Assembly (NCBI GenBank): GCA_937995515.1
Contig: CALKJZ010000008.1
Coordinates: 1-64,000, forward strand
Direction of reading: 5' to 3'
Length of the DNA stretch: 64,000 nucleotides
Source: an uncultured Sphingomonadaceae bacterium
GTDB taxonomy: Bacteria > Pseudomonadota > Alphaproteobacteria > Sphingomonadales > Sphingomonadaceae
Under the pieces are notes generated by a model. It saw nothing but the letters and a program-made list of their open reading frames with translations, was not told the origin of the DNA and searched no databases. The first letter of the stretch is position 1. Every line of letters begins with the position of its first letter. This document shows, in pieces, positions 1 through 64,000 of the stretch. The position numbers and the translations under genes were made by a program.

Positions 1-920
<920 letters not shown>

Positions 921-1016
921 AGCCACATCATCACCAGCAGCACTGCCTCGGCTGCGCACCCCGGGTGCGGCAGCCAGGGCCGGCATCGGTCAACCCCTCC
1001 CATGCACAGTCTTCTC

Positions 1017-1134
1017 AGCCCGGTGGCCATGGCGCCCGTGACCCACACGATCCCATCCCGAACTCGAACGTGAAACCGGGCAGCGCCGATGGTACTGTCG
1101 CACAAGCGCCGGAAGAGTAGGTCGCTGCCGGGCT
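1017..1134 (+). rRNA. 5S ribosomal RNA
   Basis: About 118 bases with the classic 5S core (CCCATCCCGAACTCG and the GCGCCGATGGTACTG segment). The termini AGCCCGG and CCGGGCT are exact complements and form helix I. It lies about 100 bases after the 23S end on the same strand, as expected in an rRNA operon. Confidence 0.95.
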
Positions 1135-1219
1135 CAGAAGCCTGTGCACGGGAAACCCCATTCACAATGCCCCCGAACCGGGATCGCCTGGGCGACACCC
1201 CGGTTCTGCGCCTCCTTGT

Positions 1220-1296
<77 letters not shown>

Positions 1297-1302
1297 TTTC
1301 AG

Positions 1303-1330
1303 CGCCGCCGACCCCTCCGGGTCGGCGGCG
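1303..1330 (+). terminator. rRNA operon terminator hairpin
   Basis: A perfect 12-bp stem (CGCCGCCGACCC with GGGTCGGCGGCG) and a four-base loop CTCC sit 6 bases after the CCA of tRNA-fMet. Only a short T-containing tail (TCTTC) follows, so it is a strong hairpin with a weak U-tract. Confidence 0.8.
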
Positions 1331-1414
1331 TCTTCGCGTCGGCCCGCCACATCCGCCCGTCGACCGCGCAGTTGACGCCGCACTCCTTTGCGCGTCTGCT
1401 GCGCCAGCTCCCTC

Positions 1415-2386
1415 ATGACGCGTCAGCAGCTCGAACAGCACCAGCTCTGGATCTATCTCGGCGCCATCCTGCTGGGCCTCGCGCTCGGCCGCGCTGCGCC
1501 GGCACTCACCGCCCCGTTCGAGGCCCTGCTCTGGCCAATGCTCGGGCTCCTTCTGACCGCCACCTTCACCCAGGTGCCGCTGACCCACCTGCCGGAATCC
1601 TTCCGCGACCGGCGCTTCATGGCGGCCGTCCTCACCGGCAACTTCCTCATCGTGCCGATCGCCGTCTGGGGCCTGCTGCTGCTGATCCCGCAGGATCCGG
1701 CTGTCCGGCTCGGCGTCCTCCTCGTCCTCCTCGTGCCGTGCACAGACTGGTACATCACCTTCACCCACCTTGCCGGCGGCGACACGCGGCGCGCCATTGC
1801 AGTGACACCGGTGAACCTGCTGGTGCAGTTGGCGCTCCTGCCGTTCTACCTCTGGCTGCTGATGGGCGACGCCTTTCTCCAGCTGCTCGCCGCCGACCGG
1901 ATCGCGCTGGTCTTTGCAACCCTGATCCTCCTGCCGCTCGTGGCTGCCTGGAGCATCGAGCGCTGGGCGGAACGCCGGGTCGGCAGGCAGCAGCTGGTCA
2001 GCCGGATCGGCTGGCTGCCCGTGCCTATGCTTGCCATCGTCGTCTTTCTCATTGCCGCCTCGCAGGTGGAAACGGTCGTCGGCGCGGGCGCGGTGCTCGC
2101 CGACGTGGCGGGTATCTTCCTCGCCTTCCTCATCGTTGCAGCCCTCGTCGGCCTTGCGCTTGCACGGCTGTTCCGCCTGCCCGGCCCGTCGGCCTCGGCG
2201 CTCATCTTCAGCCTCGGAACCCGCAACTCGTTCGTGGTCCTGCCGCTGGCGCTGGCGCTTGCGCCGCCGTGGCAGGCTGCAACGGTCGTCATCGTCTTCC
2301 AGTCGCTGGTCGAGCTGTTCGGCATGCTGGCCTATCTTGGGCTCGTGCCACGCCTTGTCGGCACCCGCAGCCGGGCCATCCCGTGA
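1415..2386 (+). CDS. ACR3-like arsenite / bile acid:sodium symporter-family transporter
   Basis: This 323-residue protein is almost entirely hydrophobic, with about ten membrane helices, and matches the overall pattern of the ACR3 arsenite-efflux family within the bile acid:sodium symporter superfamily. The helix-4 motif PCTDWY carries the cysteine (about residue 109) that is conserved and needed for arsenite transport in ACR3 proteins. An upstream in-frame ATG at 1388 would add nine residues, but ATG 1415 begins the hydrophilic N-terminus typical of the family. No arsR, arsC or other arsenic gene is near, so the substrate is uncertain and another anion is possible. The stop overlaps the GTG start of the TauE-like gene, suggesting the two exporters are made together. 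Confidence 0.8.
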   Translation: MTRQQLEQHQLWIYLGAILLGLALGRAAPALTAPFEALLWPMLGLLLTATFTQVPLTHLPESFRDRRFMAAVLTGNFLIVPIAVWGLLLLIPQDPAVRLGVLLVLLVPCTDWYITFTHLAGGDTRRAIAVTPVNLLVQLALLPFYLWLLMGDAFLQLLAADRIALVFATLILLPLVAAWSIERWAERRVGRQQLVSRIGWLPVPMLAIVVFLIAASQVETVVGAGAVLADVAGIFLAFLIVAALVGLALARLFRLPGPSASALIFSLGTRNSFVVLPLALALAPPWQAATVVIVFQSLVELFGMLAYLGLVPRLVGTRSRAIP

Positions 2387-3111
2387 CGGACGCGCTCTTC
2401 TGGCTTGCGCTTCTGTCCGTCGCGCTGGTTGCAGGCACCATCGGTGGCGTGGTCGGCTTTGGCAGCGCGGTGCTCCTCCTGCCCGTGTGCACCTGGGCGT
2501 TCGGGGCAGCGGCGACCGTGCCAATGCTCACCATTGCCGCGCTCATCGGCAACCTTTCCCGCGCGGCCTTCTCGTGGCGCGAGACCGACTGGCCGGCCGT
2601 GGGCCACTTTGTGCTGGGCGCGGTGCCGGCTGCGGCCGTTGGCGCGCTTCTCTTTGTCGAGCTCGACGCGGAGCTCGTCCGCCGCCTGCTGGGCGTCTTC
2701 CTGCTCCTGATGATCCCGGCGCGGCGCTGGGCGGCCCGCCAGAAGCTGGTCATCCGGCGATGGCAGCTGGTGCCTGTCGGGGCGGCGATGGGCCTTCTCT
2801 CCGGCATCGTCGGAACGGTCGGGCCGGTCAATGCGCCCTTCTTTCTCGCCCATGGGCTGGTGAAGGGCGCCTATCTCGCCACAGAAGCGCTCGGCGCGGC
2901 GGCCGTCCATGTCACCAAATCTGTCGTCTACGGCCGGTTTGCCGCGCTCGACCCGGAGACGCTTGGCCGCGGCGTGCTGATCGGGGTCGCCCTGATGGGG
3001 GGCGCGTGGCTTGGCAAGCGGATCGTGCTGCGCCTCGAGACGGAGGCCTTCATCCGGGTGGTGGAAGCCTTGCTGGCAGCCTCGGGCGCTGCGATGGTCG
3101 CCGGGCTCTGA
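2383..3111 (+). CDS. TauE/SafE-family membrane exporter
   Basis: A 242-residue integral membrane protein with about eight hydrophobic segments. It shows the two-repeat layout of the TauE/SafE (DUF81) family: an N-terminal GGVVGFGSAV turn (about 17-26) and a second-half equivalent, SGIVGTVGPVNAPF. Members export sulfite, sulfoacetate or other organosulfur anions across the inner membrane; the substrate here is unknown. The start is taken as GTG at 2383, which overlaps the stop of the ACR3-like gene in a GTGA arrangement typical of translational coupling. A hairpin follows the stop. Confidence 0.82.
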   Translation: MTDALFWLALLSVALVAGTIGGVVGFGSAVLLLPVCTWAFGAAATVPMLTIAALIGNLSRAAFSWRETDWPAVGHFVLGAVPAAAVGALLFVELDAELVRRLLGVFLLLMIPARRWAARQKLVIRRWQLVPVGAAMGLLSGIVGTVGPVNAPFFLAHGLVKGAYLATEALGAAAVHVTKSVVYGRFAALDPETLGRGVLIGVALMGGAWLGKRIVLRLETEAFIRVVEALLAASGAAMVAGL

Positions 3112-3117
3112 CCGCCA

Positions 3118-3140
3118 GCGGCGGAGGCCGGTGCCGCCGC
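3118..3140. terminator. Convergent hairpin between TauE-like gene and tRNA-Glu
   Basis: The 7-bp stem GCGGCGG/CCGCCGC with a 9-base loop begins six bases after the TauE-like stop and lies 25 bases beyond the 3' end of the oppositely directed tRNA-Glu. It could stop transcripts from both sides. There is no T-run on either strand. Confidence 0.5.
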
Positions 3141-3165
3141 ATGCGGGCCGGTCTCGCATTCGGCG

Positions 3166-3241
3166 TGGCGACCCCTACGGGACTCGAACCCGTGTTTTCG
3201 CCGTGAAAGGGCGACGTCCTAGACCGCTAGACGAAGGGGCC
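3166..3241 (-). tRNA. tRNA-Glu (anticodon UUC)
   Basis: A 76-base cloverleaf on the minus strand with encoded CCA (3166-3168). The acceptor arm GGCCCCT pairs with AGGGGTC through one G-U pair, the T-arm contains GGGTTCGAGTCCC, and the anticodon TTC lies at 3207-3205. It is a single tRNA gene downstream of recJ, 23 bases after the recJ stop. Confidence 0.96.
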
Positions 3242-3264
3242 GTGCAAGCGCGGGAGCGGTGGAC

Positions 3265-5076
3265 CTAGTCAGCGCCGACGGCGTCGTCAAGGTGAAGCTC
3301 GGCCCGCTCCCGGCCCTGCCAGCGGTTGACCTCCACCCGGCCTGCCAGCCACAGCGCACGCCCTCGCCCGCCGAGCAGCGCTGCGCCGAGCACCGTCTCG
3401 GCGTGGCGGAAGGCCACGCCCTGCACGCGCCCGCCATCCGCACCGCCTGCCACGAACCGCACATGGCCGCCGCCGCCCACGATCGAGGCCTCGAAGAGGC
3501 GCACTGGCCCGAGCGCGACGCGCGGCACGGGCCAGCCCTCGCCATAGGGCCCGGCGACCTCCAGCCCTTCGGCGAGCGCCACGTCGAGCCCGCGCGGCGC
3601 GACGGTGAGATCGATGAGCAACCGGTCGGCCGCCCGCGCGCGCGCGACATCGGCTGCAAGGCGCGCACACAGGAACGCGCCCAGCGCCTCGATGCCGTCG
3701 GCGCGCACCGTAAGCCCGGCCGCCATGGCATGGCCGCCGCCCGCCTCGAGAAGACCCGCCGCGCGCGCGGCCAGCACTGCCGCGCCGAGATCGACACCCG
3801 CAATCGAGCGGCCCGAGCCCCGGCCCGTTCCCCCGTTGTCGACCCCGATCACGATCGCCGGCCGGCCAAGCCGCTCCTTCAACCGCGCAGCCACGATCCC
3901 CACCACGCCAGGGTGCCAGCCCCGGCCCGCCACGAGCGCAACCGGCACATCGCCGAGACGGAGCGCTGCCTCGAGCGCCGACTCCGTCACCTGCGCCTCG
4001 ATCGCCCGACGCTCGGCGTTGAGCCGGTCGAGCGTCCGGGCGATCGACTCCCGCTCCTGCGCGTTCTGGCTGATCAGCAGCCGGAGCCCCAGATCCGCCT
4101 CGCCGATGCGGCCACCGGCGTTGATCCGCGGTCCGGCGACAAAGCCGAGATCGCGGGCCGTGGGCGGGCCTTCCCCGCTGCGGAAGGCAAGAAGCGCGGC
4201 CAGCCCGGCATTGGGCGCCTCGGCCATGCGCCTGAGCCCGAGCGCCACGAAGGCGCGGTTCAGCCCTGTGAGCGGCACCATGTCGGCCACGGTGCCGAGC
4301 GCCACGAGATCGAGCAGCTCGCCAAGGCGCGGCTCGGGCGCGGCGCCGAAGCGGCCGCGGCGGCGCAGCTCGCGGTTGACGGCAACGGCGAGGAGAAAGG
4401 CGAGCCCGGCCGTGCACAGCCCCCGGTGGGCGCAGGCCTCGGCGCTGGCGTCGAGCCGCGCCGGGTTCACGATCGCACGCGCGGCGGGAAGCGCGGGCAA
4501 CGCCTTGTGATGGTCGACCACCACCACGTCGAGCCCGGCGGCTGCCGCCGCATCCAGCGCATCGAAGGCCTGGGTACCGCAATCGAGCACGAGGGCGAGG
4601 GTTGCGCCCTCCGCCTGCAGCCGCAGGAGCGCCCCGGCGCCGGGGCCATAGCCCTCGAGCAGGCGGTCAGGCACATGGGCGCGCGGCGCAAGGCCGAGCG
4701 CGCGCAGGTGCCGGATGAGGATGGCGGCCGAAGTTGCGCCGTCGACGTCGTAGTCGGCAAAGACGGCAACCGCCTCGCCGCGTTCGACGGCATCGGCCAC
4801 CCGGGCTGCAGCCGCGTCCATGTCGGGGAACACGCTCGGGTCGGGCATCCAGTCGCGAAGGGTGGGGCGCAACAGGCGCGGCATGTCGCGCGCCGTGGCG
4901 CCGCGCGCGGCGAACAGGCCGGCCGCCACGTCGCCCGCGCCCATGCGCGCGGCCTCGGCAAGCGCGAGCGGCTCGGCGCGCCACGCCCAGACCCTGCCCG
5001 AGACGGACCGCCCGTCCGGCGGCGGCGGCACGGGCCAGCCTGGCCCCGCCGGCAGGCAGGCGGGCGATGCGCTCAC
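3265..5076 (-). CDS. recJ: Single-stranded-DNA-specific exonuclease RecJ
   Basis: RecJ is a 5'-to-3' single-strand DNA exonuclease used in recombination and mismatch repair. The 603-residue length fits the family. The DHH phosphoesterase domain is clear: motif DYDVDG at 108-113 and DHH at 188-190, which bind the catalytic metals. GGRIGEA and NAQERE follow, and the DHHA1 domain carries GGGHAMAAG near residue 450. The start is taken as GTG 5076, which overlaps the glpX stop (GTGA); this leaves an ordinary RecJ N-terminus. It is the last gene of the aminotransferase-hom-glpX-recJ operon and is probably translated by coupling. Confidence 0.95.
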   Translation of the reverse strand: MSASPACLPAGPGWPVPPPPDGRSVSGRVWAWRAEPLALAEAARMGAGDVAAGLFAARGATARDMPRLLRPTLRDWMPDPSVFPDMDAAAARVADAVERGEAVAVFADYDVDGATSAAILIRHLRALGLAPRAHVPDRLLEGYGPGAGALLRLQAEGATLALVLDCGTQAFDALDAAAAAGLDVVVVDHHKALPALPAARAIVNPARLDASAEACAHRGLCTAGLAFLLAVAVNRELRRRGRFGAAPEPRLGELLDLVALGTVADMVPLTGLNRAFVALGLRRMAEAPNAGLAALLAFRSGEGPPTARDLGFVAGPRINAGGRIGEADLGLRLLISQNAQERESIARTLDRLNAERRAIEAQVTESALEAALRLGDVPVALVAGRGWHPGVVGIVAARLKERLGRPAIVIGVDNGGTGRGSGRSIAGVDLGAAVLAARAAGLLEAGGGHAMAAGLTVRADGIEALGAFLCARLAADVARARAADRLLIDLTVAPRGLDVALAEGLEVAGPYGEGWPVPRVALGPVRLFEASIVGGGGHVRFVAGGADGGRVQGVAFRHAETVLGAALLGGRGRALWLAGRVEVNRWQGRERAELHLDDAVGAD

Positions 5077-6098
5077 AGCAGCGGCGGATCCCCGCGCCGG
5101 TCGCCGAACACCCAGCGGATGGTGCCGGAGGAGGCGCGCATCACCACCGACTCGGTGGTGATGCGGCCGTTGGCAAGCCGTTTCACGCCTTCGAGCAGCG
5201 AGCCATTGGTTACGCCGGTTGCCGCGAAGATCACGTCGCCGCGGGCCAGATCCTCGAGGTCGTAGATGCGGTCGAGCTCGGTGATGCCAAGACGGCGCGC
5301 CCGCGCGGTCTCCTCCTCGTTGCGGAACACCAGCCGGCCCTGGAACTGCCCGCCGACGCATCGCAGCGCGGCCGCGGCGAGCACGCCTTCCGGCGCGCCG
5401 CCCTGCCCGAGATAGATGTCGATGGTGGTATCGGGATCGGTCACCGCAATCACGCCGGCGACGTCGCCGTCGCCGATCAGGTGGATCCCGCAGCCCAGCG
5501 CGCGAAGCTCGCGGATGAGCCCCTCGTGGCGCGGCCGGTCGAGCACGCAGGCGATGATGTCGGCCGGCTTCACGCCCTTGGCATCGGCCAGCGCGCACAC
5601 ATTTTCCGAGGGGCTTTTCTCGAGGCTCACGAGGCCGGGCGGATAGCCGGGGCCGATGGCCAGCTTTTCCATGTAGACGTCGGGCGCTTGCAGGAGACCG
5701 CCCTGCTCGGCGACGGCGAGCACGGCCATGGCATTGGGCCCGGCCTTGGCGGTGATGGTGGTGCCTTCCAGCGGGTCGAGCGCAATGTCGATCGCCGGGC
5801 CCTGGCCGGTGCCGACCTGTTCGCCGATGTAGAGCATCGGCGCCTCGTCGCGCTCGCCCTCCCCGATCACCACCTTGCCGCGGATGTCGAGCCGGTTGAG
5901 CGCGTTGCGCATGGCGCTCACAGCCGCCTGGTCGGCCGATTTCTCGTCTCCGCGGCCGACCCAGCGCGAGGCTGCGATCGCTGCATATTCGGTCACCCGC
6001 ACCATCTCGAGCACCAGCACACGGTCGAGAACCGGGCTGACGGGCGGCGCGCCCGGCGGGGCGGAGAGGCTGTCGTCGGTATCGGGTCGGTCCATCAT
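5073..6098 (-). CDS. glpX: Class II fructose-1,6-bisphosphatase GlpX
   Basis: The 341-residue protein hydrolyses fructose 1,6-bisphosphate to fructose 6-phosphate in gluconeogenesis. Family signatures are present in order: GEGERDEAPML (about 79-89), DPLEGTT (about 108-114), the GDGDVAG metal/substrate region and a C-terminal FAATGVTNG. The ATG at 6098 follows directly on the hom stop, with a GGAG ribosome site inside the end of hom (GAGGAGTGAATG), so start and coupling are well supported. The hom-glpX pairing recurs in alphaproteobacteria, where GlpX is often the only FBPase. Confidence 0.95.
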   Translation of the reverse strand: MMDRPDTDDSLSAPPGAPPVSPVLDRVLVLEMVRVTEYAAIAASRWVGRGDEKSADQAAVSAMRNALNRLDIRGKVVIGEGERDEAPMLYIGEQVGTGQGPAIDIALDPLEGTTITAKAGPNAMAVLAVAEQGGLLQAPDVYMEKLAIGPGYPPGLVSLEKSPSENVCALADAKGVKPADIIACVLDRPRHEGLIRELRALGCGIHLIGDGDVAGVIAVTDPDTTIDIYLGQGGAPEGVLAAAALRCVGGQFQGRLVFRNEEETARARRLGITELDRIYDLEDLARGDVIFAATGVTNGSLLEGVKRLANGRITTESVVMRASSGTIRWVFGDRRGDPPLL

Positions 6099-7421
6099 TC
6101 ACTCCTCGTCGCCCAGGATGGGCATCATCAGCGGCGGCTCCAGCACGGCCTCGAGGCGCGCGATCCCGCCAAGGGCGGCGCGCACCGCGCCTTCCGCCCC
6201 CGCGTGGGTCACCATCACGAGAAGTGCCGGCCGGTCTTCCGTGGCACGGGGCTGGATCAGGCTTTCGATCGAAACGCCATGGTCGCGCAGCGCCGCTGCG
6301 ACCTCGGCAAGGACACCCGGGCGGTCGGCGACCGTAAGGCGCAGATAGTGGCGGCCGCACCGCGCGCACGGGTCGGACGGCACGGGCTCGGCCAGCATGG
6401 CGGCCGGAACCCCGAAGACCGGCATGCGCTCGCCGCGCGCAATGGCCACGAGATCGGCAACGACCGCGCTTGCCGTAGGGCCGGCGCCCGCGCCCGCGCC
6501 CTCGAAGAACAGCCGGCCCACGGGCTCGCCCTCGATCACCACGGCGTTGAGCGCCCCGTCCACCCCGGCGAGCGGATGGCGCTCTGCCACCAGCACCGGC
6601 CGCACCTGCTGCAGGAGCCCGGCGCCCGCCCGCTCGGCAAGACCGAGGAGGCGGACGCGGTAGCCGAGCGCGCGGGCCTGGGCGATATCGGCCAGCCGCA
6701 CGGCCCGCACGCCGCTCGTTTCCACCCGGCCGAAATCGGGGCGGGTCCCGAAGGCCAGGGCGGCCAGCAGGGCGATCTTGTGTGCCGCATCGATGCCATC
6801 GATGTCGAAGCTGGGGTCAGCCTCGGCATAGCCGAGGCGCTGCGCCTCGGCGAGCACCTCGGCAAAATCCCGGCCCTCGCGTTCCATCGCCGAGAGGATG
6901 AAGTTGCAGGTGCCATTGAGGATGCCCGAGACGCGGTGCACGGCATTGGCGGCCGCGCCCTCGGCAAGGCCCTTGACCACCGGGATGCCGCCGGCCACCG
7001 CGGCCTCGAAACGCAGCGGCACCCCGGCGGCCTCGGCGCGCGCTGCGAGCTCGGCGCCATGGTGCGCTAGCATGGCCTTGTTGGCGGTGACCAGCGGCTT
7101 GCCGGCGCCGAGTGCGGCGCGCGCAAGCGTGAGCGCCGGCCCGTCGGAGCCGCCGATCAGCTCGACCACGACATCGACATCCGCCCGGCGCGCGAGCGCC
7201 GATGCATCATCCTCCCACGCCAGCGGGGCAAGATCGACGCCGCGCTGGCGGACACGGTCGCGCGCGGAGACCGCTGTGACCTCGAGCCGCGCGCCCGCAC
7301 GGGCGCCGAGCCGCCGCGGTTCGCGGCTGAGGAGGCCCACCACCGCCGACCCGACGGTGCCAAGGCCGGCAACGCCCACGCGCAGGGCGCGGGCAGGCGG
7401 CAGGAGAGGGTCGGCGCTCAT
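6099..7421 (-). CDS. hom: Homoserine dehydrogenase
   Basis: This enzyme reduces aspartate semialdehyde to homoserine with NAD(P)H on the way to threonine and methionine. The 440 residues contain an N-terminal Rossmann fold (GVAGLGTVGSAV at 15-26), the catalytic region with GILNGTCNFIL and AEADPSFDIDG, and a C-terminal ACT domain (RLTVADRPGVLAEV), the usual site of threonine feedback. The ATG at 7421 gives a normal N-terminus; the longer open frame upstream is spurious. It lies 94 bases after the aminotransferase and abuts glpX. Confidence 0.95.
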   Translation of the reverse strand: MSADPLLPPARALRVGVAGLGTVGSAVVGLLSREPRRLGARAGARLEVTAVSARDRVRQRGVDLAPLAWEDDASALARRADVDVVVELIGGSDGPALTLARAALGAGKPLVTANKAMLAHHGAELAARAEAAGVPLRFEAAVAGGIPVVKGLAEGAAANAVHRVSGILNGTCNFILSAMEREGRDFAEVLAEAQRLGYAEADPSFDIDGIDAAHKIALLAALAFGTRPDFGRVETSGVRAVRLADIAQARALGYRVRLLGLAERAGAGLLQQVRPVLVAERHPLAGVDGALNAVVIEGEPVGRLFFEGAGAGAGPTASAVVADLVAIARGERMPVFGVPAAMLAEPVPSDPCARCGRHYLRLTVADRPGVLAEVAAALRDHGVSIESLIQPRATEDRPALLVMVTHAGAEGAVRAALGGIARLEAVLEPPLMMPILGDEE

Positions 7422-7515
7422 CGCAGCGCGGGCAGGCGGGCTGTGGTCATCGGGATGCCATGGCGGCGAAGACCAGCCCGAGGCAAGGCCCAAACCGGCC
7501 CGGCCGGGCCGGCGA

Positions 7516-8733
<1,218 letters not shown>

Positions 8734-8858
8734 GCGGGGTGCCCTGCCACGCCAGCCGCAGCGCTGACAAGCGCGCCGCCGCCCGCCCCTTGCCCGCCGG
8801 GCCGCGACATCCCCGCCGGGACGCCGGGGCGGAGCCGAGTCAGAGGACGGGGCGCATG

Positions 8859-8882
8859 CCCGGCGGGCTGTAACCCGCCGGG
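8859..8882. terminator. GC-rich hairpin downstream of the small secreted protein gene
   Basis: A perfect 9-bp stem (CCCGGCGGG/CCCGCCGGG) with loop CTGTAA lies eight bases past the minus-strand gene ending at 8891. No T-run follows on either strand, so it may act as a pause or RNA-end stabiliser rather than a classical intrinsic terminator. Confidence 0.5.
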
Positions 8883-8890
8883 GGCGCCGC

Positions 8891-9088
8891 TCAGTCCCGC
8901 TTGACGGTGGCGGGCTTGCCTTCGCGCTGCAGGTCCACGCGCTGGATGCAGCGGTCGGTGACCGTCTTGCTGCAGAAGGGCAGGCCGGTTTCGGCATGGA
9001 CCGGCTGCTGCGCACGTGCGGGCGCACCAAGCGAGGCTCCGGCGGCGACAGCCGCAAGCGCACCCAGAGCCAGGATCGTCTTCGCCAT
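8891..9088 (-). CDS. Small secreted protein with two cysteines, function unknown
   Basis: A 65-residue product. Residues 1 to about 26 form a clear Sec signal peptide (MAKTILALGALAAVAAG, then an APARAQ cleavage site), leaving about 39 residues in the periplasm. The mature part has two cysteines (FCSKTVTDRC) that could form a disulfide and ends in charged residues. The ATG at 9088 is preferred over upstream in-frame ATGs because GGGAG lies nine bases before it and the signal peptide then starts at once. It is divergent from phaC across 158 bases. I do not recognise the family. Confidence 0.65.
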   Translation of the reverse strand: MAKTILALGALAAVAAGASLGAPARAQQPVHAETGLPFCSKTVTDRCIQRVDLQREGKPATVKRD

Positions 9089-9246
9089 TGCACAATCTCC
9101 CATTGCCGACCACGCCTCCGGCGTGAGCCGCCGCCGATATAGGTGGCGCACGCCGCCGGGCCAAGCTTGCGCGATTGCACCCTTGTTGGCCGCTGGCCGG
9201 CGTGGTTAGGAAAGGCCCGGCATCGCGCAGCCGGGGGGGAGACGGA

Positions 9247-11058
9247 ATGGCAGACGAGGCACAGGCGGGGCCGGCCCCGCTCGAGGTGTTCGAGCGCATG
9301 ACGGAGGTGGCCGGGCGGGCGCAGCAGATGATGCTGGAGTTCTGGACCGCGCACGCCGCCCTGATGGGAGACCGGGTCCAGCCCAGCCTGACCATCCCCG
9401 AAGGCTATGATCCGATCGCCCATCTCGCCGACGCCTGGGCCGACTGGGCAAAGGCGCTGGCCGCGACCGACCCGGTGGAGATGGCGCGGCTGCAGCAGCG
9501 CTTCTTCGCGGATGCGCTGCAGCTGTGGAGCGGCATCCTTTCGGGCAAGCCGGAGGCAATCCCCGAGACCGCCAACCACAAGGACAGGCGGTTCCGTTCC
9601 GAGGCGTGGAGCGAGGCGCCGGTTTTCGATCTCGTCCGCCGCTCCTATCTTCTCGCCTCGCACTACATCAACGAGGCGGTGGCCCGGCTGGAAGGCCTCG
9701 ACCCCGACCGGCGGGACCAGCTGCGGTTCCAGACCAAGCAGTTCATCGACGCGATGAGCCCGGCCAATTTCGCAGCGCTCAACCCGGAGGTGCTCAGGCG
9801 CGCGCGCGAGACCAATGGCGAAAGCCTGCTGCAGGGGCTGTCCCACATGCTGCGCGACCTCTCACGCGGCAAGCTGACCATGACGGACGAGACCGCCTTC
9901 GAGGTCGGCCGCAACGTGGCGGCAACCCCTGGCAAGGTGATCTTCCAGAACCGCCTGTTCCAGCTCATCCACTACCAGCCCGCGGGCGCCCAGGTCTTCG
10001 AGATCCCGCTGCTGATCGCGCCGCCGTGGATCAACAAGTTCTACATTCTCGATCTGACGCCTGAGAAGAGCTTCATCCGCTGGGCGCTCGAACAGGGGCT
10101 CAACGTGTTCATGATCTCGTGGCGCCAGGCCGACGAGACCAGCGGCGACATCACGCTCGACACCTTCGTGGCGGAAGGCTTCCTCGAGGCCATGCGGGTT
10201 GTGCGCGCCGTCAGCCGCGCGCCGGCGGTGCACATGATCGGCTACTGCGTGGCTGGCACCACGCTTGCGATGGTGCTCGCATGGCTTGCGGCGCACGGCC
10301 GGGCCGGGGAGGTGCGAACGGCCACCTTCTTCACCGCGCAGACCGATTTTTCCGAGGCCGGCGAGCTCAGGACGCTGGTGGATGACGCGATGATCGCCAC
10401 CATCGAGCAGCTGGGCGCGCGCGGCTATGTCGACGGGCGCTATCTTGCCACCACCTTCAACATGCTCCGGCCGACCGACCTCATCTGGAACTATGTCGTC
10501 AACAACTACCTGAAGGGCGAGGACTATCTGCCCTTCGACCTGCTCTACTGGAACTCCGACCCGACCAACGTTCCGGCCCGCTGGCATGCCGACTATCTGC
10601 GCGACCTCTACCGCGACAACCGGCTTGCAACGCCAGGCGGCATGACGGTGCTCGGCACGCCCATCGACCTCGGCACGGTGCGCACGCCCGCCTACATCCA
10701 GGCCGGCGAGACGGACCATATCGCGCCCGCGGCGAGCGTCTGGAAGATGACCCGCCAGCTCGGCGGCCCGGTGCGGTTCGTGCTGGCCGGCTCGGGCCAC
10801 ATCGCCGGCGTCGTCAACCCGCCCTCGTCCGGCAAGTATCAGCACTGGGTGCTGCCCGAGGGCGCGGCCATGCCCGAGACCCTCGAGGCGTTCCGGGCCA
10901 CCGCCATCGAGGTGAAGGGCAGCTGGTGGCCCGACTGGATCGCCTGGCTTGCCCCGCAGTCCGGCGGCAGGAAGAAGGCGCCCGTGCCGGGGCGGGCGAA
11001 GGGCTTTCCCGCGCTGGAGGATGCGCCCGGATCCTATGTGAAGCAGCGGATCACATGA
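9247..11058 (+). CDS. phaC: Class I poly(R)-hydroxyalkanoic acid synthase PhaC
   Basis: PhaC polymerises (R)-3-hydroxyacyl-CoA into polyhydroxyalkanoate granules. The 603 residues have the N-terminal PhaC region and an alpha/beta-hydrolase core. The lipase-like box is GYCVAG with catalytic Cys334; the other triad members appear as Asp490 in GETDHIAP and His518 in GSGHIAG. The ATG at 9247 follows a GGGGGGA ribosome site. Length and motifs fit class I, which needs no PhaE or PhaR subunit. The phaA, phaB and phasin genes are not nearby. Four bases of overlap join it to the cupin gene. Confidence 0.95.
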   Translation: MADEAQAGPAPLEVFERMTEVAGRAQQMMLEFWTAHAALMGDRVQPSLTIPEGYDPIAHLADAWADWAKALAATDPVEMARLQQRFFADALQLWSGILSGKPEAIPETANHKDRRFRSEAWSEAPVFDLVRRSYLLASHYINEAVARLEGLDPDRRDQLRFQTKQFIDAMSPANFAALNPEVLRRARETNGESLLQGLSHMLRDLSRGKLTMTDETAFEVGRNVAATPGKVIFQNRLFQLIHYQPAGAQVFEIPLLIAPPWINKFYILDLTPEKSFIRWALEQGLNVFMISWRQADETSGDITLDTFVAEGFLEAMRVVRAVSRAPAVHMIGYCVAGTTLAMVLAWLAAHGRAGEVRTATFFTAQTDFSEAGELRTLVDDAMIATIEQLGARGYVDGRYLATTFNMLRPTDLIWNYVVNNYLKGEDYLPFDLLYWNSDPTNVPARWHADYLRDLYRDNRLATPGGMTVLGTPIDLGTVRTPAYIQAGETDHIAPAASVWKMTRQLGGPVRFVLAGSGHIAGVVNPPSSGKYQHWVLPEGAAMPETLEAFRATAIEVKGSWWPDWIAWLAPQSGGRKKAPVPGRAKGFPALEDAPGSYVKQRIT

Positions 11059-11603
11059 CAGACTTTGTCGACCGGATGCGCCGGATCGTCACCGGCGACG
11101 ACCGCGATGGCCGCTCGGTCATCATCCTCGATGGCCCGCCATCGGCCAGCGCCGGAGATACGGACGTGGGCGGGCTGTTCGAGATCTGGGAAGATGCGGC
11201 CACCGGCCCGCTCGACCCGCGTGACCATGCCGATCTCGGCAACCGGCGCGCCGTGCTTGGGCCCCAGCCCGGCCATGTGCAGGTGCGCTGGTTCGTGGTG
11301 GTCCCGCAGCCCGAGGGGGTGCCCAAGGACGCGCTCGACGCCGCAACGCGGGCGGCCTTTGCAACCGTCGATGGCGCGCGACACATCATCGACCAGTCGC
11401 GCCATTCGGCGATGCACGAGACGGAGTCGCTCGACATCATCTGCCTGCTCGATGGCGATGCGTCGCTCATCCTCGAGGGCGCCGAGACGCGCATCCGCCC
11501 CGGCCAGGTGGTGATCCAGCGCGGCACCAACCACGCCTGGGTGGCGCATGGCCGGCCGGCGCTCTTCCTTGCCGTGCTGATCGACCGCCCGCTGGTCCGC
11601 TGA
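11055..11603 (+). CDS. Cupin-domain protein, function unknown
   Basis: A 182-residue soluble protein whose C-terminal half is a single cupin barrel: an HxxxHETESLD metal-binding-type motif (about 131-142), then LDGDASLILEG and the second motif VVIQRGTNHAW. The N-terminal 90 residues are less typical and contain a WFVVVPQPEG segment. Cupins with this arrangement include dioxygenases, isomerases and sensory proteins, so no reaction can be assigned. The ATG overlaps the phaC stop (ATGA), which argues for co-translation with PhaC and hints at a role with acyl-CoA or polymer metabolism; this last point is inference. Confidence 0.75.
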   Translation: MTDFVDRMRRIVTGDDRDGRSVIILDGPPSASAGDTDVGGLFEIWEDAATGPLDPRDHADLGNRRAVLGPQPGHVQVRWFVVVPQPEGVPKDALDAATRAAFATVDGARHIIDQSRHSAMHETESLDIICLLDGDASLILEGAETRIRPGQVVIQRGTNHAWVAHGRPALFLAVLIDRPLVR

Positions 11604-11608
11604 CAGCC

Positions 11609-12427
11609 ATGCGCGGGAGCGGGGGCCCGATCCTGCTGCTCGACTCCGGGGTCGGCGGCCTGTCGATCCTCGGCGCGGTGCGAAAGCGGCTGCCCGCCGC
11701 GCCAATTGCCTACTGCGCCGACACGGCCGGCTTTCCCTATGGCACCAAGACCGAGGCGGAGATTTCGGCCCGCGTCTCGGGCCTGCTCGGCCGGCTCGCC
11801 GAGCGGCTTCGCCCGCGCCTCATCGTGATCGCCTGCAACACTGCCTCCACCATCGCGCTCGCCCATGTGCGCGGCGTGCTGGGCGATGTGCCGATCGTTG
11901 GCACCGTGCCCGCGATCAAGCCGGCCGCGGAGACCAGCCGCAGCCGGGTGATCGGGGTGCTGGGCACACCCGCCACCGTCCGCCAGCCCTATGTCGATGA
12001 TCTTGCGCTGCGCTTTGCCGCCGACTGCCGGATCCTGCGCCACGGCGCGCCGGCGCTCGTGGAGGCCGCCGAGGCAAAGCTCCGCGGCAGGCCCGTCGAT
12101 GGCGCGGTGCTCGCGGCCGCGCTCGACGGGCTGCGGGTGCAGACAGACGGGCACCTGATGGACACGGTGGTGCTCGCCTGCACCCATTTCCCGCTGCTCA
12201 GGCCCGAACTGGAGGAAGCGGCTGCGAGGCCCGGCATCGGGCGTCCGCTGGCCTTTCTCGATGGCGCTGCCGGAATCGCGCGCCGGGTGGCGCAGCTGCT
12301 CGAGGGCGCGCGCTGGCCGCAGAGGCCGCCACCGGGCCGCATCGTTGCAACCGGACCCCTCGAGGCCCTTGCCACGCTGCGCGCGGCGCTGCACGGCTTC
12401 GGGATCACCCGGATGGAGAGCCTCTGA
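11609..12427 (+). CDS. murI: Glutamate racemase
   Basis: MurI converts L- to D-glutamate for peptidoglycan. The 272-residue protein shows the two-cysteine active site: Cys76 in IACNTAS and Cys191 in LACTHFPLL, with DSGVGGLS (12-19) and ADTAGFPYGTK (38-48) at the substrate pocket. The usual partner aspartate is Asp12. It starts five bases after the cupin gene and ends one base before the thioesterase gene, so an essential cell-wall gene is embedded in an operon otherwise concerned with acyl-CoA chemistry. Confidence 0.95.
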   Translation: MRGSGGPILLLDSGVGGLSILGAVRKRLPAAPIAYCADTAGFPYGTKTEAEISARVSGLLGRLAERLRPRLIVIACNTASTIALAHVRGVLGDVPIVGTVPAIKPAAETSRSRVIGVLGTPATVRQPYVDDLALRFAADCRILRHGAPALVEAAEAKLRGRPVDGAVLAAALDGLRVQTDGHLMDTVVLACTHFPLLRPELEEAAARPGIGRPLAFLDGAAGIARRVAQLLEGARWPQRPPPGRIVATGPLEALATLRAALHGFGITRMESL

Positions 12428-12886
12428 ATGCCGCTCGACGATGCCGCGCTCCTCGAACGCCTCGCGCGCCACGTGCCGCCCACCGCCCGGCTCCTCGGCA
12501 TGGAACTGCTCTCGGTCGACAGCGCGGCCGGCATCACCCGCATGGCCTTCACCGTGAAGCCCGAGTTCTGCAACCCGATGGGCAACATGCAGGGCGGCTT
12601 CTTCGCAGCCATGCTCGACGATGCCGCAGCCACAGCCATCATCGCGCGCGCCGGCCGGCGGATTGCGGTCCCGACGCTCGAGTTCAAGGTGAGCTTCTTC
12701 GGCCCGGCCCGGGCGGGCAGCCGCGTGATCGCCGAGGGCCGCTGCCTGAAGCTGGGCCGGACAATCGCGTTTGCCGAGGCCGACCTGACCGACGAAGCCT
12801 CCGGCCGGCTACTGGCCCGCATGAGCACCTCGTGCATGCCGCACGCGCCGCAGGCCGAGCCCCGCCCCGTGGAGACCGGCGCATGA
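12428..12886 (+). CDS. PaaI-family hotdog-fold acyl-CoA thioesterase
   Basis: A 152-residue single-hotdog protein. The conserved helix motif is GNMQGGFFAAMLDDA (about 54-68), in which the Asn/Gln-Gly-Gly and the following Asp form the catalytic site of PaaI-type thioesterases; the strand motif TLEFKVSFFGPA follows. It should hydrolyse short or aromatic acyl-CoA esters, substrate unknown. It begins directly after the murI stop and its own stop overlaps the next ATG (ATGA). Confidence 0.85.
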   Translation: MPLDDAALLERLARHVPPTARLLGMELLSVDSAAGITRMAFTVKPEFCNPMGNMQGGFFAAMLDDAAATAIIARAGRRIAVPTLEFKVSFFGPARAGSRVIAEGRCLKLGRTIAFAEADLTDEASGRLLARMSTSCMPHAPQAEPRPVETGA

Positions 12887-13932
12887 GCGCATTCGAACCT
12901 GAGGCCGATGGACCCGAGATCCTGTTCCGCAAGGAGGGGCGGATGGGGCTTGTCACGCTCAACCGCCCGCGGGCGCTCAACGCGCTCAACCGGGCGATGT
13001 GCGTGGCGCTGCACCGGCAGCTGATCGAATGGTCGTCCGACGACGATGTGCACTTGGTGGTGGTGGAGGGCGCGGGCGATCGCGCCTTCTGCGCAGGCGG
13101 CGACGTTGTTGGCCTGCACGCTGCCGGGCGGGCGGGCAGCCCGGAGTGGGAGGGGTTCTTCTTCGACGAATATCGTATGAACCATGCGATCGCTCACTAT
13201 CCCATGCCCTATGTGGCACTCGTCGACGGCATCTCGATGGGCGGCGGGGTTGGAGTCTCGGTGCATGCGCCCTATCGCGTGGCCACCGAGCGCACGCTGT
13301 TTGCCATGCCGGAAACGGGGATCGGCCTCATTCCCGACGTGGGCGGAACGCATGCGCTGCCGCGGTTTCCGGGCGAGACGGGCACCTGGGCCGGGCTGAC
13401 CGGCGCGCGGCTGAGCGGCGCGGATTGCCTTGCGGCCGGCTATTGCACCCATTTCGTGCCCTCCGGCCAGCTCGAGCTTCTGAAGGACCGCCTGGCCCAC
13501 AGCCACGAAACGGTCGATCACATCCTCGGCACCTTCGATGCCGACCCGGGACCCGATACGCTCACCGCGCTGCGCGACGGGATCGACTTTCATTTCGGAC
13601 AGGATCGGGTGGAGGACATCCTCGCCTCGCTCGACACCGGCGACGACTGGGCGCGCGAGCAGGCGGCGATCATTCGCCGCATGTCGCCCACCTCGTGCAA
13701 GCTCACGCTGCACGGCCTGCGCGCCGGGCGCCATGCTTCGATCGAGGCCTGCCTGCGGCTCGAGTTCCGCATGGTCTCGGCGATCAAGTCAGGGCACGAT
13801 TTCTACGAGGGCGTGCGCGCCCAGCTGATCGACCGGGACCGCAACCCCCGCTGGCATCCGGCGACGCTCGCGGAGGTGGATATTGCGCCCTACCTCGAGG
13901 AGCCGGCCTGGGGAGACCTCACCTTCGACTGA
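12883..13932 (+). CDS. Enoyl-CoA hydratase/isomerase superfamily, 3-hydroxyisobutyryl-CoA hydrolase type
   Basis: The 349-residue length and C-terminal extension separate it from simple enoyl-CoA hydratases (about 260 residues) and match 3-hydroxyisobutyryl-CoA hydrolases of valine catabolism. Crotonase features include LVTLNRPRALNAL, the oxyanion-hole AFCAGGDV, GISMGGGVGVS, and FAMPETGIGLIPDVGGT, where Glu and Asp are the catalytic acids of HIBCH enzymes. The C-terminal half has SPTSCKLTL and FEGVRA-like (FYEGVRAQLIDRDRNPRW) segments. Overlap with the thioesterase gene suggests one acyl-CoA-handling operon. Confidence 0.85.
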   Translation: MSAFEPEADGPEILFRKEGRMGLVTLNRPRALNALNRAMCVALHRQLIEWSSDDDVHLVVVEGAGDRAFCAGGDVVGLHAAGRAGSPEWEGFFFDEYRMNHAIAHYPMPYVALVDGISMGGGVGVSVHAPYRVATERTLFAMPETGIGLIPDVGGTHALPRFPGETGTWAGLTGARLSGADCLAAGYCTHFVPSGQLELLKDRLAHSHETVDHILGTFDADPGPDTLTALRDGIDFHFGQDRVEDILASLDTGDDWAREQAAIIRRMSPTSCKLTLHGLRAGRHASIEACLRLEFRMVSAIKSGHDFYEGVRAQLIDRDRNPRWHPATLAEVDIAPYLEEPAWGDLTFD

Positions 13933-13946
13933 GCCGCACGACGGCC

Positions 13947-13968
13947 GCGCGGGCTGCGCTGCCCGCGC
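13947..13968. terminator. Bidirectional hairpin between convergent operons
   Basis: A perfect 8-bp stem (GCGCGGGC/GCCCGCGC) with a 6-base loop TGCGCT fills the 51-bp gap between the HIBCH-like gene and the oppositely oriented flavin oxidase. No T-tract. Confidence 0.55.
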
Positions 13969-13983
13969 ACCGACGCGCCTGCC

Positions 13984-15552
13984 TCAGAGGCCGAGCGCGC
14001 CGGGGTTCAGGATCCCGTCCGGATCGAGCGTGGCCTTGATGGCCCTGACAAGGCGCACCGAGGCGGCATCGCGCGAGGCAAGCCACGGATAGACCCGGCC
14101 GACCTGGAAGTGGGCGGCGCCATGGGCTTCCATCAGCGCAATGATGTCGCCCTTCATGCGCATCGCCTCCGCGCGCGCGGCCGGGTTGGCGGGAAAGCTC
14201 GCAAGCGTCTTCAGATGGTCGGCCGGAACAACCCGCTCGTGGTAGATGGAGCGCGCATCCGGCCAGTAGAAGGTCGGCTCATAGACAAAGCCATTGGGCC
14301 CGACGGCCATGAACATGCGGCCTGCCACGATCTCATGGGCCTCCATGGTCGCGCGGTTTGCCTCGAAATAGGCCTCGAGCGCGCGGTGGAAGGCGACCGC
14401 GCGGTCGTGCGCCAGAAGCGCGTGGAACGGCACCCACCGCTCGCCCTTGGGCCCCAGCGTGTTGGTGAGCGGCGCAAAGGGCATGGAGCGCACGACGGTC
14501 GGCACGGTGTTGGCGATCTCCTCTGCGCCCTGCTCCCGTGCCAGCGTGCGGATGCGCGCCGCCCGGTCCCTCGCCTCGGCAGGCGACACGCCCTCGGCCA
14601 GATAGTGGACAGCAAAGGTCGCGTGCCGCAGCGCCCTGTCTCCGGCCACGGCCATCCTGGCAAGCGCCTTCACGCCGGCGCCGAGCGAGCCCTGGCCGGT
14701 GAGCACCTTGCTGGCGATCTCCGCCTTGGCCGCCGCTCCCTGCTGGCGGCCGATCTGGCCCTGCTGCAGGGTGGAGTCGAGGCCGAAATTCTCGTCATCG
14801 AGCGCCTCGACGGCGATCCGCGCCATGGCTTCGTGCATCGCCTCGAACGTGTCGAAGCTGAAGGAGAGCGCCTCGAACGCCTCGCGGCGGCGGATGAGCT
14901 TCAAGCGCACCCGCGCCTTCACCCCGAGCGCGCCGCAATCGCCGGTGAACAGGCCGGCGAGATCCGGGCCGAAATGGCGAAAGAAGGCGGTGCCGGTGGA
15001 CATGAGCTCGCCCGTGCCGGTGACGATGTCGAAGCCGACCAGGCTTTCGGCAGACACGCCCCAGATACCCGTGCCGTGCGAGACGGAGTGCTGGCTCATC
15101 GAGCCGGCAACCGTCGCCGCAAGCCCGGAGAAGGGCCCCCAGAAGGGCGTGCGCAGGCCATGGGGCATGAGCGCGTCGCGAAGCTCGGCCCAGGTGACCC
15201 CCGGCTCCACGGTCACCACCGCGTTGGCAGCATCGATGGCAATCGCCTTGAGGCGCGAGGGGTCGATGGTGATCCCGCCGGGCCGGGCGTGGGTATAGCC
15301 GTCGGTGTAGGAGGCGCCGCCCCCGCGCACCACGACCGGCGCCCGCTCGACGCGCGCCGCTGCGACCACGGCGGCCAGTTCGTCGACCGAGCCGGGGCGG
15401 ACGACTGCAACCGGCACCTCGACGCAGCGCAACACGTCGGTGGCGTGGAAGCGCCGGTCCTCCTCGCCGGTCAGCACATGCTCGGCGCCCACGATCGCCG
15501 ACAGGCGCTCGAGAAGGCATGCGGCCCCCTCTTGTCTTGCAGCCGTTGCCAT
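13984..15552 (-). CDS. FAD-linked oxidoreductase of the VAO/GlcD family
   Basis: A 522-residue flavoprotein with the PCMH-type FAD-binding domain: AVVRPGSVDELAAVV, VVRGGGASYTDGY and PGVTWAELRDAL (about 50-140), then the GSMSQHSVSHGTG and FTGDCGALG segments. The C-terminus ends NPGALGL, the usual closing motif of the vanillyl-alcohol oxidase / glycolate oxidase family. Members oxidise phenols, alpha-hydroxy acids or alcohols; the substrate here is unknown. ATG 15552 has a good GGAGGG site and lies 11 bases after the small protein gene. It is the last gene of the minus-strand half of the divergent cluster. Confidence 0.82.
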   Translation of the reverse strand: MATAARQEGAACLLERLSAIVGAEHVLTGEEDRRFHATDVLRCVEVPVAVVRPGSVDELAAVVAAARVERAPVVVRGGGASYTDGYTHARPGGITIDPSRLKAIAIDAANAVVTVEPGVTWAELRDALMPHGLRTPFWGPFSGLAATVAGSMSQHSVSHGTGIWGVSAESLVGFDIVTGTGELMSTGTAFFRHFGPDLAGLFTGDCGALGVKARVRLKLIRRREAFEALSFSFDTFEAMHEAMARIAVEALDDENFGLDSTLQQGQIGRQQGAAAKAEIASKVLTGQGSLGAGVKALARMAVAGDRALRHATFAVHYLAEGVSPAEARDRAARIRTLAREQGAEEIANTVPTVVRSMPFAPLTNTLGPKGERWVPFHALLAHDRAVAFHRALEAYFEANRATMEAHEIVAGRMFMAVGPNGFVYEPTFYWPDARSIYHERVVPADHLKTLASFPANPAARAEAMRMKGDIIALMEAHGAAHFQVGRVYPWLASRDAASVRLVRAIKATLDPDGILNPGALGL

Positions 15553-15563
15553 GAAAGCCCTCC

Positions 15564-15932
15564 TCAGCCCTTAGCGATGGTCTCGATGGTCTCGCGGAAC
15601 CGGCTCTCCGTATCCCCGCGGGCGGCGTCTGCCGCGTCCTTGCGGGCAAGATAGGTGAGCCGGGCCAGAAACGCCTGGCGCCACAGCTCGCGCTCGGTCA
15701 GCACCTCGGGTGTGGGCTGATAGGCCTCGACCGCAGCACCGGCCTCGATTCCGTTCTGCTCGAGCACCCGCTCCAGGGTGTCCATCCGCTCGCGCATGGT
15801 GGCAAGCTCCGAGGCGAGCGCGAGAATCATGCTCATCGCCTGGTCGAGCCCCGGGGCCTCGTAGAATTGCGGACGCTTGCCGCGGGCATCGCGGACCGGC
15901 CGGGGCGGCAGCGAGGCGGCGGGCGCGGTCAT
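15564..15932 (-). CDS. Small methyltransferase-partner-like helical protein (copy 1)
   Basis: A 122-residue hydrophilic protein with no signal or membrane segment. Residues 35-60 form a heptad-like helix (ELATMRERMDTLERVLEQ), followed by Gly61, an AVEAYQP turn (67-73) and a second helix. No known domain was recognised. Its ATG overlaps the stop of the methyltransferase gene (ATGA). The 98-residue protein encoded at 22789-23085, also overlapping a methyltransferase gene, shares the pattern ELxxxRxRxxxLExVLExxG and a following QP. The pairing suggests an accessory subunit or regulator of the methyltransferase; this is inference. Confidence 0.7.
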   Translation of the reverse strand: MTAPAASLPPRPVRDARGKRPQFYEAPGLDQAMSMILALASELATMRERMDTLERVLEQNGIEAGAAVEAYQPTPEVLTERELWRQAFLARLTYLARKDAADAARGDTESRFRETIETIAKG

Positions 15933-17140
15933 TCCGGCTTCCTTGCGACCAGGATTTCCCAGCCGCCGCCCGGCGCATATTCGCCCGCTGCAAACTCCCG
16001 CTCGGCAACGGCTGCGGCACTGGCATATTCCTCGGCGGCCGCGGCAAACTCCATCACCGCCATCGGCGCGGTATCGAAGCGCGCGTCCGGAAAGCCCGCC
16101 GCGCGCGCCAGCGCGATCTGGTCGACCTCGCGCATCGCACCCCAGAAGGGCTCGTTGTTGTACCAGGTCTCGTTGTCGAGGATGAACTGGGCAAAGGGGT
16201 CCATCCGGTCGAACGGCGGCAGGTCGGCGTGGATCATCAGGCCGCCCGGCTTCAGGATGCGGAAGCATTCGCGGAAGATGGCCGGCATCGCCTTGCCGCT
16301 CGTCTCGTGCAAAAGGATGTGGCTGACGACGAGATCGAAGTGGCTGTCGGGAAAGCCGGTTGCCTCGGCGTTGCGCTGCAGGAAGCCCACCTCGAGGCCG
16401 AGGCCGGCCGCCCGCGCATGGGCGTAGCGCACCTGCGGCGCGGCCACATCGATGCCCGTCACCTCGGCCTCGGGGAAGCCTTCCTTGTAGGGGAGCGTGG
16501 AATGGCCGACGGTGCAGCCCATGTCGAGGATGCGCCCGGGCCGGAACGCCGGCATGTTCCGCTTCAGCCAGTTGACGACCGAGCGGCCCATGTCGTCGTT
16601 GTAGGGCCCCATGTAGCCCATGGCATAGAGATAGACACCCCGGTCGTAGAGCGCGCCGGTGGAAATGTCGCCGGGCGCCACCTCGCCGGCATAGCCGCCG
16701 GGCATGCAGTGGATGTCGAGGGCGGTCACGTAGCGCGGGACCTCGAAGGCCGGGTCGGTCTCAAGCGGCGCGGCCGACCGCGCCGAAAGGGCGGCTGCGC
16801 GCGCGTTCAGGCCCTCGAGATCGCGCTCGATGGAATCGATGACGCTTTCCCACAGCAGTTCCTGGGCGATCCGGTTGATTGCGGCATAATGCTGGAAATA
16901 GAGATCGCGCACCATGCCGCGGCGGATGTCGTGCCGATCTGCGGGCGGGCGGCCATGCGCCTTCTCGAAGGCGGGCGCGACCCGCCCGCGGAAGACCGGG
17001 CCAAGCCCGGGCAGCAGGCCCTGCTGCACGAACCCCTTGAGCGACTTTGCAAACTCCTGCCGGGCTCGCTCGTCGTGGGTGGGCTTGGGCAGGACGGGAT
17101 GATCCGCCTGCTGGAAGATGTTCACCATGTCGACGCTCAT
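15929..17140 (-). CDS. Class I SAM-dependent methyltransferase with long N-terminal domain (copy 1)
   Basis: A 403-residue protein. The C-terminal half has the SAM-binding fold: motif I RILDMGCTVGHST (about 210-222), an acidic residue in VTGIDVAAPQ, FDLVVSHILLHE and the post-motif LKPGGLMIHAD. The first 200 residues are unusual and include VPRYV...HCMPGGY and the ISTGALYDRGVY segment, which resembles a matching part of the methyltransferase at 21746-22792. Substrate unknown. Its ATG overlaps the stop of the deacetylase-fold gene, and its stop overlaps the start of the small helical protein, so three genes are coupled. Confidence 0.82.
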   Translation of the reverse strand: MSVDMVNIFQQADHPVLPKPTHDERARQEFAKSLKGFVQQGLLPGLGPVFRGRVAPAFEKAHGRPPADRHDIRRGMVRDLYFQHYAAINRIAQELLWESVIDSIERDLEGLNARAAALSARSAAPLETDPAFEVPRYVTALDIHCMPGGYAGEVAPGDISTGALYDRGVYLYAMGYMGPYNDDMGRSVVNWLKRNMPAFRPGRILDMGCTVGHSTLPYKEGFPEAEVTGIDVAAPQVRYAHARAAGLGLEVGFLQRNAEATGFPDSHFDLVVSHILLHETSGKAMPAIFRECFRILKPGGLMIHADLPPFDRMDPFAQFILDNETWYNNEPFWGAMREVDQIALARAAGFPDARFDTAPMAVMEFAAAAEEYASAAAVAEREFAAGEYAPGGGWEILVARKPE

Positions 17141-18075
17141 GCCCGCTCCTCCTGCCCGCAGCGCATGGCAGCCCGGTGGTCTGCGGCTGCATCGCTTTCC
17201 ATGTACCAGCGCGCCAGTTCCTCGCGGGTCGGCCACCACACGCCCTCGAGAGACTGCGCAAACTCGAGAAACTCGCGCAAGGCCCGGATGCGGTAGGCGC
17301 GGCCCGAGACGTGCGGATGCAGGCCCACGTTCATGATCCGCGCCTGTGCGCTGCCCTCGGCGTAGAGGGTCCTCAGCTCCTCGATCAGGATGTCGCGGAA
17401 CTCCTCGCTCGTGTGGCCGCGCCGTGTGAGCAGGGTGAAATCGTTGATCTCGTTGGAATAGGGCACCGAACAGATGGTGCCGGCACGGGTTTCGATCGGG
17501 TAGGGCTGGTCGTCGTTCATGATGTCGCACCAGAAGAGGCAGCCGGCCTCGGCCAGGATGGCCGGTGTCTCGGTGGTGCCGCGCAGCGAGGAGGAGAGCC
17601 AGCCGGCCGCGTGGCGCCCGGTGTGCAGCCGGAAGGCCTCGAGCGTGCGCAGGACGACCGCGCGCTCGTCCTCCGGCCGGCCAGCGAGATCGGTCAGGAG
17701 CTCGCCCTGCTCCCAGTTGTGGGCGATGAGTTCCCAGCCGCGCTCGAGGACCGCATCGGTCATCGCGCGCCGCCGCTCGAAGGTCACGGCATTGGCCGTG
17801 CAGCTCGCCCTGATACCGAGCGAATCGAAGAGCTCGATGAGCCGCCAGATGCCCACCCGCTGGCCATATTCGCGCCAGCTGTAGTTGGGGAAATCCGGCA
17901 CCCGGCCCGGCAGCGCATCGGGCAGGATGGGCGGGCCGCCGGCATAATAGGCCCGGTCGGTCTCCTTCACGAGATCCCAGGTCTCGAGGTTGAAGGTGAG
18001 GATCAACGCGACGCGCCGACCGCCCGGCCAGGCCAGCGCCGGCCGGCGGGAGATGGGAACATAGGGATAGTGCAT
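17137..18075 (-). CDS. Polysaccharide deacetylase-fold hydrolase, PuuE/allantoinase-like
   Basis: A 312-residue cytoplasmic protein (no signal peptide) of the NodB-homology superfamily. It resembles the allantoinase PuuE and cyclic-imide hydrolase branch more than sugar deacetylases: ALILTFNLETWD near the N-terminus, AHNWEQGELL in place of the usual H-x(3)-H metal motif, and a C-terminal MNVGLHPHVSGRAYRIRALREF segment as in PuuE. Such enzymes open cyclic amide rings. A reaction on a cyclic amide or imide is therefore plausible but unproven. The stop overlaps the methyltransferase ATG and the start overlaps the stop of the upstream gene by one base. Confidence 0.75.
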   Translation of the reverse strand: MHYPYVPISRRPALAWPGGRRVALILTFNLETWDLVKETDRAYYAGGPPILPDALPGRVPDFPNYSWREYGQRVGIWRLIELFDSLGIRASCTANAVTFERRRAMTDAVLERGWELIAHNWEQGELLTDLAGRPEDERAVVLRTLEAFRLHTGRHAAGWLSSSLRGTTETPAILAEAGCLFWCDIMNDDQPYPIETRAGTICSVPYSNEINDFTLLTRRGHTSEEFRDILIEELRTLYAEGSAQARIMNVGLHPHVSGRAYRIRALREFLEFAQSLEGVWWPTREELARWYMESDAAADHRAAMRCGQEERA

Positions 18076-18872
18076 CAGAACTCGGCCAGCAGCCGGCCGA
18101 AGCCGTGTACCCGGTCGGCAATGCCGTTGGATCGCAGCGCCCACCAGTAGGTGGCGGTGTTGATGGCAACAACCGGCTTTTCCAGCCAGAACTCCGCCAT
18201 CGCCGCCACGCGGGCAAAGGCAAGATTGGTGCCACACTGGACGATGGCATCGACATCAGGCCCGTTGACCCGCTCGACGGCGCGCTTCAGCTCGGTCTCA
18301 GAGACATGGGCGATCAGCCGCGGCGACGCGCATTTCAGCCCCTCGAGCGCCACCACCTCATAGCCGCAATCCTCGAAATAGCGGCGCACCTGGGCGTCGC
18401 CCACCGGCATGTAGGGAGTGATGACGGCGATGCGGGAGACGCCGCCATAGGCCTTCAGCGCCTCGTTGACCGCCTCGCTGCCCATCACCACCTTGCGGCC
18501 CGTCCGGTCGGAAAGGCCGCGGTGCATCCGCTCCGCACCCTCCGCGCCGTCCCAGAAGGTTTCGGCCGACATGCCCATGATGAGGTCGTCGGGCTCCATC
18601 GACATGGCGACATCGACCGCCTCCATCGTGGCGGCGCGGATGTTCTCGAGCATCGCCATGAAGCTCTGGTCGTCTGTCACCCGCGTGTCGGGGATCGCGA
18701 TACGGGCGAAATGGTTGGTCACCCCCACCGGCCGCATGGCATCATACTCGGGCTGCACACTGGTGTTGGTGGAGGGCGCAACCACGGCGAACAGCTTGCG
18801 CCAGCCAAGGGAATCCCGGCTCGTGGCCGCAGGCGCCGCTGCAGGGGCGCGGTCGAGGGGCTGCATCATCAT
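18075..18872 (-). CDS. Asp/Glu racemase-superfamily protein, maleate isomerase / arylmalonate decarboxylase type
   Basis: A 265-residue protein with the family's APSTNTSVQPE substrate-carboxylate loop (32-42). Maleate isomerases and racemases use two cysteines. Here the C-terminal one is present (Cys213 in VQCGTN) but the N-terminal position reads MGMSAE (Met101-Ser102), so one catalytic cysteine is missing, as in arylmalonate decarboxylase. It could be a decarboxylase or a one-cysteine isomerase. The start could be any of three consecutive ATGs from 18872; an in-frame extension to 18974 would run through the divergent promoter and is rejected. First gene of the minus-strand operon. Confidence 0.75.
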   Translation of the reverse strand: MMMQPLDRAPAAAPAATSRDSLGWRKLFAVVAPSTNTSVQPEYDAMRPVGVTNHFARIAIPDTRVTDDQSFMAMLENIRAATMEAVDVAMSMEPDDLIMGMSAETFWDGAEGAERMHRGLSDRTGRKVVMGSEAVNEALKAYGGVSRIAVITPYMPVGDAQVRRYFEDCGYEVVALEGLKCASPRLIAHVSETELKRAVERVNGPDVDAIVQCGTNLAFARVAAMAEFWLEKPVVAINTATYWWALRSNGIADRVHGFGRLLAEF

Positions 18873-18897
18873 GCGCCAAAGCCTAGTCACCCGCAGA

Positions 18898-18940
18898 CCC
18901 TGCCGAGGCAGGGGCGGCCTCCAGTCTCCGCCAAGCGGAG
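18898..18940. promoter_or_regulatory. Divergent promoter region with two adjacent inverted repeats
   Basis: The 149-bp gap between the racemase-like and monooxygenase genes holds a 7-2-7 inverted repeat CCCTGCC-GA-GGCAGGG (18898-18913) and a 6-3-6 repeat CTCCGC-CAA-GCGGAG (18926-18940), followed by AGTTTT. TCGGCCATG also occurs twice just beyond (18946 and 18970). These are reasonable operator candidates for a shared regulator. No regulator gene lies in the cluster, and no clear -35/-10 pair was found. Confidence 0.4.
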
Positions 18941-19021
18941 AGTTTTCGGCCATGGCAGGCGCCGTCTCGGCCATGCGCGCGATGCAGCGCGCGGATGGTC
19001 ACAGCCAGGACAGCAGCACCC

Positions 19022-20263
19022 ATGGGCGCCAGTGGCAACGGAATGGAGGTCAGGGACGTCGCGCTCGCGCGCGCGGCCCCCGCCGGCGAAGCCGATGTGG
19101 TGGTGGCGGGCGCGGGGCCGGTTGGCGCGGTTGCCGCCACCGCACTTGCGCAGGCCGGCGTCGATGTGCTGCTTGTCGAGGCCGGCCAGACCTGCCACGA
19201 GGACCTGCGCGCCAGCACCTTCCATCCGCCGACCCTCGAGATGCTGCAGGCGCTCGACCTGCTCGAGCCGCTGCTCGCCCAGGGGCTGAAGGCGCCCGTC
19301 TACCAGTATCGCATCCGCGCAACCGGCGAGGTTTTGGCCTTTGACCTTTCGGAGCTGGCCGACATCACGCCCTTTCCCTTCCGCCTGCAGTGCGAGCAGT
19401 GGAAGCTGGCCCGGCTGGCGGCCGGCCGGCTCGGAGACCGGGTCCGGTTCGGGCGGCGGGTGGTCCACTTCCGGCAGGACGCGGAAGGCGTCACCGTCCA
19501 TCTCGAGGCGCCGACCGAGATCGAGGAGGTGCGCGCCAAGTTCCTCGTCGCCGCCGACGGCGCCAACAGCCTCATCCGCAAGTGGCTGGCCGTGCCGTTC
19601 GACGGCTTCACCTACCCCGAGAAATTCCTCACCCTTTCCACCGACCGGCCGCTGCAGGCGCATTTCCCCGACCTCGCCTATGTGAACTATGTCTCCGACC
19701 CGGAATGGTGGCACGTGCTCCTCAAGGTGCCGACGCTCTGGCGGGTGCTGGTGGCCGCCTCCGACGACACGCCGGATTCGGAGCTCCTTGCGGATGCCAC
19801 CAAGGAACGGGTGTTCGAGCGGCTGATCGGCGACCCCACGGTCGAGACCCGCCACCGGACGATCTACCGGGTGCACCAGCGCGTGGCGGCCCGCTTCGAT
19901 CACGGCCGCGTGCTGCTGGTGGGCGATGCCGCGCACCTCAACAACCCGCTGGGCGGGCTGGGCATGAACTCGGGCATCCACGATGCGGTAAACCTCGCCG
20001 AAAAGCTGGTTGCCGTGCTGTCCGACGGCGCGGACCGGCACGAGCTCCTGCCCCGCTTCGGCCGCCAGCGGCGCGCCGTCACCTTCAGCTTCATCCAGGA
20101 GCAGACGAAGAAGAACAAGGCGATGATCGAGGCCGACGAGGACGCCCGCCGCCCGGTGTTCGCCGAGATGGCCGAAGTGCTGAAGGATCGCGAGCGCCGC
20201 CGCGCCTACATGTACCGCCAGGCAATGTTCGCAAGCCTCGAGGAGGCAGCAGCCATTTCCTGA
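19022..20263 (+). CDS. FAD-dependent aromatic-ring-type monooxygenase
   Basis: About 413 residues with all three motifs of class A flavoprotein monooxygenases: the N-terminal ADP-binding GxGxxG (VVVAGAGPVGAVAAT, about 25-39), the middle DG motif (VAADGANSLIRKWL) and the GD motif (VLLVGDAAHLNNPLGGLGMNSGIHDAVNL). Such enzymes hydroxylate phenols and other aromatics using NAD(P)H and oxygen. The 420-residue length lacks the thioredoxin-like C-terminal domain of phenol hydroxylases. ATGs at 18995, 19022 and 19043 are all possible; none has a strong ribosome site. First gene of the plus-strand half of the divergent cluster. Confidence 0.85.
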   Translation: MGASGNGMEVRDVALARAAPAGEADVVVAGAGPVGAVAATALAQAGVDVLLVEAGQTCHEDLRASTFHPPTLEMLQALDLLEPLLAQGLKAPVYQYRIRATGEVLAFDLSELADITPFPFRLQCEQWKLARLAAGRLGDRVRFGRRVVHFRQDAEGVTVHLEAPTEIEEVRAKFLVAADGANSLIRKWLAVPFDGFTYPEKFLTLSTDRPLQAHFPDLAYVNYVSDPEWWHVLLKVPTLWRVLVAASDDTPDSELLADATKERVFERLIGDPTVETRHRTIYRVHQRVAARFDHGRVLLVGDAAHLNNPLGGLGMNSGIHDAVNLAEKLVAVLSDGADRHELLPRFGRQRRAVTFSFIQEQTKKNKAMIEADEDARRPVFAEMAEVLKDRERRRAYMYRQAMFASLEEAAAIS

Positions 20264-20305
20264 GCGGGGGTCGGGGCCGTGGCCGGGCCCGGCCTTCTCC
20301 GCGCG

Positions 20306-20336
20306 GCGGATAAACCGACCGGCGCGGTCCGCTTTT
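20306..20336 (+). terminator. Possible intrinsic terminator after the monooxygenase gene
   Basis: GCGG-ATAA-ACCG pairs with CGGT-CCGC around a 7-base loop, with a four-base bulge, and is followed by TTTT (20333-20336). It lies between the monooxygenase and transporter genes and might separate or attenuate them. Confidence 0.35.
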
Positions 20337-20363
20337 GAGGGTGGATCCCTCACGCTCCCGCCC

Positions 20364-21746
20364 ATGGCCGCGACCCGCCCCGCCGGATTGACGGGAGACA
20401 GACCGGCCCTGGCGCATGAGCCAGGGGTTGCCATTCCGCTCGGCCTGCGCCTGGGCTGGTCGGCCGGGTCGGTGGGGACCGTCATCATCCTTTCGACCAC
20501 CTCGATCGTTCTCCTCTTCTTCATGACGAGCGTGCTTGGCATGAATCCGGCGCTGGCCGGCGGGCTCCTGTTCGGCGCCAAGCTGTTCGATGCAGCCGTC
20601 GCTCCGATGATGGGCCGCATTTCGGATTCCGCGGTCACGCGCTGGGGCCGGCGGCGGCCGTTCCTGTTTGTGGGCGCAATCGTCTCTGCGCTGGCCTTCC
20701 TCATCCTGTTCATGCCGCCCGCCCTGTCGGGCCTTGCGCTTTCCGCGTGGATGGTGGCCGGGCTTCTGGTGCTGGCTCTGGGCTACACGCTCTTCAACGT
20801 CCCCTATCTCGCCATGCCGGCCGAGATGACCTCCTCGCCGCAGGAACGCACGGCGCTCCTGTCGTTCCGGGTTGCCTTCGTTGCCATCGGCGGGGCGCTG
20901 GTGGGCTTTGCGCCCAAGCTGGCGGCGAGCCTCGGCGGCGACCGGCCGGCCTGGGCGGCAACGGGCGCGGTGCTCGGCGGGCTGGTGCTGGCCGCGATGC
21001 TCGTGGCCTTCGGCGCCTCGCACAGCGCCCGTGCGACCGCGCCGACACCGGGCGGAGACCGGGAGAGCCTGCTGGTGGTGCTGAGGAATCGGCCGTTCGT
21101 GATGCTGCTTCTTGCCAAGACGCTGCAGCTTGTCGGCCTTGCCGCCATGCAGGCCTCGATCCTGTTCTTCATCGTGCAGGTGCTCGCCGCCTCGGAAGGA
21201 ACGGTTGGCATCTATGTGGTCCTGACGACCGTTGCCATGCTGGGCTCGATGCCGCTCTGGGTCCGGCTGGGGCGCAGCCATTCCAAGCGCTCGCTCTTCA
21301 TTGCCGCCTGCCTCGGCTATGCGGCGGTCAAGCTGTCGTTCCTTCTGGCCGTGCCCGGCGAGCCGGACATCCTCATCCACCTGCGCGGCATCGCCGGCGG
21401 GCTTTTCACCGGCGGGGTGCTGCTGATGGGCCAGTCGATCCTGCCCGATGCGATCGACTGGGATTGCCGCCGCTCCGGGGTCCGGCGCGAGGGGCTCTAT
21501 GCGGGTGCCTACAGCCTTGTCGAGAAATCCTCGATGGCGCTCGGGCCGCTGCTTGTCGGCCTCATCCTCTCGGCCGTGGGGTTCGACCCGCAGGCGGCGA
21601 AGGCCGGAATCGTCCAGACCGACGTGGCGGTCACCGGTGTCTATCTCGGGGCCGCAGTGCTCCCGGCGCTCCTTTATGCGCTGAGCTGCGTGCCCCTGCT
21701 CTTCTACCGGCTGGACGAGCGCAAGCTTGCAGGGGAGGCTCTCTGA
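20364..21746 (+). CDS. MFS transporter, GPH (glycoside-pentoside-hexuronide) cation symporter family
   Basis: A 460-residue inner-membrane protein with about 12 hydrophobic helices. The family's signature sits after helix 2: KLFDAAVAPMMGRISDSAVTRWGRRRPF (about 71-98, read in parts), and the second half has SILPDAIDWD, typical of the GPH/MFS_2 family. GPH symporters import sugars or, in some members, other organic substrates with a cation. Here it is probably the uptake system for whatever the neighbouring flavoenzymes act on. Its stop shares one base with the following methyltransferase ATG (TGATG). Confidence 0.85.
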   Translation: MAATRPAGLTGDRPALAHEPGVAIPLGLRLGWSAGSVGTVIILSTTSIVLLFFMTSVLGMNPALAGGLLFGAKLFDAAVAPMMGRISDSAVTRWGRRRPFLFVGAIVSALAFLILFMPPALSGLALSAWMVAGLLVLALGYTLFNVPYLAMPAEMTSSPQERTALLSFRVAFVAIGGALVGFAPKLAASLGGDRPAWAATGAVLGGLVLAAMLVAFGASHSARATAPTPGGDRESLLVVLRNRPFVMLLLAKTLQLVGLAAMQASILFFIVQVLAASEGTVGIYVVLTTVAMLGSMPLWVRLGRSHSKRSLFIAACLGYAAVKLSFLLAVPGEPDILIHLRGIAGGLFTGGVLLMGQSILPDAIDWDCRRSGVRREGLYAGAYSLVEKSSMALGPLLVGLILSAVGFDPQAAKAGIVQTDVAVTGVYLGAAVLPALLYALSCVPLLFYRLDERKLAGEAL

Positions 21747-22792
21747 TGGAGTTCGTGCTGCGCCAGCGCGGTCGCGCGTCGATGGAGTTCCTCGTCGATC
21801 TCACACGCGCCGCCGCGCCGCTTGCGGCCCGGTGGAGCCGGGAACTGGCCGAGGCCGGCCTGACCGCCGAGACCCTGCCCGAGGATCTCGACGCCCGCCA
21901 CGCGGCAATCGGCGCAGCGCTCTCCGGCTCGGATTCCTTTGCGACAGCCGCGCTCGTCGGCGAGTTCGCAAGCGTCGAGCACGGCCGCTGCGCGATGGCG
22001 GCCTTCGACGAATCGCGCGATGTGCTCGCGCCCGCGCTCGCCGCACTTGAGGCAAGAGGACCGGCAACGCTCGAGGCCCGGCCCGATCTCGTGCCTCCCG
22101 CCTACTGGGACGGCGTCTGGTTCCACCGCACCACCGGCGGCTGGAACGGCCACCCCGAAATGGGGTTCATCCACGGCGAGCTGATCCACCGCCACTATGT
22201 CGCGCGCACCTTCCCGGGCGACATCTTCGCCCAGCGCGCCTCGGTGCTGGCGCTGCTGCCCCGGACGGACGTGGCCGACATCTGCGAGCTCGGCACCTCC
22301 TCGGGCCACTACACGGTCGCGCTGCAGCGCACCTTCCCGGAAGCGCGGATCACCGGCGTCGAGCTGTCGCTGCCCATGCTGCGGCAGGCGTTGCGGGTTG
22401 CCAACGAGAATGGCTGGGCGTGGCGGCTGGTGCAGGCGGCCGCGGAAGACACGGGCCTGCCCGATGCCAGCTACGATCTTGTCACCTCCTACATCCTGCT
22501 CCACGAACTGCCGGCCGAGGCCTGCCGGGCCGTCTGGCGCGAGGCCTTCCGCCTGTGCCGCCCGGGCGGGCAGGTGCTGATGTCCGACGTGACCCCCTAC
22601 CGGGTGCACGACCGCCTCGGCGCGTGGCGCGCGGACTGGCTGGCAAGGCGCGGCGGCGAGCCCTGGTGGCGGGAATCGGCCACCCTTGACCAGGCCGAGG
22701 CCGCCCGGGAAGCCGGCTTCGTCGAGGTGACCGAAGGCGGACCGGAGGGGCGGCCCTACCCGTGGGTGACGATCGGCACCCGGCCGGCATGA
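21746..22792 (+). CDS. Class I SAM-dependent methyltransferase with N-terminal domain (copy 2)
   Basis: A 348-residue protein. The SAM fold lies in the second half: ICELGTSSGHYTVAL (motif I, about 173-187), ITGVELSLPM, YDLVTSYILLHEL and CRPGGQVLMSD. Before it, a VPPAYWDGVWFHRTTGGW...FIHGELIHRHYV stretch lines up with the equivalent part of the methyltransferase at 15929-17140, and both share the wording ILLHE after motif III, so the two are probably paralogues. The first 100 residues are helical and unassigned. The start uses the TGATG junction with the transporter gene; the stop overlaps the ATG of the second small helical protein. Confidence 0.82.
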   Translation: MEFVLRQRGRASMEFLVDLTRAAAPLAARWSRELAEAGLTAETLPEDLDARHAAIGAALSGSDSFATAALVGEFASVEHGRCAMAAFDESRDVLAPALAALEARGPATLEARPDLVPPAYWDGVWFHRTTGGWNGHPEMGFIHGELIHRHYVARTFPGDIFAQRASVLALLPRTDVADICELGTSSGHYTVALQRTFPEARITGVELSLPMLRQALRVANENGWAWRLVQAAAEDTGLPDASYDLVTSYILLHELPAEACRAVWREAFRLCRPGGQVLMSDVTPYRVHDRLGAWRADWLARRGGEPWWRESATLDQAEAAREAGFVEVTEGGPEGRPYPWVTIGTRPA

Positions 22793-23085
22793 CCGCGGCA
22801 GACCTGGGCGCGGCCTCGCGCGCCGCCACGTCTGCTCCTGCGCTGCACGCGGGCCAGCTCGACCATCTGGGCAAGGCCGTTCTGCTCCTTACGCGCGAGC
22901 TGTGGGTGACCCGCGACCGGCTCGCCGTTCTCGAAGCCGTGCTGGAGGCACGCGGCCTTGCCGTTGCCGAGGCGATCCGCGACTTCCAGCCCGACGGCGC
23001 GCTTGCTGAGCGCCTCGCCGCAGAGCGCGCGGCGCTCGTGCAGGCGCTCCTTGCCACGCTCGCACCCGAGGACGGGGCGCGGTGA
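22789..23085 (+). CDS. Small methyltransferase-partner-like helical protein (copy 2)
   Basis: A 98-residue protein without signal or membrane segments. A helix at about 28-56 (RELWVTRDRLAVLEAVLE) ends at Gly56 and is followed by DFQPDG and a second alanine-rich helix. The helix pattern and spacing to QP match the small protein at 15564-15932, which likewise overlaps a methyltransferase gene by ATGA. No known domain was recognised. The stop in turn overlaps the GTG of the serine hydrolase gene. Confidence 0.7.
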   Translation: MTAADLGAASRAATSAPALHAGQLDHLGKAVLLLTRELWVTRDRLAVLEAVLEARGLAVAEAIRDFQPDGALAERLAAERAALVQALLATLAPEDGAR

Positions 23086-24281
23086 CCGGCCCGCGCGGCC
23101 TGCACGGGCTGGTCGCAGCGCTGCTCCTTGCAGCACCGGCCGGCGCCGAGCAGACACCCGGCGAGGCCGCGATCGTGATGCAGCGCATGGCGGCCCTGCC
23201 CTTCGACCGCGGCGTCGAGGCGGTCGAGGCCTATCAGCCGGCCGAGACGGTGCGCGGTGCAAGCGCACTGGTGCGGCCGCTGCCGCGCATCGCACCCGCG
23301 CGCGCCGGGCTTTCGGAGGCCGCGCTGGCCGAGGCGGTGGCGCTTGCCGAGCGCCACGAGAGCCACGCACTTCTCGTGGCGAAGAACGGCCGGCTGGTGC
23401 TCGAGCGCTACTGGAACGGCTTTTCCCGCCAGTCGCGCTTCTCGACGGCCTCGATGCACAAGACCGTGATGGCACTGGCCATGGGGGCCGCGATTGCCGA
23501 CGGCCGGCTCGCCGAGGGCGACCCGGTGGGCCGCCATCTCCCCGAGTGGCGGGACGACCCGCGCGGGCAGGTGACGCTCGCTGAGCTCCTGGAAATGGCC
23601 TCGGGCCTTGCCTTCCCCCCGGCGCCACCCGGCCCGCCCCGGCCGGACAGTGTGAACCTCCGGCTCATGTTCGCACCCGACATCCGCAAGGTGGCGCTCG
23701 AGGTGCCGCAGGCGGCGCCACCGGGCACGGTCTTTGCCTATTCCAACGTCGACTCACAGCTTGCTGGCGAGGCGCTGCAGGCCGCGCTCGGCATGCGCTA
23801 TGCCGACTATCTCTCCAGCCGCATCTGGAAGCCGATCGGCGCAGCCGATGCGGCCCTGTTCCTCGACCGCGAGGGCGGCTCGGCGCACTGGTTCTGCTGC
23901 CTGCAGGCAAGCGCGATGGACTGGCTGCGCGTGGGCGAGCTGCTGCGCAAGCGGGGCCGCGTGCGCGGCCGCCAGATCCTGCCGGCGCAATGGGTGGATG
24001 CAATGGCAAGGCCCTCGGCGCGCAACCCCAACTTTGGCCGCCAGCTCTGGCGCGGCACGCCGCACGCGCCGGTGCGGCGCTATTCGGCGTCGATCGCCAT
24101 GACGGTCCCCGCGCGCGAGCCCTTCCGCGCCGAGGATGTGCTGTTCCTCGACGGCGCCGGCGGTCAGCGGGTCTATGTGATTCCCTCGGCCGGACTGGTG
24201 ATCGTGCGCATCGGCCGCCCGGCGCCGGCGTGGGACGACAGCGAGCTGCCCAACATCCTGCTCGCCGGCCGGCTGCGCTGA
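23082..24281 (+). CDS. Secreted serine hydrolase, beta-lactamase (class C)/DD-peptidase fold
   Basis: A 399-residue protein that starts with GTG 23082 in a GTGA overlap. Residues 1-22 look like a signal peptide (GLVAALLLAAPAGA). The active-site motif SxxK is Ser124-Met-His-Lys127, and the second motif YxN is Tyr220-Ser-Asn222. This is the AmpC-like fold shared by esterases, 6-aminohexanoate-dimer hydrolase and DD-peptidases; antibiotic hydrolysis should not be assumed. As the last gene of the cluster it may hydrolyse an ester or amide substrate in the periplasm before uptake. Residues 47-53 read AVEAYQP, the same seven residues as 67-73 of the small protein at 15564-15932. Confidence 0.82.
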   Translation: MTGPRGLHGLVAALLLAAPAGAEQTPGEAAIVMQRMAALPFDRGVEAVEAYQPAETVRGASALVRPLPRIAPARAGLSEAALAEAVALAERHESHALLVAKNGRLVLERYWNGFSRQSRFSTASMHKTVMALAMGAAIADGRLAEGDPVGRHLPEWRDDPRGQVTLAELLEMASGLAFPPAPPGPPRPDSVNLRLMFAPDIRKVALEVPQAAPPGTVFAYSNVDSQLAGEALQAALGMRYADYLSSRIWKPIGAADAALFLDREGGSAHWFCCLQASAMDWLRVGELLRKRGRVRGRQILPAQWVDAMARPSARNPNFGRQLWRGTPHAPVRRYSASIAMTVPAREPFRAEDVLFLDGAGGQRVYVIPSAGLVIVRIGRPAPAWDDSELPNILLAGRLR

Positions 24282-24294
24282 ACCGGCGGCCGGC

Positions 24295-24660
24295 TCAGAA
24301 CAGCCAGGTCTCCACGTTCGGGATCGGCGCGCGCTTCTGCGCGGCCAGAAGCGCCTTGATCGTGCGCACCGCAAACCAGATGGCAACCAGCGGGAAGAAG
24401 ATGAACGCGCCAATCCCCAGGGTGAGAAGCGTGCCGACGGCGGCAAGCACACAGAGGCCAAGCCCCATCCAGAAGGTGCGGACATGCCAGCGCAGGTGGC
24501 TGTCCTCCCAGTCCTCGTGCGGCTCCTGCCGCCACAGATAGGCGAAGATCACACCGACGAACGTGGTGATCGCCACCAGGAACGCGCCGAGATAGAGGAG
24601 CGCGATGATCGTCGGGCGGTTGAAGTCGAACCCACCTGTGGTTGCTGGTGTCCCGGTCAT
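24295..24660 (-). CDS. DUF4870-like small membrane protein
   Basis: A 121-residue protein with three predicted membrane helices (about 17-42, 64-80, 82-103) and a WRQEP...HLRWHVRTFWMG stretch between the first two, as in the DUF4870/Tic20-like family. Function unknown. The ATG at 24660 has a strong GGAGG site five bases upstream. It is convergent with the serine hydrolase gene (13-bp gap) and divergent from RNase P RNA. Confidence 0.8.
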   Translation of the reverse strand: MTGTPATTGGFDFNRPTIIALLYLGAFLVAITTFVGVIFAYLWRQEPHEDWEDSHLRWHVRTFWMGLGLCVLAAVGTLLTLGIGAFIFFPLVAIWFAVRTIKALLAAQKRAPIPNVETWLF

Positions 24661-24687
24661 GAAGGCCTCCCTGAACCGGCCCGCACC

Positions 24688-24716
24688 TTGACGGACACGG
24701 GCGGGCAACGCAACTT
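24688..24716 (+). promoter_or_regulatory. Likely rnpB promoter
   Basis: TTGACG (24688-24693) is a good -35 box. Seventeen bases later comes CAACTT (24711-24716), a weak -10, placing the start near 24723 where the RNase P RNA helix begins. Confidence 0.45.
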
Positions 24717-24722
24717 CAGGCC

Positions 24723-25106
24723 GGTGCCACATGTCCGGGCAGCCGCTGCACTGCAGAGGAAAGTCCGGGCTCCACGGATCAGCGGCGGCGGGTAACGCCC
24801 GCCGGGGGTGACCCCAGGGAAAGTGCCACAGAAAGCGCACCGCCGGACGGCCCGGGCATTCGCCCGCGGTTCCGGCAAGGTCGAACGGGTGCGGCAAGAG
24901 CGCACCGCGCCCCTGGCAACAGGGGCGGCACGGCAAACCCCGCCGGGAGCAAGACCGAATAGGCGCGCCGCGCGGGCAACCGCAGGCTTGATCCAGCCGA
25001 GGCGCGCGGGTTGGTTGCTGGAGGTGCGTGGCGACACGCATCCAAGAGGAATGGCTGCCCCCGGGGCAACCCGGGACAGAACCCGGCTTACAGGATGTGT
25101 GGCACC
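24723..25106 (+). ncRNA. rnpB: RNase P RNA, bacterial class A
   Basis: About 384 bases with the universal core segments in order: GAGGAAAGTCCGGGCTCC near the 5' end (24757-24774), the ACAGAAA element, GGCAAACCCC, AGAGGAATGG and, close to the 3' end, GACAGAACCCGGCTTACAG (25076-25094). The ends GGTGCCACATGTCC and GGATGTGTGGCACC pair to form helix P1. This RNA is the catalytic part of RNase P, which matures tRNA 5' ends. Open frames that cross this stretch are artefacts. Confidence 0.95.
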
Positions 25107-25195
25107 GTCCTTGCACGGGCCGGCCCGCATTGTGCGGCGCAACATGTTGCGCTAGGCGGCCGCAAGACCACCGCCAAGACGCACAGGACCGCACC

Positions 25196-25618
25196 ATGGC
25201 CACGACCCGCACCTTCTCGATCATCAAGCCGGATGCCACGCGGCGCAACCTCACCGGCCGGGTCACCGCCATGCTCGAGGAGGCGGGCCTGCGCGTGGTG
25301 GCCTCCAAGCGCATCCGCATGACAAGGGAGCAGGCGGAACGCTTCTATGCCGTCCACCGCGAACGGCCCTTCTTTGCCGATCTCGTCGCCTTCATGACCT
25401 CGGGCCCGGTGGTGGTGCAGGTGCTCGAAGGCGAGGATGCCGTCGCGCTCAACCGGCGCGTGATGGGCGCAACCGACCCGGCCAAGGCGGAGCCGGGCAC
25501 CATCCGGCGCGAGCTCGCCGAATCGATCGAGGCCAACAGCGTGCACGGCTCCGACAGCCCGGAGACTGCTGCCGCCGAGATCGCCTTCTTCTTCACCGAG
25601 GACGAAATCGTCGGCTGA
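25196..25618 (+). CDS. ndk: Nucleoside diphosphate kinase
   Basis: A 140-residue enzyme of normal length that transfers phosphate from ATP to nucleoside diphosphates through a phosphohistidine. The active site is His117 in [10 protein letters not shown], and the N-terminus [12 protein letters not shown] is diagnostic. ATG 25196 begins 89 bases after RNase P RNA; an in-frame extension back into rnpB is rejected. Confidence 0.97.
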
Positions 25619-25639
25619 GGGGCGCGACCCCGTAGGCGT

Positions 25640-25760
25640 CACGGCCTCCACGGCTGCGGCCGGCGCGGGCGCGCGGCGCCGGGTCCCTGCTGCCCCGGCG
25701 ATCAGCAGCGCCCGGCTGGCCGGCCGGGGGGGTCTCCCTGCCGGCGCCCCCTTGGCCCCA
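25640..25760 (-). pseudogene. Relic of a second PEPxxWA-CTERM tag
   Basis: On the minus strand, 25723-25695 encodes PASRALLIAG in a frame different from the upstream gene. It matches the intact tag of that gene (25947-25919, PASWALLIAG) at 26 of 29 bases; the key Trp codon has become Arg, and the preceding PEP reads PRP. Basic residues (TRRR) follow as in a true tag, but no start or body precedes it. It looks like the decayed remains of a duplicated tag, about 224 bp from the intact one. Outer limits are approximate. Confidence 0.55.
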
Positions 25761-26406
25761 GGATGCAGGATCGCCCACACGCGCGCCCCGAAGCCGCCCC
25801 GGGGCGCGACTGGCGGGCGCGGAGCAGATGGGGCGGCGGGGATGGCGGCAGGCCGACGGCCGGCCGCGCATAGGCGCGCCGGCGGCGCGACCGGAGCGCG
25901 CCGCCGACCAGGCCGAAGCCGGCGATGAGGAGCGCCCAGCTGGCCGGCTCGGGCACGACGCCGGAGGCGAGGCCGATCTCGATGAAGCTCGAGGCGTTGA
26001 AGGCGGTATCGACGAGGTTGATGGTGAGGAGGCCGCCGGAAAGGGTCACATCCTCAGCGAAGCTGTAGCCATCCCATGCGCTTGGGCGGAAGCTGGCCGA
26101 CGTGAAGGGCGAGGTCAGGTTGGTGAACTCGAGGATGGTTCCGAAGAGCGTGCCGTCCTGAAGGCCCTGGAGGCGGACGAGGCCGGCCGAGAAGTCGACG
26201 GTGAAATAGGCGTTGTCGGGGAAGCCGAGGACGAATTCCGGACCCGGGCCGACGACCGCGGTTGCGCTGGAGCAGACGAAAGAAGCGGGGCCGACCTCGG
26301 CGCAGGTGACGGTGTCACCCGGCGAGACGGCCGAGGCCTGCGATGCGGCGAGAAGCGCTGTTGCGGCGACTGCCGTGCGGACGACCGTGATGCTGACGAT
26401 TGTCAT
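25702..26406 (-). CDS. PEPxxWA-CTERM sorted secreted protein with aberrant extension
   Basis: A 234-residue protein. Residues 1-26 are a signal peptide (AATALLAASQASA). The body (27-150) is a beta-rich domain with CAEV...FVCSS cysteines. At about 151 comes VPEPASWALLIAGFGLVGG followed by SRRRR: the PEPxxWA-CTERM tag, which exosortase recognises and cleaves for export to the cell surface or matrix. Normally the protein ends within about ten residues of the arginines; here the frame runs about 60 residues further and stops inside a decayed second tag. A native stop has probably been lost. A GGGGGAGGGG site precedes ATG 26406. No exosortase gene is in the window. Confidence 0.78.
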   Translation of the reverse strand: MTIVSITVVRTAVAATALLAASQASAVSPGDTVTCAEVGPASFVCSSATAVVGPGPEFVLGFPDNAYFTVDFSAGLVRLQGLQDGTLFGTILEFTNLTSPFTSASFRPSAWDGYSFAEDVTLSGGLLTINLVDTAFNASSFIEIGLASGVVPEPASWALLIAGFGLVGGALRSRRRRAYARPAVGLPPSPPPHLLRARQSRPGAASGRACGRSCILGPRGRRQGDPPGRPAGRC

Positions 26407-26535
26407 GACACCCCTCCCCCTAGAGTAATGTCGATTGCATCATTTCCCGGGCGAAACAAGCTTCGGGGGAGGATGGATGGCGGGCGCCGGCCGGGGCTCT
26501 CGGGGACACCCGGGGCGGCCCTGTGGTGGCCTGTG

Positions 26536-27792
26536 CTACTGGTTCATGCTGGCGAAGAAATCCGCGTTGGTCCTGGTATCGCGCATCTTGTCGAGCAGGA
26601 ACTCGATGGCATCGACCGTGCCCATCTGCATGAGGATCCGCCTGAGCACCCACATCTTGGCGAGCGTGTTCTGGTCGACCAGGAGCTCCTCCTTGCGCGT
26701 GCCCGACTTGCCCACGTCCATCGCCGGGAACACCCGCTTGTCGGCGACCTTCCTGTCGAGCACGATCTCGGAGTTGCCGGTGCCCTTGAACTCCTCGAAG
26801 ATCAGCTCGTCCATGCGGCTGCCGGTGTCGATGAGGGCGGTTGCAATGATCGAGAGCGAGCCGCCCTCCTCGATGTTGCGCGCCGCGCCGAAGAAGCGCT
26901 TGGGCCGCTGCAGCGCGTTGGCATCGACCCCGCCCGAGAGCACCTTGCCCGAGGAGGGCACGACCGAGTTGTAGGCGCGCGCAAGGCGCGTGATCGAATC
27001 GAGCAGGATGACGACATCGCGCTTGTGCTCGACGAGGCGCTTGGCCTTCTCGATCACCATCTCGGCCACCTGCACGTGGCGCGCGGCCGGTTCGTCGAAG
27101 GTGGAGGAGATCACCTCGCCCATGACCGAGCGCTGCATGTCCGTCACTTCCTCCGGCCGCTCGTCGATCAGCAGCACGATCAGGTAGACATCCGGGTGGT
27201 GCGCGGAGATGGCCTTGGCGATATTCTGCAGCAGCACGGTCTTGCCGACCCGCGGCGGGGCCACGATCAGCGCCCGCTGCCCCTTGCCCTGCGGCGCGAT
27301 GATGTCGATCACCCGCGCCGACTTGTCCTTGCCGGACGGGTCCTGGAAGTCGAGGTTCAGCTTCTCGTCCGGGTAGAGCGGTGTCAGATTGTCGAAGTTC
27401 ACCCGGTGCCGCAGCACCTCGGGGTCGTCGAAGTTGATCTTCTGTGGCCTGACCAGCGAGAAATAGCGCTCGCCATCCTTGGGCGCGCGGATCTCGCCCT
27501 CCACCGTGTCGCCGGTGCGCAGGCCGAAACGCCGCACCTGTGCGGGCGAGACATAGATGTCGTCGGGCCCGGCGAGATAGTTGGCCTCCGGCGAGCGGAG
27601 GAAGCCGAAGCCATCGGCCAGCACCTCGATGGTGCCGCCGCCCAGGATATCCTCGCCGCGCTCGGCCACGGCCTTCAGAATCCCGAACTGGAGGTCCTGC
27701 TTGCGCAGCGTGGAGGCCTGCTCGACGCCGAGCTCCTCGGCCATTGTCACGAGTTCGGCGGGAGACTTTCGCTTGAGGTCGTGAAGATGCAT
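26536..27792 (-). CDS. rho: Transcription termination factor Rho
   Basis: A 418-residue RNA-dependent ATPase that ends transcription, matching the E. coli length. Domains: N-terminal helical Rho_N ([10 protein letters not shown]), the cold-shock-like RNA-binding domain ([13 protein letters not shown] and [18 protein letters not shown]), and the ATPase with Walker [16 protein letters not shown], the Q-loop and the R-loop GTGNSE. The ATG at 27792 gives the standard MHLHDLK start. It is transcribed alone, divergent from the NDUFAF6-like gene with 190 bp between, enough for a leader subject to Rho autoregulation, though no specific site was seen. Confidence 0.97.
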
Positions 27793-27982
27793 GCGACTGC
27801 CCTGGAGACTGGCCCGGGCGGCGGGGCGCGCCAGCGCCAAGCCATGGCCGGGACGGATTGCGTCGGTGCCTGCGAGACGAGGGTTGCCCGGCCCGGACGG
27901 GCCTGTCGGACCATGCGTAAAGAGGGAGACCGGCTGCTGTCAAGCATGGCCCAGCGCGCCCGGCCGCGGTAGGGCAGAGACA

Positions 27983-28714
27983 ATGGACGAGCGCGCACCA
28001 GTTGCAGACGCGCAGGCGCATGTGGGCGCCGAGCTCCGGGCGCGCAGCCCCGAACGCTGGCTGTCCTGCCTGTGGGCTGCCGAGGCGGCGCGTCCCGCGC
28101 TCCTTGCCGTCCACGCGCTCGATTGCGAGCTGCAGCGCATCGTCGCCGAGATCGGCGACCCGCTTCTGGCCGAGATCCGGCTGGCTTGGTGGCGCGAGCA
28201 GCTGCTGGCGCTTGCCGCCGGTGCGGCGCCCCCGGCCCAGCCGCTGCTGCGCCTTCTGGCTGCAGTCGGGCGGCGGCGTGTCGATCTGGAGCGGCTGGCC
28301 CGGATCGAGGAGGCCTTTCTGCCGCTTGCCACCGCGGGCGGGTTCGATGCGCGGGCCCACGCCCGGCTGCGCGGCGCCTTGCTGTTCGAGGCGCTGTTCG
28401 AAGCCGCAGGCGGAAGCGGCGGGCCGGGCCGCGCCGCGGCCCCTGCGGCGGGCGAGATGTGGGCGCAGGCCGCGCTGTGGCGGGAGCGCTGGGGCAGGGT
28501 TGCAGCGCGCATCGAGACCGCCCGCGCGCAGCTCGCCCCGGCCGCAGCCGGCGCGGCAACCGGGGCGCAGCTGCCGGTTCCGCTGCGGGTGCTCGCTGGC
28601 CTTGCGCGCGCCGACCTTGCAGCCGTCGCCGCCGGGCGGCGGCTTGCGCCTGCGGCCACCGCCGGGCGGCAGCTCCGCATGGCGCTCGTCGCGCTGGCGC
28701 CCCGGCGGGCCTGA
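27983..28714 (+). CDS. Squalene/phytoene synthase-family protein, NDUFAF6-like
   Basis: A 243-residue, very alanine-rich helical protein. The RW..CLWAAEAARPALLAVHALDCELQRI start and IRLAWWREQL are typical of the NDUFAF6-like branch of the squalene/phytoene synthase superfamily. The DxxxD metal motifs needed for prenyl synthesis are not obvious, so catalysis of terpene formation is doubtful. In mitochondria the relative is a complex I assembly factor; a matching role in alphaproteobacteria is plausible but not shown here. Stands alone. Confidence 0.75.
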   Translation: MDERAPVADAQAHVGAELRARSPERWLSCLWAAEAARPALLAVHALDCELQRIVAEIGDPLLAEIRLAWWREQLLALAAGAAPPAQPLLRLLAAVGRRRVDLERLARIEEAFLPLATAGGFDARAHARLRGALLFEALFEAAGGSGGPGRAAAPAAGEMWAQAALWRERWGRVAARIETARAQLAPAAAGAATGAQLPVPLRVLAGLARADLAAVAAGRRLAPAATAGRQLRMALVALAPRRA

Positions 28715-28810
28715 GGCTGCAATCGCACTGGCGACGCCCGGCCTCCCCTGCTACAAGAGCGCAAGGGTCGGCCAACCGGAGCACCCAACCGGAGCACGAG
28801 GCCGCGCCCG

Positions 28811-29371
28811 ATGTCCAGCGTTCCTCCCGGCCGCCTTGCCGCCCTTGGCGGCGCAGTGATGCTGCTTGCGGGTGCCGTGATGCTCTGGGTCTCGGCCGAC
28901 AATGGCCGCGCCGTTGCGGTCACGAGCGCGTCCCGAACGATGGTTGCCCCTGCCGAGCCGCCCGCGGAGGAAGCCTCCGAACTCGTGCTTCCCGAGCCTG
29001 ATCTTTCGATGCCGGAAGATCCGGTGCTGCGCGCCCCGCACGCGCCCACCAAAACGGCGGAAGAACGACGCTTCGACCGCCTCGACCGCAACCGCGACGG
29101 CCGGATCCAGCAGGCCGAGTATCTCGCCCAGCGCAAGCGCAACTTCGACCGGCTGGACGTGAACGGCGACGGCATGCTGAGCTTTGCCGAATATGCCGCA
29201 AGCGGAATCCGGCGCTTTGCCGAGCTCGACCGCGACGGCAACCGCACACTCGACCGTGCCGAGTTCGCCGCCTCGGCGCCGCGGCCGCGGGCGCAAACCC
29301 TTGCCGCCCGCCGGCCCGACTGCGTCTGCCCGGGGGAGGAGCTGGCTTCGGCCGGGCCGGGCGCGGACTGA
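28811..29371 (+). CDS. EF-hand calcium-binding protein, membrane-anchored
   Basis: A 186-residue protein. A hydrophobic segment at about 9-28 acts as an anchor or signal. Three EF-hand loops follow: DRNRDGRIQQAE, DVNGDGMLSFAE and DRDGNRTLDRAE, each with Asp at positions 1, 3 and 5 or equivalent and Glu at 12. The linker is rich in Pro and Glu. Probably a periplasmic calcium-binding protein; partner unknown. Similar small EF-hand proteins are common in sphingomonads. Confidence 0.8.
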   Translation: MSSVPPGRLAALGGAVMLLAGAVMLWVSADNGRAVAVTSASRTMVAPAEPPAEEASELVLPEPDLSMPEDPVLRAPHAPTKTAEERRFDRLDRNRDGRIQQAEYLAQRKRNFDRLDVNGDGMLSFAEYAASGIRRFAELDRDGNRTLDRAEFAASAPRPRAQTLAARRPDCVCPGEELASAGPGAD

Positions 29372-29479
29372 TCTGGCGCGTTCAGGGCCAATTCATGCCC
29401 CGGCGCCGACACCGGCGTCACCGGGCTTGAGGCGGGCGCATCGCCTGGCCTCGCCCCACCAACGACGAAAGGACTTGCC

Positions 29480-30142
29480 ATGAAACGCACATACCTCGCC
29501 GGCGCCGCGGCGCTCGCCGCGGCGGTCTCCGCTGCGCCGGCCACGGCCCAGCCTGGCCTTTTTACCGGCTTTTCCGTCGGGGCCCAGGGCGGCTGGCAGG
29601 GCGACCGGCTCTCCGGCCGGGGCACGGTGGTCGTGCCCCCGAGCGGGGAGACATCGACCCCGGGGGTGCTGGTGTTCAACGTGCGCGAGACGGGCTCCGG
29701 CTTGGCAGGGGGCGTCTTTGCCGGCTATGATGCCGAGATTGCATCCAATGTCGTGCTCGGCGGCGAGTTCGGCCTGAACTTTGGCGGCAGCGGCATTGGC
29801 CTCGACCCTGCCGATCCGGCATTCCGCCTGTCGCCGCGGCGCACCATCGACCTGACGGCACGCGGCGGCGTCCTCGTTGGACCGGAATCGCTCCTCTATG
29901 TGCGGGGCGGCTATTCCAACGCCCGCTACAAGCTGCGCCTCGGCGGCGACGGCCTCGGCGAGAACCGCGACGGCTGGACCATCGGTGGCGGGTTCGAGCA
30001 GGCGCTCGGCAACAATATCTCGGCGCGGCTTGAATATCGCCATTCGGATTATGGCCGCGATGAAACGATCGATGGCAATGCCCGCTTCGAAGGCAAGCTT
30101 CGCCGCAACCAGGTGATGGGCGGAATCGCCTATCGCTGGTAG
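29480..30142 (+). CDS. Outer-membrane beta-barrel protein
   Basis: A 220-residue protein with a signal peptide (AAALAAAVSAAPATA, cleavage near 24) and alternating beta strands ending in an aromatic residue, YRW, as needed for outer-membrane insertion. GGEFGLNFGGS, LLYVRGGYSNARYKL and SARLEYRHSDYG are typical of the eight-stranded OmpA-like/porin_2 barrels. No peptidoglycan-binding OmpA domain. The ATG has an AAAGGA site. Confidence 0.85.
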   Translation: MKRTYLAGAAALAAAVSAAPATAQPGLFTGFSVGAQGGWQGDRLSGRGTVVVPPSGETSTPGVLVFNVRETGSGLAGGVFAGYDAEIASNVVLGGEFGLNFGGSGIGLDPADPAFRLSPRRTIDLTARGGVLVGPESLLYVRGGYSNARYKLRLGGDGLGENRDGWTIGGGFEQALGNNISARLEYRHSDYGRDETIDGNARFEGKLRRNQVMGGIAYRW

Positions 30143-30163
30143 GCGCCCTGCCCCGGCGCGGAG

Positions 30164-30191
30164 GGGCCCTGCGGCGCAGGCCGCAGGGCCC
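30164..30191. terminator. Bidirectional hairpin between outer-membrane gene and glnD
   Basis: Perfect 11-bp stem GGGCCCTGCGG/CCGCAGGGCCC with a 6-base loop, in the 93-bp gap between convergent genes. No clear T-run. Confidence 0.65.
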
Positions 30192-30235
30192 CTGCTGCGC
30201 CTGGCCTGGCCCGAAGCCTGTTGTGCAACCGGGGC

Positions 30236-33022
30236 CTATTCGGCAGCGATGGGGCGCGCGGCAGACGGCGCCTCGCGCGCGGCGGGCCCGGGGCCATCGG
30301 CCGCCTCGAGCAGGCGCCGTTCGAGCGCCCGCAGGCGCGCGGGCGCGGTGATCTTCTCACCGGTCAGGTCGGTCAGGTAGAAGGTATCGACCGCCCGCTC
30401 GCCGTAGGTGGCGATATGGGCGGAATGGATGGTCACCCGGGCGTTGTAGAGCGCGCGGGTGAGCGCATAGAGAAGTGCCGGCCGGTCGAGCGCGTTGACC
30501 TCGACCACCGTGAACCGGTTGGAGGCGCGGTTGTCGATGAACAGCTGCGGCACGATCCGGAATGCCTCCTGCCGCCGGCGCGGCAGGGGACGGGCCGAGA
30601 GCCGGTCGGCCAGCTTCACCCGGCCCATCAGCGCATCCTCGATCGACCGGATCATCCGCTTGAGCCGGGCCGGCTCGTCGAACGGCCCGCCGAGCGGATC
30701 CTGGATCACCAGATTGTCGAGCGCCATGCCGTCTCTTGTGGTGTGGATGCGCGCGTCGACGATGTTGGCGCCCGCCATCGAGATGCCGCCCGCGATGCGG
30801 TAGAAGAGACCGGGATGATCCTGCGCCCAGATGCTCACCAGCGTGGTGCCGCTGGCCGCATCCGGCAGCGCGCGGATGGTCAGCGGGCCGCCTGTCGCCT
30901 CGGCATCGGCTGCAAGGCGCGCATTGACCGCAATCACATCGCCCGGCTCGGCAAGCCAGTAGCTGTCGGGCAGGCGCGCGGCCCAGGCTGCCAGCCTCTC
31001 GGGCGACCAGCCCATCACCGCACCCAGCCGGGCCTGGCGCTCGGCGATGCGCTCCTGCCGCCCCTTCTGCTTGTGCCCAAGGCGCAGCACTTCCTCGGCG
31101 CTTTCGAACAGGGTGGTGAGCAGCTGCGCCTTCCAGCCGTTCCACACGCCCGGCCCCACGGCGCGAATGTCGACGACCGTCAGCACGAGGAGCAGGCGCA
31201 GGCGCTCGGGGCTGGCCACCGCCTCGGCAAAATCGAGGATGGTCTTGAAGTCGGCAAGGTCGCGCTTGAAGGCAGTCGCCGACATCAGGAGGTGCCAGCG
31301 CACCAGCCACGCCACGGTCTCGGTCTCGGCCTCGCTGAGGCCGAGCCTCGGGCACAGGGCGCGGGCCACCTCCGCGCCGATGACGCTGTGGTCCCCGCCG
31401 CGGCCCTTGGCGATATCGTGCAGCAGCACCGCCACATAGAGCGCGCGGCGCGAGACGATCTGGCGCATGATGGCGGTCGACAGCGGGTGCTCGGCGGCCA
31501 GCTCCCCCTTTTCGATGCGCGCGAGGAGGCCAATCGCCCGGATGCTGTGCTCATCGACCGTGTAATGGTGATACATGTCGTACTGCATGCGCGCAACGAC
31601 GCGCCCGAAATCGGGCACGAACCGCCCGAAGACGCCGCTTTCGTTCATCCAGCGCAGCACCTTCTCCGGGTCGCGCGGCGAGGTGAGCACGTCGAGGAAC
31701 AGCCGGTTCGCGCGCGGGTCCTGGCGGATCCGCTCGTCGATCTGCCCTGCATCGCGCGCGATCTGGCGGCGGGTGGCCGGCGCGATCTCGAGCCCGTGCG
31801 AATCGGCCAGCGCATAGATTTCAAGCAGCCTGACCGGGTCGGCGCGGAACAGCCCGTCGTCGGGCGCGAAAATCTGCCCGCCCGAGACCCGGAATGCCGA
31901 AAGCCGCCGCGGGCGGCGGGCGAGGCGCTGCAGCAGGCTCGGCCGCGCCTGCTGCGCCTCGAGATGGGCAAGGAACAGCCCGGTCAGGTCTCCGACCATG
32001 CGCGCGGTCAGGAAATAGTGGCGCATGAACCGCTCGACGGGCGCCATGCCCGGCCGTGCCCGGTAGCCCATGCGCTCGGCCAGCTCGCGCTGCACGTCGA
32101 ACGTCAGCCGCTCCTCGGCGCGGCCCGCGAGCGCGTGCAGGTTGCAGCGCACAGCCCAGAGGTGATTGAGCGCCCGCAGGAACTGGCGATATTCGGCAGC
32201 GGTGAACAGGCCCCGGTCGACCAGTTCGGCCGGGTCCTGCGCATCGAACGCGAACCGGCCGATCCAGAACAGGGTCTGCAGGTCGCGCAGGCCACCCTTG
32301 CCCTCCTTGATATTGGGCTCGACCACGTAGCGGCTGTCGCCCATGCGCACGTGCCGCGCGTCGCGTTCGGCCATCTTCTCCGCAGTGAAGCGGCGCGCGT
32401 TGCCGGCCACGATCTCGGCGCGGAACCGGGCCCGCGCCTCGTCGGCGAGCGCGCGGTCCCCCCACAGAAAGCGCGCCTCGAGAAGCGCCGTCCGGACCGA
32501 AAGATCGCTGCGCGCCATGCGGATCATCTCGTCGAGCGTCCGTGTCGAGTGGCCGACCCTCAGCCCGAGGTCCCACAGCGTGTAGAGGATGCTCTCGACC
32601 GTCTGTTCCACCCAGGGTGTCGCGCGCACCGGGGCAAGAAACATGAGATCGATATCGGAATGGGGCGCAAGCTCGCCGCGGCCATAGCCACCAACCGCCA
32701 CCAGCGCGATCCGTTCGGCCATGGTCGGGTTGTCGAGCGGGTAGAGATAGGTCGTGGTCGCCTCGTAGACGAGACGCACGATCTGGTCGGCCAGGAAGGC
32801 CTGGGTGGCGGCCAGCTGCAGCCCCCGGCCCGGTGCCGCGGCCATCCGGCGCGCGATCTCGGAGCGGCCTGCATCGAGCGCCTCGCGCAGGATGGGAACA
32901 AGGCGCGGGCGGCGTTCCTCCGGCCGGGCCCCGCACAGCGCCTCGGCCAGCCGGCCGGCGATCTGCCGGCGGTCGATGACCGAACGCCGGTCGGGCACGG
33001 CTTGCGCGATCCTCATGCGCAC
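30236..33022 (-). CDS. glnD: [Protein-PII] uridylyltransferase/uridylyl-removing enzyme
   Basis: GlnD senses glutamine and adds or removes UMP on PII proteins, setting nitrogen control. The 928 residues show the expected order: nucleotidyltransferase motif GGYGRGELAPHSDIDLMF (about 111-128), the GlnD linker domain (GKGGLRDLQTLFW), an HD hydrolase domain with VLLHDIAKGRGGDHS, and two C-terminal ACT domains (WAQDHPGLFYRIAGG and VNALDRPALLYALT). All parts look intact. No glnB or glnK is nearby. Confidence 0.97.
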   Translation of the reverse strand: MRMRIAQAVPDRRSVIDRRQIAGRLAEALCGARPEERRPRLVPILREALDAGRSEIARRMAAAPGRGLQLAATQAFLADQIVRLVYEATTTYLYPLDNPTMAERIALVAVGGYGRGELAPHSDIDLMFLAPVRATPWVEQTVESILYTLWDLGLRVGHSTRTLDEMIRMARSDLSVRTALLEARFLWGDRALADEARARFRAEIVAGNARRFTAEKMAERDARHVRMGDSRYVVEPNIKEGKGGLRDLQTLFWIGRFAFDAQDPAELVDRGLFTAAEYRQFLRALNHLWAVRCNLHALAGRAEERLTFDVQRELAERMGYRARPGMAPVERFMRHYFLTARMVGDLTGLFLAHLEAQQARPSLLQRLARRPRRLSAFRVSGGQIFAPDDGLFRADPVRLLEIYALADSHGLEIAPATRRQIARDAGQIDERIRQDPRANRLFLDVLTSPRDPEKVLRWMNESGVFGRFVPDFGRVVARMQYDMYHHYTVDEHSIRAIGLLARIEKGELAAEHPLSTAIMRQIVSRRALYVAVLLHDIAKGRGGDHSVIGAEVARALCPRLGLSEAETETVAWLVRWHLLMSATAFKRDLADFKTILDFAEAVASPERLRLLLVLTVVDIRAVGPGVWNGWKAQLLTTLFESAEEVLRLGHKQKGRQERIAERQARLGAVMGWSPERLAAWAARLPDSYWLAEPGDVIAVNARLAADAEATGGPLTIRALPDAASGTTLVSIWAQDHPGLFYRIAGGISMAGANIVDARIHTTRDGMALDNLVIQDPLGGPFDEPARLKRMIRSIEDALMGRVKLADRLSARPLPRRRQEAFRIVPQLFIDNRASNRFTVVEVNALDRPALLYALTRALYNARVTIHSAHIATYGERAVDTFYLTDLTGEKITAPARLRALERRLLEAADGPGPAAREAPSAARPIAAE

Positions 33023-33170
33023 AATCTAGGGGAGAAACCGGGTGCGCAACAGGCCGCCCGTGCGCGAACACCACGAGGCCGGCTGCAAGAGGCCGCGGGC
33101 GCGCCGGAGCGCGCCGGCACACACGGCCGGTTGCTGCCCGCGCAAGGCCCGTGCGGGCCCCGGCGCCGCC

Positions 33171-33551
33171 TCAGGCAGACAGGAGCTTCGAGCGCAACGC
33201 CTGATATTCCGCCTCGGAAAGGCTTCCTGCGCTCTTCAGCTCCTCGAGCTTCTTCAGCTCGTCGGCCACCGAGAAGCCGACGAAGGCGCGCAGATCGTCC
33301 TGCGCCCTTGCAACCCGCTCCGCCTGGCGCTCGGCCATCCCGCCAGACTGGGTGATGATGTAGAAAAAGGCCCCGATGAGCGGCACAAGGAGCAGAAACA
33401 GGATCCAGAGGAACTTGCTGAAGCCGCCAATGTCCTTCCGGCGGAAGATGTCGGAGAATATCGTGATGAGCAGCCAGATCCACATCACGAAGATGAAGAT
33501 CACTGCCATCGTGACAATGAAGCTCCACAAGGTTCCGAAAATCGTCTGCAT
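33171..33551 (-). CDS. PLDc_N/SHOCT-domain membrane protein
   Basis: A 126-residue protein. Two membrane helices (about 8-32 and 45-66) match the PLDc_N type, and the last 30 residues (ELKKLEELKSAGSLSEAEYQALRSKLL) are a SHOCT domain, a short two-helix module. Function unknown; such proteins are often linked to envelope stress or oligomerisation. The ATG at 33551 is preferred to 33575 because it starts immediately before the first helix. Confidence 0.82.
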   Translation of the reverse strand: MQTIFGTLWSFIVTMAVIFIFVMWIWLLITIFSDIFRRKDIGGFSKFLWILFLLLVPLIGAFFYIITQSGGMAERQAERVARAQDDLRAFVGFSVADELKKLEELKSAGSLSEAEYQALRSKLLSA

Positions 33552-33738
33552 TGACTGAACTCCGCAATCCACCAAGCGCCCTGGCGCGCGCCGCTAGCAG
33601 AGAAGACGGCAGCCTGTCAGCAAAAAGATGCGCCGCGGGCCCTGCGCCCCGGAGGGGGCCGGCTGGGGCTTCCGCCCGGCGGGCGCCGCTGCTACGCCCC
33701 CGCGACCCGCACGGGCAGGGGCGGGTGAGGGAGGACGA

Positions 33739-35325
33739 ATGTCGAAAGCCGCAGGCAGGGAGCCAACCGAGGCTGAGATCGCCGAGGCCAGGGCGCGCGT
33801 TGGCGGGGCCTACAGCTGGTATGTGCTCGGCGTGATGGTGCTCGTCTATGTGTTCAACTTCATCGACCGGCAGATCCTTGCGATCCTGGCCGAGGACATC
33901 AAGGCCGACCTCGGCATCGACGACGCCCAGCTCGGCTTTCTCTACGGCACCGTCTTCGGCGTGTTCTACGCGCTCTTCGGCATTCCGCTCGGGCGGCTTG
34001 CCGACATGTGGAACCGGGTGCGCCTGCTGTCGCTCGGCCTCGCCCTCTGGTCGGGCATGACGGCGCTTTCGGGCTTTGCCAGAAGCTTTGCGCAGCTGGC
34101 GGCCGCGCGCATCGGGGTGGGCATTGGCGAGGCGACCGCCTCGCCCGTCGCCTTCTCTGTCCTTTCGGACTATTTCCCGAAGGAAAAGCGGGCCACCGCG
34201 CTCGCCATCTATTCCTCCGGCCTCTACATCGGCGGCGGGCTCTCGCTGTTCCTGGGCGGGCTCATCAAGGACAGCTGGAACGAGGCCTTCCCCGGCGGCG
34301 GCCCGCTCGGGCTTGTCGGCTGGCAGGCGGCCTTCCTCGCCGTCGGCATTCCGGGGCTCCTGCTGGCGCTCTGGGTCTCGAGCCTCAAGGAGCCGATCCG
34401 CGGGCTGTCAGAGGGCATCATCATGCCGCAGGAGCCGCGGCCCTGGCCCCGGTTCTTCATCGAGCTTTCGGCGGTGATCCCGCCGTTCACGCTCTTCCAC
34501 GCGGCGACGTTCGGGCGCCGGGCGCTGGTGGTGAACCTTGCGGCGGCGGCGGCTGCCGCCGGGATCGCCGCCCTCCTCATCATCACCGTGGGCAACTGGC
34601 CGCAATGGGTTGCGATTGGCATTGCGGGCTACGCCGTCTTCTCCTGGTCGCAGTCGCTCGCGCAGCGCGACCCGCCCACCTTCCGGCTTATCTGGGGCAC
34701 GCCCACCTTCGTCATCCTCGTTCTGGCATCGGGATTCCTCGCCTTTGTGGGCTATGCCATCGGCTTCTGGCAGGTGCCCTATGTGATCCGCACCTTCGGG
34801 GTGGATGCGGCAACGGCAGGCTTCTTCCTCGGCGGCGGCGGAGCGCTCGGCGGCTTCCTCGGCGTGGTCGCCGGCGGGCGGCTGGGCGATGCGCTGAAGG
34901 CGCGCAACCCGGCCGGGCGGATCCTCGTCGGCTTCCTCGCCGCCTCCGGCCCGATCCCGCTGGTTTTGCTGATGTTCACGACCGCAAGCCTCGTCCTCTA
35001 CTACACGGCGGCATTCATTGTCTCGATCTTCGCCTCGATGTGGGTGGGTGTGGTGGCCGCCACCAGCCAGGATCTGGTGCTGCCGCGCATGCGGGGCGCG
35101 GCCACCGCCACCTATTTCCTTGGCACGACCATCATCGGCCTTGGGCTCGGCCCCTTCACCATTGGCAAGCTCTCGGAAGTGTTCGAGGATCTGGCTCTTG
35201 CCAACCTCGCGATGGTCGCGGTTGCGCCCGTGTCGCTCACCCTCCTGTTTCTTGTATATCGCAGGCTGCCCGAGGCGGAGCGCAGCCGCGTTGACCGCGC
35301 CCGCGCGGCCGGCGAGCCCGTCTGA
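33739..35325 (+). CDS. MFS transporter (Spns/organic-anion type)
   Basis: A 528-residue protein with about 12 membrane helices. After helix 1 it carries FNFIDRQILAIL, and after helix 2 GRLADMWNRVRLL, the MFS loop motif; ARIGVGIGEATASPVAFSVLSDYFP is typical of the Spinster-like branch that is abundant in sphingomonads. An expanded central region with extra hydrophobic stretches (about 275-330) explains the length above the usual 430. Substrate unknown. ATG 33739 has GGGAGG ahead of it. Eight bases separate it from the SDR gene, so the two probably form an operon. Confidence 0.85.
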   Translation: MSKAAGREPTEAEIAEARARVGGAYSWYVLGVMVLVYVFNFIDRQILAILAEDIKADLGIDDAQLGFLYGTVFGVFYALFGIPLGRLADMWNRVRLLSLGLALWSGMTALSGFARSFAQLAAARIGVGIGEATASPVAFSVLSDYFPKEKRATALAIYSSGLYIGGGLSLFLGGLIKDSWNEAFPGGGPLGLVGWQAAFLAVGIPGLLLALWVSSLKEPIRGLSEGIIMPQEPRPWPRFFIELSAVIPPFTLFHAATFGRRALVVNLAAAAAAAGIAALLIITVGNWPQWVAIGIAGYAVFSWSQSLAQRDPPTFRLIWGTPTFVILVLASGFLAFVGYAIGFWQVPYVIRTFGVDAATAGFFLGGGGALGGFLGVVAGGRLGDALKARNPAGRILVGFLAASGPIPLVLLMFTTASLVLYYTAAFIVSIFASMWVGVVAATSQDLVLPRMRGAATATYFLGTTIIGLGLGPFTIGKLSEVFEDLALANLAMVAVAPVSLTLLFLVYRRLPEAERSRVDRARAAGEPV

Positions 35326-35333
35326 GGAGTGCC

Positions 35334-36104
35334 ATGAAGATCGAGAAGCTGTTCGATGTCTCCGGCCGCACGGTGGTGATCACCGGCGGCTCGCGCGGGA
35401 TCGGCGAGATGATCGCACGCGCCTATGTGGAAAACGGGGCACGCGTGATCCTCACCGCCCGCAAGGCTGCAGAGGTGGAGGCGCTTGCAGCGGGCCTTGG
35501 CGATGCAGCCACCGCGATCCCGGCAGACCTCAGCCAGATGGCGGAGATCGACCGGTTCGTGGCCGAGATCGCCCGGATCACGCCGCGTGTCGACATCCTG
35601 TTCAACAACGCCGGCGCCTCGTGGGGCGCGAGCTTCGATGCCTTCCCCGAATCCGGCTGGGACAAGGTGATGACGATCAACCTGAAGTCGGTCTTCTTCC
35701 TCACCCAGAAGATGATCGGGCTGCTCGAGGCGGCGGTGCGCGACGACTGGCAGCCCCGCATCATCAACATCGGCTCGATCGACGGTCAGCATGTCTCGGA
35801 TCTCGAGACCTACAGCTATGCCGCTTCCAAGGCCGGCGTCCTGCACCTCACCCGCATGATGGCGAAGTTCCTCGCCAGCCGCGGCGTGCTGGTCAACGCG
35901 ATTGCCCCCGGCTATTTCCCCTCGAAGATGACGGCGGGCATCGGCGAGGCGTTCACGGCAAGGATGCTGGCAGAGACGCCGCTTCGACGCTGGGGCCAGC
36001 CGGAGGACATGGCCGGTGTCGCCCTGTTCCTCGGCGCGCGGGCATCGGCCTTCCTGTGCGGCTCGGTGATCACCGTCGACGGCGGCTATGCAACCACCGT
36101 CTGA
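35334..36104 (+). CDS. Short-chain dehydrogenase/reductase
   Basis: A classical SDR of 256 residues. Cofactor loop TGGSRGIG (17-24), NNAGAS, the catalytic Ser in NIGSIDGQ and the YxxxK as YSYAASKAG, with a C-terminal GSVITVDGGY. The stretch resembles FabG-like dehydrogenases that act on gluconate or hydroxysteroid-type substrates, but the substrate cannot be assigned. It has a TGAGGAG site and follows the MFS gene, which suggests it works on the imported compound. Confidence 0.85.
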   Translation: MKIEKLFDVSGRTVVITGGSRGIGEMIARAYVENGARVILTARKAAEVEALAAGLGDAATAIPADLSQMAEIDRFVAEIARITPRVDILFNNAGASWGASFDAFPESGWDKVMTINLKSVFFLTQKMIGLLEAAVRDDWQPRIINIGSIDGQHVSDLETYSYAASKAGVLHLTRMMAKFLASRGVLVNAIAPGYFPSKMTAGIGEAFTARMLAETPLRRWGQPEDMAGVALFLGARASAFLCGSVITVDGGYATTV

Positions 36105-36110
36105 CCCCCG

Positions 36111-37142
36111 CTAACGGGGTGCACGGACCGGGCGCGCGGCCTGCGCGACTACGCTTTCGGGCAGATCCTCGCCGAACACCCGCTGGTAGTATTCGGCGAT
36201 GAGCGGCCGCTCCGCCTCGTCGCAGCGGTTGAGGAAGGAGACGCGGAAGGCAAAGCCGACGTCGCCGAAGATCTCCGCATTCTGCGCCCAGGTGATGACC
36301 GTGCGCGGGCTCATCACGGTCGAGATGTCGCCGGCGATGAAGCCCTGCCGGGTCATATCGGCCACCTTGACCATGCTGGCGATGGTGCGCTGGCCTTGTG
36401 GCGTGTCGTAGCCCGGGCATTTCTTGAGGATGATCGACCGCTCGGTCTCGGCGGGCAGATAGTTGAGGGTGACAACGATCGACCAGCGGTCCATCTGGCC
36501 CTGGTTGATCTGCTGGGTGCCATGGTAGAGCCCCGAGGTGTCGCCAAGCCCGACCGTGTTGGCGGTGGCGAACAGGCGAAACCAGGGGTTGGGGCGGATC
36601 ACCCGGTTCTGGTCGAGGAGCGTCAGCTTGCCATCGACCTCGAGGATCCGCTGGATCACGAACATCACGTCGGGCCGGCCGGCGTCATACTCGTCGAACA
36701 CCAGAGCGGTGGGCGTCTGCAGCGCCCAGGGCAGCAGCCCCTCGCGGAACTCGGTTACCTGCTTGCCGTCGCGCAGCACGATGGCATCCTTGCCGATGAG
36801 GTCGATGCGGCTGATGTGGGAATCGAGGTTGATGCGGATGCACGGCCAGTTGAGCCGCGCGGCCACCTGCTCGATGTGGGTGGACTTGCCCGTGCCGTGA
36901 TAGCCCTGGATCATCACCCGCCGGTTGAAGGCAAAGCCGGCGAGGATGGCGAGGGTCGTTTCCGGGTCGAACACATAGGCCGGGTCGAGATCCGGCACCC
37001 GCTCGTCGGCCTTGGAGAAGGCGGGCACGAGAAGGTCGGACTCGATGCCGAAGAGCTCGCGCGCGCTCACCCGCATGTCGGGCGCATCGAGGAGGGTGCG
37101 GCCGTGCCGGTCGGTGTCGGAAGTCAGGTTGAGGACGGACAT
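36111..37142 (-). CDS. cobS: Cobaltochelatase subunit CobS (AAA+ ATPase)
   Basis: A 343-residue MoxR-type AAA+ ATPase. Walker A is GYHGTGKST (about 84-92), Walker [13 protein letters not shown], and sensor 1 [11 protein letters not shown]. The N-terminus with [15 protein letters not shown] and the C-terminal half match CobS, which with CobT and CobN inserts cobalt in aerobic cobalamin synthesis. No cobT or cobN is adjacent on either side. CobS-CobT pairs also occur in genomes without the full pathway, so another chelatase-like role is possible. Convergent with the SDR gene (6-bp gap). Confidence 0.92.
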
Positions 37143-37331
37143 CGCCGTCTGCCTAGAAGCGGGCGCCGGGCGGCGCAAGCCAAAGGCGCGGCCCGGCCCT
37201 CCCCGCCGGCGCGTCATGAGGCAGCAGCACGGGGCCGCGCCACAGAGCCGGGCCGCCGGCGCGGCACGCCAGAGCCCCGACATCGCCCGACGGCGCGGGC
37301 CGGTGCGCGCTGCGGCTTGTGCCTGCCGATT

Positions 37332-37341
37332 TGTCCGGACA
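37332..37341. promoter_or_regulatory. Palindromic operator candidate between cobS and the membrane protein gene
   Basis: TGTCCGGACA is a perfect 10-bp palindrome, extended to 14 of 16 symmetric positions by ATT/TAT flanks. It sits 42 bases before ATG 37384 in the 241-bp divergent gap. The rest of that gap shows nothing else recognisable. Confidence 0.35.
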
Positions 37342-37383
37342 TATGGCGGCCAGCGGAAGATGCCGGGGAGCGTTGGGCCAGAC

Positions 37384-38076
37384 ATGTGGGAGTTTGTCTC
37401 GACATACCAGCTGCCGATCCTGCGGTGGCTGCACATCGTGGCCATGGTCTACTGGCTGGGCGGCGAGTGGGGGGTCTTCCAGACCAGCTACAAGGTGGTC
37501 AATCGCGCGCTCCCGCTGGACGAGCGCCGCCGGCACATGGAGACCGCCTATCGCATCGACATTCTGGCGCGCACCGGCATCATCTCGCTGCTGCCGCTCG
37601 GGCTGCACATGGGCCACCTGTGGGGGGTCCAGCCGTGGGGCGGGGCCTTCCTCTGGGGGGTGTGGATCCTGTGGGCAGCGCTCATGTTCGTGACATGGCG
37701 GGCCTTCTTCGCGCGCGGGACACCGGCCTTTGCCTTCTGGTCGGGGATCGAGGACTGGTCGCGCTACATTCTCATCCCGGTGCTGCTGGTGGCCGCCACG
37801 GGCTCGCTCCTCGGCCTCGGGCCGTTCGAGGCGGGCCCGATGCAGAAATGGTACTCCGCCAAGGTGCTCACCTATGGCCTCGCGCTCATCATCGGGGTCG
37901 TGCTCCGGCTGGTGATGCACGAGTGGCAGAAGCTGTTCCCGGTCTTGGCCGAAGGGCCCAACCCGGCCATCGAGGCACGCCTCGATTCCTCGATCGCCAA
38001 TGCCCGGCGGCTGGCCTATCTCTACTGGGTTCTGATCCTGACCACGGCCTTCTTCGGCGCGGTCAAGCCCTTCTGA
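37384..38076 (+). CDS. Integral membrane protein with possible haem-type histidines, function unknown
   Basis: A 230-residue protein with about five to six membrane helices. The N-terminus [24 protein letters not shown] and a later [10 protein letters not shown] place histidines and tryptophans in helices, reminiscent of DUF2269/CopD-like cytochrome b-fold proteins, but no secure family was recognised. ATG 37384 is used; an in-frame ATG at 37360 is also possible. Divergent from cobS. Confidence 0.7.
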
Positions 38077-38462
38077 GCCACGGCCGCGCAGCGCCCGGGG
38101 CCTGGGATGCCGGGCGAAACCCCGCTGCGCCCGGCGCCGGGGCGCAGCGCCCGCATCCGCCCGGCGGTGCCCTCGCGCTGGTCTTCAGCGCTTCGGGCCC
38201 CATGCTTCGGGCCCCATGCTTCGCGCCGCATGCGTTGGGATGGCAGCCGCACGCGGGGCGACCGGTCGGGCCGGGAGGGTGGCAGATCGCACCGCCCGCC
38301 GCCGCCCGGCCGCGATGGCAGGGCTTCCGGCTGCGCCGGTGCCGGGCCGGCTGCAGACCCTCTGACCGCGCAGCGGAGAAACGGCAGTGTCACAGGGGAA
38401 CCCGCGGCACGGAGGCCGAACGATCGGGATTGCGCCAGACACGACACGACAAGGAGGGACAG
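38077..38462. other. 386-bp intergenic leader upstream of the TonB-dependent receptor
   Basis: No convincing gene. It contains a weak hairpin CGCCCGG/CCGGGCG just after the preceding gene (near 38093-38119), three 14-bp tandem repeats (38191-38232), and the AAGGAGG ribosome site of the receptor (38452-38458). No cobalamin or TPP riboswitch signature was found. Confidence 0.6.
38191..38232 (+). repeat. Three 14-bp tandem repeats
   Basis: CTTCGGGCCCCATG occurs twice head to tail (38191-38204, 38205-38218) and is followed by a variant CTTCGCGCCGCATG (38219-38232). It lies 230 bp before the receptor start and could be slippage or a cluster of binding sites. Confidence 0.8.
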
Positions 38463-40622
38463 ATGCGCAAACCCATGATCCTTGCATGCGCAGCCGCAGG
38501 CGTTGCCGCGCCGCTTGCCGCACAGGAGGTTTCGGGCGGTCTCGACGAGATCCTGATCACCGCGCGCAGGGTCGAGACCGCGCTGCAGGAGACGCCGATT
38601 GCAGTGACGGCACTTTCGGCGGAGGCGGCAGCCGACCTGCAGATCCGCTCGACTGCCGACATCGCCAAGGCCGTGCCCGGCCTCACGCTCAACCCGGTCT
38701 CGGCCAACCCCTCGACCTTCCAGATCGGGCTGCGCGGCGGCTCGGAGCAGACCGGCGGGCTCATCGTCTCCGAGCCGGTCGTCGGCATCTATGTCGACGA
38801 TGTCTACCGCGGCCGGCTGCAGGGCTCGAACTTCCAGCTAAGCGACATCGAGCGGATCGAGGTGCTGCGCGGCCCGCAGGGAACGCTCTACGGCCGCAAC
38901 ACCTTCTCGGGCGCGCTCAGGATCATCACCCGCACGCCCGGCGCGGGCTCGCGCTGGCTGACTGCCGGCGCGGGGCTCGCAAGCTTCGACGAATGGCGGA
39001 TCGACGGGTCGGCAGGTGGGCCGCTCACCGACCAGGTCGGCGCCTCGATCGCAGTCTTCTACCGCGACCAGGGCGACGGCTGGATCGATTCGCCCGCCCG
39101 CGGCCGGAAGATCGGGCGGGAGCGGAACTTCGCCGCGCGTGGCAAGCTGGCCTTCGAGTCCGGGCCGCTCCGCATCGTGGGCAGCCTCGGCTTCACGAGC
39201 GACCGCAACGACGGCTTCATCCCGGTCAATGTCCGCTTCGAGCCCGATGCCGAGCGGATCAACTATGAAACCCGGGTGTTCACGAAAAACGCCCGGCCCG
39301 CCTTCGGCTCCAACCCTTATGTGAACGTCTCTCCCACCCCGTCGCGGGGCGAGACCGATGTCGTCTCGGCCGCGCTCGACATCTCCTACGATTTCGGAGC
39401 GACGACGCTTCGCTCCATCACCGGCTTCGTCAGGCTTGACGACCTGTTCCGCTGGGATCTGACCGGCGGCCTCAACCCCGCGCCAGGGGTCTTCGTTTCG
39501 ACCTTCGACCGCCTGTCGACCACCGACGCCGAGCAGTGGAGCCAGGAGCTGCAGCTGACCGGCAAGCATCTCGACGGCCGGCTCAGCTGGCTTGCGGGCA
39601 TCTATCTCTTCCGTGAGACAGGCCGGCAGGATTTCCTCGACACGCTGGGCCTGTTCGGGCTTCCGACCTTCCCGCTGTTCGAGCAGCGCACGAGGACGCG
39701 CAGCTGGGCCGTCTTCGCGCAGGCGACCTATGACCTGACAGACCGGACGAGCCTGACACTGGGCGGGCGCTACACGCGCGACGACAAGTCGTTCGACGCG
39801 CGCATCGAAGCGCCTGCCAACATTTCCGTCCGGCTCGACGAGACGTTCGATTCCTTCACCCCCCATGTGGGGCTGCAGCACCGCTTCTCCGACGATGTGA
39901 TGGCCTATGTCTCGCTCTCGCGCGGCTTCAAGGCGGGCGGCTTCAACGGGCTTTCGCGGGATCCGCGCGTGCTGGCGCAAAGCTATCGTCCACAGAAGGT
40001 CTGGGCATGGGAGCTGGGCCTCAAGACCGAGTTCCTCGACCGCCGCGCGCGCGCCAATCTTGCCGCCTTCTGGAATGAGATCAGCGACCTGCAGCAGACG
40101 GTGACCCGCCCGGATGGCACCTTTCCGCAGCAGAATGTGGGCGACGCGCGGGTGATCGGCGTCGAGGCGGAAGTGACCACGCGGCCCGCAGACGGGCTGG
40201 ATGTCGGCCTTGCCGTGTCGTGGAACGACGACCGCTACCGCAAGCTCGACCCGCAATCGGATGCGCTGCTTGCAGGCGCACGCCGGCTGCCGCTCGTCTC
40301 CGACTGGACCGTGCGCCTCGGCGCGACGTTCGAGCAGCCGATGAGCCCTTCGCTGGTGGCCCGGATCGGCGGCAATCTCGCCCACACGGGGGATTTTTTC
40401 GCCAATGTGACGAACGTGCTGGTGATCAACGCCTACACGCGGCTCGACGCCTTCCTCGGGCTGCGCACCGCAGACGGGCGGTGGGACATCACGCTTGCCG
40501 GCCAGAACCTGACCGACGAGGTTACCTATGTGAGCGGCATCGTCTCGGCGCCATTCCCAACCGCGCTCACCCCGCTCAAGCCGCGGACCTGGCTCCTGTC
40601 GCTGCGCTTCAACCGGCCCTGA
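38463..40622 (+). CDS. TonB-dependent outer-membrane receptor
   Basis: A 719-residue receptor with signal peptide (1 to about 20, ending PLAAQ), a TonB-box-like LDEILITARR (27-36), the plug domain with VRGGS-type and IERIEVLRGPQGTLYGRN signatures (about 136-152), and a 22-strand barrel ending in LLSLRFNRP. It imports a bulky ligand using the TonB system; the sphingomonad members of this group take up diverse organics rather than only iron. Ligand unknown. The ATG has AAGGAGG. A GH3 glycosidase gene follows 214 bp downstream, which hints at glycoside uptake (inference). Confidence 0.92.
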   Translation: MRKPMILACAAAGVAAPLAAQEVSGGLDEILITARRVETALQETPIAVTALSAEAAADLQIRSTADIAKAVPGLTLNPVSANPSTFQIGLRGGSEQTGGLIVSEPVVGIYVDDVYRGRLQGSNFQLSDIERIEVLRGPQGTLYGRNTFSGALRIITRTPGAGSRWLTAGAGLASFDEWRIDGSAGGPLTDQVGASIAVFYRDQGDGWIDSPARGRKIGRERNFAARGKLAFESGPLRIVGSLGFTSDRNDGFIPVNVRFEPDAERINYETRVFTKNARPAFGSNPYVNVSPTPSRGETDVVSAALDISYDFGATTLRSITGFVRLDDLFRWDLTGGLNPAPGVFVSTFDRLSTTDAEQWSQELQLTGKHLDGRLSWLAGIYLFRETGRQDFLDTLGLFGLPTFPLFEQRTRTRSWAVFAQATYDLTDRTSLTLGGRYTRDDKSFDARIEAPANISVRLDETFDSFTPHVGLQHRFSDDVMAYVSLSRGFKAGGFNGLSRDPRVLAQSYRPQKVWAWELGLKTEFLDRRARANLAAFWNEISDLQQTVTRPDGTFPQQNVGDARVIGVEAEVTTRPADGLDVGLAVSWNDDRYRKLDPQSDALLAGARRLPLVSDWTVRLGATFEQPMSPSLVARIGGNLAHTGDFFANVTNVLVINAYTRLDAFLGLRTADGRWDITLAGQNLTDEVTYVSGIVSAPFPTALTPLKPRTWLLSLRFNRP

Positions 40623-40836
40623 GGCGCGCCGGGCACCTCGTGCACGCGGCCGGTCGCCGGGGCTGTCGCGGGACCATCGCCGGGGCTGGCGCCGGCACGG
40701 CCCGCCCAGGGGCCGGAAGGGCCCCGGGCAGCGCGGGTGGCGGCGCTTCTGCGATCGCCGGGCCAATGGTAGGGCGGGTCTTGCCATGGGGCGGGGGCGC
40801 GGGCGCCCAGACGCCCGCAAGGGGGAAGGGAACGGA

Positions 40837-42939
40837 ATGACGGCACCGGAAGCCATCGACCTCTCGCGCCCCGGCGATCCGACGCCGGAGGGGATCGACG
40901 CGCATGTGACGCGCGTGCTCGCCGAGGCGACGCTTGCCGAGAAGATCGGCATGATGTCGGGCCGGGGCTTTTTCCGCGCCTTCGCCGAGGACGGGCGGGT
41001 CTGGGGCGCCCGCCCCTACCGCGCCGGCGGCGGCATCGAGCGCCTCGGCGTGCCCGCGCTGTGGTTCACCGACGGGCCGCGCGGCGTGGCGCGCGGGCAG
41101 TCCACCTGCTTTCCCTGCACCATGGCGCGCGGCGCCAGCTTCGATCCCGGCCTCGAGCGGCGGATCGGCGAGGCGATGGGAATCGAGATCCGCGCCCAGG
41201 GCTGCAACCTTTCGGGCGCGGTGTGCGTGAACCTGCTGCGGCATCCGGGCTGGGGCCGCGCACAGGAGACCTACGGCGAGGATCCAGTGCTTCTTGCCGA
41301 AATGGGCATGGCGCTCGGCACCGGAATCCAGGCGCACAATGTCATTGCAACGGTCAAGCATTTCGCAGCCAACTCCATCGAGAACAGCCGCTTCCATGTC
41401 GACGTGCAGATCGGCGAACGGGCGCTGCACGAGGTCTATCTGCCGCACTTCCGCGAGATCCTCGATGCCGGGGTGATGAGCGTGATGACCGCCTACAACC
41501 GCCTGAACGGCGAATATTGCGGGCAGAACCCCCATCTTCTGACTGAGATCCTGCGCGGCGAATGGGGCTTTGCGGGCTTCGTCCATTCCGACTGGGTGAT
41601 GGGCGTCCACGAGGTCCATGGGGCAGCCGCCGGTCTCGACATCGAGAACCCTGAGCCCCGGGTGTGGGGGGAACGGCTTCTGGCCGCGGTCCGGGCCGGG
41701 CATGTATCGCCCTTCACCATCGACACCGCCTGCCGGCGGATCCTGAGGGCGCTTTTCACCATCGCGGCCGCAGAAGACCCGCTGCCCGCCTATCCGGAAC
41801 GTCTCGTGGCCTGCGCCCGGCATGTGGCGCTGGCACGCGAGGCGGCCGAGAAGTCCGCCGTGCTTCTCGAAAACGATGGCGCCCTGCCGTTCGGGGCCGG
41901 CCGCGTGCGCCGGCTTGCCGTGCTCGGCCGGCTGGCTGCGCTTGCCAACACGGGCGATCATGGCTCGTCCGACGTGCGCGCACGCCATGTGGTGACAGCG
42001 CTTGATGCGCTCTCGGCCCGGCTCGGCGAGAAGGCGGTGCTGCACGCTACCGAGGCGGATGGGGCCGGGCACGTGGAAGCGGCCATCGGTGCAGCCGATG
42101 CGGCGGTCGCCGTCGTTGGCCTGACCGCCGACGAGGAGGGGGAATATATCCCGGGCGACCTCAGCCTCGGGCAGGATCCCGCGGCCGCCGGGCCCCCGCG
42201 CGGGGCGCGCGGGGGCGACCGGCGCGACCTTCGCCTGCCGGCCGCGCAGGTGGCGATGCTCCGGTGCGCGGGCGCGGCCGCCAGTGCCGCCGGCAAACCG
42301 CTCGTGGTCGTGATCGTCGCAGGCTCTGCCGTGCTGGTCGAGGAGTGGCGCGAAGAGGCCTCGGCCATCCTGCAGACCTTCTACGCCGGCATGGAGGGCG
42401 GCACGGCGCTGGCGCGGCTGTTGTTCGGCGATGCGGTGCCCTCCGGCCGCCTGCCGTTCACCGTCGCGCGCGATCCGGCCCATTATCCGGCCTTCGACCC
42501 GGACGCCACCACCGCCTGCTACGACCTCTGGCATGGCTATCCCCTGCTGCTGCGAGACGGCATCCAGCCGCGCTATGCCTTCGGCCACGGCCTGTCCTAC
42601 ACGCGCTTTGCCTATCGGGGGCTGAAGGTGGCCCGGCGGGATGCACGGCTGCATGCAAGCGTTGCCGTGTGCAATCTCGGGGAGGTGGCGGCCGGCCATG
42701 CCGTGCTGCTGTTCGCCGAGGGCCCGGGCGGCATTGAGCGCTGGCCGCGCAAGCTCATCGCCTTTGCGCGGGTGGATCTCGCACCCGGGGAAACGCGGAT
42801 CGTCGACCTCGAGGCGCCGCTGCAGCGGCTGCTACATCGCGACCGCGGCCGCTGGCTGCTCGAGCCCGGCCGGTGGCGGTTCCTGCTGTGCCGCGACGCG
42901 ACCGACCCGGCACCCCTCGCGGCCGAGCTCCGGCTCTAG
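40837..42939 (+). CDS. Glycoside hydrolase family 3 beta-glucosidase
   Basis: A 700-residue enzyme without a signal peptide, so probably cytoplasmic. The N-terminal (alpha/beta)8 domain has LGVPALWFTDGPRGV, VKHFAANS and the nucleophile Asp252 in VHSDWVMG; the second domain and the fibronectin-like C-terminal domain (YAFGHGLSYTRFAY) are complete. Ahead of GGDRRDLRLPAAQ it has a short insertion rich in Gly, Pro and Arg. It should release terminal beta-linked glucose or a related sugar from small glycosides. ATG 40837 follows GGGGGAAGGGA. Its neighbour, a TonB receptor, may supply the substrate. Confidence 0.92.
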   Translation: MTAPEAIDLSRPGDPTPEGIDAHVTRVLAEATLAEKIGMMSGRGFFRAFAEDGRVWGARPYRAGGGIERLGVPALWFTDGPRGVARGQSTCFPCTMARGASFDPGLERRIGEAMGIEIRAQGCNLSGAVCVNLLRHPGWGRAQETYGEDPVLLAEMGMALGTGIQAHNVIATVKHFAANSIENSRFHVDVQIGERALHEVYLPHFREILDAGVMSVMTAYNRLNGEYCGQNPHLLTEILRGEWGFAGFVHSDWVMGVHEVHGAAAGLDIENPEPRVWGERLLAAVRAGHVSPFTIDTACRRILRALFTIAAAEDPLPAYPERLVACARHVALAREAAEKSAVLLENDGALPFGAGRVRRLAVLGRLAALANTGDHGSSDVRARHVVTALDALSARLGEKAVLHATEADGAGHVEAAIGAADAAVAVVGLTADEEGEYIPGDLSLGQDPAAAGPPRGARGGDRRDLRLPAAQVAMLRCAGAAASAAGKPLVVVIVAGSAVLVEEWREEASAILQTFYAGMEGGTALARLLFGDAVPSGRLPFTVARDPAHYPAFDPDATTACYDLWHGYPLLLRDGIQPRYAFGHGLSYTRFAYRGLKVARRDARLHASVAVCNLGEVAAGHAVLLFAEGPGGIERWPRKLIAFARVDLAPGETRIVDLEAPLQRLLHRDRGRWLLEPGRWRFLLCRDATDPAPLAAELRL

Positions 42940-43009
42940 GCCGGCCGACGGCCGGACGACCGGGCCCAAGGCCTGCCATGGCCGACGTGCAGGCCCCGCC
43001 GGGGGGCCG

Positions 43010-44266
<1,257 letters not shown>

Positions 44267-44310
44267 TCAAGGACCGGCGCGACGGCAGGCTGCCATGGGC
44301 GGAACGAAGA

Positions 44311-44328
44311 ATTTTCGGCCCCGAAAAT
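44311..44328. promoter_or_regulatory. AT-rich inverted repeat in a locally AT-rich stretch
   Basis: ATTTTCGG-CC-CCGAAAAT is a perfect 8-bp inverted repeat, placed in the 200-bp divergent gap before the broken PEP-CTERM gene. The surroundings, about 44300-44480, are strikingly AT-rich for this genome. It could be an operator. Confidence 0.4.
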
Positions 44329-44890
44329 AATGGGAATGATAGTTAACAGGTCTCTAGCCACAGATCGAGAACAAAAATCAACGGATCTAAATAACCACAT
44401 TGCCGCATCGACATGTTTCGATCGATCCCTAGGCAAGTCCTGGAAAAAGATGCAATGATGTGCTTTCTTTTGATCGCAGCAGACGTGGCTGCCGCTCCGA
44501 CATTTCCAAGTCCGGTGACCAATGGCAATTTCGAGGCCGGGGATTTCTCTGGCGGAACGCAGTTCGGAGAGACAGGTTTCACTTCCGTCACAAAGCCATT
44601 CTTTTCCGTCGCTCTGTTCGGGGGCGCCTTCCATGCCCGGTTCGGCCCGCAGTCACCCGGCGGGATCGTGCAGGCCATCGCGACTGTGCCGGGGGCCAGC
44701 CGCCACCTGTCCGTCGTTCTGGCGCAGAAGCTTTTCCCCAAGTTTCCGAACGCAAATTTCATGACGGCATGATTTGGCGACCTGGTGCTGCCGTCCGCGA
44801 CGGATTTCGCGCCACCGCCCGAAACGGTTTTCCGGTTCGGAGATCTTGTTGCGACCTCGGCGCTGACCGACCTGCGATCCATCTTTGGGA

Positions 44891-44950
44891 TTCCGCAGGA
44901 TGATGTTCTCCCCGATGGCGTTCCGCAGGATGATCTTTTCCCCGATGATG
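44891..44950 (+). repeat. 30-bp tandem duplication inside the PEP-CTERM pseudogene
   Basis: Two 30-bp units (44891-44920 and 44921-44950) agree at 26 of 30 positions and encode the repeated decapeptide pattern IPQDDVLPDG / VPQDDLFPDD. In frame, so harmless by itself, and older than the 11-bp duplication because the copies have diverged. Confidence 0.85.
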
Positions 44951-45011
44951 TGCGGCTGACGCAGGTCAGCGGAGTGTTTCCCGAGCCGGCGACCTGGGCG
45001 ATGCTGATCGC

Positions 45012-45033
45012 CGGCTTCGGCCCGGCTTCGGCC
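45012..45033 (+). repeat. 11-bp perfect tandem duplication causing a frameshift
   Basis: CGGCTTCGGCC occurs at 45012-45022 and again at 45023-45033. Deleting either copy restores the sorting tag of the PEP-CTERM gene. The identity of the copies points to a recent slippage event. Confidence 0.9.
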
Positions 45034-45070
45034 TTGTCGAGGGTGCGCTGCGCCGGCGGCGGACGGCGCT

Positions 45071-46855
45071 TCAGGCCTGAACCAGCCGCGCGGGCACCAG
45101 CCCGCGCAGCACATTGCCGACGAACAGGCGGCCCTCGTGCGAGGCGGCCTGCACGTCCTCTGCCGAAAGCTCGTGTTCGCGCGCGCGGCCCGAGGCGCAC
45201 AGCTCCGCGCGCAGCACGCCCGGCAGCAGGCCGAGGGCAAGCGGCGGAGTGATGAGGGTGCCATCGGCATCGACGAACAGGCTCGTGGCCGCCCCTTCCG
45301 TCACCAGCCCGTCCGCGCGCACCAGCAGCGCCTCGGCAGCGCCCCGGGCGCGGGCGGCAGCCAGCGCGGCCTCATAGGGTTCGCGCGCGCTTGTCTTGTG
45401 GGCAAGCCGCCAGTCCGCCGGGTCGCACGGCAGCCGCACCAGGGCGGCGGGCACGGGATCCGGCCACGGTGGCGGCATCGGCCCCTGCTGGAGGGCAAGC
45501 GCGCCCGAGTGGGACAGCTTGAGGCGGAGCCGCGCGGGCGCACCTGGGGGCGGCAGGGCGGCGATCGCGGCCTCGATCTTCGCCCGGTCGGCCGGAAAGC
45601 CGAACCGGGCGGCCGATGCGCACAGCCGGTCGAGGTGGCGTCCAAGGAAGGCCACGCCGCCATCGGCCTCGCGGCGCATGGTCTCGAGCAGGCTCGCCGG
45701 GCGCGCGGGAGCAAGAAAGCGCGCCTTGGCAAGGCACTCCTGCCACTCGTCGGCGGCCACGCTGTCGGCCACGATGCCCGAGCCGAGGCCGAGGCGCGCC
45801 GGGCCCGCGCCGGGGCCGAGCACAAGGGTGCGGATGGCAACGTTGAAGGCGGCATCGCGGCCGCCCGGCGCCATCCAGCCGATGCTCCCGCAATAGAGGC
45901 CACGCGCCTCCGGCTCGAGCGCGGCGATCACCTCCATCGCCCGGATCCTCGGCGCGCCGGTCACGGAGCCGCACGGAAAGAGCGCGCCCAGCACATCGGC
46001 CGCATCGCGACCCCCGGCGAGCCGGGCGGTGACCGTCGAGGTCATCTGGTGGATCGACGCATAGGGTTCGACCGCGAACAGCGCCTCGACTGCAACCGAG
46101 CCCGGCTCGGCGACGCGCGCGAGATCGTTGCGGATGAGATCGACGATCATCAGGTTCTCGGCCCGGTTCTTCGGGTCGGTGCGGAGCCGCTCCACTGCTG
46201 CCCGGTCGGATGCGGGATCCTGGCCGCGCGCGGCCGTGCCTTTCATCGGCCGGGCCGTCAGCCGGCCCGCCTCGCAGCGGAAGAAGAGCTCGGGCGACAG
46301 GCTGATCCACCACTGGGCGCCCGTGAAGACGAGCGCGGCGCAAGGTGGGCGGCCCTCGCGCCAGAGGCGCGCGAAGAGGGCCAGCGGATGGCCTGCAACC
46401 GGAACCTCGGCCCCGAAGGTGAGATTGACCTGGTAGATGTCGCCCGCCGCGATCAGCGCCTGCGCGCGCGCAACCGCCTCGGCATGCGCCGCAGCCTCGG
46501 GCCGGGGCCGGGCGGGGCCGGCACGAGCCGGGCCCGCGCCATCGAACAGCGCATCGAGCCGGGCCGGAGTGAGCTGTGCGGGGGGCCCGAACAGGCCGAA
46601 CCACAGCAGGGGGCCAGCCGGCGGCCGGCGCTCCAGCAGCGGCCGAAGCCGCGGTTCGAAGGCAAGGCCGGCCTCATAGGCAAGGCCGCCCGCAGCCCAG
46701 CGGCCTTCGCGCACGGCATCGGCCACGCGTTCCAGTGCAGGGCAAACTGCGTCGGCCGTCCACGCGGCAATCGTGCCGAGGCAGTCCGAAAACAACTTCG
46801 CGCGTCCTGTCTCGGCGCAGGGAAAGAGGGCAAAGGGCCCGGAAAGATCCACCAT
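45071..46855 (-). CDS. pabB: Bifunctional aminodeoxychorismate synthase component I / aminodeoxychorismate lyase
   Basis: A 594-residue fusion. Residues 1 to about 365 are PabB, the chorismate-binding aminase (YQVNLTFGAEV, GTAARGQDP in the active site, ENLMIVDLIRNDL and ALFPCGSVTGAPRIRAMEVI). Residues from about 380 are PabC, a PLP fold-type IV lyase (LLETMRREADG, the Lys in LAHKTSARE, LVTEGAATSLFV, LLPGVLR). Together they turn chorismate and ammonia into 4-aminobenzoate for folate. The PabA glutaminase is not in the window. ATG 46855 is 85 bp from the divergent S9 peptidase gene. Confidence 0.93.
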   Translation of the reverse strand: MVDLSGPFALFPCAETGRAKLFSDCLGTIAAWTADAVCPALERVADAVREGRWAAGGLAYEAGLAFEPRLRPLLERRPPAGPLLWFGLFGPPAQLTPARLDALFDGAGPARAGPARPRPEAAAHAEAVARAQALIAAGDIYQVNLTFGAEVPVAGHPLALFARLWREGRPPCAALVFTGAQWWISLSPELFFRCEAGRLTARPMKGTAARGQDPASDRAAVERLRTDPKNRAENLMIVDLIRNDLARVAEPGSVAVEALFAVEPYASIHQMTSTVTARLAGGRDAADVLGALFPCGSVTGAPRIRAMEVIAALEPEARGLYCGSIGWMAPGGRDAAFNVAIRTLVLGPGAGPARLGLGSGIVADSVAADEWQECLAKARFLAPARPASLLETMRREADGGVAFLGRHLDRLCASAARFGFPADRAKIEAAIAALPPPGAPARLRLKLSHSGALALQQGPMPPPWPDPVPAALVRLPCDPADWRLAHKTSAREPYEAALAAARARGAAEALLVRADGLVTEGAATSLFVDADGTLITPPLALGLLPGVLRAELCASGRAREHELSAEDVQAASHEGRLFVGNVLRGLVPARLVQA

Positions 46856-46940
46856 CGCCGGCGGAAGTAGCGGGGTTCACAAGCACGACAAGCCGGCTAG
46901 AAGGCGCACAGCAGGGTAGAGAACGGCCGGGAGACGGGAC

Positions 46941-48884
46941 ATGATAAGGCTGTTGCGCGCCGTTGCTGTCTCGCTCGCCATGGCTGCGCCCGCCCTTCCC
47001 CTGCCGGCGGCGGGTGCAGAGCCGGTGGTGCCGCCGCCGCCTGCGCTGCGGCTCGATGGCATCCCCGAGGTGCCGGTGTCGCTGCGCGCGGCCACCCAGC
47101 CCTACATGGAGTTCCGCACCGCGAGCTTCCAGGGGTGGGATCCGAAGGGCGGCGGCATGATCATCGCCACCCGCTTCGGCAATGCCCAGCAGGTGCACCG
47201 CGTGGCAGCGCCCGGCGCCATGCGCGAACAGCTGACCTTCGAGCCGGAGCCGGTGCCGGGCGGCAGCTTCGCGCCCGTGGCAGGCGATGTGCTGCTGGTG
47301 GGCAAGGATGAGGGCGGAAACGAGAATTTCCAGCTCTACCGGGTGGAGTCCGGCCGGCTGATCCTGCTGACAGACGGCCGGAGCCGGAACACGGGGGCCA
47401 CCTGGTCGCACGACGGGCGGCAGCTCGGCTTTTCCTCGACCGCGCGCAACGGCCGGGACAGCGACCTGTGGCTCATGGACCCGCGCGTGCCCGGCTCGAA
47501 GCGCCTAGTGGCCGAGCGGGACGGCGGCGGCTGGAGCTTCGCCGACTTCGCCCCCGACGGGAAAACGGCCATCATCCGGCAGACCGTGTCGGTGACGGAC
47601 AGCCGGCTGTTCCGGCTCGACCTCGCAAGCGGCGCCATCGCGCCGCTGACCCGCAACACGGCGCCTGTTGCCTATGGCCGGGTGCGGCATGCCCCCGACG
47701 GGCGCATCTTCGTGACGTCGGACGCGCTTGGCGATTTCCGCGAGCTCGGCATCCTCGATGCGCAGACGGGCGCCTTCACCCGGCTCGGCGCGCCGGCCCG
47801 ATGGGACGTGGAGACGTTCGACATTTCGCCCGACGGCCGCCGGATTGCCACGGTCTCCAACGAGGCGGGCGCCTCGGTGCTGCGGATCCTCGACGCGCAG
47901 GATGGCCGGGAGCTTGCCCGGCCGGCGCTGGGGCTCGGCGTGATCGGCGGGCTCGAATGGTCGCCGCGCGGCACGCTGGGCTTCACCTTCTCCGGCAACC
48001 GCTCGCCCGGCGACGCCTTCGAGCTTGTGCCCGAGACGGGGGCCATCATCCGCTGGACGCAGAGCGAAACCGGCGGGCTCGACCCGGCCGCCAATGTCGA
48101 GCCGGAGCTGGTGCGGGTCAGAAGCTTCGACGGGCTGGAGGTGACAGGCTTTCTCTACCGGCCGGACCGGATGCGCTTTCCCGGTCCGCGTCCGCTCATC
48201 GTCTCCATCCACGGCGGGCCGGAGGCCCAGTCGCGCCCCGGGTTCCTCGGCCGCAACAACTTCCTTCTGAACGAGCTTGGAGTCGCGCTCTTCTATCCCA
48301 ATGTCCGCGGCTCGACCGGCTTCGGCAAGACCTTTGTCGCCCTCGATAATGGCCCGTGGCTCCGGGAGAACTCGGTGAAGGACATCGAGGCCTTCGTGCG
48401 GCATCTCCGGCGCGACCGCAGCCTCGATGCAGCGCGGTTCGGGGTGACCGGCGGCTCCTACGGCGGCTATATGACCTACGCCAGCCTCACCCTCTTCCCC
48501 GATCTGTGGCGCGCCGGCCTGTCGGTCGTCGGCATTTCCGACTTCATCACCTTTCTCGAGAACACCGCCGGCTACCGGCAGGACCTGCGGCGGGTGGAAT
48601 ATGGCGACGAGCGCGTGCCCGAACAGCGGGCGAAGCTGGCCGAGATCTCCCCGCTCCGCCGTGCCGAGCGGATCCGCGTGCCGCTGAAGGTGGTCACCGG
48701 CGCCAACGACCCGCGGGTGCCGGCCTCGGAGGCCGAACAGATGGTGGACGCCGTGCGCCGGCGCGGCGGCGAGGCGCGGCACCTCGTGGCCGCCAACGAG
48801 GGCCACGGCTTTCAGCGCAAGGAAAACGCGGACTACCAGTTCTGGACCAGCCTGATGTTCTGGCAGGAGCATCTGCTGCGCTGA
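46941..48884 (+). CDS. S9 family (prolyl oligopeptidase-type) peptidase
   Basis: A 647-residue enzyme with a signal peptide (1 to about 26), a beta-propeller domain (about 50-390, with TGATWSHDGRQLGFSS and FDISPDGRRIATVS blades) and a C-terminal alpha/beta-hydrolase domain. Catalytic Ser506 lies in GGSYGGYM, Asp in TGANDPRVP and His in NEGHGF. It resembles dipeptidyl/acylaminoacyl peptidases that act on short peptides in the periplasm. Confidence 0.93.
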   Translation: MIRLLRAVAVSLAMAAPALPLPAAGAEPVVPPPPALRLDGIPEVPVSLRAATQPYMEFRTASFQGWDPKGGGMIIATRFGNAQQVHRVAAPGAMREQLTFEPEPVPGGSFAPVAGDVLLVGKDEGGNENFQLYRVESGRLILLTDGRSRNTGATWSHDGRQLGFSSTARNGRDSDLWLMDPRVPGSKRLVAERDGGGWSFADFAPDGKTAIIRQTVSVTDSRLFRLDLASGAIAPLTRNTAPVAYGRVRHAPDGRIFVTSDALGDFRELGILDAQTGAFTRLGAPARWDVETFDISPDGRRIATVSNEAGASVLRILDAQDGRELARPALGLGVIGGLEWSPRGTLGFTFSGNRSPGDAFELVPETGAIIRWTQSETGGLDPAANVEPELVRVRSFDGLEVTGFLYRPDRMRFPGPRPLIVSIHGGPEAQSRPGFLGRNNFLLNELGVALFYPNVRGSTGFGKTFVALDNGPWLRENSVKDIEAFVRHLRRDRSLDAARFGVTGGSYGGYMTYASLTLFPDLWRAGLSVVGISDFITFLENTAGYRQDLRRVEYGDERVPEQRAKLAEISPLRRAERIRVPLKVVTGANDPRVPASEAEQMVDAVRRRGGEARHLVAANEGHGFQRKENADYQFWTSLMFWQEHLLR

Positions 48885-48947
48885 GGCTTGGCGCGGGCCC
48901 GGGAATCGGCTATCGGCGCGCCGTTTTCCGAGGCGCGAAAGGGGCAC

Positions 48948-49757
48948 ATGGATATGGAAGGCTGGTGGGAGCGGACGTTTCCGCTCATTGCGGCGGGCGC
49001 ACTCAAAGTCGCAGCCGCCATCATCCTCTACATGGTGGGCCGCTGGCTCATCAGTTTCGCCATCCGCATGCTGCAGCGGGTGCTGACCGCGCGCAACTTC
49101 GACCCGACGCTGCAGCGCTACATCGCCAACATCCTGGCGGTGGTGCTGAACATTGTCCTCGTCATTGCGATCCTTGGCTATTTCGGGCTGGAGACGACGA
49201 GCTTTGCCGCGCTGCTGGCCGGTGTCGGCCTTGCCATCGGCGCCGCCTGGTCGGGCCTTCTTGGCAACTTCGCAGCCGGCGCCTTCCTCATCATCTTCCG
49301 GCCCTACAAGGTGGGCGACTATGTCATCGCCGGGGGCGTGGAGGGCACGGTCAGGGAAATCGGGATGTTCAACACGCTCATCATCACGCCCGACAATGTG
49401 CTGACGGTGGTGGGCAACTCGCAGGTCTCGAACGCCGAGATCCGCAACTTCTCCGCCAATCCCTACCGGCGGGTCGACCGGACGGCGCAACTTGCCTTCG
49501 GGGTCGATCCGCTCGATGCCATCGCCCGGCTGAAGCCACGCCTCGCTGCGATCCCCAATGTGATGGAAGACCCGGCGCCCGACGTCGAGATCCTCGATTT
49601 CAACGAGCGCGGCACCGTGCTCGCGGTGCGCCCCTACACCAACACCGCGCACTACTGGCAGGTGTGGTTCGACACCAATCGCGTGATCGCCGAGACCTTC
49701 GCCGAGGCGGGCTATCCGGCGCCCTTCGAGATCGAGGGCCAGAAGAGCGTGGCCTGA
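48948..49757 (+). CDS. Small-conductance mechanosensitive channel, MscS family
   Basis: A 269-residue channel with three N-terminal membrane helices; the pore-lining third helix has GVGLAIGAAWSGLLGNFAAG, followed by the beta domain (RPYKVGDYVIAGG, VREIGMFNT, VGNSQVSN) and the alpha-beta C-terminal domain. It opens on osmotic downshock. ATG 48948 follows GAAAGGGG; ATG 48954 is an alternative. Convergent with the next gene (16-bp gap). Confidence 0.93.
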   Translation: MDMEGWWERTFPLIAAGALKVAAAIILYMVGRWLISFAIRMLQRVLTARNFDPTLQRYIANILAVVLNIVLVIAILGYFGLETTSFAALLAGVGLAIGAAWSGLLGNFAAGAFLIIFRPYKVGDYVIAGGVEGTVREIGMFNTLIITPDNVLTVVGNSQVSNAEIRNFSANPYRRVDRTAQLAFGVDPLDAIARLKPRLAAIPNVMEDPAPDVEILDFNERGTVLAVRPYTNTAHYWQVWFDTNRVIAETFAEAGYPAPFEIEGQKSVA

Positions 49758-49773
49758 GCCGCAGCGGCGGCCG

Positions 49774-50832
49774 TCAGAAGCGGCAGGTCAGCAGCCAGCG
49801 CGCGCCAGGCCGGTCGAGCTCGAGCCGCTCGCAGCTGTCGAGGACGTCGGAGCCGATCAGCATCCAGGGGCTCCGCCCCCGCCGCTCCCGCTCGCGCCGG
49901 CCGGTCACGACGATCGTGTCGTCCTCGTCATCGTCGGCGCCCTCGATGCCTTCGGCGACCCGCGAATCGAGCTCGCGCGCGCGGTCGGCCGGGATACGCG
50001 CGGCCGGCCGGCGCAGCGGCAGCCCGTTGAAACTGGCCCCTGGCGCCGGAGTCAGCAGCTCGACAGGCAGCGAAAGCGCCGGAACCGGCTGCCACAGCGC
50101 CACCCGGCCCGTGCGCCTGACAAGGCCCGCGCGCTCGAGCGCCGCGGCTGCGCGGGCGTTCATCACGCTGACAGGCGTGCCGAGGTCGAGCACCACGTCG
50201 ATCGTCTCGCCTGCGACCTTCCAGCGCATCTGCGGGCTGCCCTGCCCGCGCCGGGCGAGCACATAGGTCTGCCCACCCGTGGGGGCGGCAGGCTGGCGGA
50301 TCACCACCCGGTCGGCGCGGATGCCCATCACCGATACAATGCCCTGGTGCGGCGGCCGGGCGATGTCGCGGTCGATCCAGACCGTCGGCATCTGGCTGCG
50401 GCCCGTGCCCGCCACATCGGCCGAGACGAGGTTGAAGCGCACAACCGCCTGCCCGCCGGGCAGCAGCGGGTCGCGGAAGGTGCGTTTGCCGACGACCGGA
50501 AACATCCTGAGACCGGCGGCACGCGCCGGCTCGAGGTTGAGGAGCAGCGCGCGCTGGAAGCCGAGCGAGACGCGCGCGTTGATGGTGGCCCGCTTCAGCG
50601 CCACCTCGACCGATGGTGTCGGCGCCGCTTCCAGCTCGACGACCGAGGCGGCCGACGGCGCGCCGCAGACGAGAAGGCCAGCAAGGGCCACGACGAGGCC
50701 GGGACGCGCCGCTGCGGATCGCTGGCAAGCGGCGCCTGCGGGCGCAGGCGCCGACAGTCCGCCGGACACGAGCGGGACGGGGCAGAGGCGTGCCACGCCC
50801 CGAAGATGGGGGCCGGGCGGCCGCCCGGTCAA
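49774..50832 (-). CDS. Secreted protein with degenerate retropepsin-like halves, function unknown
   Basis: A 352-residue protein. A hydrophobic segment at about 46-62 ending PSAAS is probably the signal peptide, so the true start may be downstream of ATG 50832. The middle has VVLDLGTPVSVMN (Asp216-Leu-Gly-Thr), similar to the DTG motif and following strand of aspartyl proteases, and IGSDVLD near the end resembles their second-half motif. Thr is displaced, so activity is doubtful. An acidic stretch (DDDEDD) directly precedes TIVVTGRR (306-313), a motif normally seen as the TonB box of receptors. Eleven bases separate it from the FKBP gene upstream. Confidence 0.65.
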   Translation of the reverse strand: MTGRPPGPHLRGVARLCPVPLVSGGLSAPAPAGAACQRSAAARPGLVVALAGLLVCGAPSAASVVELEAAPTPSVEVALKRATINARVSLGFQRALLLNLEPARAAGLRMFPVVGKRTFRDPLLPGGQAVVRFNLVSADVAGTGRSQMPTVWIDRDIARPPHQGIVSVMGIRADRVVIRQPAAPTGGQTYVLARRGQGSPQMRWKVAGETIDVVLDLGTPVSVMNARAAAALERAGLVRRTGRVALWQPVPALSLPVELLTPAPGASFNGLPLRRPAARIPADRARELDSRVAEGIEGADDDEDDTIVVTGRRERERRGRSPWMLIGSDVLDSCERLELDRPGARWLLTCRF

Positions 50833-50843
50833 GCGCGGCCGGC

Positions 50844-51350
50844 CTATTGCCGGGGCGCGATGGCCAGCAGCTCGACGTCGAAGACGAGGACTGCGTTGGG
50901 CGGGATCACGCCGCCCGCGCCGCGCGCGCCATAGCCAAGCTCGGGCGGGATGGTGAGCCGGTACTTTCCGCCGGGCTTCATCATCTGCAGCCCCTCCGTC
51001 CAGCCCGGGATCACGTCGCCGACCCCGAAGGCCGCAGGCTCTCCCCGCTGGTAGCTCGAATCGAAGACCGTGCCATTGGCCAGCCGGCCCTCGTAGTGGA
51101 CAAGCACGAGGTCCGAGGCGGTCGGGCTCTCGCCCTCGCCTTCTGCCATGACTTCGATCTGAAGCCCGCTTTCGGTTACCTGCACGCCGGGTTTCTCCCT
51201 GTTGGCGGAAAGGAAGGCGCGCGCTTCGCTGGCGGGCGCGGCAAGACTGCGGGTTCCGCAGTAGGAAAGGGTGAGCGCACCCCCGAGAAGGAGCACGCCG
51301 AAGAGAAGGGCGGCGCCAAGCCCACCGCCCGCCGCGCGGCCGTCTGCCAT
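50844..51350 (-). CDS. FKBP-type peptidyl-prolyl cis-trans isomerase
   Basis: A 168-residue protein with an N-terminal anchor or signal (LGAALLFGVLLLGGALTLSYC, cysteine about residue 31, possibly a lipobox) and a C-terminal FKBP domain: VLVHYEGRLANGTVFDSSY, VIPGWTEGLQMMKPGGKYRLTIPPELGYG. It speeds proline isomerisation in envelope proteins. The rpsU gene lies 12 bases upstream on the same strand. Confidence 0.92.
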   Translation of the reverse strand: MADGRAAGGGLGAALLFGVLLLGGALTLSYCGTRSLAAPASEARAFLSANREKPGVQVTESGLQIEVMAEGEGESPTASDLVLVHYEGRLANGTVFDSSYQRGEPAAFGVGDVIPGWTEGLQMMKPGGKYRLTIPPELGYGARGAGGVIPPNAVLVFDVELLAIAPRQ

Positions 51351-51362
51351 GGGGCCGGGCGC

Positions 51363-51572
51363 CTAGCGGATCAGGCCGTCGCGCTCGAGCCGCTTGCGGT
51401 CGAGCTTGCGCGCACGGCGCACGGCGGCCGCACGCTCGCGCGCCCGCTTCTCCGAGGGCTTTTCATAATGCCGGCGCAGCTTCATCTCGCGGTAGACGCC
51501 CTCGCGCTGGAGCTTCTTCTTGAGAGCGCGCAGCGCCTGGTCGACATTGTTGTCACGAACGATGATGAGCAT
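51363..51572 (-). CDS. rpsU: Small ribosomal subunit protein S21
   Basis: A 69-residue basic protein with the S21 pattern [21 protein letters not shown] and [23 protein letters not shown] 51572 is the standard start; the in-frame upstream extension through the repeats is rejected. Its leader holds four 16-bp repeats. The FKBP gene follows and may be co-transcribed. Confidence 0.95.
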
Positions 51573-51590
51573 GCAGCCAGCCAATCCTTT

Positions 51591-51654
51591 CCCACATCCA
51601 CAAGGTTCCGCATCCACAGGGGCCCGCATCCACAGGGGCCCGCATCCACAGGGG
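51591..51654 (-). repeat. Four 16-bp tandem repeats with DnaA-box-like cores upstream of rpsU
   Basis: Units at 51591-51606, 51607-51622, 51623-51638 and 51639-51654 follow CCCGCATCCACAGGGG (plus strand); the last two are identical and the one nearest rpsU is most diverged. Each holds ATCCACA, so GCATCCACA agrees with the DnaA box TTATCCACA at seven of nine places. The array ends 19 bases before the rpsU start, thus within its leader or promoter. The rest of the 262-bp gap up to 51834 shows nothing else clear. Confidence 0.85.
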
Positions 51655-51834
51655 CAATCGGGCGGAAACGACATGCGGCCGGATGCGGCACAACCCGCAC
51701 CGGCCGAAAGCGACCCCGCGCGAACCCTTTGCACCGGGGATCCCCCGGCGCGTCGGCGACACCCTTAGCAGCAGGCCGCCGCAGCGACAAGCCTTCCGCT
51801 TGGGCGCGGTGCCGGGCCCTGCTAGGGCGCTCCC

Positions 51835-52518
51835 ATGACCGAGTGCCCAGACCTTGCTGCCCTCACGCTCGACGAACTGCGCCCCCGGCTGGTGGAGGCG
51901 ATGCTGCCGCATGTGCCCTTCGACGGGTGGAGCCAACGGGCCGTGGCCGCGGCTGCAGCCGATCTGGGCGTGGACCCGGATGTGGCGCGGCTCGCCTTTC
52001 CCGGCGGGCCGGTCGAGATGGTGGAGGCGTGGATTGCGCTTGCCAACCGGCAGATGTGCAAGGCGCTCGACACCGATTCGTTCCGGGCGCTGAAGGTGCG
52101 CGAGAAGATCACCCAGGCCATCCGCACCCGGCTGGAACAGGCCGCGCCGCACCGGGAAGCGGTGCGCAAGGCCGCCCAGATCCTCGCGCTGCCAATCCAC
52201 GCGCCGGCCGCCGCGCGCACCACCTGGGTCACGGCCGATGCCATCTGGCGCGCCGCCGGCGATCGGGCGACCGACCTCAACCATTATTCCAAGCGCGCCC
52301 TTGCTGGCGCTGTCTATGCCGCAACGCTCCTCGTCTGGCTCGACGACGACAGCGAGGGGTTCGAGCGAACCTGGGCCTTCCTCGACCGGCGGATCGCAGG
52401 CGTCATGCGGTTCGAGAAATGGAAGGCCGGGCTTGGCCGGCTGGGCGGCGATCCGCAGACGCGGCCGAGCCTCGTGCGGTTCCTCGGGCGGCTGCGCTAC
52501 CCCGCCAAACAGGGCTGA
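51835..52518 (+). CDS. COQ9 family protein
   Basis: A 227-residue protein of the COQ9 family, a lipid-binding, TetR-like fold that assists COQ7 in ubiquinone synthesis. The N-terminal half is a helix-turn-helix-like region (DGWSQRAVAAAAADLGVD), and the C-terminal half has WRAAGDRATDLNHYSKRALAGAVYAATLLVWLDD, the family's most conserved part. The family occurs in alphaproteobacteria and mitochondria. Divergent from rpsU. Confidence 0.9.
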   Translation: MTECPDLAALTLDELRPRLVEAMLPHVPFDGWSQRAVAAAAADLGVDPDVARLAFPGGPVEMVEAWIALANRQMCKALDTDSFRALKVREKITQAIRTRLEQAAPHREAVRKAAQILALPIHAPAAARTTWVTADAIWRAAGDRATDLNHYSKRALAGAVYAATLLVWLDDDSEGFERTWAFLDRRIAGVMRFEKWKAGLGRLGGDPQTRPSLVRFLGRLRYPAKQG

Positions 52519-52659
52519 TCGCAGGCCGGCACGCAGGCCCTCTGCGGCGCCCGGCCGCAGGCCGGCACGGCTTGCCCCCGGCGGCAGGGGCGCATGCCGG
52601 CTGCCCGCCACCTTTTCGGCTTTCATGCGCAGGGAGCCGCCTTCGACGCGCATCGCCGC

Positions 52660-52688
52660 TTGGCGGGCCGCCCACTCTCCCGTAACGA
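52660..52688 (+). promoter_or_regulatory. Candidate ssb promoter
   Basis: TTGGCG (52660-52665), a 17-base spacer and TAACGA (52683-52688) form a plausible sigma-70 promoter 27 bases before the ssb ATG, which has an AAGGGAGA ribosome site. Confidence 0.45.
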
Positions 52689-52715
52689 TGCGGACATCAG
52701 AAGGGAGAGACCCGG

Positions 52716-53186
52716 ATGGCGGGCAGCGTGAACAAGGTGATCCTGGTCGGCAATCTCGGCCAGGATCCGGAGGTGAAGAGCTTCCAGACGGGCGGGCGAA
52801 TCGCGAACCTGCGGCTTGCGACCTCGGAGACCTGGACGGACAGGCAGTCGGGCGAGCGCAAGGAGCGCACCGAGTGGCACTCGGTCGTCATCGACAATGA
52901 GAACCTGGTGCGCGTGGCCGAACAGTATCTGAAGAAGGGCTCGAAGGTTTACATCGAGGGCCAGCTTCGCACCCGCAAGTGGCAGGATCGCGACGGCAAC
53001 GACCGATACACGACCGAGGTCTATGTCGGCCGGTTCCGCGGCGAGCTGACCCTGCTCGACCGGCGCGACGGCGGCGGCTTCGACCGCGGCGCCGACGACC
53101 ATGGCAGCGGCCGCGACGAGCACGGCCCGGCGCGCGGCCGCGCACCCGCCCCGGCGGATGACCTCGACGACGATGTGCCATTCTAG
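52716..53186 (+). CDS. ssb: Single-stranded DNA-binding protein
   Basis: A 156-residue SSB with one OB fold ([42 protein letters not shown]) and a flexible Gly/Asp-rich tail ending DDDVPF, the acidic tip that recruits repair and replication proteins such as RecJ. Length and tip are typical of alphaproteobacteria. Confidence 0.96.
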
Positions 53187-53199
53187 GGGACACGCGAAG

Positions 53200-53622
53200 A
53201 TGCAGATCGGCCGCCTGAACCATGTGGGGGTTGCCACCCCCTCCATCGCCCAGAGCGTGGCGCTCTACCGCGACATGCTGGGCGCCACCCGAATCCGGGA
53301 ACCGTTCGACCTGCCCGAGCAGGGGGTCCGCGTGTGCTTCGTCGACCTGCCGAACGCGCAGGTGGAGCTCATCGAGCCGCTGGGCGACGACAGCCCGATC
53401 CACGGCTTCCTCGCGCGGAACCCGCGCGGCGGGCAGCACCATGTCTGCTTCGAGGTGCCCGACATCATCGCCGCCCGCGACGAGCTGGTGGCACGCGGCG
53501 CAACCGTGCTCCGCAACGGCGAGCCGCGCATCGGCGCCCATGGGGTGCCGGTGATCTTCGTGCACCCGAAGGACATGGGCGGCGTGCTCATCGAGCTGAT
53601 GGCGGAGCCCGGAGGGCACTAG
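53200..53622 (+). CDS. mce: Methylmalonyl-CoA epimerase
   Basis: A 140-residue VOC-superfamily protein. LNHVGVATPSI (5-15) with the metal His, VELIEPLGDDSPI, GGQHHVCFEV and VLIELM give the four metal ligands (two His, one Glu and one further His) typical of the enzyme that interconverts (R)- and (S)-methylmalonyl-CoA in propionate metabolism. Thirteen bases after ssb; the mutase is not in the window. Confidence 0.9.
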   Translation: MQIGRLNHVGVATPSIAQSVALYRDMLGATRIREPFDLPEQGVRVCFVDLPNAQVELIEPLGDDSPIHGFLARNPRGGQHHVCFEVPDIIAARDELVARGATVLRNGEPRIGAHGVPVIFVHPKDMGGVLIELMAEPGGH

Positions 53623-53652
53623 CCGGCGGGCAAGGGGCGCGTCGCCAGCGGG

Positions 53653-54660
53653 CTAGATGCCCTTTTCGGCGCGAAACGCCCGCCACCGTGCGACATTGGC
53701 CTGATGCTCGGCATAGGTGCGGGCGAACACATGGCCGCCCGATCCGTCGGCTACCATGAACAGATAGTCGTGCGGCTCGGGATCAAGCACGGCCGCGATG
53801 CTCTCGCGCCCGGGGTTGGTGATCGGGCCAACCGGAAGGCCGGGCCTGACATAGGTGTTGTAGCCATTGTCGGCCTCGAGCTCGGAGCGGCGGATGCGGC
53901 GGCCGAGCGGCCTGCCCGCGGTCACCGGGTAGATGACGGTCGGGTCGGCCTCCAGCTTCATGCCGGCGCGCAGGCGATTGCTGTAGAGCCCGGCGACGCG
54001 GCGGCGCTCGGCCGGCACGCCCGTCTCCTTTTCCACGATCGAGGCGAGGATCACCGCCTCCTCGGGTGTCGAGACGGCACTCCGCGCGGTCCGGGTCGGC
54101 CACAGCTCGTCGAGCGTGCGCGCCATCCCGGCCTGCATGCGCGCGAGCACGGCAGCGCGCGTCTCGCCGGGCCGATAGTCCCAGGTGGCGGGCAGCACCG
54201 AGCCTTCGGCGGGCACCTCGATCGGCCCCTCGAGCCGCCCGGCTGCCATCAGCCGCTCGTGCACCAGAACGGACGGAAGCCCCTCGGGGACGACAAGGCG
54301 GAAGGTGAGCACCTCGCCGCGCTGCAGCTTGCCGAGGATTGCGCCCCATCCCTCGCCCTTCAGGAAGGCATAGGTGCCGGGCTGCACGGGGCGGTCGGCG
54401 CCGAACAGGCGGGCCATGGCCTCGAACGCCGTGGCATCCTCGACGAGGCCGGCGCGGCTGAGGATCTCTGCGGTCTGGCGGAGCGAGGCACCCGCCGGGA
54501 TCGTGACCTCGACCGCTGCCGCCTGCGGCTCGGGCATGCGCGACCAGTAGGTGGCAGACCAGAGCGCGAGCGCCACGAGGCCGGCCACGGCAAGGAGCGC
54601 ACCCCAGACCATCCAGCGCGGGCCGCCAAGCCCGCGGCCCGGTTCGGCACCGGCCGTCAC
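53653..54660 (-). CDS. mltG: Endolytic murein transglycosylase MltG
   Basis: A 335-residue inner-membrane protein with one N-terminal helix (about 20-38) and a periplasmic YceG/MltG domain: ILASIVEKETG with the catalytic Glu, LYSNRLRAGMKLEADPTVIY and NTYVRPGLPVGPITNPG. It cleaves nascent glycan strands to set their length. The start is GTG 54660, overlapping the fabF stop (GTGA). The fabF-mltG order is widely conserved. Confidence 0.93.
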   Translation of the reverse strand: MTAGAEPGRGLGGPRWMVWGALLAVAGLVALALWSATYWSRMPEPQAAAVEVTIPAGASLRQTAEILSRAGLVEDATAFEAMARLFGADRPVQPGTYAFLKGEGWGAILGKLQRGEVLTFRLVVPEGLPSVLVHERLMAAGRLEGPIEVPAEGSVLPATWDYRPGETRAAVLARMQAGMARTLDELWPTRTARSAVSTPEEAVILASIVEKETGVPAERRRVAGLYSNRLRAGMKLEADPTVIYPVTAGRPLGRRIRRSELEADNGYNTYVRPGLPVGPITNPGRESIAAVLDPEPHDYLFMVADGSGGHVFARTYAEHQANVARWRAFRAEKGI

Positions 54661-55919
54661 AGCTTGCGGAAGATGAGCGTGGCGTTGGTGCCGCCGAAGC
54701 CGAAGCTGTTGTTGAGCGCCGCGCGCACCTCGCGCCGGCGGGCCTCGTGTGGCACGAGATCGATGCCGGCCGCCCCCTCGCACGGATTGTCGAGGTTGAG
54801 CGTGGGCGGCACCACGCCATGGTGCATCGCAAGCAGGCAGAAGATGCCCTCGACCGCGCCCGCGCCGCCCAGCAGGTGGCCGATGGCGGACTTGGTGGAC
54901 GACATCGAGATGCGCTCGGCCGCCGGGCCGAACAGGCGGCGCACGGCGCCAAGCTCGATCTCGTCGCCGAGCGGGGTGGAGGTGCCGTGGGCGTTCACAT
55001 AGTCGATCTCGTCCGGGGCCATGCCGGCCCGGGCGAGCGCCCGCTGCATGGCCAGAAAGCCGCCGCGGCCCTCCGGATGGGGCGCGGTCACATGATGGGC
55101 ATCGCCCGACATGCCATAGCCCACCACCTCGCCGTAGATGGTGGCCCCCCGGCGCCGGGCCCGCTCGAGCTCCTCGAGCACGACAATGCCTGCGCCCTCG
55201 CCCATCACGAAGCCGTCGCGGTCACGGTCCCAGGGGCGGCTGGCCTTCTCCGGGGTGTCGTTGAAGCCGGTCGACAGCGCGCGCGCCTGCGCGAAGCCCG
55301 CAATCCCGAGCGGGCAGATGGCGGCTTCCGCGCCGCCGGCCACCATCACGTCGGCATCGTCGAGCGCGATCATGCGCGCGGCATCGCCGATGGCGTGCGC
55401 GCCCGTCGAGCAGGCGGTCACCACGGCGTGGTTGGGGCCCATCAGCCCGTAGCGGATCGAGACCTGGCCCGAGACGAGGTTGATGAGGCGGCCGTGCACG
55501 AAATGCGGGCTGACCCGGCGATGCCCGCGCTCGTGGAGCACCACCGCTTCCTCGGCGATCCCGCCGAGCCCGCCGATGCCGGAGCCGATGAGCACGCCGG
55601 CACGCAGCCGGTCGGTCTCGGGCATGTCGGCAAGGCCTGCGTCTTCCAGCGCCTGCCCGGCCGCATCGAGGCCGTAGACGATGAACGGGTCGACCTGGCG
55701 CTGGATCTTGTGGTCGACCCGGCGTGCGGCATTGAAGGTGCCGTCGCTGCCATCGCCCAGCGGCACCTCGCAGGCGATCCGTGCCGGCATGTCGGAGGCA
55801 TCGAAGCGCGTGATCGGCCCCGCGCCCGACTTGCCGGCAATCAGCCGCTCCCAGCTGCTTGCCACATCCCCGCCCAGCGGCGTGACAAGCCCAAGGCCGG
55901 TGACCACAACGCGACGCAT
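54657..55919 (-). CDS. fabF: 3-oxoacyl-ACP synthase II (KAS II)
   Basis: A 420-residue condensing enzyme that elongates acyl-ACP with malonyl-ACP. The active-site triad is Cys170 in VTACSTGAHA, His in NAHGTSTPLGD and His in SAIGHLLGGAG. Starts 47 bases after acpP. Full length and intact. Confidence 0.97.
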   Translation of the reverse strand: MRRVVVTGLGLVTPLGGDVASSWERLIAGKSGAGPITRFDASDMPARIACEVPLGDGSDGTFNAARRVDHKIQRQVDPFIVYGLDAAGQALEDAGLADMPETDRLRAGVLIGSGIGGLGGIAEEAVVLHERGHRRVSPHFVHGRLINLVSGQVSIRYGLMGPNHAVVTACSTGAHAIGDAARMIALDDADVMVAGGAEAAICPLGIAGFAQARALSTGFNDTPEKASRPWDRDRDGFVMGEGAGIVVLEELERARRRGATIYGEVVGYGMSGDAHHVTAPHPEGRGGFLAMQRALARAGMAPDEIDYVNAHGTSTPLGDEIELGAVRRLFGPAAERISMSSTKSAIGHLLGGAGAVEGIFCLLAMHHGVVPPTLNLDNPCEGAAGIDLVPHEARRREVRAALNNSFGFGGTNATLIFRKL

Positions 55920-55965
55920 TCCGTCTCCCTCGCGCGGCTGCCGCGCCCGGTGGCGGCAGCGCCCC

Positions 55966-56202
55966 CTACTTGCCGTTGGCCGCGATGAAGGCGATCGCGT
56001 CCCGCACCGTCAGGATCTTCTCCGCGGCATCGTCGGGGATCTCGACCCCGAACTCGTCCTCGAAGGCCATCACCAGCTCCACCGTGTCGAGGCTGTCGGC
56101 GCCCAGGTCGTCGATGAAGCTCGCGTCCTCGGACACCTTGTCGGGTTCGACGCCAAGATGCTCGACAACGATCTTCTTCACCCGCTCCGCAATGTCGCTC
56201 AT
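55966..56202 (-). CDS. acpP: Acyl carrier protein
   Basis: A 78-residue acidic four-helix protein. The phosphopantetheine site is Ser37 in GADSLDTVE. Carries growing acyl chains for the neighbouring Fab enzymes. It lies 119 bases after fabG, enough for its own promoter, which would suit its need for high expression. Confidence 0.98.
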
Positions 56203-56321
56203 GCCGCCAAACCCTCTCTCGTTCCCGGCCCGGCCCATCTGCCGGGGCGTGGCCTTCGCGGTCGGATAGCGAGCGGCCCCGTGGCTGGCAAGCTTGGGCC
56301 CCGGACCCGCAGGCCGCGGGG

Positions 56322-57056
56322 CTAGACCATCAGCATCCCGCCGTTGACGTGCAGGGTCTGGCCGGTGACATAGGCGGCCTCGTCGCTTGCAAGATAGGCA
56401 ACGGCTCCCGCCACGTCCGCGCCATCCCCCAGCCGCCCGGCCGGGATCCGGCCAAGAAGCCCCGTGCGCACGACCTCGGGCAGTGCCTCGGTCATCGGGG
56501 TGGCGATGAAGCCGGGGGCCACGCAGTTCACCGTCACGCCACGCGCGGCAACCTCGGCGGCGAGCGCCCGGGTCATCCCGGCAAGCCCCGCCTTGGCCGC
56601 GGCATAGTTCGCCTGGCCGGGGTTGCCCATGTGGCCGACCACCGAGGTGACGGAAATGATCCGCCCGTGGCGCGCCTTCATCATCGGCCGCAGCGCCGCG
56701 CGCGCCAGCCGGAACGCGGCCGACAGGTTCACGCCCAGCACGGCCTCCCACTCCTCGTCCTTCATCCGAACCCCGAGATTGTCGCGGGTGATGCCGGCGT
56801 TGTTGACGAGAATGTCGAGGCGGCCCAGCGCCTCGATCGCGCGCGGAACAAGGGCCTCCACCTCCTCGGCCACATCGAGCCGGGCCGGAAGCACGACCGA
56901 GCCGCCGAGCCCCGCGGCCAGCGCCTCGAGCGCCGAGGGGCGGGTGCCGGACAGGGCGAGCCTTGCGCCCTGCGCGGTGAGCGCCCGCGCAATCGCCTGG
57001 CCGATGCCTCCGCTTGCTCCCGTCACCAGGGCCGTGCGGCCCGCAAGGCTGAACAT
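56322..57056 (-). CDS. fabG: 3-oxoacyl-ACP reductase
   Basis: A 244-residue SDR that reduces 3-oxoacyl-ACP with [13 protein letters not shown] (13-20), NNAGITRDN, the Ser in SVTSVVG and YAAAKAG give the standard cofactor and catalytic sites; the C-terminal [10 protein letters not shown] is typical of FabG. Eleven bases after fabD. Confidence 0.96.
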
Positions 57057-57067
57057 TCCCGCCTCCC

Positions 57068-58006
57068 TCAGCTGGCGGCCAGCATGGCGTCGACATCATC
57101 CGGCCGCACGATGGAAAAGGTCCGGATGTCGGGCGCGATGCGCCTGACCATCGGCCCCAGAACCTTGCCGCCCAGCTCGACGAGCCGGGTGACGCCTGCG
57201 GCAGCCATCATCTCCACGCTTTCGCGCCAGCGCACCGTGCCTGTCACCTGCGCGACCAGGAGCGCGCGGATCGCCTCCGGGTCGGTCACGGGCTGGGCGG
57301 TCACGTTGGCGACGAGAGGGACGGCGGGCCGCGCAAGCGGAACCGCCTCAAGGGCGGTGCGCATCGCCTCGGCTGCCGGCGCCATCAGCGGGCAATGAAA
57401 GGGCGCAGAGACGGGCAGCAGCACCGAGTGGCGTGCGCCGCGCTCCTTGGCAAGGCGCATGGCACGCGCCACGGCCGCCACATGGCCGGAGACCACCACC
57501 TGGCCGGGCGCATTGTCGTTGGCGGCGGCACACACCTCGTCTCCCGCAGCCTCCCGGGCGATCGCCACGACGGCCTCGTATCCGAGCCCGAGCAGCGCGG
57601 CCATGGCGCCCTCCCCCGGCGGCACGGCCGCCTGCATCGCCTCGCCGCGGCGGCGCAGCAGCCGGGCGGTATCGGCAAGGCCGAGGCTCCCGGCGGCGGC
57701 AAGCGCCGAATATTCGCCGAGGCTGTGCCCGGCAACGAAGCTCGCCACCGCGGAAATCCTGATGCCCGCCTCGCGCTCCAGCACGGCCAGCGCGGCAAGG
57801 CTTGCAGCCATGATCGCCGGCTGGGCATTGGCCGTGAGCGTCAGCGTTGCGTCGGGCCCCTCGAACATCAGGCGCGAAAGATGCTCACCGAGCGCCTCGT
57901 CCACCTCCTCGAGAACCGCGCGCGCGTGCGGGCTCGCATCGGCCAGGGCACGGCCCATGCCGACGGATTGGCTGCCCTGGCCCGGAAACACGAATGCAGT
58001 CGACAC
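57068..58006 (-). CDS. fabD: Malonyl-CoA:ACP transacylase
   Basis: A 312-residue enzyme that loads malonate onto ACP. Catalytic Ser95 in [10 protein letters not shown] and His204 in APFHCPL, with the N-terminal FPGQGSQ and the arginine-containing segment between them. First gene of the fabD-fabG-acpP-fabF-mltG operon. Confidence 0.97.
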
Positions 58007-58124
58007 GAACCGGCTTCCTCCCCGTTTGTCGCCAAGGAAAGGCGGCTGACTAGCCGCTCCCGCGCCCCGATGCGATGCCTTTCTGTCGCACCCCCGTGCG
58101 CAAACTGCAGGTGGATTTCCCCGC

Positions 58125-58154
58125 TTGGCAGGGGGCAGCCGGCTCGACTATGAA
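58125..58154 (+). promoter_or_regulatory. Candidate promoter of the TPR-protein gene
   Basis: TTGGCA (58125-58130), an 18-base spacer and TATGAA (58149-58154) resemble a sigma-70 promoter. This would give a leader of about 115 bases before ATG 58275. Confidence 0.35.
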
Positions 58155-58237
58155 ATCGAGGTCGCCGAAAGGGAGGCGATGCGCTGTTCAGGCGCGAGCC
58201 ATTCGCATCCCCTATCCTTTGCTGCATGGTCGCAACA

Positions 58238-58255
58238 CCCGGGGCCAGCCCCGGG
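58238..58255 (+). promoter_or_regulatory. Leader hairpin just before the TPR-protein start
   Basis: CCCGGGG-CCAG-CCCCGGG is a perfect 7-bp stem in the leader, ending 4 bases before an in-frame ATG at 58260 and 19 before ATG 58275. It would block initiation at 58260 and leave the AGAGGAA site for 58275 free. Confidence 0.4.
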
Positions 58256-58274
58256 AGACATGAAGAGGAACGGA

Positions 58275-59399
58275 ATGAAACTGGTCTTCCGCGTCGCCCG
58301 CGCCGTTGCCATGGCCGCGCCGCTTGCAACCGCTGCAACTCTGGTCATGCCGGCGCCGGTGCATGCGCAGGCCCTTTCGGCCAATGTCGGGCGGCCGCTG
58401 CAGGCCGCGCAGGCGGCCGCGCGCGCGGGCAACACCCAGGCTGCGCTCAACGCGATCGAGCAGGCGCGCAATGCCGCGAGCACGCCGGCCGAACGGCGCG
58501 CCGTGGGGCAGATGGCCGCCTATGTGCACACCCAGGCCCGCAACTATGGCCGCGCTGCCGCGGAGCTCGAGGCCATCGGCGCGCCGCCCGCGCAGCTCGC
58601 GCCGCTCTACTACCAGGCCCGGCAGTACGACAAGGCGATTGCCGCCGCCCAGCGCTCGGGGCAGACGACCATCATCGCCCAATCCTACCTGATGCAGGGC
58701 AAGGCGACGGAGGCCGCCAAGATCTACCAGCAGATGGTCGACCGCTCGCCCAACAATGTGAACGCGCTCTCGAACCTCGCGGCCGCCCAGTACAAGGCGG
58801 GCGACCGCGCGGGCTATCAGCAGACCGTCACCCGGCTGATCCGGCTCGACCCGTCGCCGCAGCGCTGGCGGACCCTCTTGAGCGAGATGAAGGGCGAGCG
58901 CATGTCGCGCGAGGCAAAGCTCGGCCTTTTCCACCTGATGCGGCAGACCGGCGCGCTCACCAGCCGCGCCGATATCGAGGAGTTTGCCAAGCTGGCGATC
59001 ACGGGCGGCCAGCCCGGTGCGGCAGTGGCCGCCATCGAGGATGCGATAAAGGCCGGCACGATCCCGGCAAACGACCCGGCGTTCCAGCGGCTTGCCGATG
59101 CGGCACGGCAGCGCCAGCAGCAGGCCTCGGCCCAGGCGGCCGCCAAGGCGGGCAGCCCGCAGACCGCGTTCGAGGCCGGCAATGCGCTGCTTGGCGCGGG
59201 CCGGTTCCAGCAGGCAACGGCTGCCTACATCACGGCGCAGAAGGGCCCCCGGGCGCAGGAGGCGACCCTCTACCGCGGCATTTCCGAGCTCCTCGCCGGC
59301 AACCCCGCCTCGGCGCGGGCCACGCTCGGCGGCATCACCGCGGGCCCGCTTGCGGATGTGGCCAAGCTGTGGACCCTTTACGCCTCCACGCGCGGCTGA
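58275..59399 (+). CDS. Secreted tetratricopeptide-repeat protein, function unknown
   Basis: A 374-residue alanine-rich helical protein. Signal peptide 1 to about 32 (AAPLATAATLVMPAPVHAQ). The mature part is built of TPR-like helix pairs: AAQAAARAGNTQAALNAIEQA, LYYQARQYDKAIAAAQRSG, YLMQGKATEAAKIYQQMVD and NALLGAGRFQQATAAY. Such proteins scaffold envelope complexes; the partner is unknown. ATG 58275 is preferred over 58260 because AGAGGAA sits at the right distance. Confidence 0.8.
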   Translation: MKLVFRVARAVAMAAPLATAATLVMPAPVHAQALSANVGRPLQAAQAAARAGNTQAALNAIEQARNAASTPAERRAVGQMAAYVHTQARNYGRAAAELEAIGAPPAQLAPLYYQARQYDKAIAAAQRSGQTTIIAQSYLMQGKATEAAKIYQQMVDRSPNNVNALSNLAAAQYKAGDRAGYQQTVTRLIRLDPSPQRWRTLLSEMKGERMSREAKLGLFHLMRQTGALTSRADIEEFAKLAITGGQPGAAVAAIEDAIKAGTIPANDPAFQRLADAARQRQQQASAQAAAKAGSPQTAFEAGNALLGAGRFQQATAAYITAQKGPRAQEATLYRGISELLAGNPASARATLGGITAGPLADVAKLWTLYASTRG

Positions 59400-59402
59400 G
59401 CC

Positions 59403-60152
59403 CTAGCCCAGCGCGATGCCGGAGAGCTGGCGGCCATAGGCCGGCTCCCGGGCGAGCGTTGCGCGCCGGAAGCTGAAGAAGCGCGCGCGGTCGGCAAGCG
59501 TGTCGAGCCCGAGCGCTTGCACCTCGCCCACCCCGGCCTCGGCCAGCCGCGTGGCGCAATAGCCTTCAAGGTCGAAGTGCGGGCGGCCGCCGGGGCCGAT
59601 GGCAAAGAAGCGCGCATCCCCCGGGCGGGCGGCCAGCACGCGGGCGCGGAACTCGGGGCCCACCTCATAGCTTTCGCGTGCGATGCACGGGCCGATGGCG
59701 GCCCGGATGCGCCACGGCCGCGCGCCGAGACGGGCCATGGCTGCAACGGTGGCCTCGAGCACGCCGGCAAGTGCCCCCTTCCAGCCTGCATGCGCGGCAC
59801 CGATCACGCCCGCCGCGCCATCCTCGAGCAGCACGGGTGCGCAATCGGCGGTCAGAATGCCAAGGAGCAGGCCCGGCCGGTCGGTGACCAGCGCGTCGCC
59901 CTCGGGCCGTGCCCCGTCGCCCCAGTCGTCGGCGAGGCAGACGGTTGCGGAATGGACCTGGCGCAGCGTCACCAGCGTGGTGCCGGGGGCCAGCGCATCG
60001 CGCGCAAGGCTGCGGTTGCGAGCGACGGCTGCCACATCGTCGCCGGAGCCAAGACCGGCATTGAGGCTTGCAAAAAGGCCGCCCGACACACCGCCGGTGC
60101 GCCCGAGGAAGCCGTGTGGGCTGGAAAGGCCGCCGTCGAGACGGGTGATCAC
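59403..60152 (-). CDS. pgeF: Peptidoglycan editing factor PgeF / YfiH-LACC1-family protein
   Basis: A 249-residue enzyme of the family once called polyphenol oxidase. The metal-site residues are present: His in LRQVHSATV, Cys in LTADCAPVL and His in AAHAGWKGALAG; AIGPCI and YGRQLSGIAL follow. Family members act as purine nucleoside phosphorylase/adenosine deaminase or remove mis-incorporated amino acids from cell-wall precursors. The start is GTG 60152 in a GTGA overlap with the acetyltransferase gene. Confidence 0.9.
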   Translation of the reverse strand: MITRLDGGLSSPHGFLGRTGGVSGGLFASLNAGLGSGDDVAAVARNRSLARDALAPGTTLVTLRQVHSATVCLADDWGDGARPEGDALVTDRPGLLLGILTADCAPVLLEDGAAGVIGAAHAGWKGALAGVLEATVAAMARLGARPWRIRAAIGPCIARESYEVGPEFRARVLAARPGDARFFAIGPGGRPHFDLEGYCATRLAEAGVGEVQALGLDTLADRARFFSFRRATLAREPAYGRQLSGIALG

Positions 60153-60664
60153 AGCGCGCGGCAGAGGATTCGGTCGTCGTCGACCGTGGAGCCGACCCGG
60201 AACGGATAGGCACCCACCTCGGCAAAGCCGTGCCGTTCGTAGAAGCGCCGGGCACGATGGTTGCCGATCCAGACGGTGAGATAGAGAGCGGCAAAGCCGC
60301 GCGCCCGCGCCTCGCAGACGGCCCAGCCGAGCAGCCGGTCGGCAAGGCCGGTGCCCCTCGCCTCCTCCTCGAGATAGAGCTGGCGCAGCACCCACCATGG
60401 CCGGCCGGCCGGAACCGGCAGATCCTGCGGACCCATGAGGCAGAAGCCGACGGGCACGCCACCGGCGCCGAGGCCGAGCACGGCGGCATGGTCGGCGGCG
60501 CTGAGCTCGCGGGCAAAGCGCGCAACCGGGCACGACTCCTCCAGCCACTGCGCGAGCTCGTGCGGCGGGTAGAGATGGCCGAAGGTGGCACGGAAGTTGC
60601 GGCAGAACAGGTCGTGCACGGCCGGGGCATCGGCGGCGGTCGCGCGGCGCAGCGCGTGGCTCAC
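60149..60664 (-). CDS. GNAT-family N-acetyltransferase
   Basis: A 171-residue acetyltransferase. The acetyl-CoA-binding motif is in LRQLYLEEEARGTGLADRLLGWA (R/Q-x-x-G-x-G/A type) and is followed by NHRARRFYERHGFAEVG, standard GNAT motifs A and B. Substrate unknown. GTG 60664 overlaps the acyl-CoA synthetase stop and its own stop overlaps the pgeF start, so it is translated as part of the operon. Confidence 0.88.
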   Translation of the reverse strand: MSHALRRATAADAPAVHDLFCRNFRATFGHLYPPHELAQWLEESCPVARFARELSAADHAAVLGLGAGGVPVGFCLMGPQDLPVPAGRPWWVLRQLYLEEEARGTGLADRLLGWAVCEARARGFAALYLTVWIGNHRARRFYERHGFAEVGAYPFRVGSTVDDDRILCRAL

Positions 60665-62391
60665 GCCGCGCGAAGCCCGGCGTGCACCGCGCGGTAGTGG
60701 CTGCGGAGGCTCACCTTGTCGATCTTGCCCGAGCCGAGCTTGGGCAGCGGCTGGTGGGCGATCCACAGCCTCGCGGGCACCTTGAACGCTGCGAGGTCGC
60801 GGCGGACGAATTCGATGAGCGCCTCGGATTCCAGCTGCTCGCCCGGCTTTGCGAACACCACGGCGCCCACGATCTCGCCCATCCGCTCGTCGGGCAGGCC
60901 GAAGACCGAGGCTTCGGCGACCGCCGGGTGGGCATAGAGGGCCGCCTCCACCTCGACTGCGGAGATATTCTCCCCGCCGCGGATGATGATGTCCTTCTTG
61001 CGGTCGACGATGTAGAGATAGCCATCCTCGTCGAACCGGCCGAGGTCGCCTGTCCGGAACCAGCCGTCGGGGGTGAAGGCGGCCGCCGTTGCCTCGGGCT
61101 TCATCCAGTAGCCGCGCACATTGGCGGCCGACCGGATGCACACCTCGCCCACCTCGCCCGGCGGCAGCGGTGCGCCATCGTCGCTGCAGATCTGCATCTC
61201 GACGAGCGGCTTCGACGGCCGGCCGGTTGAGTCCGGCTTCAGCCGGTAGTTCTGCCGGAGGTTGCCCGCGCCGACGCCATTGGTCTCGGTCAGCCCATAG
61301 CCGATGGCGGGGTTCTTGCCCGGGAAGGCCTGCGCGAGGCGCTCCACATGCTCGGGCGGCCTGGGGGCGCCGCCGCCTGCGATGTCGACGAGGGAGGAGA
61401 GATCATATTTGTCGCGGTCGGGGTGCATCATGAGTTCGAGGCTCATGGTGGGCACGCCGACGAAATAGGTCGCGCGCTCCTTCTCGATGAGGCGCAGCGC
61501 CTCGCCGGCATCCCACCGGTGCATGATCACCATCTTGCGGCCGATGGCGATCGAGACGAGCATCACCGGCACGCTGCCGGTGATGTGGAACAGCGGCACG
61601 TTGAGCAGCATCACCTGCTGCTCGGGAAGCGCGATGCCCTGCGACTGCGCGAGCTGGAGCATGGCAAGGCCCTGCACCAGATAGTTGAGCGCGCCCGAGA
61701 CGACCGAGCGGTGGGTTGCAACCGCGCCCTTGGGATCGCCCGTCGATCCCGAGGTGTACATGATGGTCGCGTCATCCTCGGGGTAGAGCGGCGGCAGGTA
61801 CCAGGGCTCGGAAAGTGCGCCGGCAAGCGCCTCCTCGAGGGTGGTGGCTCCAAGTTCGGCGGCCACCGTGGCGCTCGTGCGCACGGCAATAAGCACCTGG
61901 CAGGGGCGGCCGTCGATGGCGGCAATGCGGCGCAGCCGCTCCTCGTCGCAGATGGCAAGCCGCGCGCCGGAATCGCGCAGGCCATAGGCGAGCTCGTCGG
62001 TCTGCCACCAGGCGTTCAGCGGCACGACCACCGCACCGATGGCGATGGCGCCGATGAAGGCCGCGATCCATTCGGGGTAGTTGCGCATCGCGATCGCCAC
62101 GCGGTCCCCCTTGGCGATGCCATGGCGGTGCTGCAGCATGGCGGCGATGCGGGTCGCCTGCGCCTCGACATCGGCAAAGCGCAGCCGCTCGTCGAAATAG
62201 ACGAGGAACTCCCTGTCCCGGTGCGCCGGCATGAAGAGGCCGAAATATTCCCGGAGCGAGGGCGGGGCGTTTTCGAAGACCGGATAGTCCACGCCGCGGA
62301 TGGTGGCCCTGCCGACCGCCAGCTGGCCGCCGGGCGCGGTGATGGCGGCAACCGCCGCGTCGAGCGCATGATCGAGTTCGGTCAGTGCCAT
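60661..62391 (-). CDS. AMP-forming acyl-CoA synthetase
   Basis: A 576-residue adenylate-forming enzyme that activates a fatty or aromatic acid to its CoA ester. P-loop-like TIMYTSGSTGDPKG, YGLTETNGVG, the hinge region GWFRTGDLGRFDEDGY and DRKKDIIIRGGENI, and the catalytic Lys in LGSGKIDKV are all intact. It lies 13 bases downstream of an acyl-CoA dehydrogenase gene, so the operon appears to activate and then desaturate a carboxylic acid. Confidence 0.93.
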   Translation of the reverse strand: MALTELDHALDAAVAAITAPGGQLAVGRATIRGVDYPVFENAPPSLREYFGLFMPAHRDREFLVYFDERLRFADVEAQATRIAAMLQHRHGIAKGDRVAIAMRNYPEWIAAFIGAIAIGAVVVPLNAWWQTDELAYGLRDSGARLAICDEERLRRIAAIDGRPCQVLIAVRTSATVAAELGATTLEEALAGALSEPWYLPPLYPEDDATIMYTSGSTGDPKGAVATHRSVVSGALNYLVQGLAMLQLAQSQGIALPEQQVMLLNVPLFHITGSVPVMLVSIAIGRKMVIMHRWDAGEALRLIEKERATYFVGVPTMSLELMMHPDRDKYDLSSLVDIAGGGAPRPPEHVERLAQAFPGKNPAIGYGLTETNGVGAGNLRQNYRLKPDSTGRPSKPLVEMQICSDDGAPLPPGEVGEVCIRSAANVRGYWMKPEATAAAFTPDGWFRTGDLGRFDEDGYLYIVDRKKDIIIRGGENISAVEVEAALYAHPAVAEASVFGLPDERMGEIVGAVVFAKPGEQLESEALIEFVRRDLAAFKVPARLWIAHQPLPKLGSGKIDKVSLRSHYRAVHAGLRAA

Positions 62392-62404
62392 GAAAGCCTC
62401 GTGC

Positions 62405-63544
62405 CTAGATGTTGAGGAATTGCGCGACGCGCGCGCCGTGGAAGGCGGAATCGCCGAACGTCTCGCCCGCAGCGCGGGCCCGCTTCAGGAAGAAGCCCAT
62501 GTCGTGATCATCCGTCATGCCGATCCCGCCCAGCATCTGCACGCCCTCGCTGGTGGCAAGGCGGGCCACCTCGCCGGTCTTGGCCTTGGCGAGCGAGGCA
62601 TAGAAGGGCGCGCGATCCTCGCCGGCCTCGAGCGCCCGGAGCGCGCGGATGACGACCGATCGGGCAAGCTCCAGCTCACAGAACAGGTGGGCCGCGCGGT
62701 GCTGCAGCGCCTGGAAGCTGCCGATCGGGCGGCCGAACTGTTCGCGGGTCTGCAGATAGTCGAGCGTGATCTCGAAGCTGCGCGCCGCAGCGCCCAGCAT
62801 TTCGGCCGCAAGGCACGCGCGCGCGGCATCGAGCGCGGCTTCGAGGAGCGGCAGGCCGGCGTGCAGCTCGCCGATCACGTCCGCGCCGTCGACCTGCACC
62901 CCCTCGAGGCGGAGCTCGGCGGCGTTGCGGCTGTCGACCATCGGCCTCCGCCGCACCTCGACACCGGGCGCCTTCGGGTCGACGAGAAACAGGGTGATCC
63001 CGTCCGGGTCGCAATCGCAGCCCCGCGTGCGCGCGGCCACGATGAGGCGGTCGGCCACATGGCCATCGAGCACATGTGTCTTGGCGCCGGAGATGCGGAA
63101 GCCGTTGCCCGAGGGCTCGGCGCGCGTTGCGATGTGGGCGGGCGCGTGCCGCGGCGCCTCGTCGCAGGCGAGCGCAAGGATGGCCGTGCCGGCGGCAATC
63201 GGGGGAAGAAGCGCCTTCTGCTGCTCGGCGCTGCCGCCGCGGCCGACCAGGGTGGCGGCGAGCACGGCCGTGCCAAGAAACGGCGAGAGGGTGAGGTTGC
63301 GACCGATCGCCTCGCTGACGAGGCCGGCCGCCACCATGCCGAGCGCCGTGCCGCCATGTGCCTTGGGGACCAGCACGCCTGCAAAGCCCATCTCCGCCAT
63401 GCCCCGCCACAGGCCGGTCGAAAAGCCCGTCGGGTCGCGGCTGTCGCGCAGGTGCCGAAGCTGGGAGACGGGGCCATGTGCGGCGAGGAAGCCCTCGGCC
63501 GAGCTGCGGATCATCCGCTGCTCTTCGGTGAGAACCAGCGCCAT
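62405..63544 (-). CDS. Acyl-CoA dehydrogenase
   Basis: A 379-residue flavoprotein with the three ACAD domains: N-terminal helical, a beta domain with ILALACDEAPRH and RISGAKTHVLDG, and the C-terminal bundle with YLQTREQFGRPIGSFQALQH and GGIGMTDDHDMGFFLKRA. It pairs with the neighbouring ACAD (three bases upstream), an arrangement seen in heterotetrameric enzymes for steroid or branched side chains. Confidence 0.92.
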   Translation of the reverse strand: MALVLTEEQRMIRSSAEGFLAAHGPVSQLRHLRDSRDPTGFSTGLWRGMAEMGFAGVLVPKAHGGTALGMVAAGLVSEAIGRNLTLSPFLGTAVLAATLVGRGGSAEQQKALLPPIAAGTAILALACDEAPRHAPAHIATRAEPSGNGFRISGAKTHVLDGHVADRLIVAARTRGCDCDPDGITLFLVDPKAPGVEVRRRPMVDSRNAAELRLEGVQVDGADVIGELHAGLPLLEAALDAARACLAAEMLGAAARSFEITLDYLQTREQFGRPIGSFQALQHRAAHLFCELELARSVVIRALRALEAGEDRAPFYASLAKAKTGEVARLATSEGVQMLGGIGMTDDHDMGFFLKRARAAGETFGDSAFHGARVAQFLNI

Positions 63545-63547
63545 GGC

Positions 63548-64000
63548 TCAGCCGGCCGCCGGCAGGCGCAGCACCTGCCTTGCGATGATGTTGAGCTGGA
63601 TTTCCGAGGTGCCGCCCTCGATCGAGTTGGCGCGGCTCCTGAGCCATGCCCGCGCCTGGTCGCCCTCGCGACCCTCCCAGCCGAGCGCATCGGTGCCGCC
63701 CAGCGACATGCGGATCTCGTTGCGCTGCTTGTTGAGCTCGGTGCCCACATATTTCAGCATGGACGAGAGCGCCCCCACACCCTCGCCCGCTCGTGCCTCG
63801 TCCTTCACCCGCTCCATGGTCAGGCCGAAGGCGATGGCATCGATCTCGTGTGCAACCACCCGGGCACACAGCAGCGGCTCGGCGCGCAGGCCTCCCTCGC
63901 CCAGCGCCTTCTTCGCCAGCTGCGCCAGCGAGTCCCGGCCCTCGCCGGAAAAATCCATGCCGCCGATCATCTCGCGTTCGTGGGTGAGCAGATATTTGGC
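63548..64000 (-). CDS. Acyl-CoA dehydrogenase, C-terminal part (cut by window edge)
   Basis: 151 codons are visible; the gene continues beyond base 64000. The sequence YLLTHEREMIGG at the edge belongs to the start of the C-terminal helical domain, and NSIEGGTSEIQLNIIARQVL near the end is the well-known ACAD C-terminal motif with the FAD-contacting GGT-E. It is a different ACAD from its downstream neighbour, and together the two could form an alpha2-beta2 enzyme. Confidence 0.9.
   Translation of the reverse strand, partial: AKYLLTHEREMIGGMDFSGEGRDSLAQLAKKALGEGGLRAEPLLCARVVAHEIDAIAFGLTMERVKDEARAGEGVGALSSMLKYVGTELNKQRNEIRMSLGGTDALGWEGREGDQARAWLRSRANSIEGGTSEIQLNIIARQVLRLPAAG

Follow-up and report, generated by a model that had tools for sequence, protein, structure and literature searches.

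An uncharacterised family of small proteins and one family of methyltransferases (MTases) form a genetic partnership that is almost obligate and specific to cognate pairs. The small gene lies beside this one kind of MTase in nearly every examined genome that has either, which suggests a dedicated partner subunit. The best explanation, one I consider reasonably probable, is that the small protein would be a non-catalytic accessory subunit of a two-component SAM-dependent MTase found in (hetero)aromatic catabolic clusters; binding, the effect on activity and the substrate are what I infer here. The small family has no name or function in the family libraries, or in the part of the open-licence literature, that were searched.

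The window (the whole 64,000-nucleotide stretch analysed) holds two operons pointing outward, one per strand. On the minus strand, the order is an arylmalonate decarboxylase (AMDase)/maleate isomerase superfamily protein (18075–18974; Amdase PF17645, E=2.1e-17; a start at 18872 is also possible), a PuuE-like hydrolase of the allantoinase/polysaccharide-deacetylase fold (17137–18075; 127 of 424.6 bits and thus well under the PuuE cut-off), class I SAM-dependent MTase A (P0003; 15929–17140, 403 aa), small helical partner protein A (P0001; 15564–15932, 122 aa) and a FAD_binding_4 (glycolate-oxidase-like) oxidoreductase (13984–15552; start at 15492 or 15552). The plus-strand operon runs from a FAD_binding_3 aromatic-type monooxygenase (19019–20263; closest solved relatives PnpA and HspB, start codon uncertain) through a GPH/MFS_2 family transporter (20364–21746, by family match), MTase B (P0004; 21746–22792, 348 aa) and small protein B (P0002; 22789–23085, 98 aa) to a beta-lactamase-fold, esterase-like serine hydrolase (23082–24281; PF00144, E=4e-35). 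Both small reading frames are present exactly where the preliminary description had placed them, and its claim of the same gene position on opposite strands is likewise correct: each small gene starts by an ATGA overlap on the MTase stop codon. By coordinates, six of the eight gene junctions in the two operons overlap by 1 or 4 nt, so the 4-nt ATGA overlap does not by itself set the junctions of MTase and small gene apart. The AMDase/maleate-isomerase-like protein carries a cysteine within a QCGTNL stretch and could be a decarboxylase, isomerase or racemase.

The two small proteins are homologous, with 36% identity over 50 aa (BLASTP E=1e-7 in a single comparison), and a search of the genome with P0001 retrieves the P0002 locus at E=7.4e-5, while the reverse search retrieves the P0001 locus at E=5.8e-5. 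They had been described as lacking a recognisable domain, and indeed neither has a match above the curated cut-off in Pfam or NCBIfam, nor any match at all in PHROGs; with no model claiming either protein, they do not fall into two different known families. When 41 relatives were scanned singly, a few weak matches came up, chiefly to PspB, which was the sole recurring one: TIGR02976 (PspB) was matched by 7 of the 41 at E<=0.01, with a best value of 5.5e-5. PspB was rejected; P0001 scores 15.1 of 25.6 bits in Pfam and 19.5 of 51.7 bits in NCBIfam, far under the curated cut-offs, with the match restricted to residues 31–60, a coiled-coil-like stretch of the long helix. Matches to Zein-binding, Ku_C, UreE_C, UreE, ESAT6_3 and a 'putative transcriptional regulator' model were scattered and weak, and these families were rejected too.

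By domain score, P0003 and P0004 belong to the class I SAM-dependent methyltransferase family (Methyltransf_25, 77.3 and 67.5 bits against a cut-off of 27), with methyl transfer itself as the predicted reaction. MTase A consists of an N-terminal domain with two long helices, as judged from a relative's model, and a C-terminal Rossmann core, and the family has motifs of its own, D[IV]H[CL][MQ]PG[GS]Y and NNEPF. MTase B is a divergent paralogue of MTase A: in MTase B (21746–22792), and likewise at loci L069 and L070, the DIHCMPGGY of MTase A is absent and a FHRTTGGW stretch stands in its place. The latter resembles a FHYQSGG stretch of two distant relatives, and going by these motifs MTase B may be intermediate between them and MTase A.

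The genome of origin (2,416,981 bases in 31 contigs, 99.86% complete) carries five small-family genes and five MTase-family genes, paired one-to-one, and the window holds two of the five pairs. Among the other three, one pair (L007) lies beside a carbon-nitrogen hydrolase and, by look, also a MFS transporter and a TonB receptor, one (L008) adjoins a relative of a FAD_binding_2 protein, and one (L009) is, by look, without such neighbours. A possible sixth small copy on contig 12 (E=0.4) was dismissed, as it does not match the five-copy profile at E<=1e-4 and has no MTase in the surrounding 16 kb.

Profiles built from the five small proteins and the five MTases were then used to survey 296 genomes of the order, scoring at most 15 small-protein and 6 MTase candidates per genome, the latter at E<=1e-25. 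The small-family profile found 112 matches in 42 of the 296 genomes, and the MTase profile 110 matches in 43, namely the same 42 and G013, a distant case, so that in this set no genome has the small family without the MTase family. An MTase lies within 600 nt of 103 of the 112 small genes, with the small gene downstream in 92 cases, upstream on the same strand in 7 and convergent in 4. Among the nine small genes without a scored MTase, two adjoin an MTase outside the best six candidates, two sit at contig ends, and in four genomes (G144, G122, G003 and G155) the lone small gene shares its cluster with an equally unpartnered MTase 5–15 kb away. The match at G200:2390278 was judged false, as it combines weak matches at several different places with no MTase. 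Seven MTases of the order are conversely without a partner: those of the four clusters just named, G002:C93 at a contig end, G013 and G014:C605. The last two are the distant MTases, which cover the core of the family profile but not its first 110–157 positions; G013 has no small gene within the 8 kb examined, while the match at G014:C605 ends ~140 nt from the contig end, which puts its downstream side outside view.

Scanning named genomes from the MTase side gave at least 567 relatives, of which the best 80 loci were examined. These span Alpha-, Beta-, and Gammaproteobacteria, besides three MAGs whose records are labelled Myxococcota (one) and Binatota or Binatia (two). Of the 99 MTase matches in these loci, 90 lie no more than 400 nt from a small gene (downstream in 83 cases, upstream in 6, divergent in 1), and for four of the other nine (L111, L131, L135 and L136) a small gene is present at another place in the locus. 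The unrecognised family coupled to methyltransferases that the preliminary description had postulated is therefore seen in the genome, in the order and in the best 80 named loci alike. Among the 83 same-strand downstream pairs, 47 overlap or abut, 29 of the 47 by the 4-nt ATGA type, a count that took the start codon nearest to the MTase stop, a choice favouring overlaps. The family is patchy, occurring in 25 of 385 genomes at the class level and in 4 of 398 at the phylum level, with the window's own genome counted in both.

Some loci deviate from the common arrangement or carry questionable labels. In five of the best 80 (L114, L126, L127, L129 and L132), the stretch examined contains two full-length MTases but a single small gene, the second MTases being the remaining five of the nine, and here one subunit perhaps serves two enzymes. 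On plasmid p1 of Novosphingobium sp. ES2-1 (L157, 14732–15345), an intact small gene follows a C-terminal MTase remnant and overlaps a TonB receptor gene at its annotated end; this pair seems to be decaying. L148 comes from a record titled Klebsiella pneumoniae MAG, yet by query identity it falls among environmental gammaproteobacterial MAGs, and the contig may be misassigned.

The pairing extends to the sequences themselves. Distance matrices of MTases and small proteins correlate with r=0.92 over 138 pairs, and still with 0.72 among MTases that are >40% different, whereas the highest of 500 permutations, run with 135 pairs, reached 0.12. In 13 of 13 sets of two to six pairs per genome or locus, the arrangement that matched each small protein with its own MTase scored best, ranking 1 of 120 in the window's genome, 1 of 24 and 1 of 6 in one set each, and 1 of 2 in ten sets. 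As tight linkage alone would also give matched trees, this co-inheritance shows a stable unit and not binding. In five ortholog comparisons, dN ranged from 0.09 to 0.25 and dS from 0.73 to 0.89 (dN/dS ~0.12–0.31), and by these sequence estimates both small genes are under purifying selection. Aligned small proteins are 21 to 79% identical to the first row of the alignment, and residues G18, R20, P21, E42, R49, D51, E54, R81 and R91 (P0001 numbering) are each kept in 34–40 of 41 sequences. In the N-terminal tail of the family, the motif A-[KR]-G-x-R-P-x-[FY] is strongly conserved. A test for one-sided conservation of the long helix was negative (moment p=0.47), so no interface stripe is visible there.

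Modelled alone from 47 rows, P0001 reached a mean pLDDT of 82.8, with blocks up to 97, and a pTM of 0.55. Helices are predicted at residues 29–59, 64–70, 75–92, 94–104 and 109–121, while residues 1–28, which include the conserved tail motif, are without secondary structure. The helix-Gly-helix pattern noticed earlier in both proteins fits this model, in which the helix at 29–59 is directly followed by a glycine and then by further helices; the glycine is kept in 30 of the 38 sequences that have a residue there. A sequence search of the PDB with P0001 gave nothing better than E=0.16, and at the level of the fold the best Foldseek match had E=9.0 and VIA-align returned two chains only, with Z-scores of 2.6 and 2.2. 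At several loci the MTase and the small gene are in the same frame with a single stop between them; no natural fusion was found among the matches looked at, in which same-frame neighbours are separated by at least one stop codon. A read-through fusion of one natural pair from Caulobacter (L077) was modelled with AlphaFold from 90 rows, only 14 of them paired, and without an interface score. The fusion model has a pTM of 0.80, but the small part shows block pLDDT values of mostly 60–80, and 42 at its start, which is below the confidence for P0001 alone (a related but different protein), and its conserved tail is disordered; docking is therefore not shown by this model. The L077 MTase, 74% identical to P0003, has predicted helices at 18–58 and 76–116 (~41 residues each), followed by the Rossmann core. 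The 50 PDB matches listed for the MTase core have Z-scores of 14.0–15.1 over ~180–230 aligned residues at 10–21% identity, and the best among these are mostly small-molecule MTases. RdmB, TamK and SpnF, also fold relatives of the MTase, carry out other reactions according to their PDB titles.

The gene surroundings of the pairs were counted in the best 80 of the at least 567 MTase relatives, using tblastn at E<=1e-12 over at least 45% of the query and one or two references per family. The FAD_binding_4 oxidase is the commonest neighbour family (50 of the 80 loci), followed by the FAD_binding_3 monooxygenase (35), the DUF1838 protein (33), the PuuE-like hydrolase (31), the GPH transporter (29), MFS transporters (28), the TonB receptor (27; one of its two references was labelled by eye), the AMDase-like protein, the PEP-mutase/ICL-like protein and an aldehyde dehydrogenase (21 each), the beta-lactamase-fold hydrolase (18), isochorismatase and amine oxidase (16 each), HyuA (13) and HyuB (12). 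Most of these are families of catabolism and, judged by such annotations, the clusters look catabolic. Some of the loci combine genes of the PuuE-like, isochorismatase, maleate-isomerase-like, aconitase and PEP-mutase/ICL-like kinds, and allantoin/hydantoin-type ureides, cyclic imides and substituted maleates were therefore considered as substrates, as were nicotine-type pyridines (from the HspB-like monooxygenase). None was adopted, and among the best 80 loci no single known pathway was found to suit every cluster.

Several individual loci deserve mention. On plasmid pJE1 the pair is annotated as 'class I SAM-dependent methyltransferase' and 'hypothetical protein', near FAD oxidoreductases and HyuA/HyuB. 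This plasmid and pTomTYG65b (L155 and L156), from two different sphingomonad strains, have the same gene layout over ~16 kb with the MTase pair, which suggests cluster transfer between them. The DUF1838 protein, for example at L088:2613-3620, is exported by the look of its N-terminus. Two PuuE-like genes are adjacent in L064, L065 and L074, the last of which also has an aconitase-type gene; together with the PEP-mutase/ICL-like proteins of other loci, this gene is reminiscent of the dimethylmaleate route.

Taken as a mechanism, the small protein would be a dedicated non-catalytic subunit of the MTase, probably stoichiometric, with nearly each MTase paralogue having its own cognate small partner. 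In the predicted fold, the small chain would comprise a long helix, shorter helices and the conserved, unstructured [KR]GxRPx[FY] N-terminal tail, and it would most likely pack on the N-terminal domain of two long helices in the MTase. There it could stabilise the enzyme, or shape or close the substrate pocket, in the manner of MbtH-like proteins. As the pairs occur in catabolic-looking clusters with FAD oxidases, aromatic-type FAD monooxygenases, hydrolases of the PuuE-like and isochorismatase types, maleate-isomerase/AMDase-like enzymes, transporters, and TonB receptors, methylation probably acts on a small (hetero)aromatic compound or on its ring-opened product.

Much of the same evidence could be read in other ways. 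Were the small protein a chaperone for folding or stability that binds the MTase transiently and has no part in the working enzyme, the pairing evidence would be the same as for a subunit, a conserved tail without predicted structure would suit, and the absence of a confident docking in the AlphaFold fusion model would be in line with it. Yet co-inheritance that is cognate-specific for each paralogue pair exceeds the need of a general chaperone, and nearly every MTase paralogue keeps its own small copy, which makes a chaperone unlikely, if the least improbable of the rival readings. Hitch-hiking in the operon, where an independent small gene of other function stays linked by chance, draws on the fact that matched trees can come from linkage alone and on the four clusters in which the two genes are 5–15 kb apart; it is difficult to square with adjacency in three gene orders (92 downstream, 7 upstream, 4 convergent) and in differing surroundings, or with the presence of the MTase family in every genome that has the small family, and I regard it as highly improbable.

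The preliminary description had inferred 'an uncharacterised subunit or regulator', and of these two a subunit is favoured. A transcriptional or anti-enzyme regulator of the cluster could well be small, acidic (pI 5.3), conserved and operon-encoded, as this protein is, but the small gene tracks the MTase and not the rest of the cluster across differing gene contents, some clusters have separate GntR-type regulators, and P0001 and P0002 contain no regulator domain above cut-off (1 of 41 relatives weakly matches 'putative transcriptional regulator', E=7e-4), so this role is very unlikely. One adjacent, co-inherited protein per enzyme is also what a peptide- or protein-methylating pair would look like, with the small protein as the substrate of the MTase; conserved Lys, Arg, Glu and Asp residues are present, and two clusters (L060 and L066) have an oligopeptide-type ABC transporter. 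Against this, the PDB structures that best match the MTase core are for the most part small-molecule MTases, the genes nearby encode mainly small-molecule oxidoreductases, hydrolases and transporters, and no protease or peptide-maturation enzyme is among the commonest neighbour families, which leaves this reading with very little probability.

The favoured reading, a dedicated subunit, has parallels in known systems. MbtH-like proteins are small, conserved, encoded beside one enzyme kind and needed for its folding or activity, and the small family resembles them in being a small conserved protein paired with one adjacent enzyme kind. It differs in its partner, an MTase adjacent to most small genes of the order rather than an NRPS adenylation domain, and in its all-helical predicted fold, and the MbtH model was matched by 0 of 41 members at E<=0.01. 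Trm112 is a small non-catalytic activator of class I SAM MTases that serves several enzymes acting on RNA or protein, whereas nearly each MTase here has its own partner. A Trm112-MTase complex (6f5z) is among the fold matches of the MTase, but the fold of Trm112 differs from the all-helical one predicted for the small family, a Trm112-type model was again matched by 0 of 41 members at E<=0.01, and P0001 is without cysteine. In principle, the small family may have a mode of action similar to that of MbtH-like proteins or of Trm112, but the family models assign it to neither group. The MTase family has a Rossmann-type SAM-binding core in common with RebM, AtmM, MitM, CouO, DnrK/RdmB, and phosphoethanolamine N-methyltransferases, and differs from these class I small-molecule MTases in its own motifs, its two-helix N-terminal domain and its small partner gene. 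Apart from 6f5z, which names Trm112, none of the PDB titles among the 50 matches listed names a partner of the small-family kind.

Class I MTases are generally known as enzymes that act alone, with small protein partners described for few of them, while the MTase family described here, spread through Pseudomonadota, seems to come with its own. A bolder proposal, which I put forward as speculative and rather unlikely as a whole, is that the unnamed, near-obligate helical subunits would define a new class of two-component, cognate-paired catabolic SAM enzymes, in which methyl transfer (or another SAM-dependent reaction of the same fold) would prepare a (hetero)aromatic metabolite of plants or microbes for oxidation and opening of the ring. 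Several pairs would then act in one pathway, as may be the case for the two of the window. The pairs also draw attention to catabolic-looking clusters of Sphingomonadales and Caulobacter that are as yet uncharted. Should the MTase depend on its partner for activity, expressing it alone could yield an inactive enzyme, and a function-guided name would become available for many 'hypothetical proteins'.
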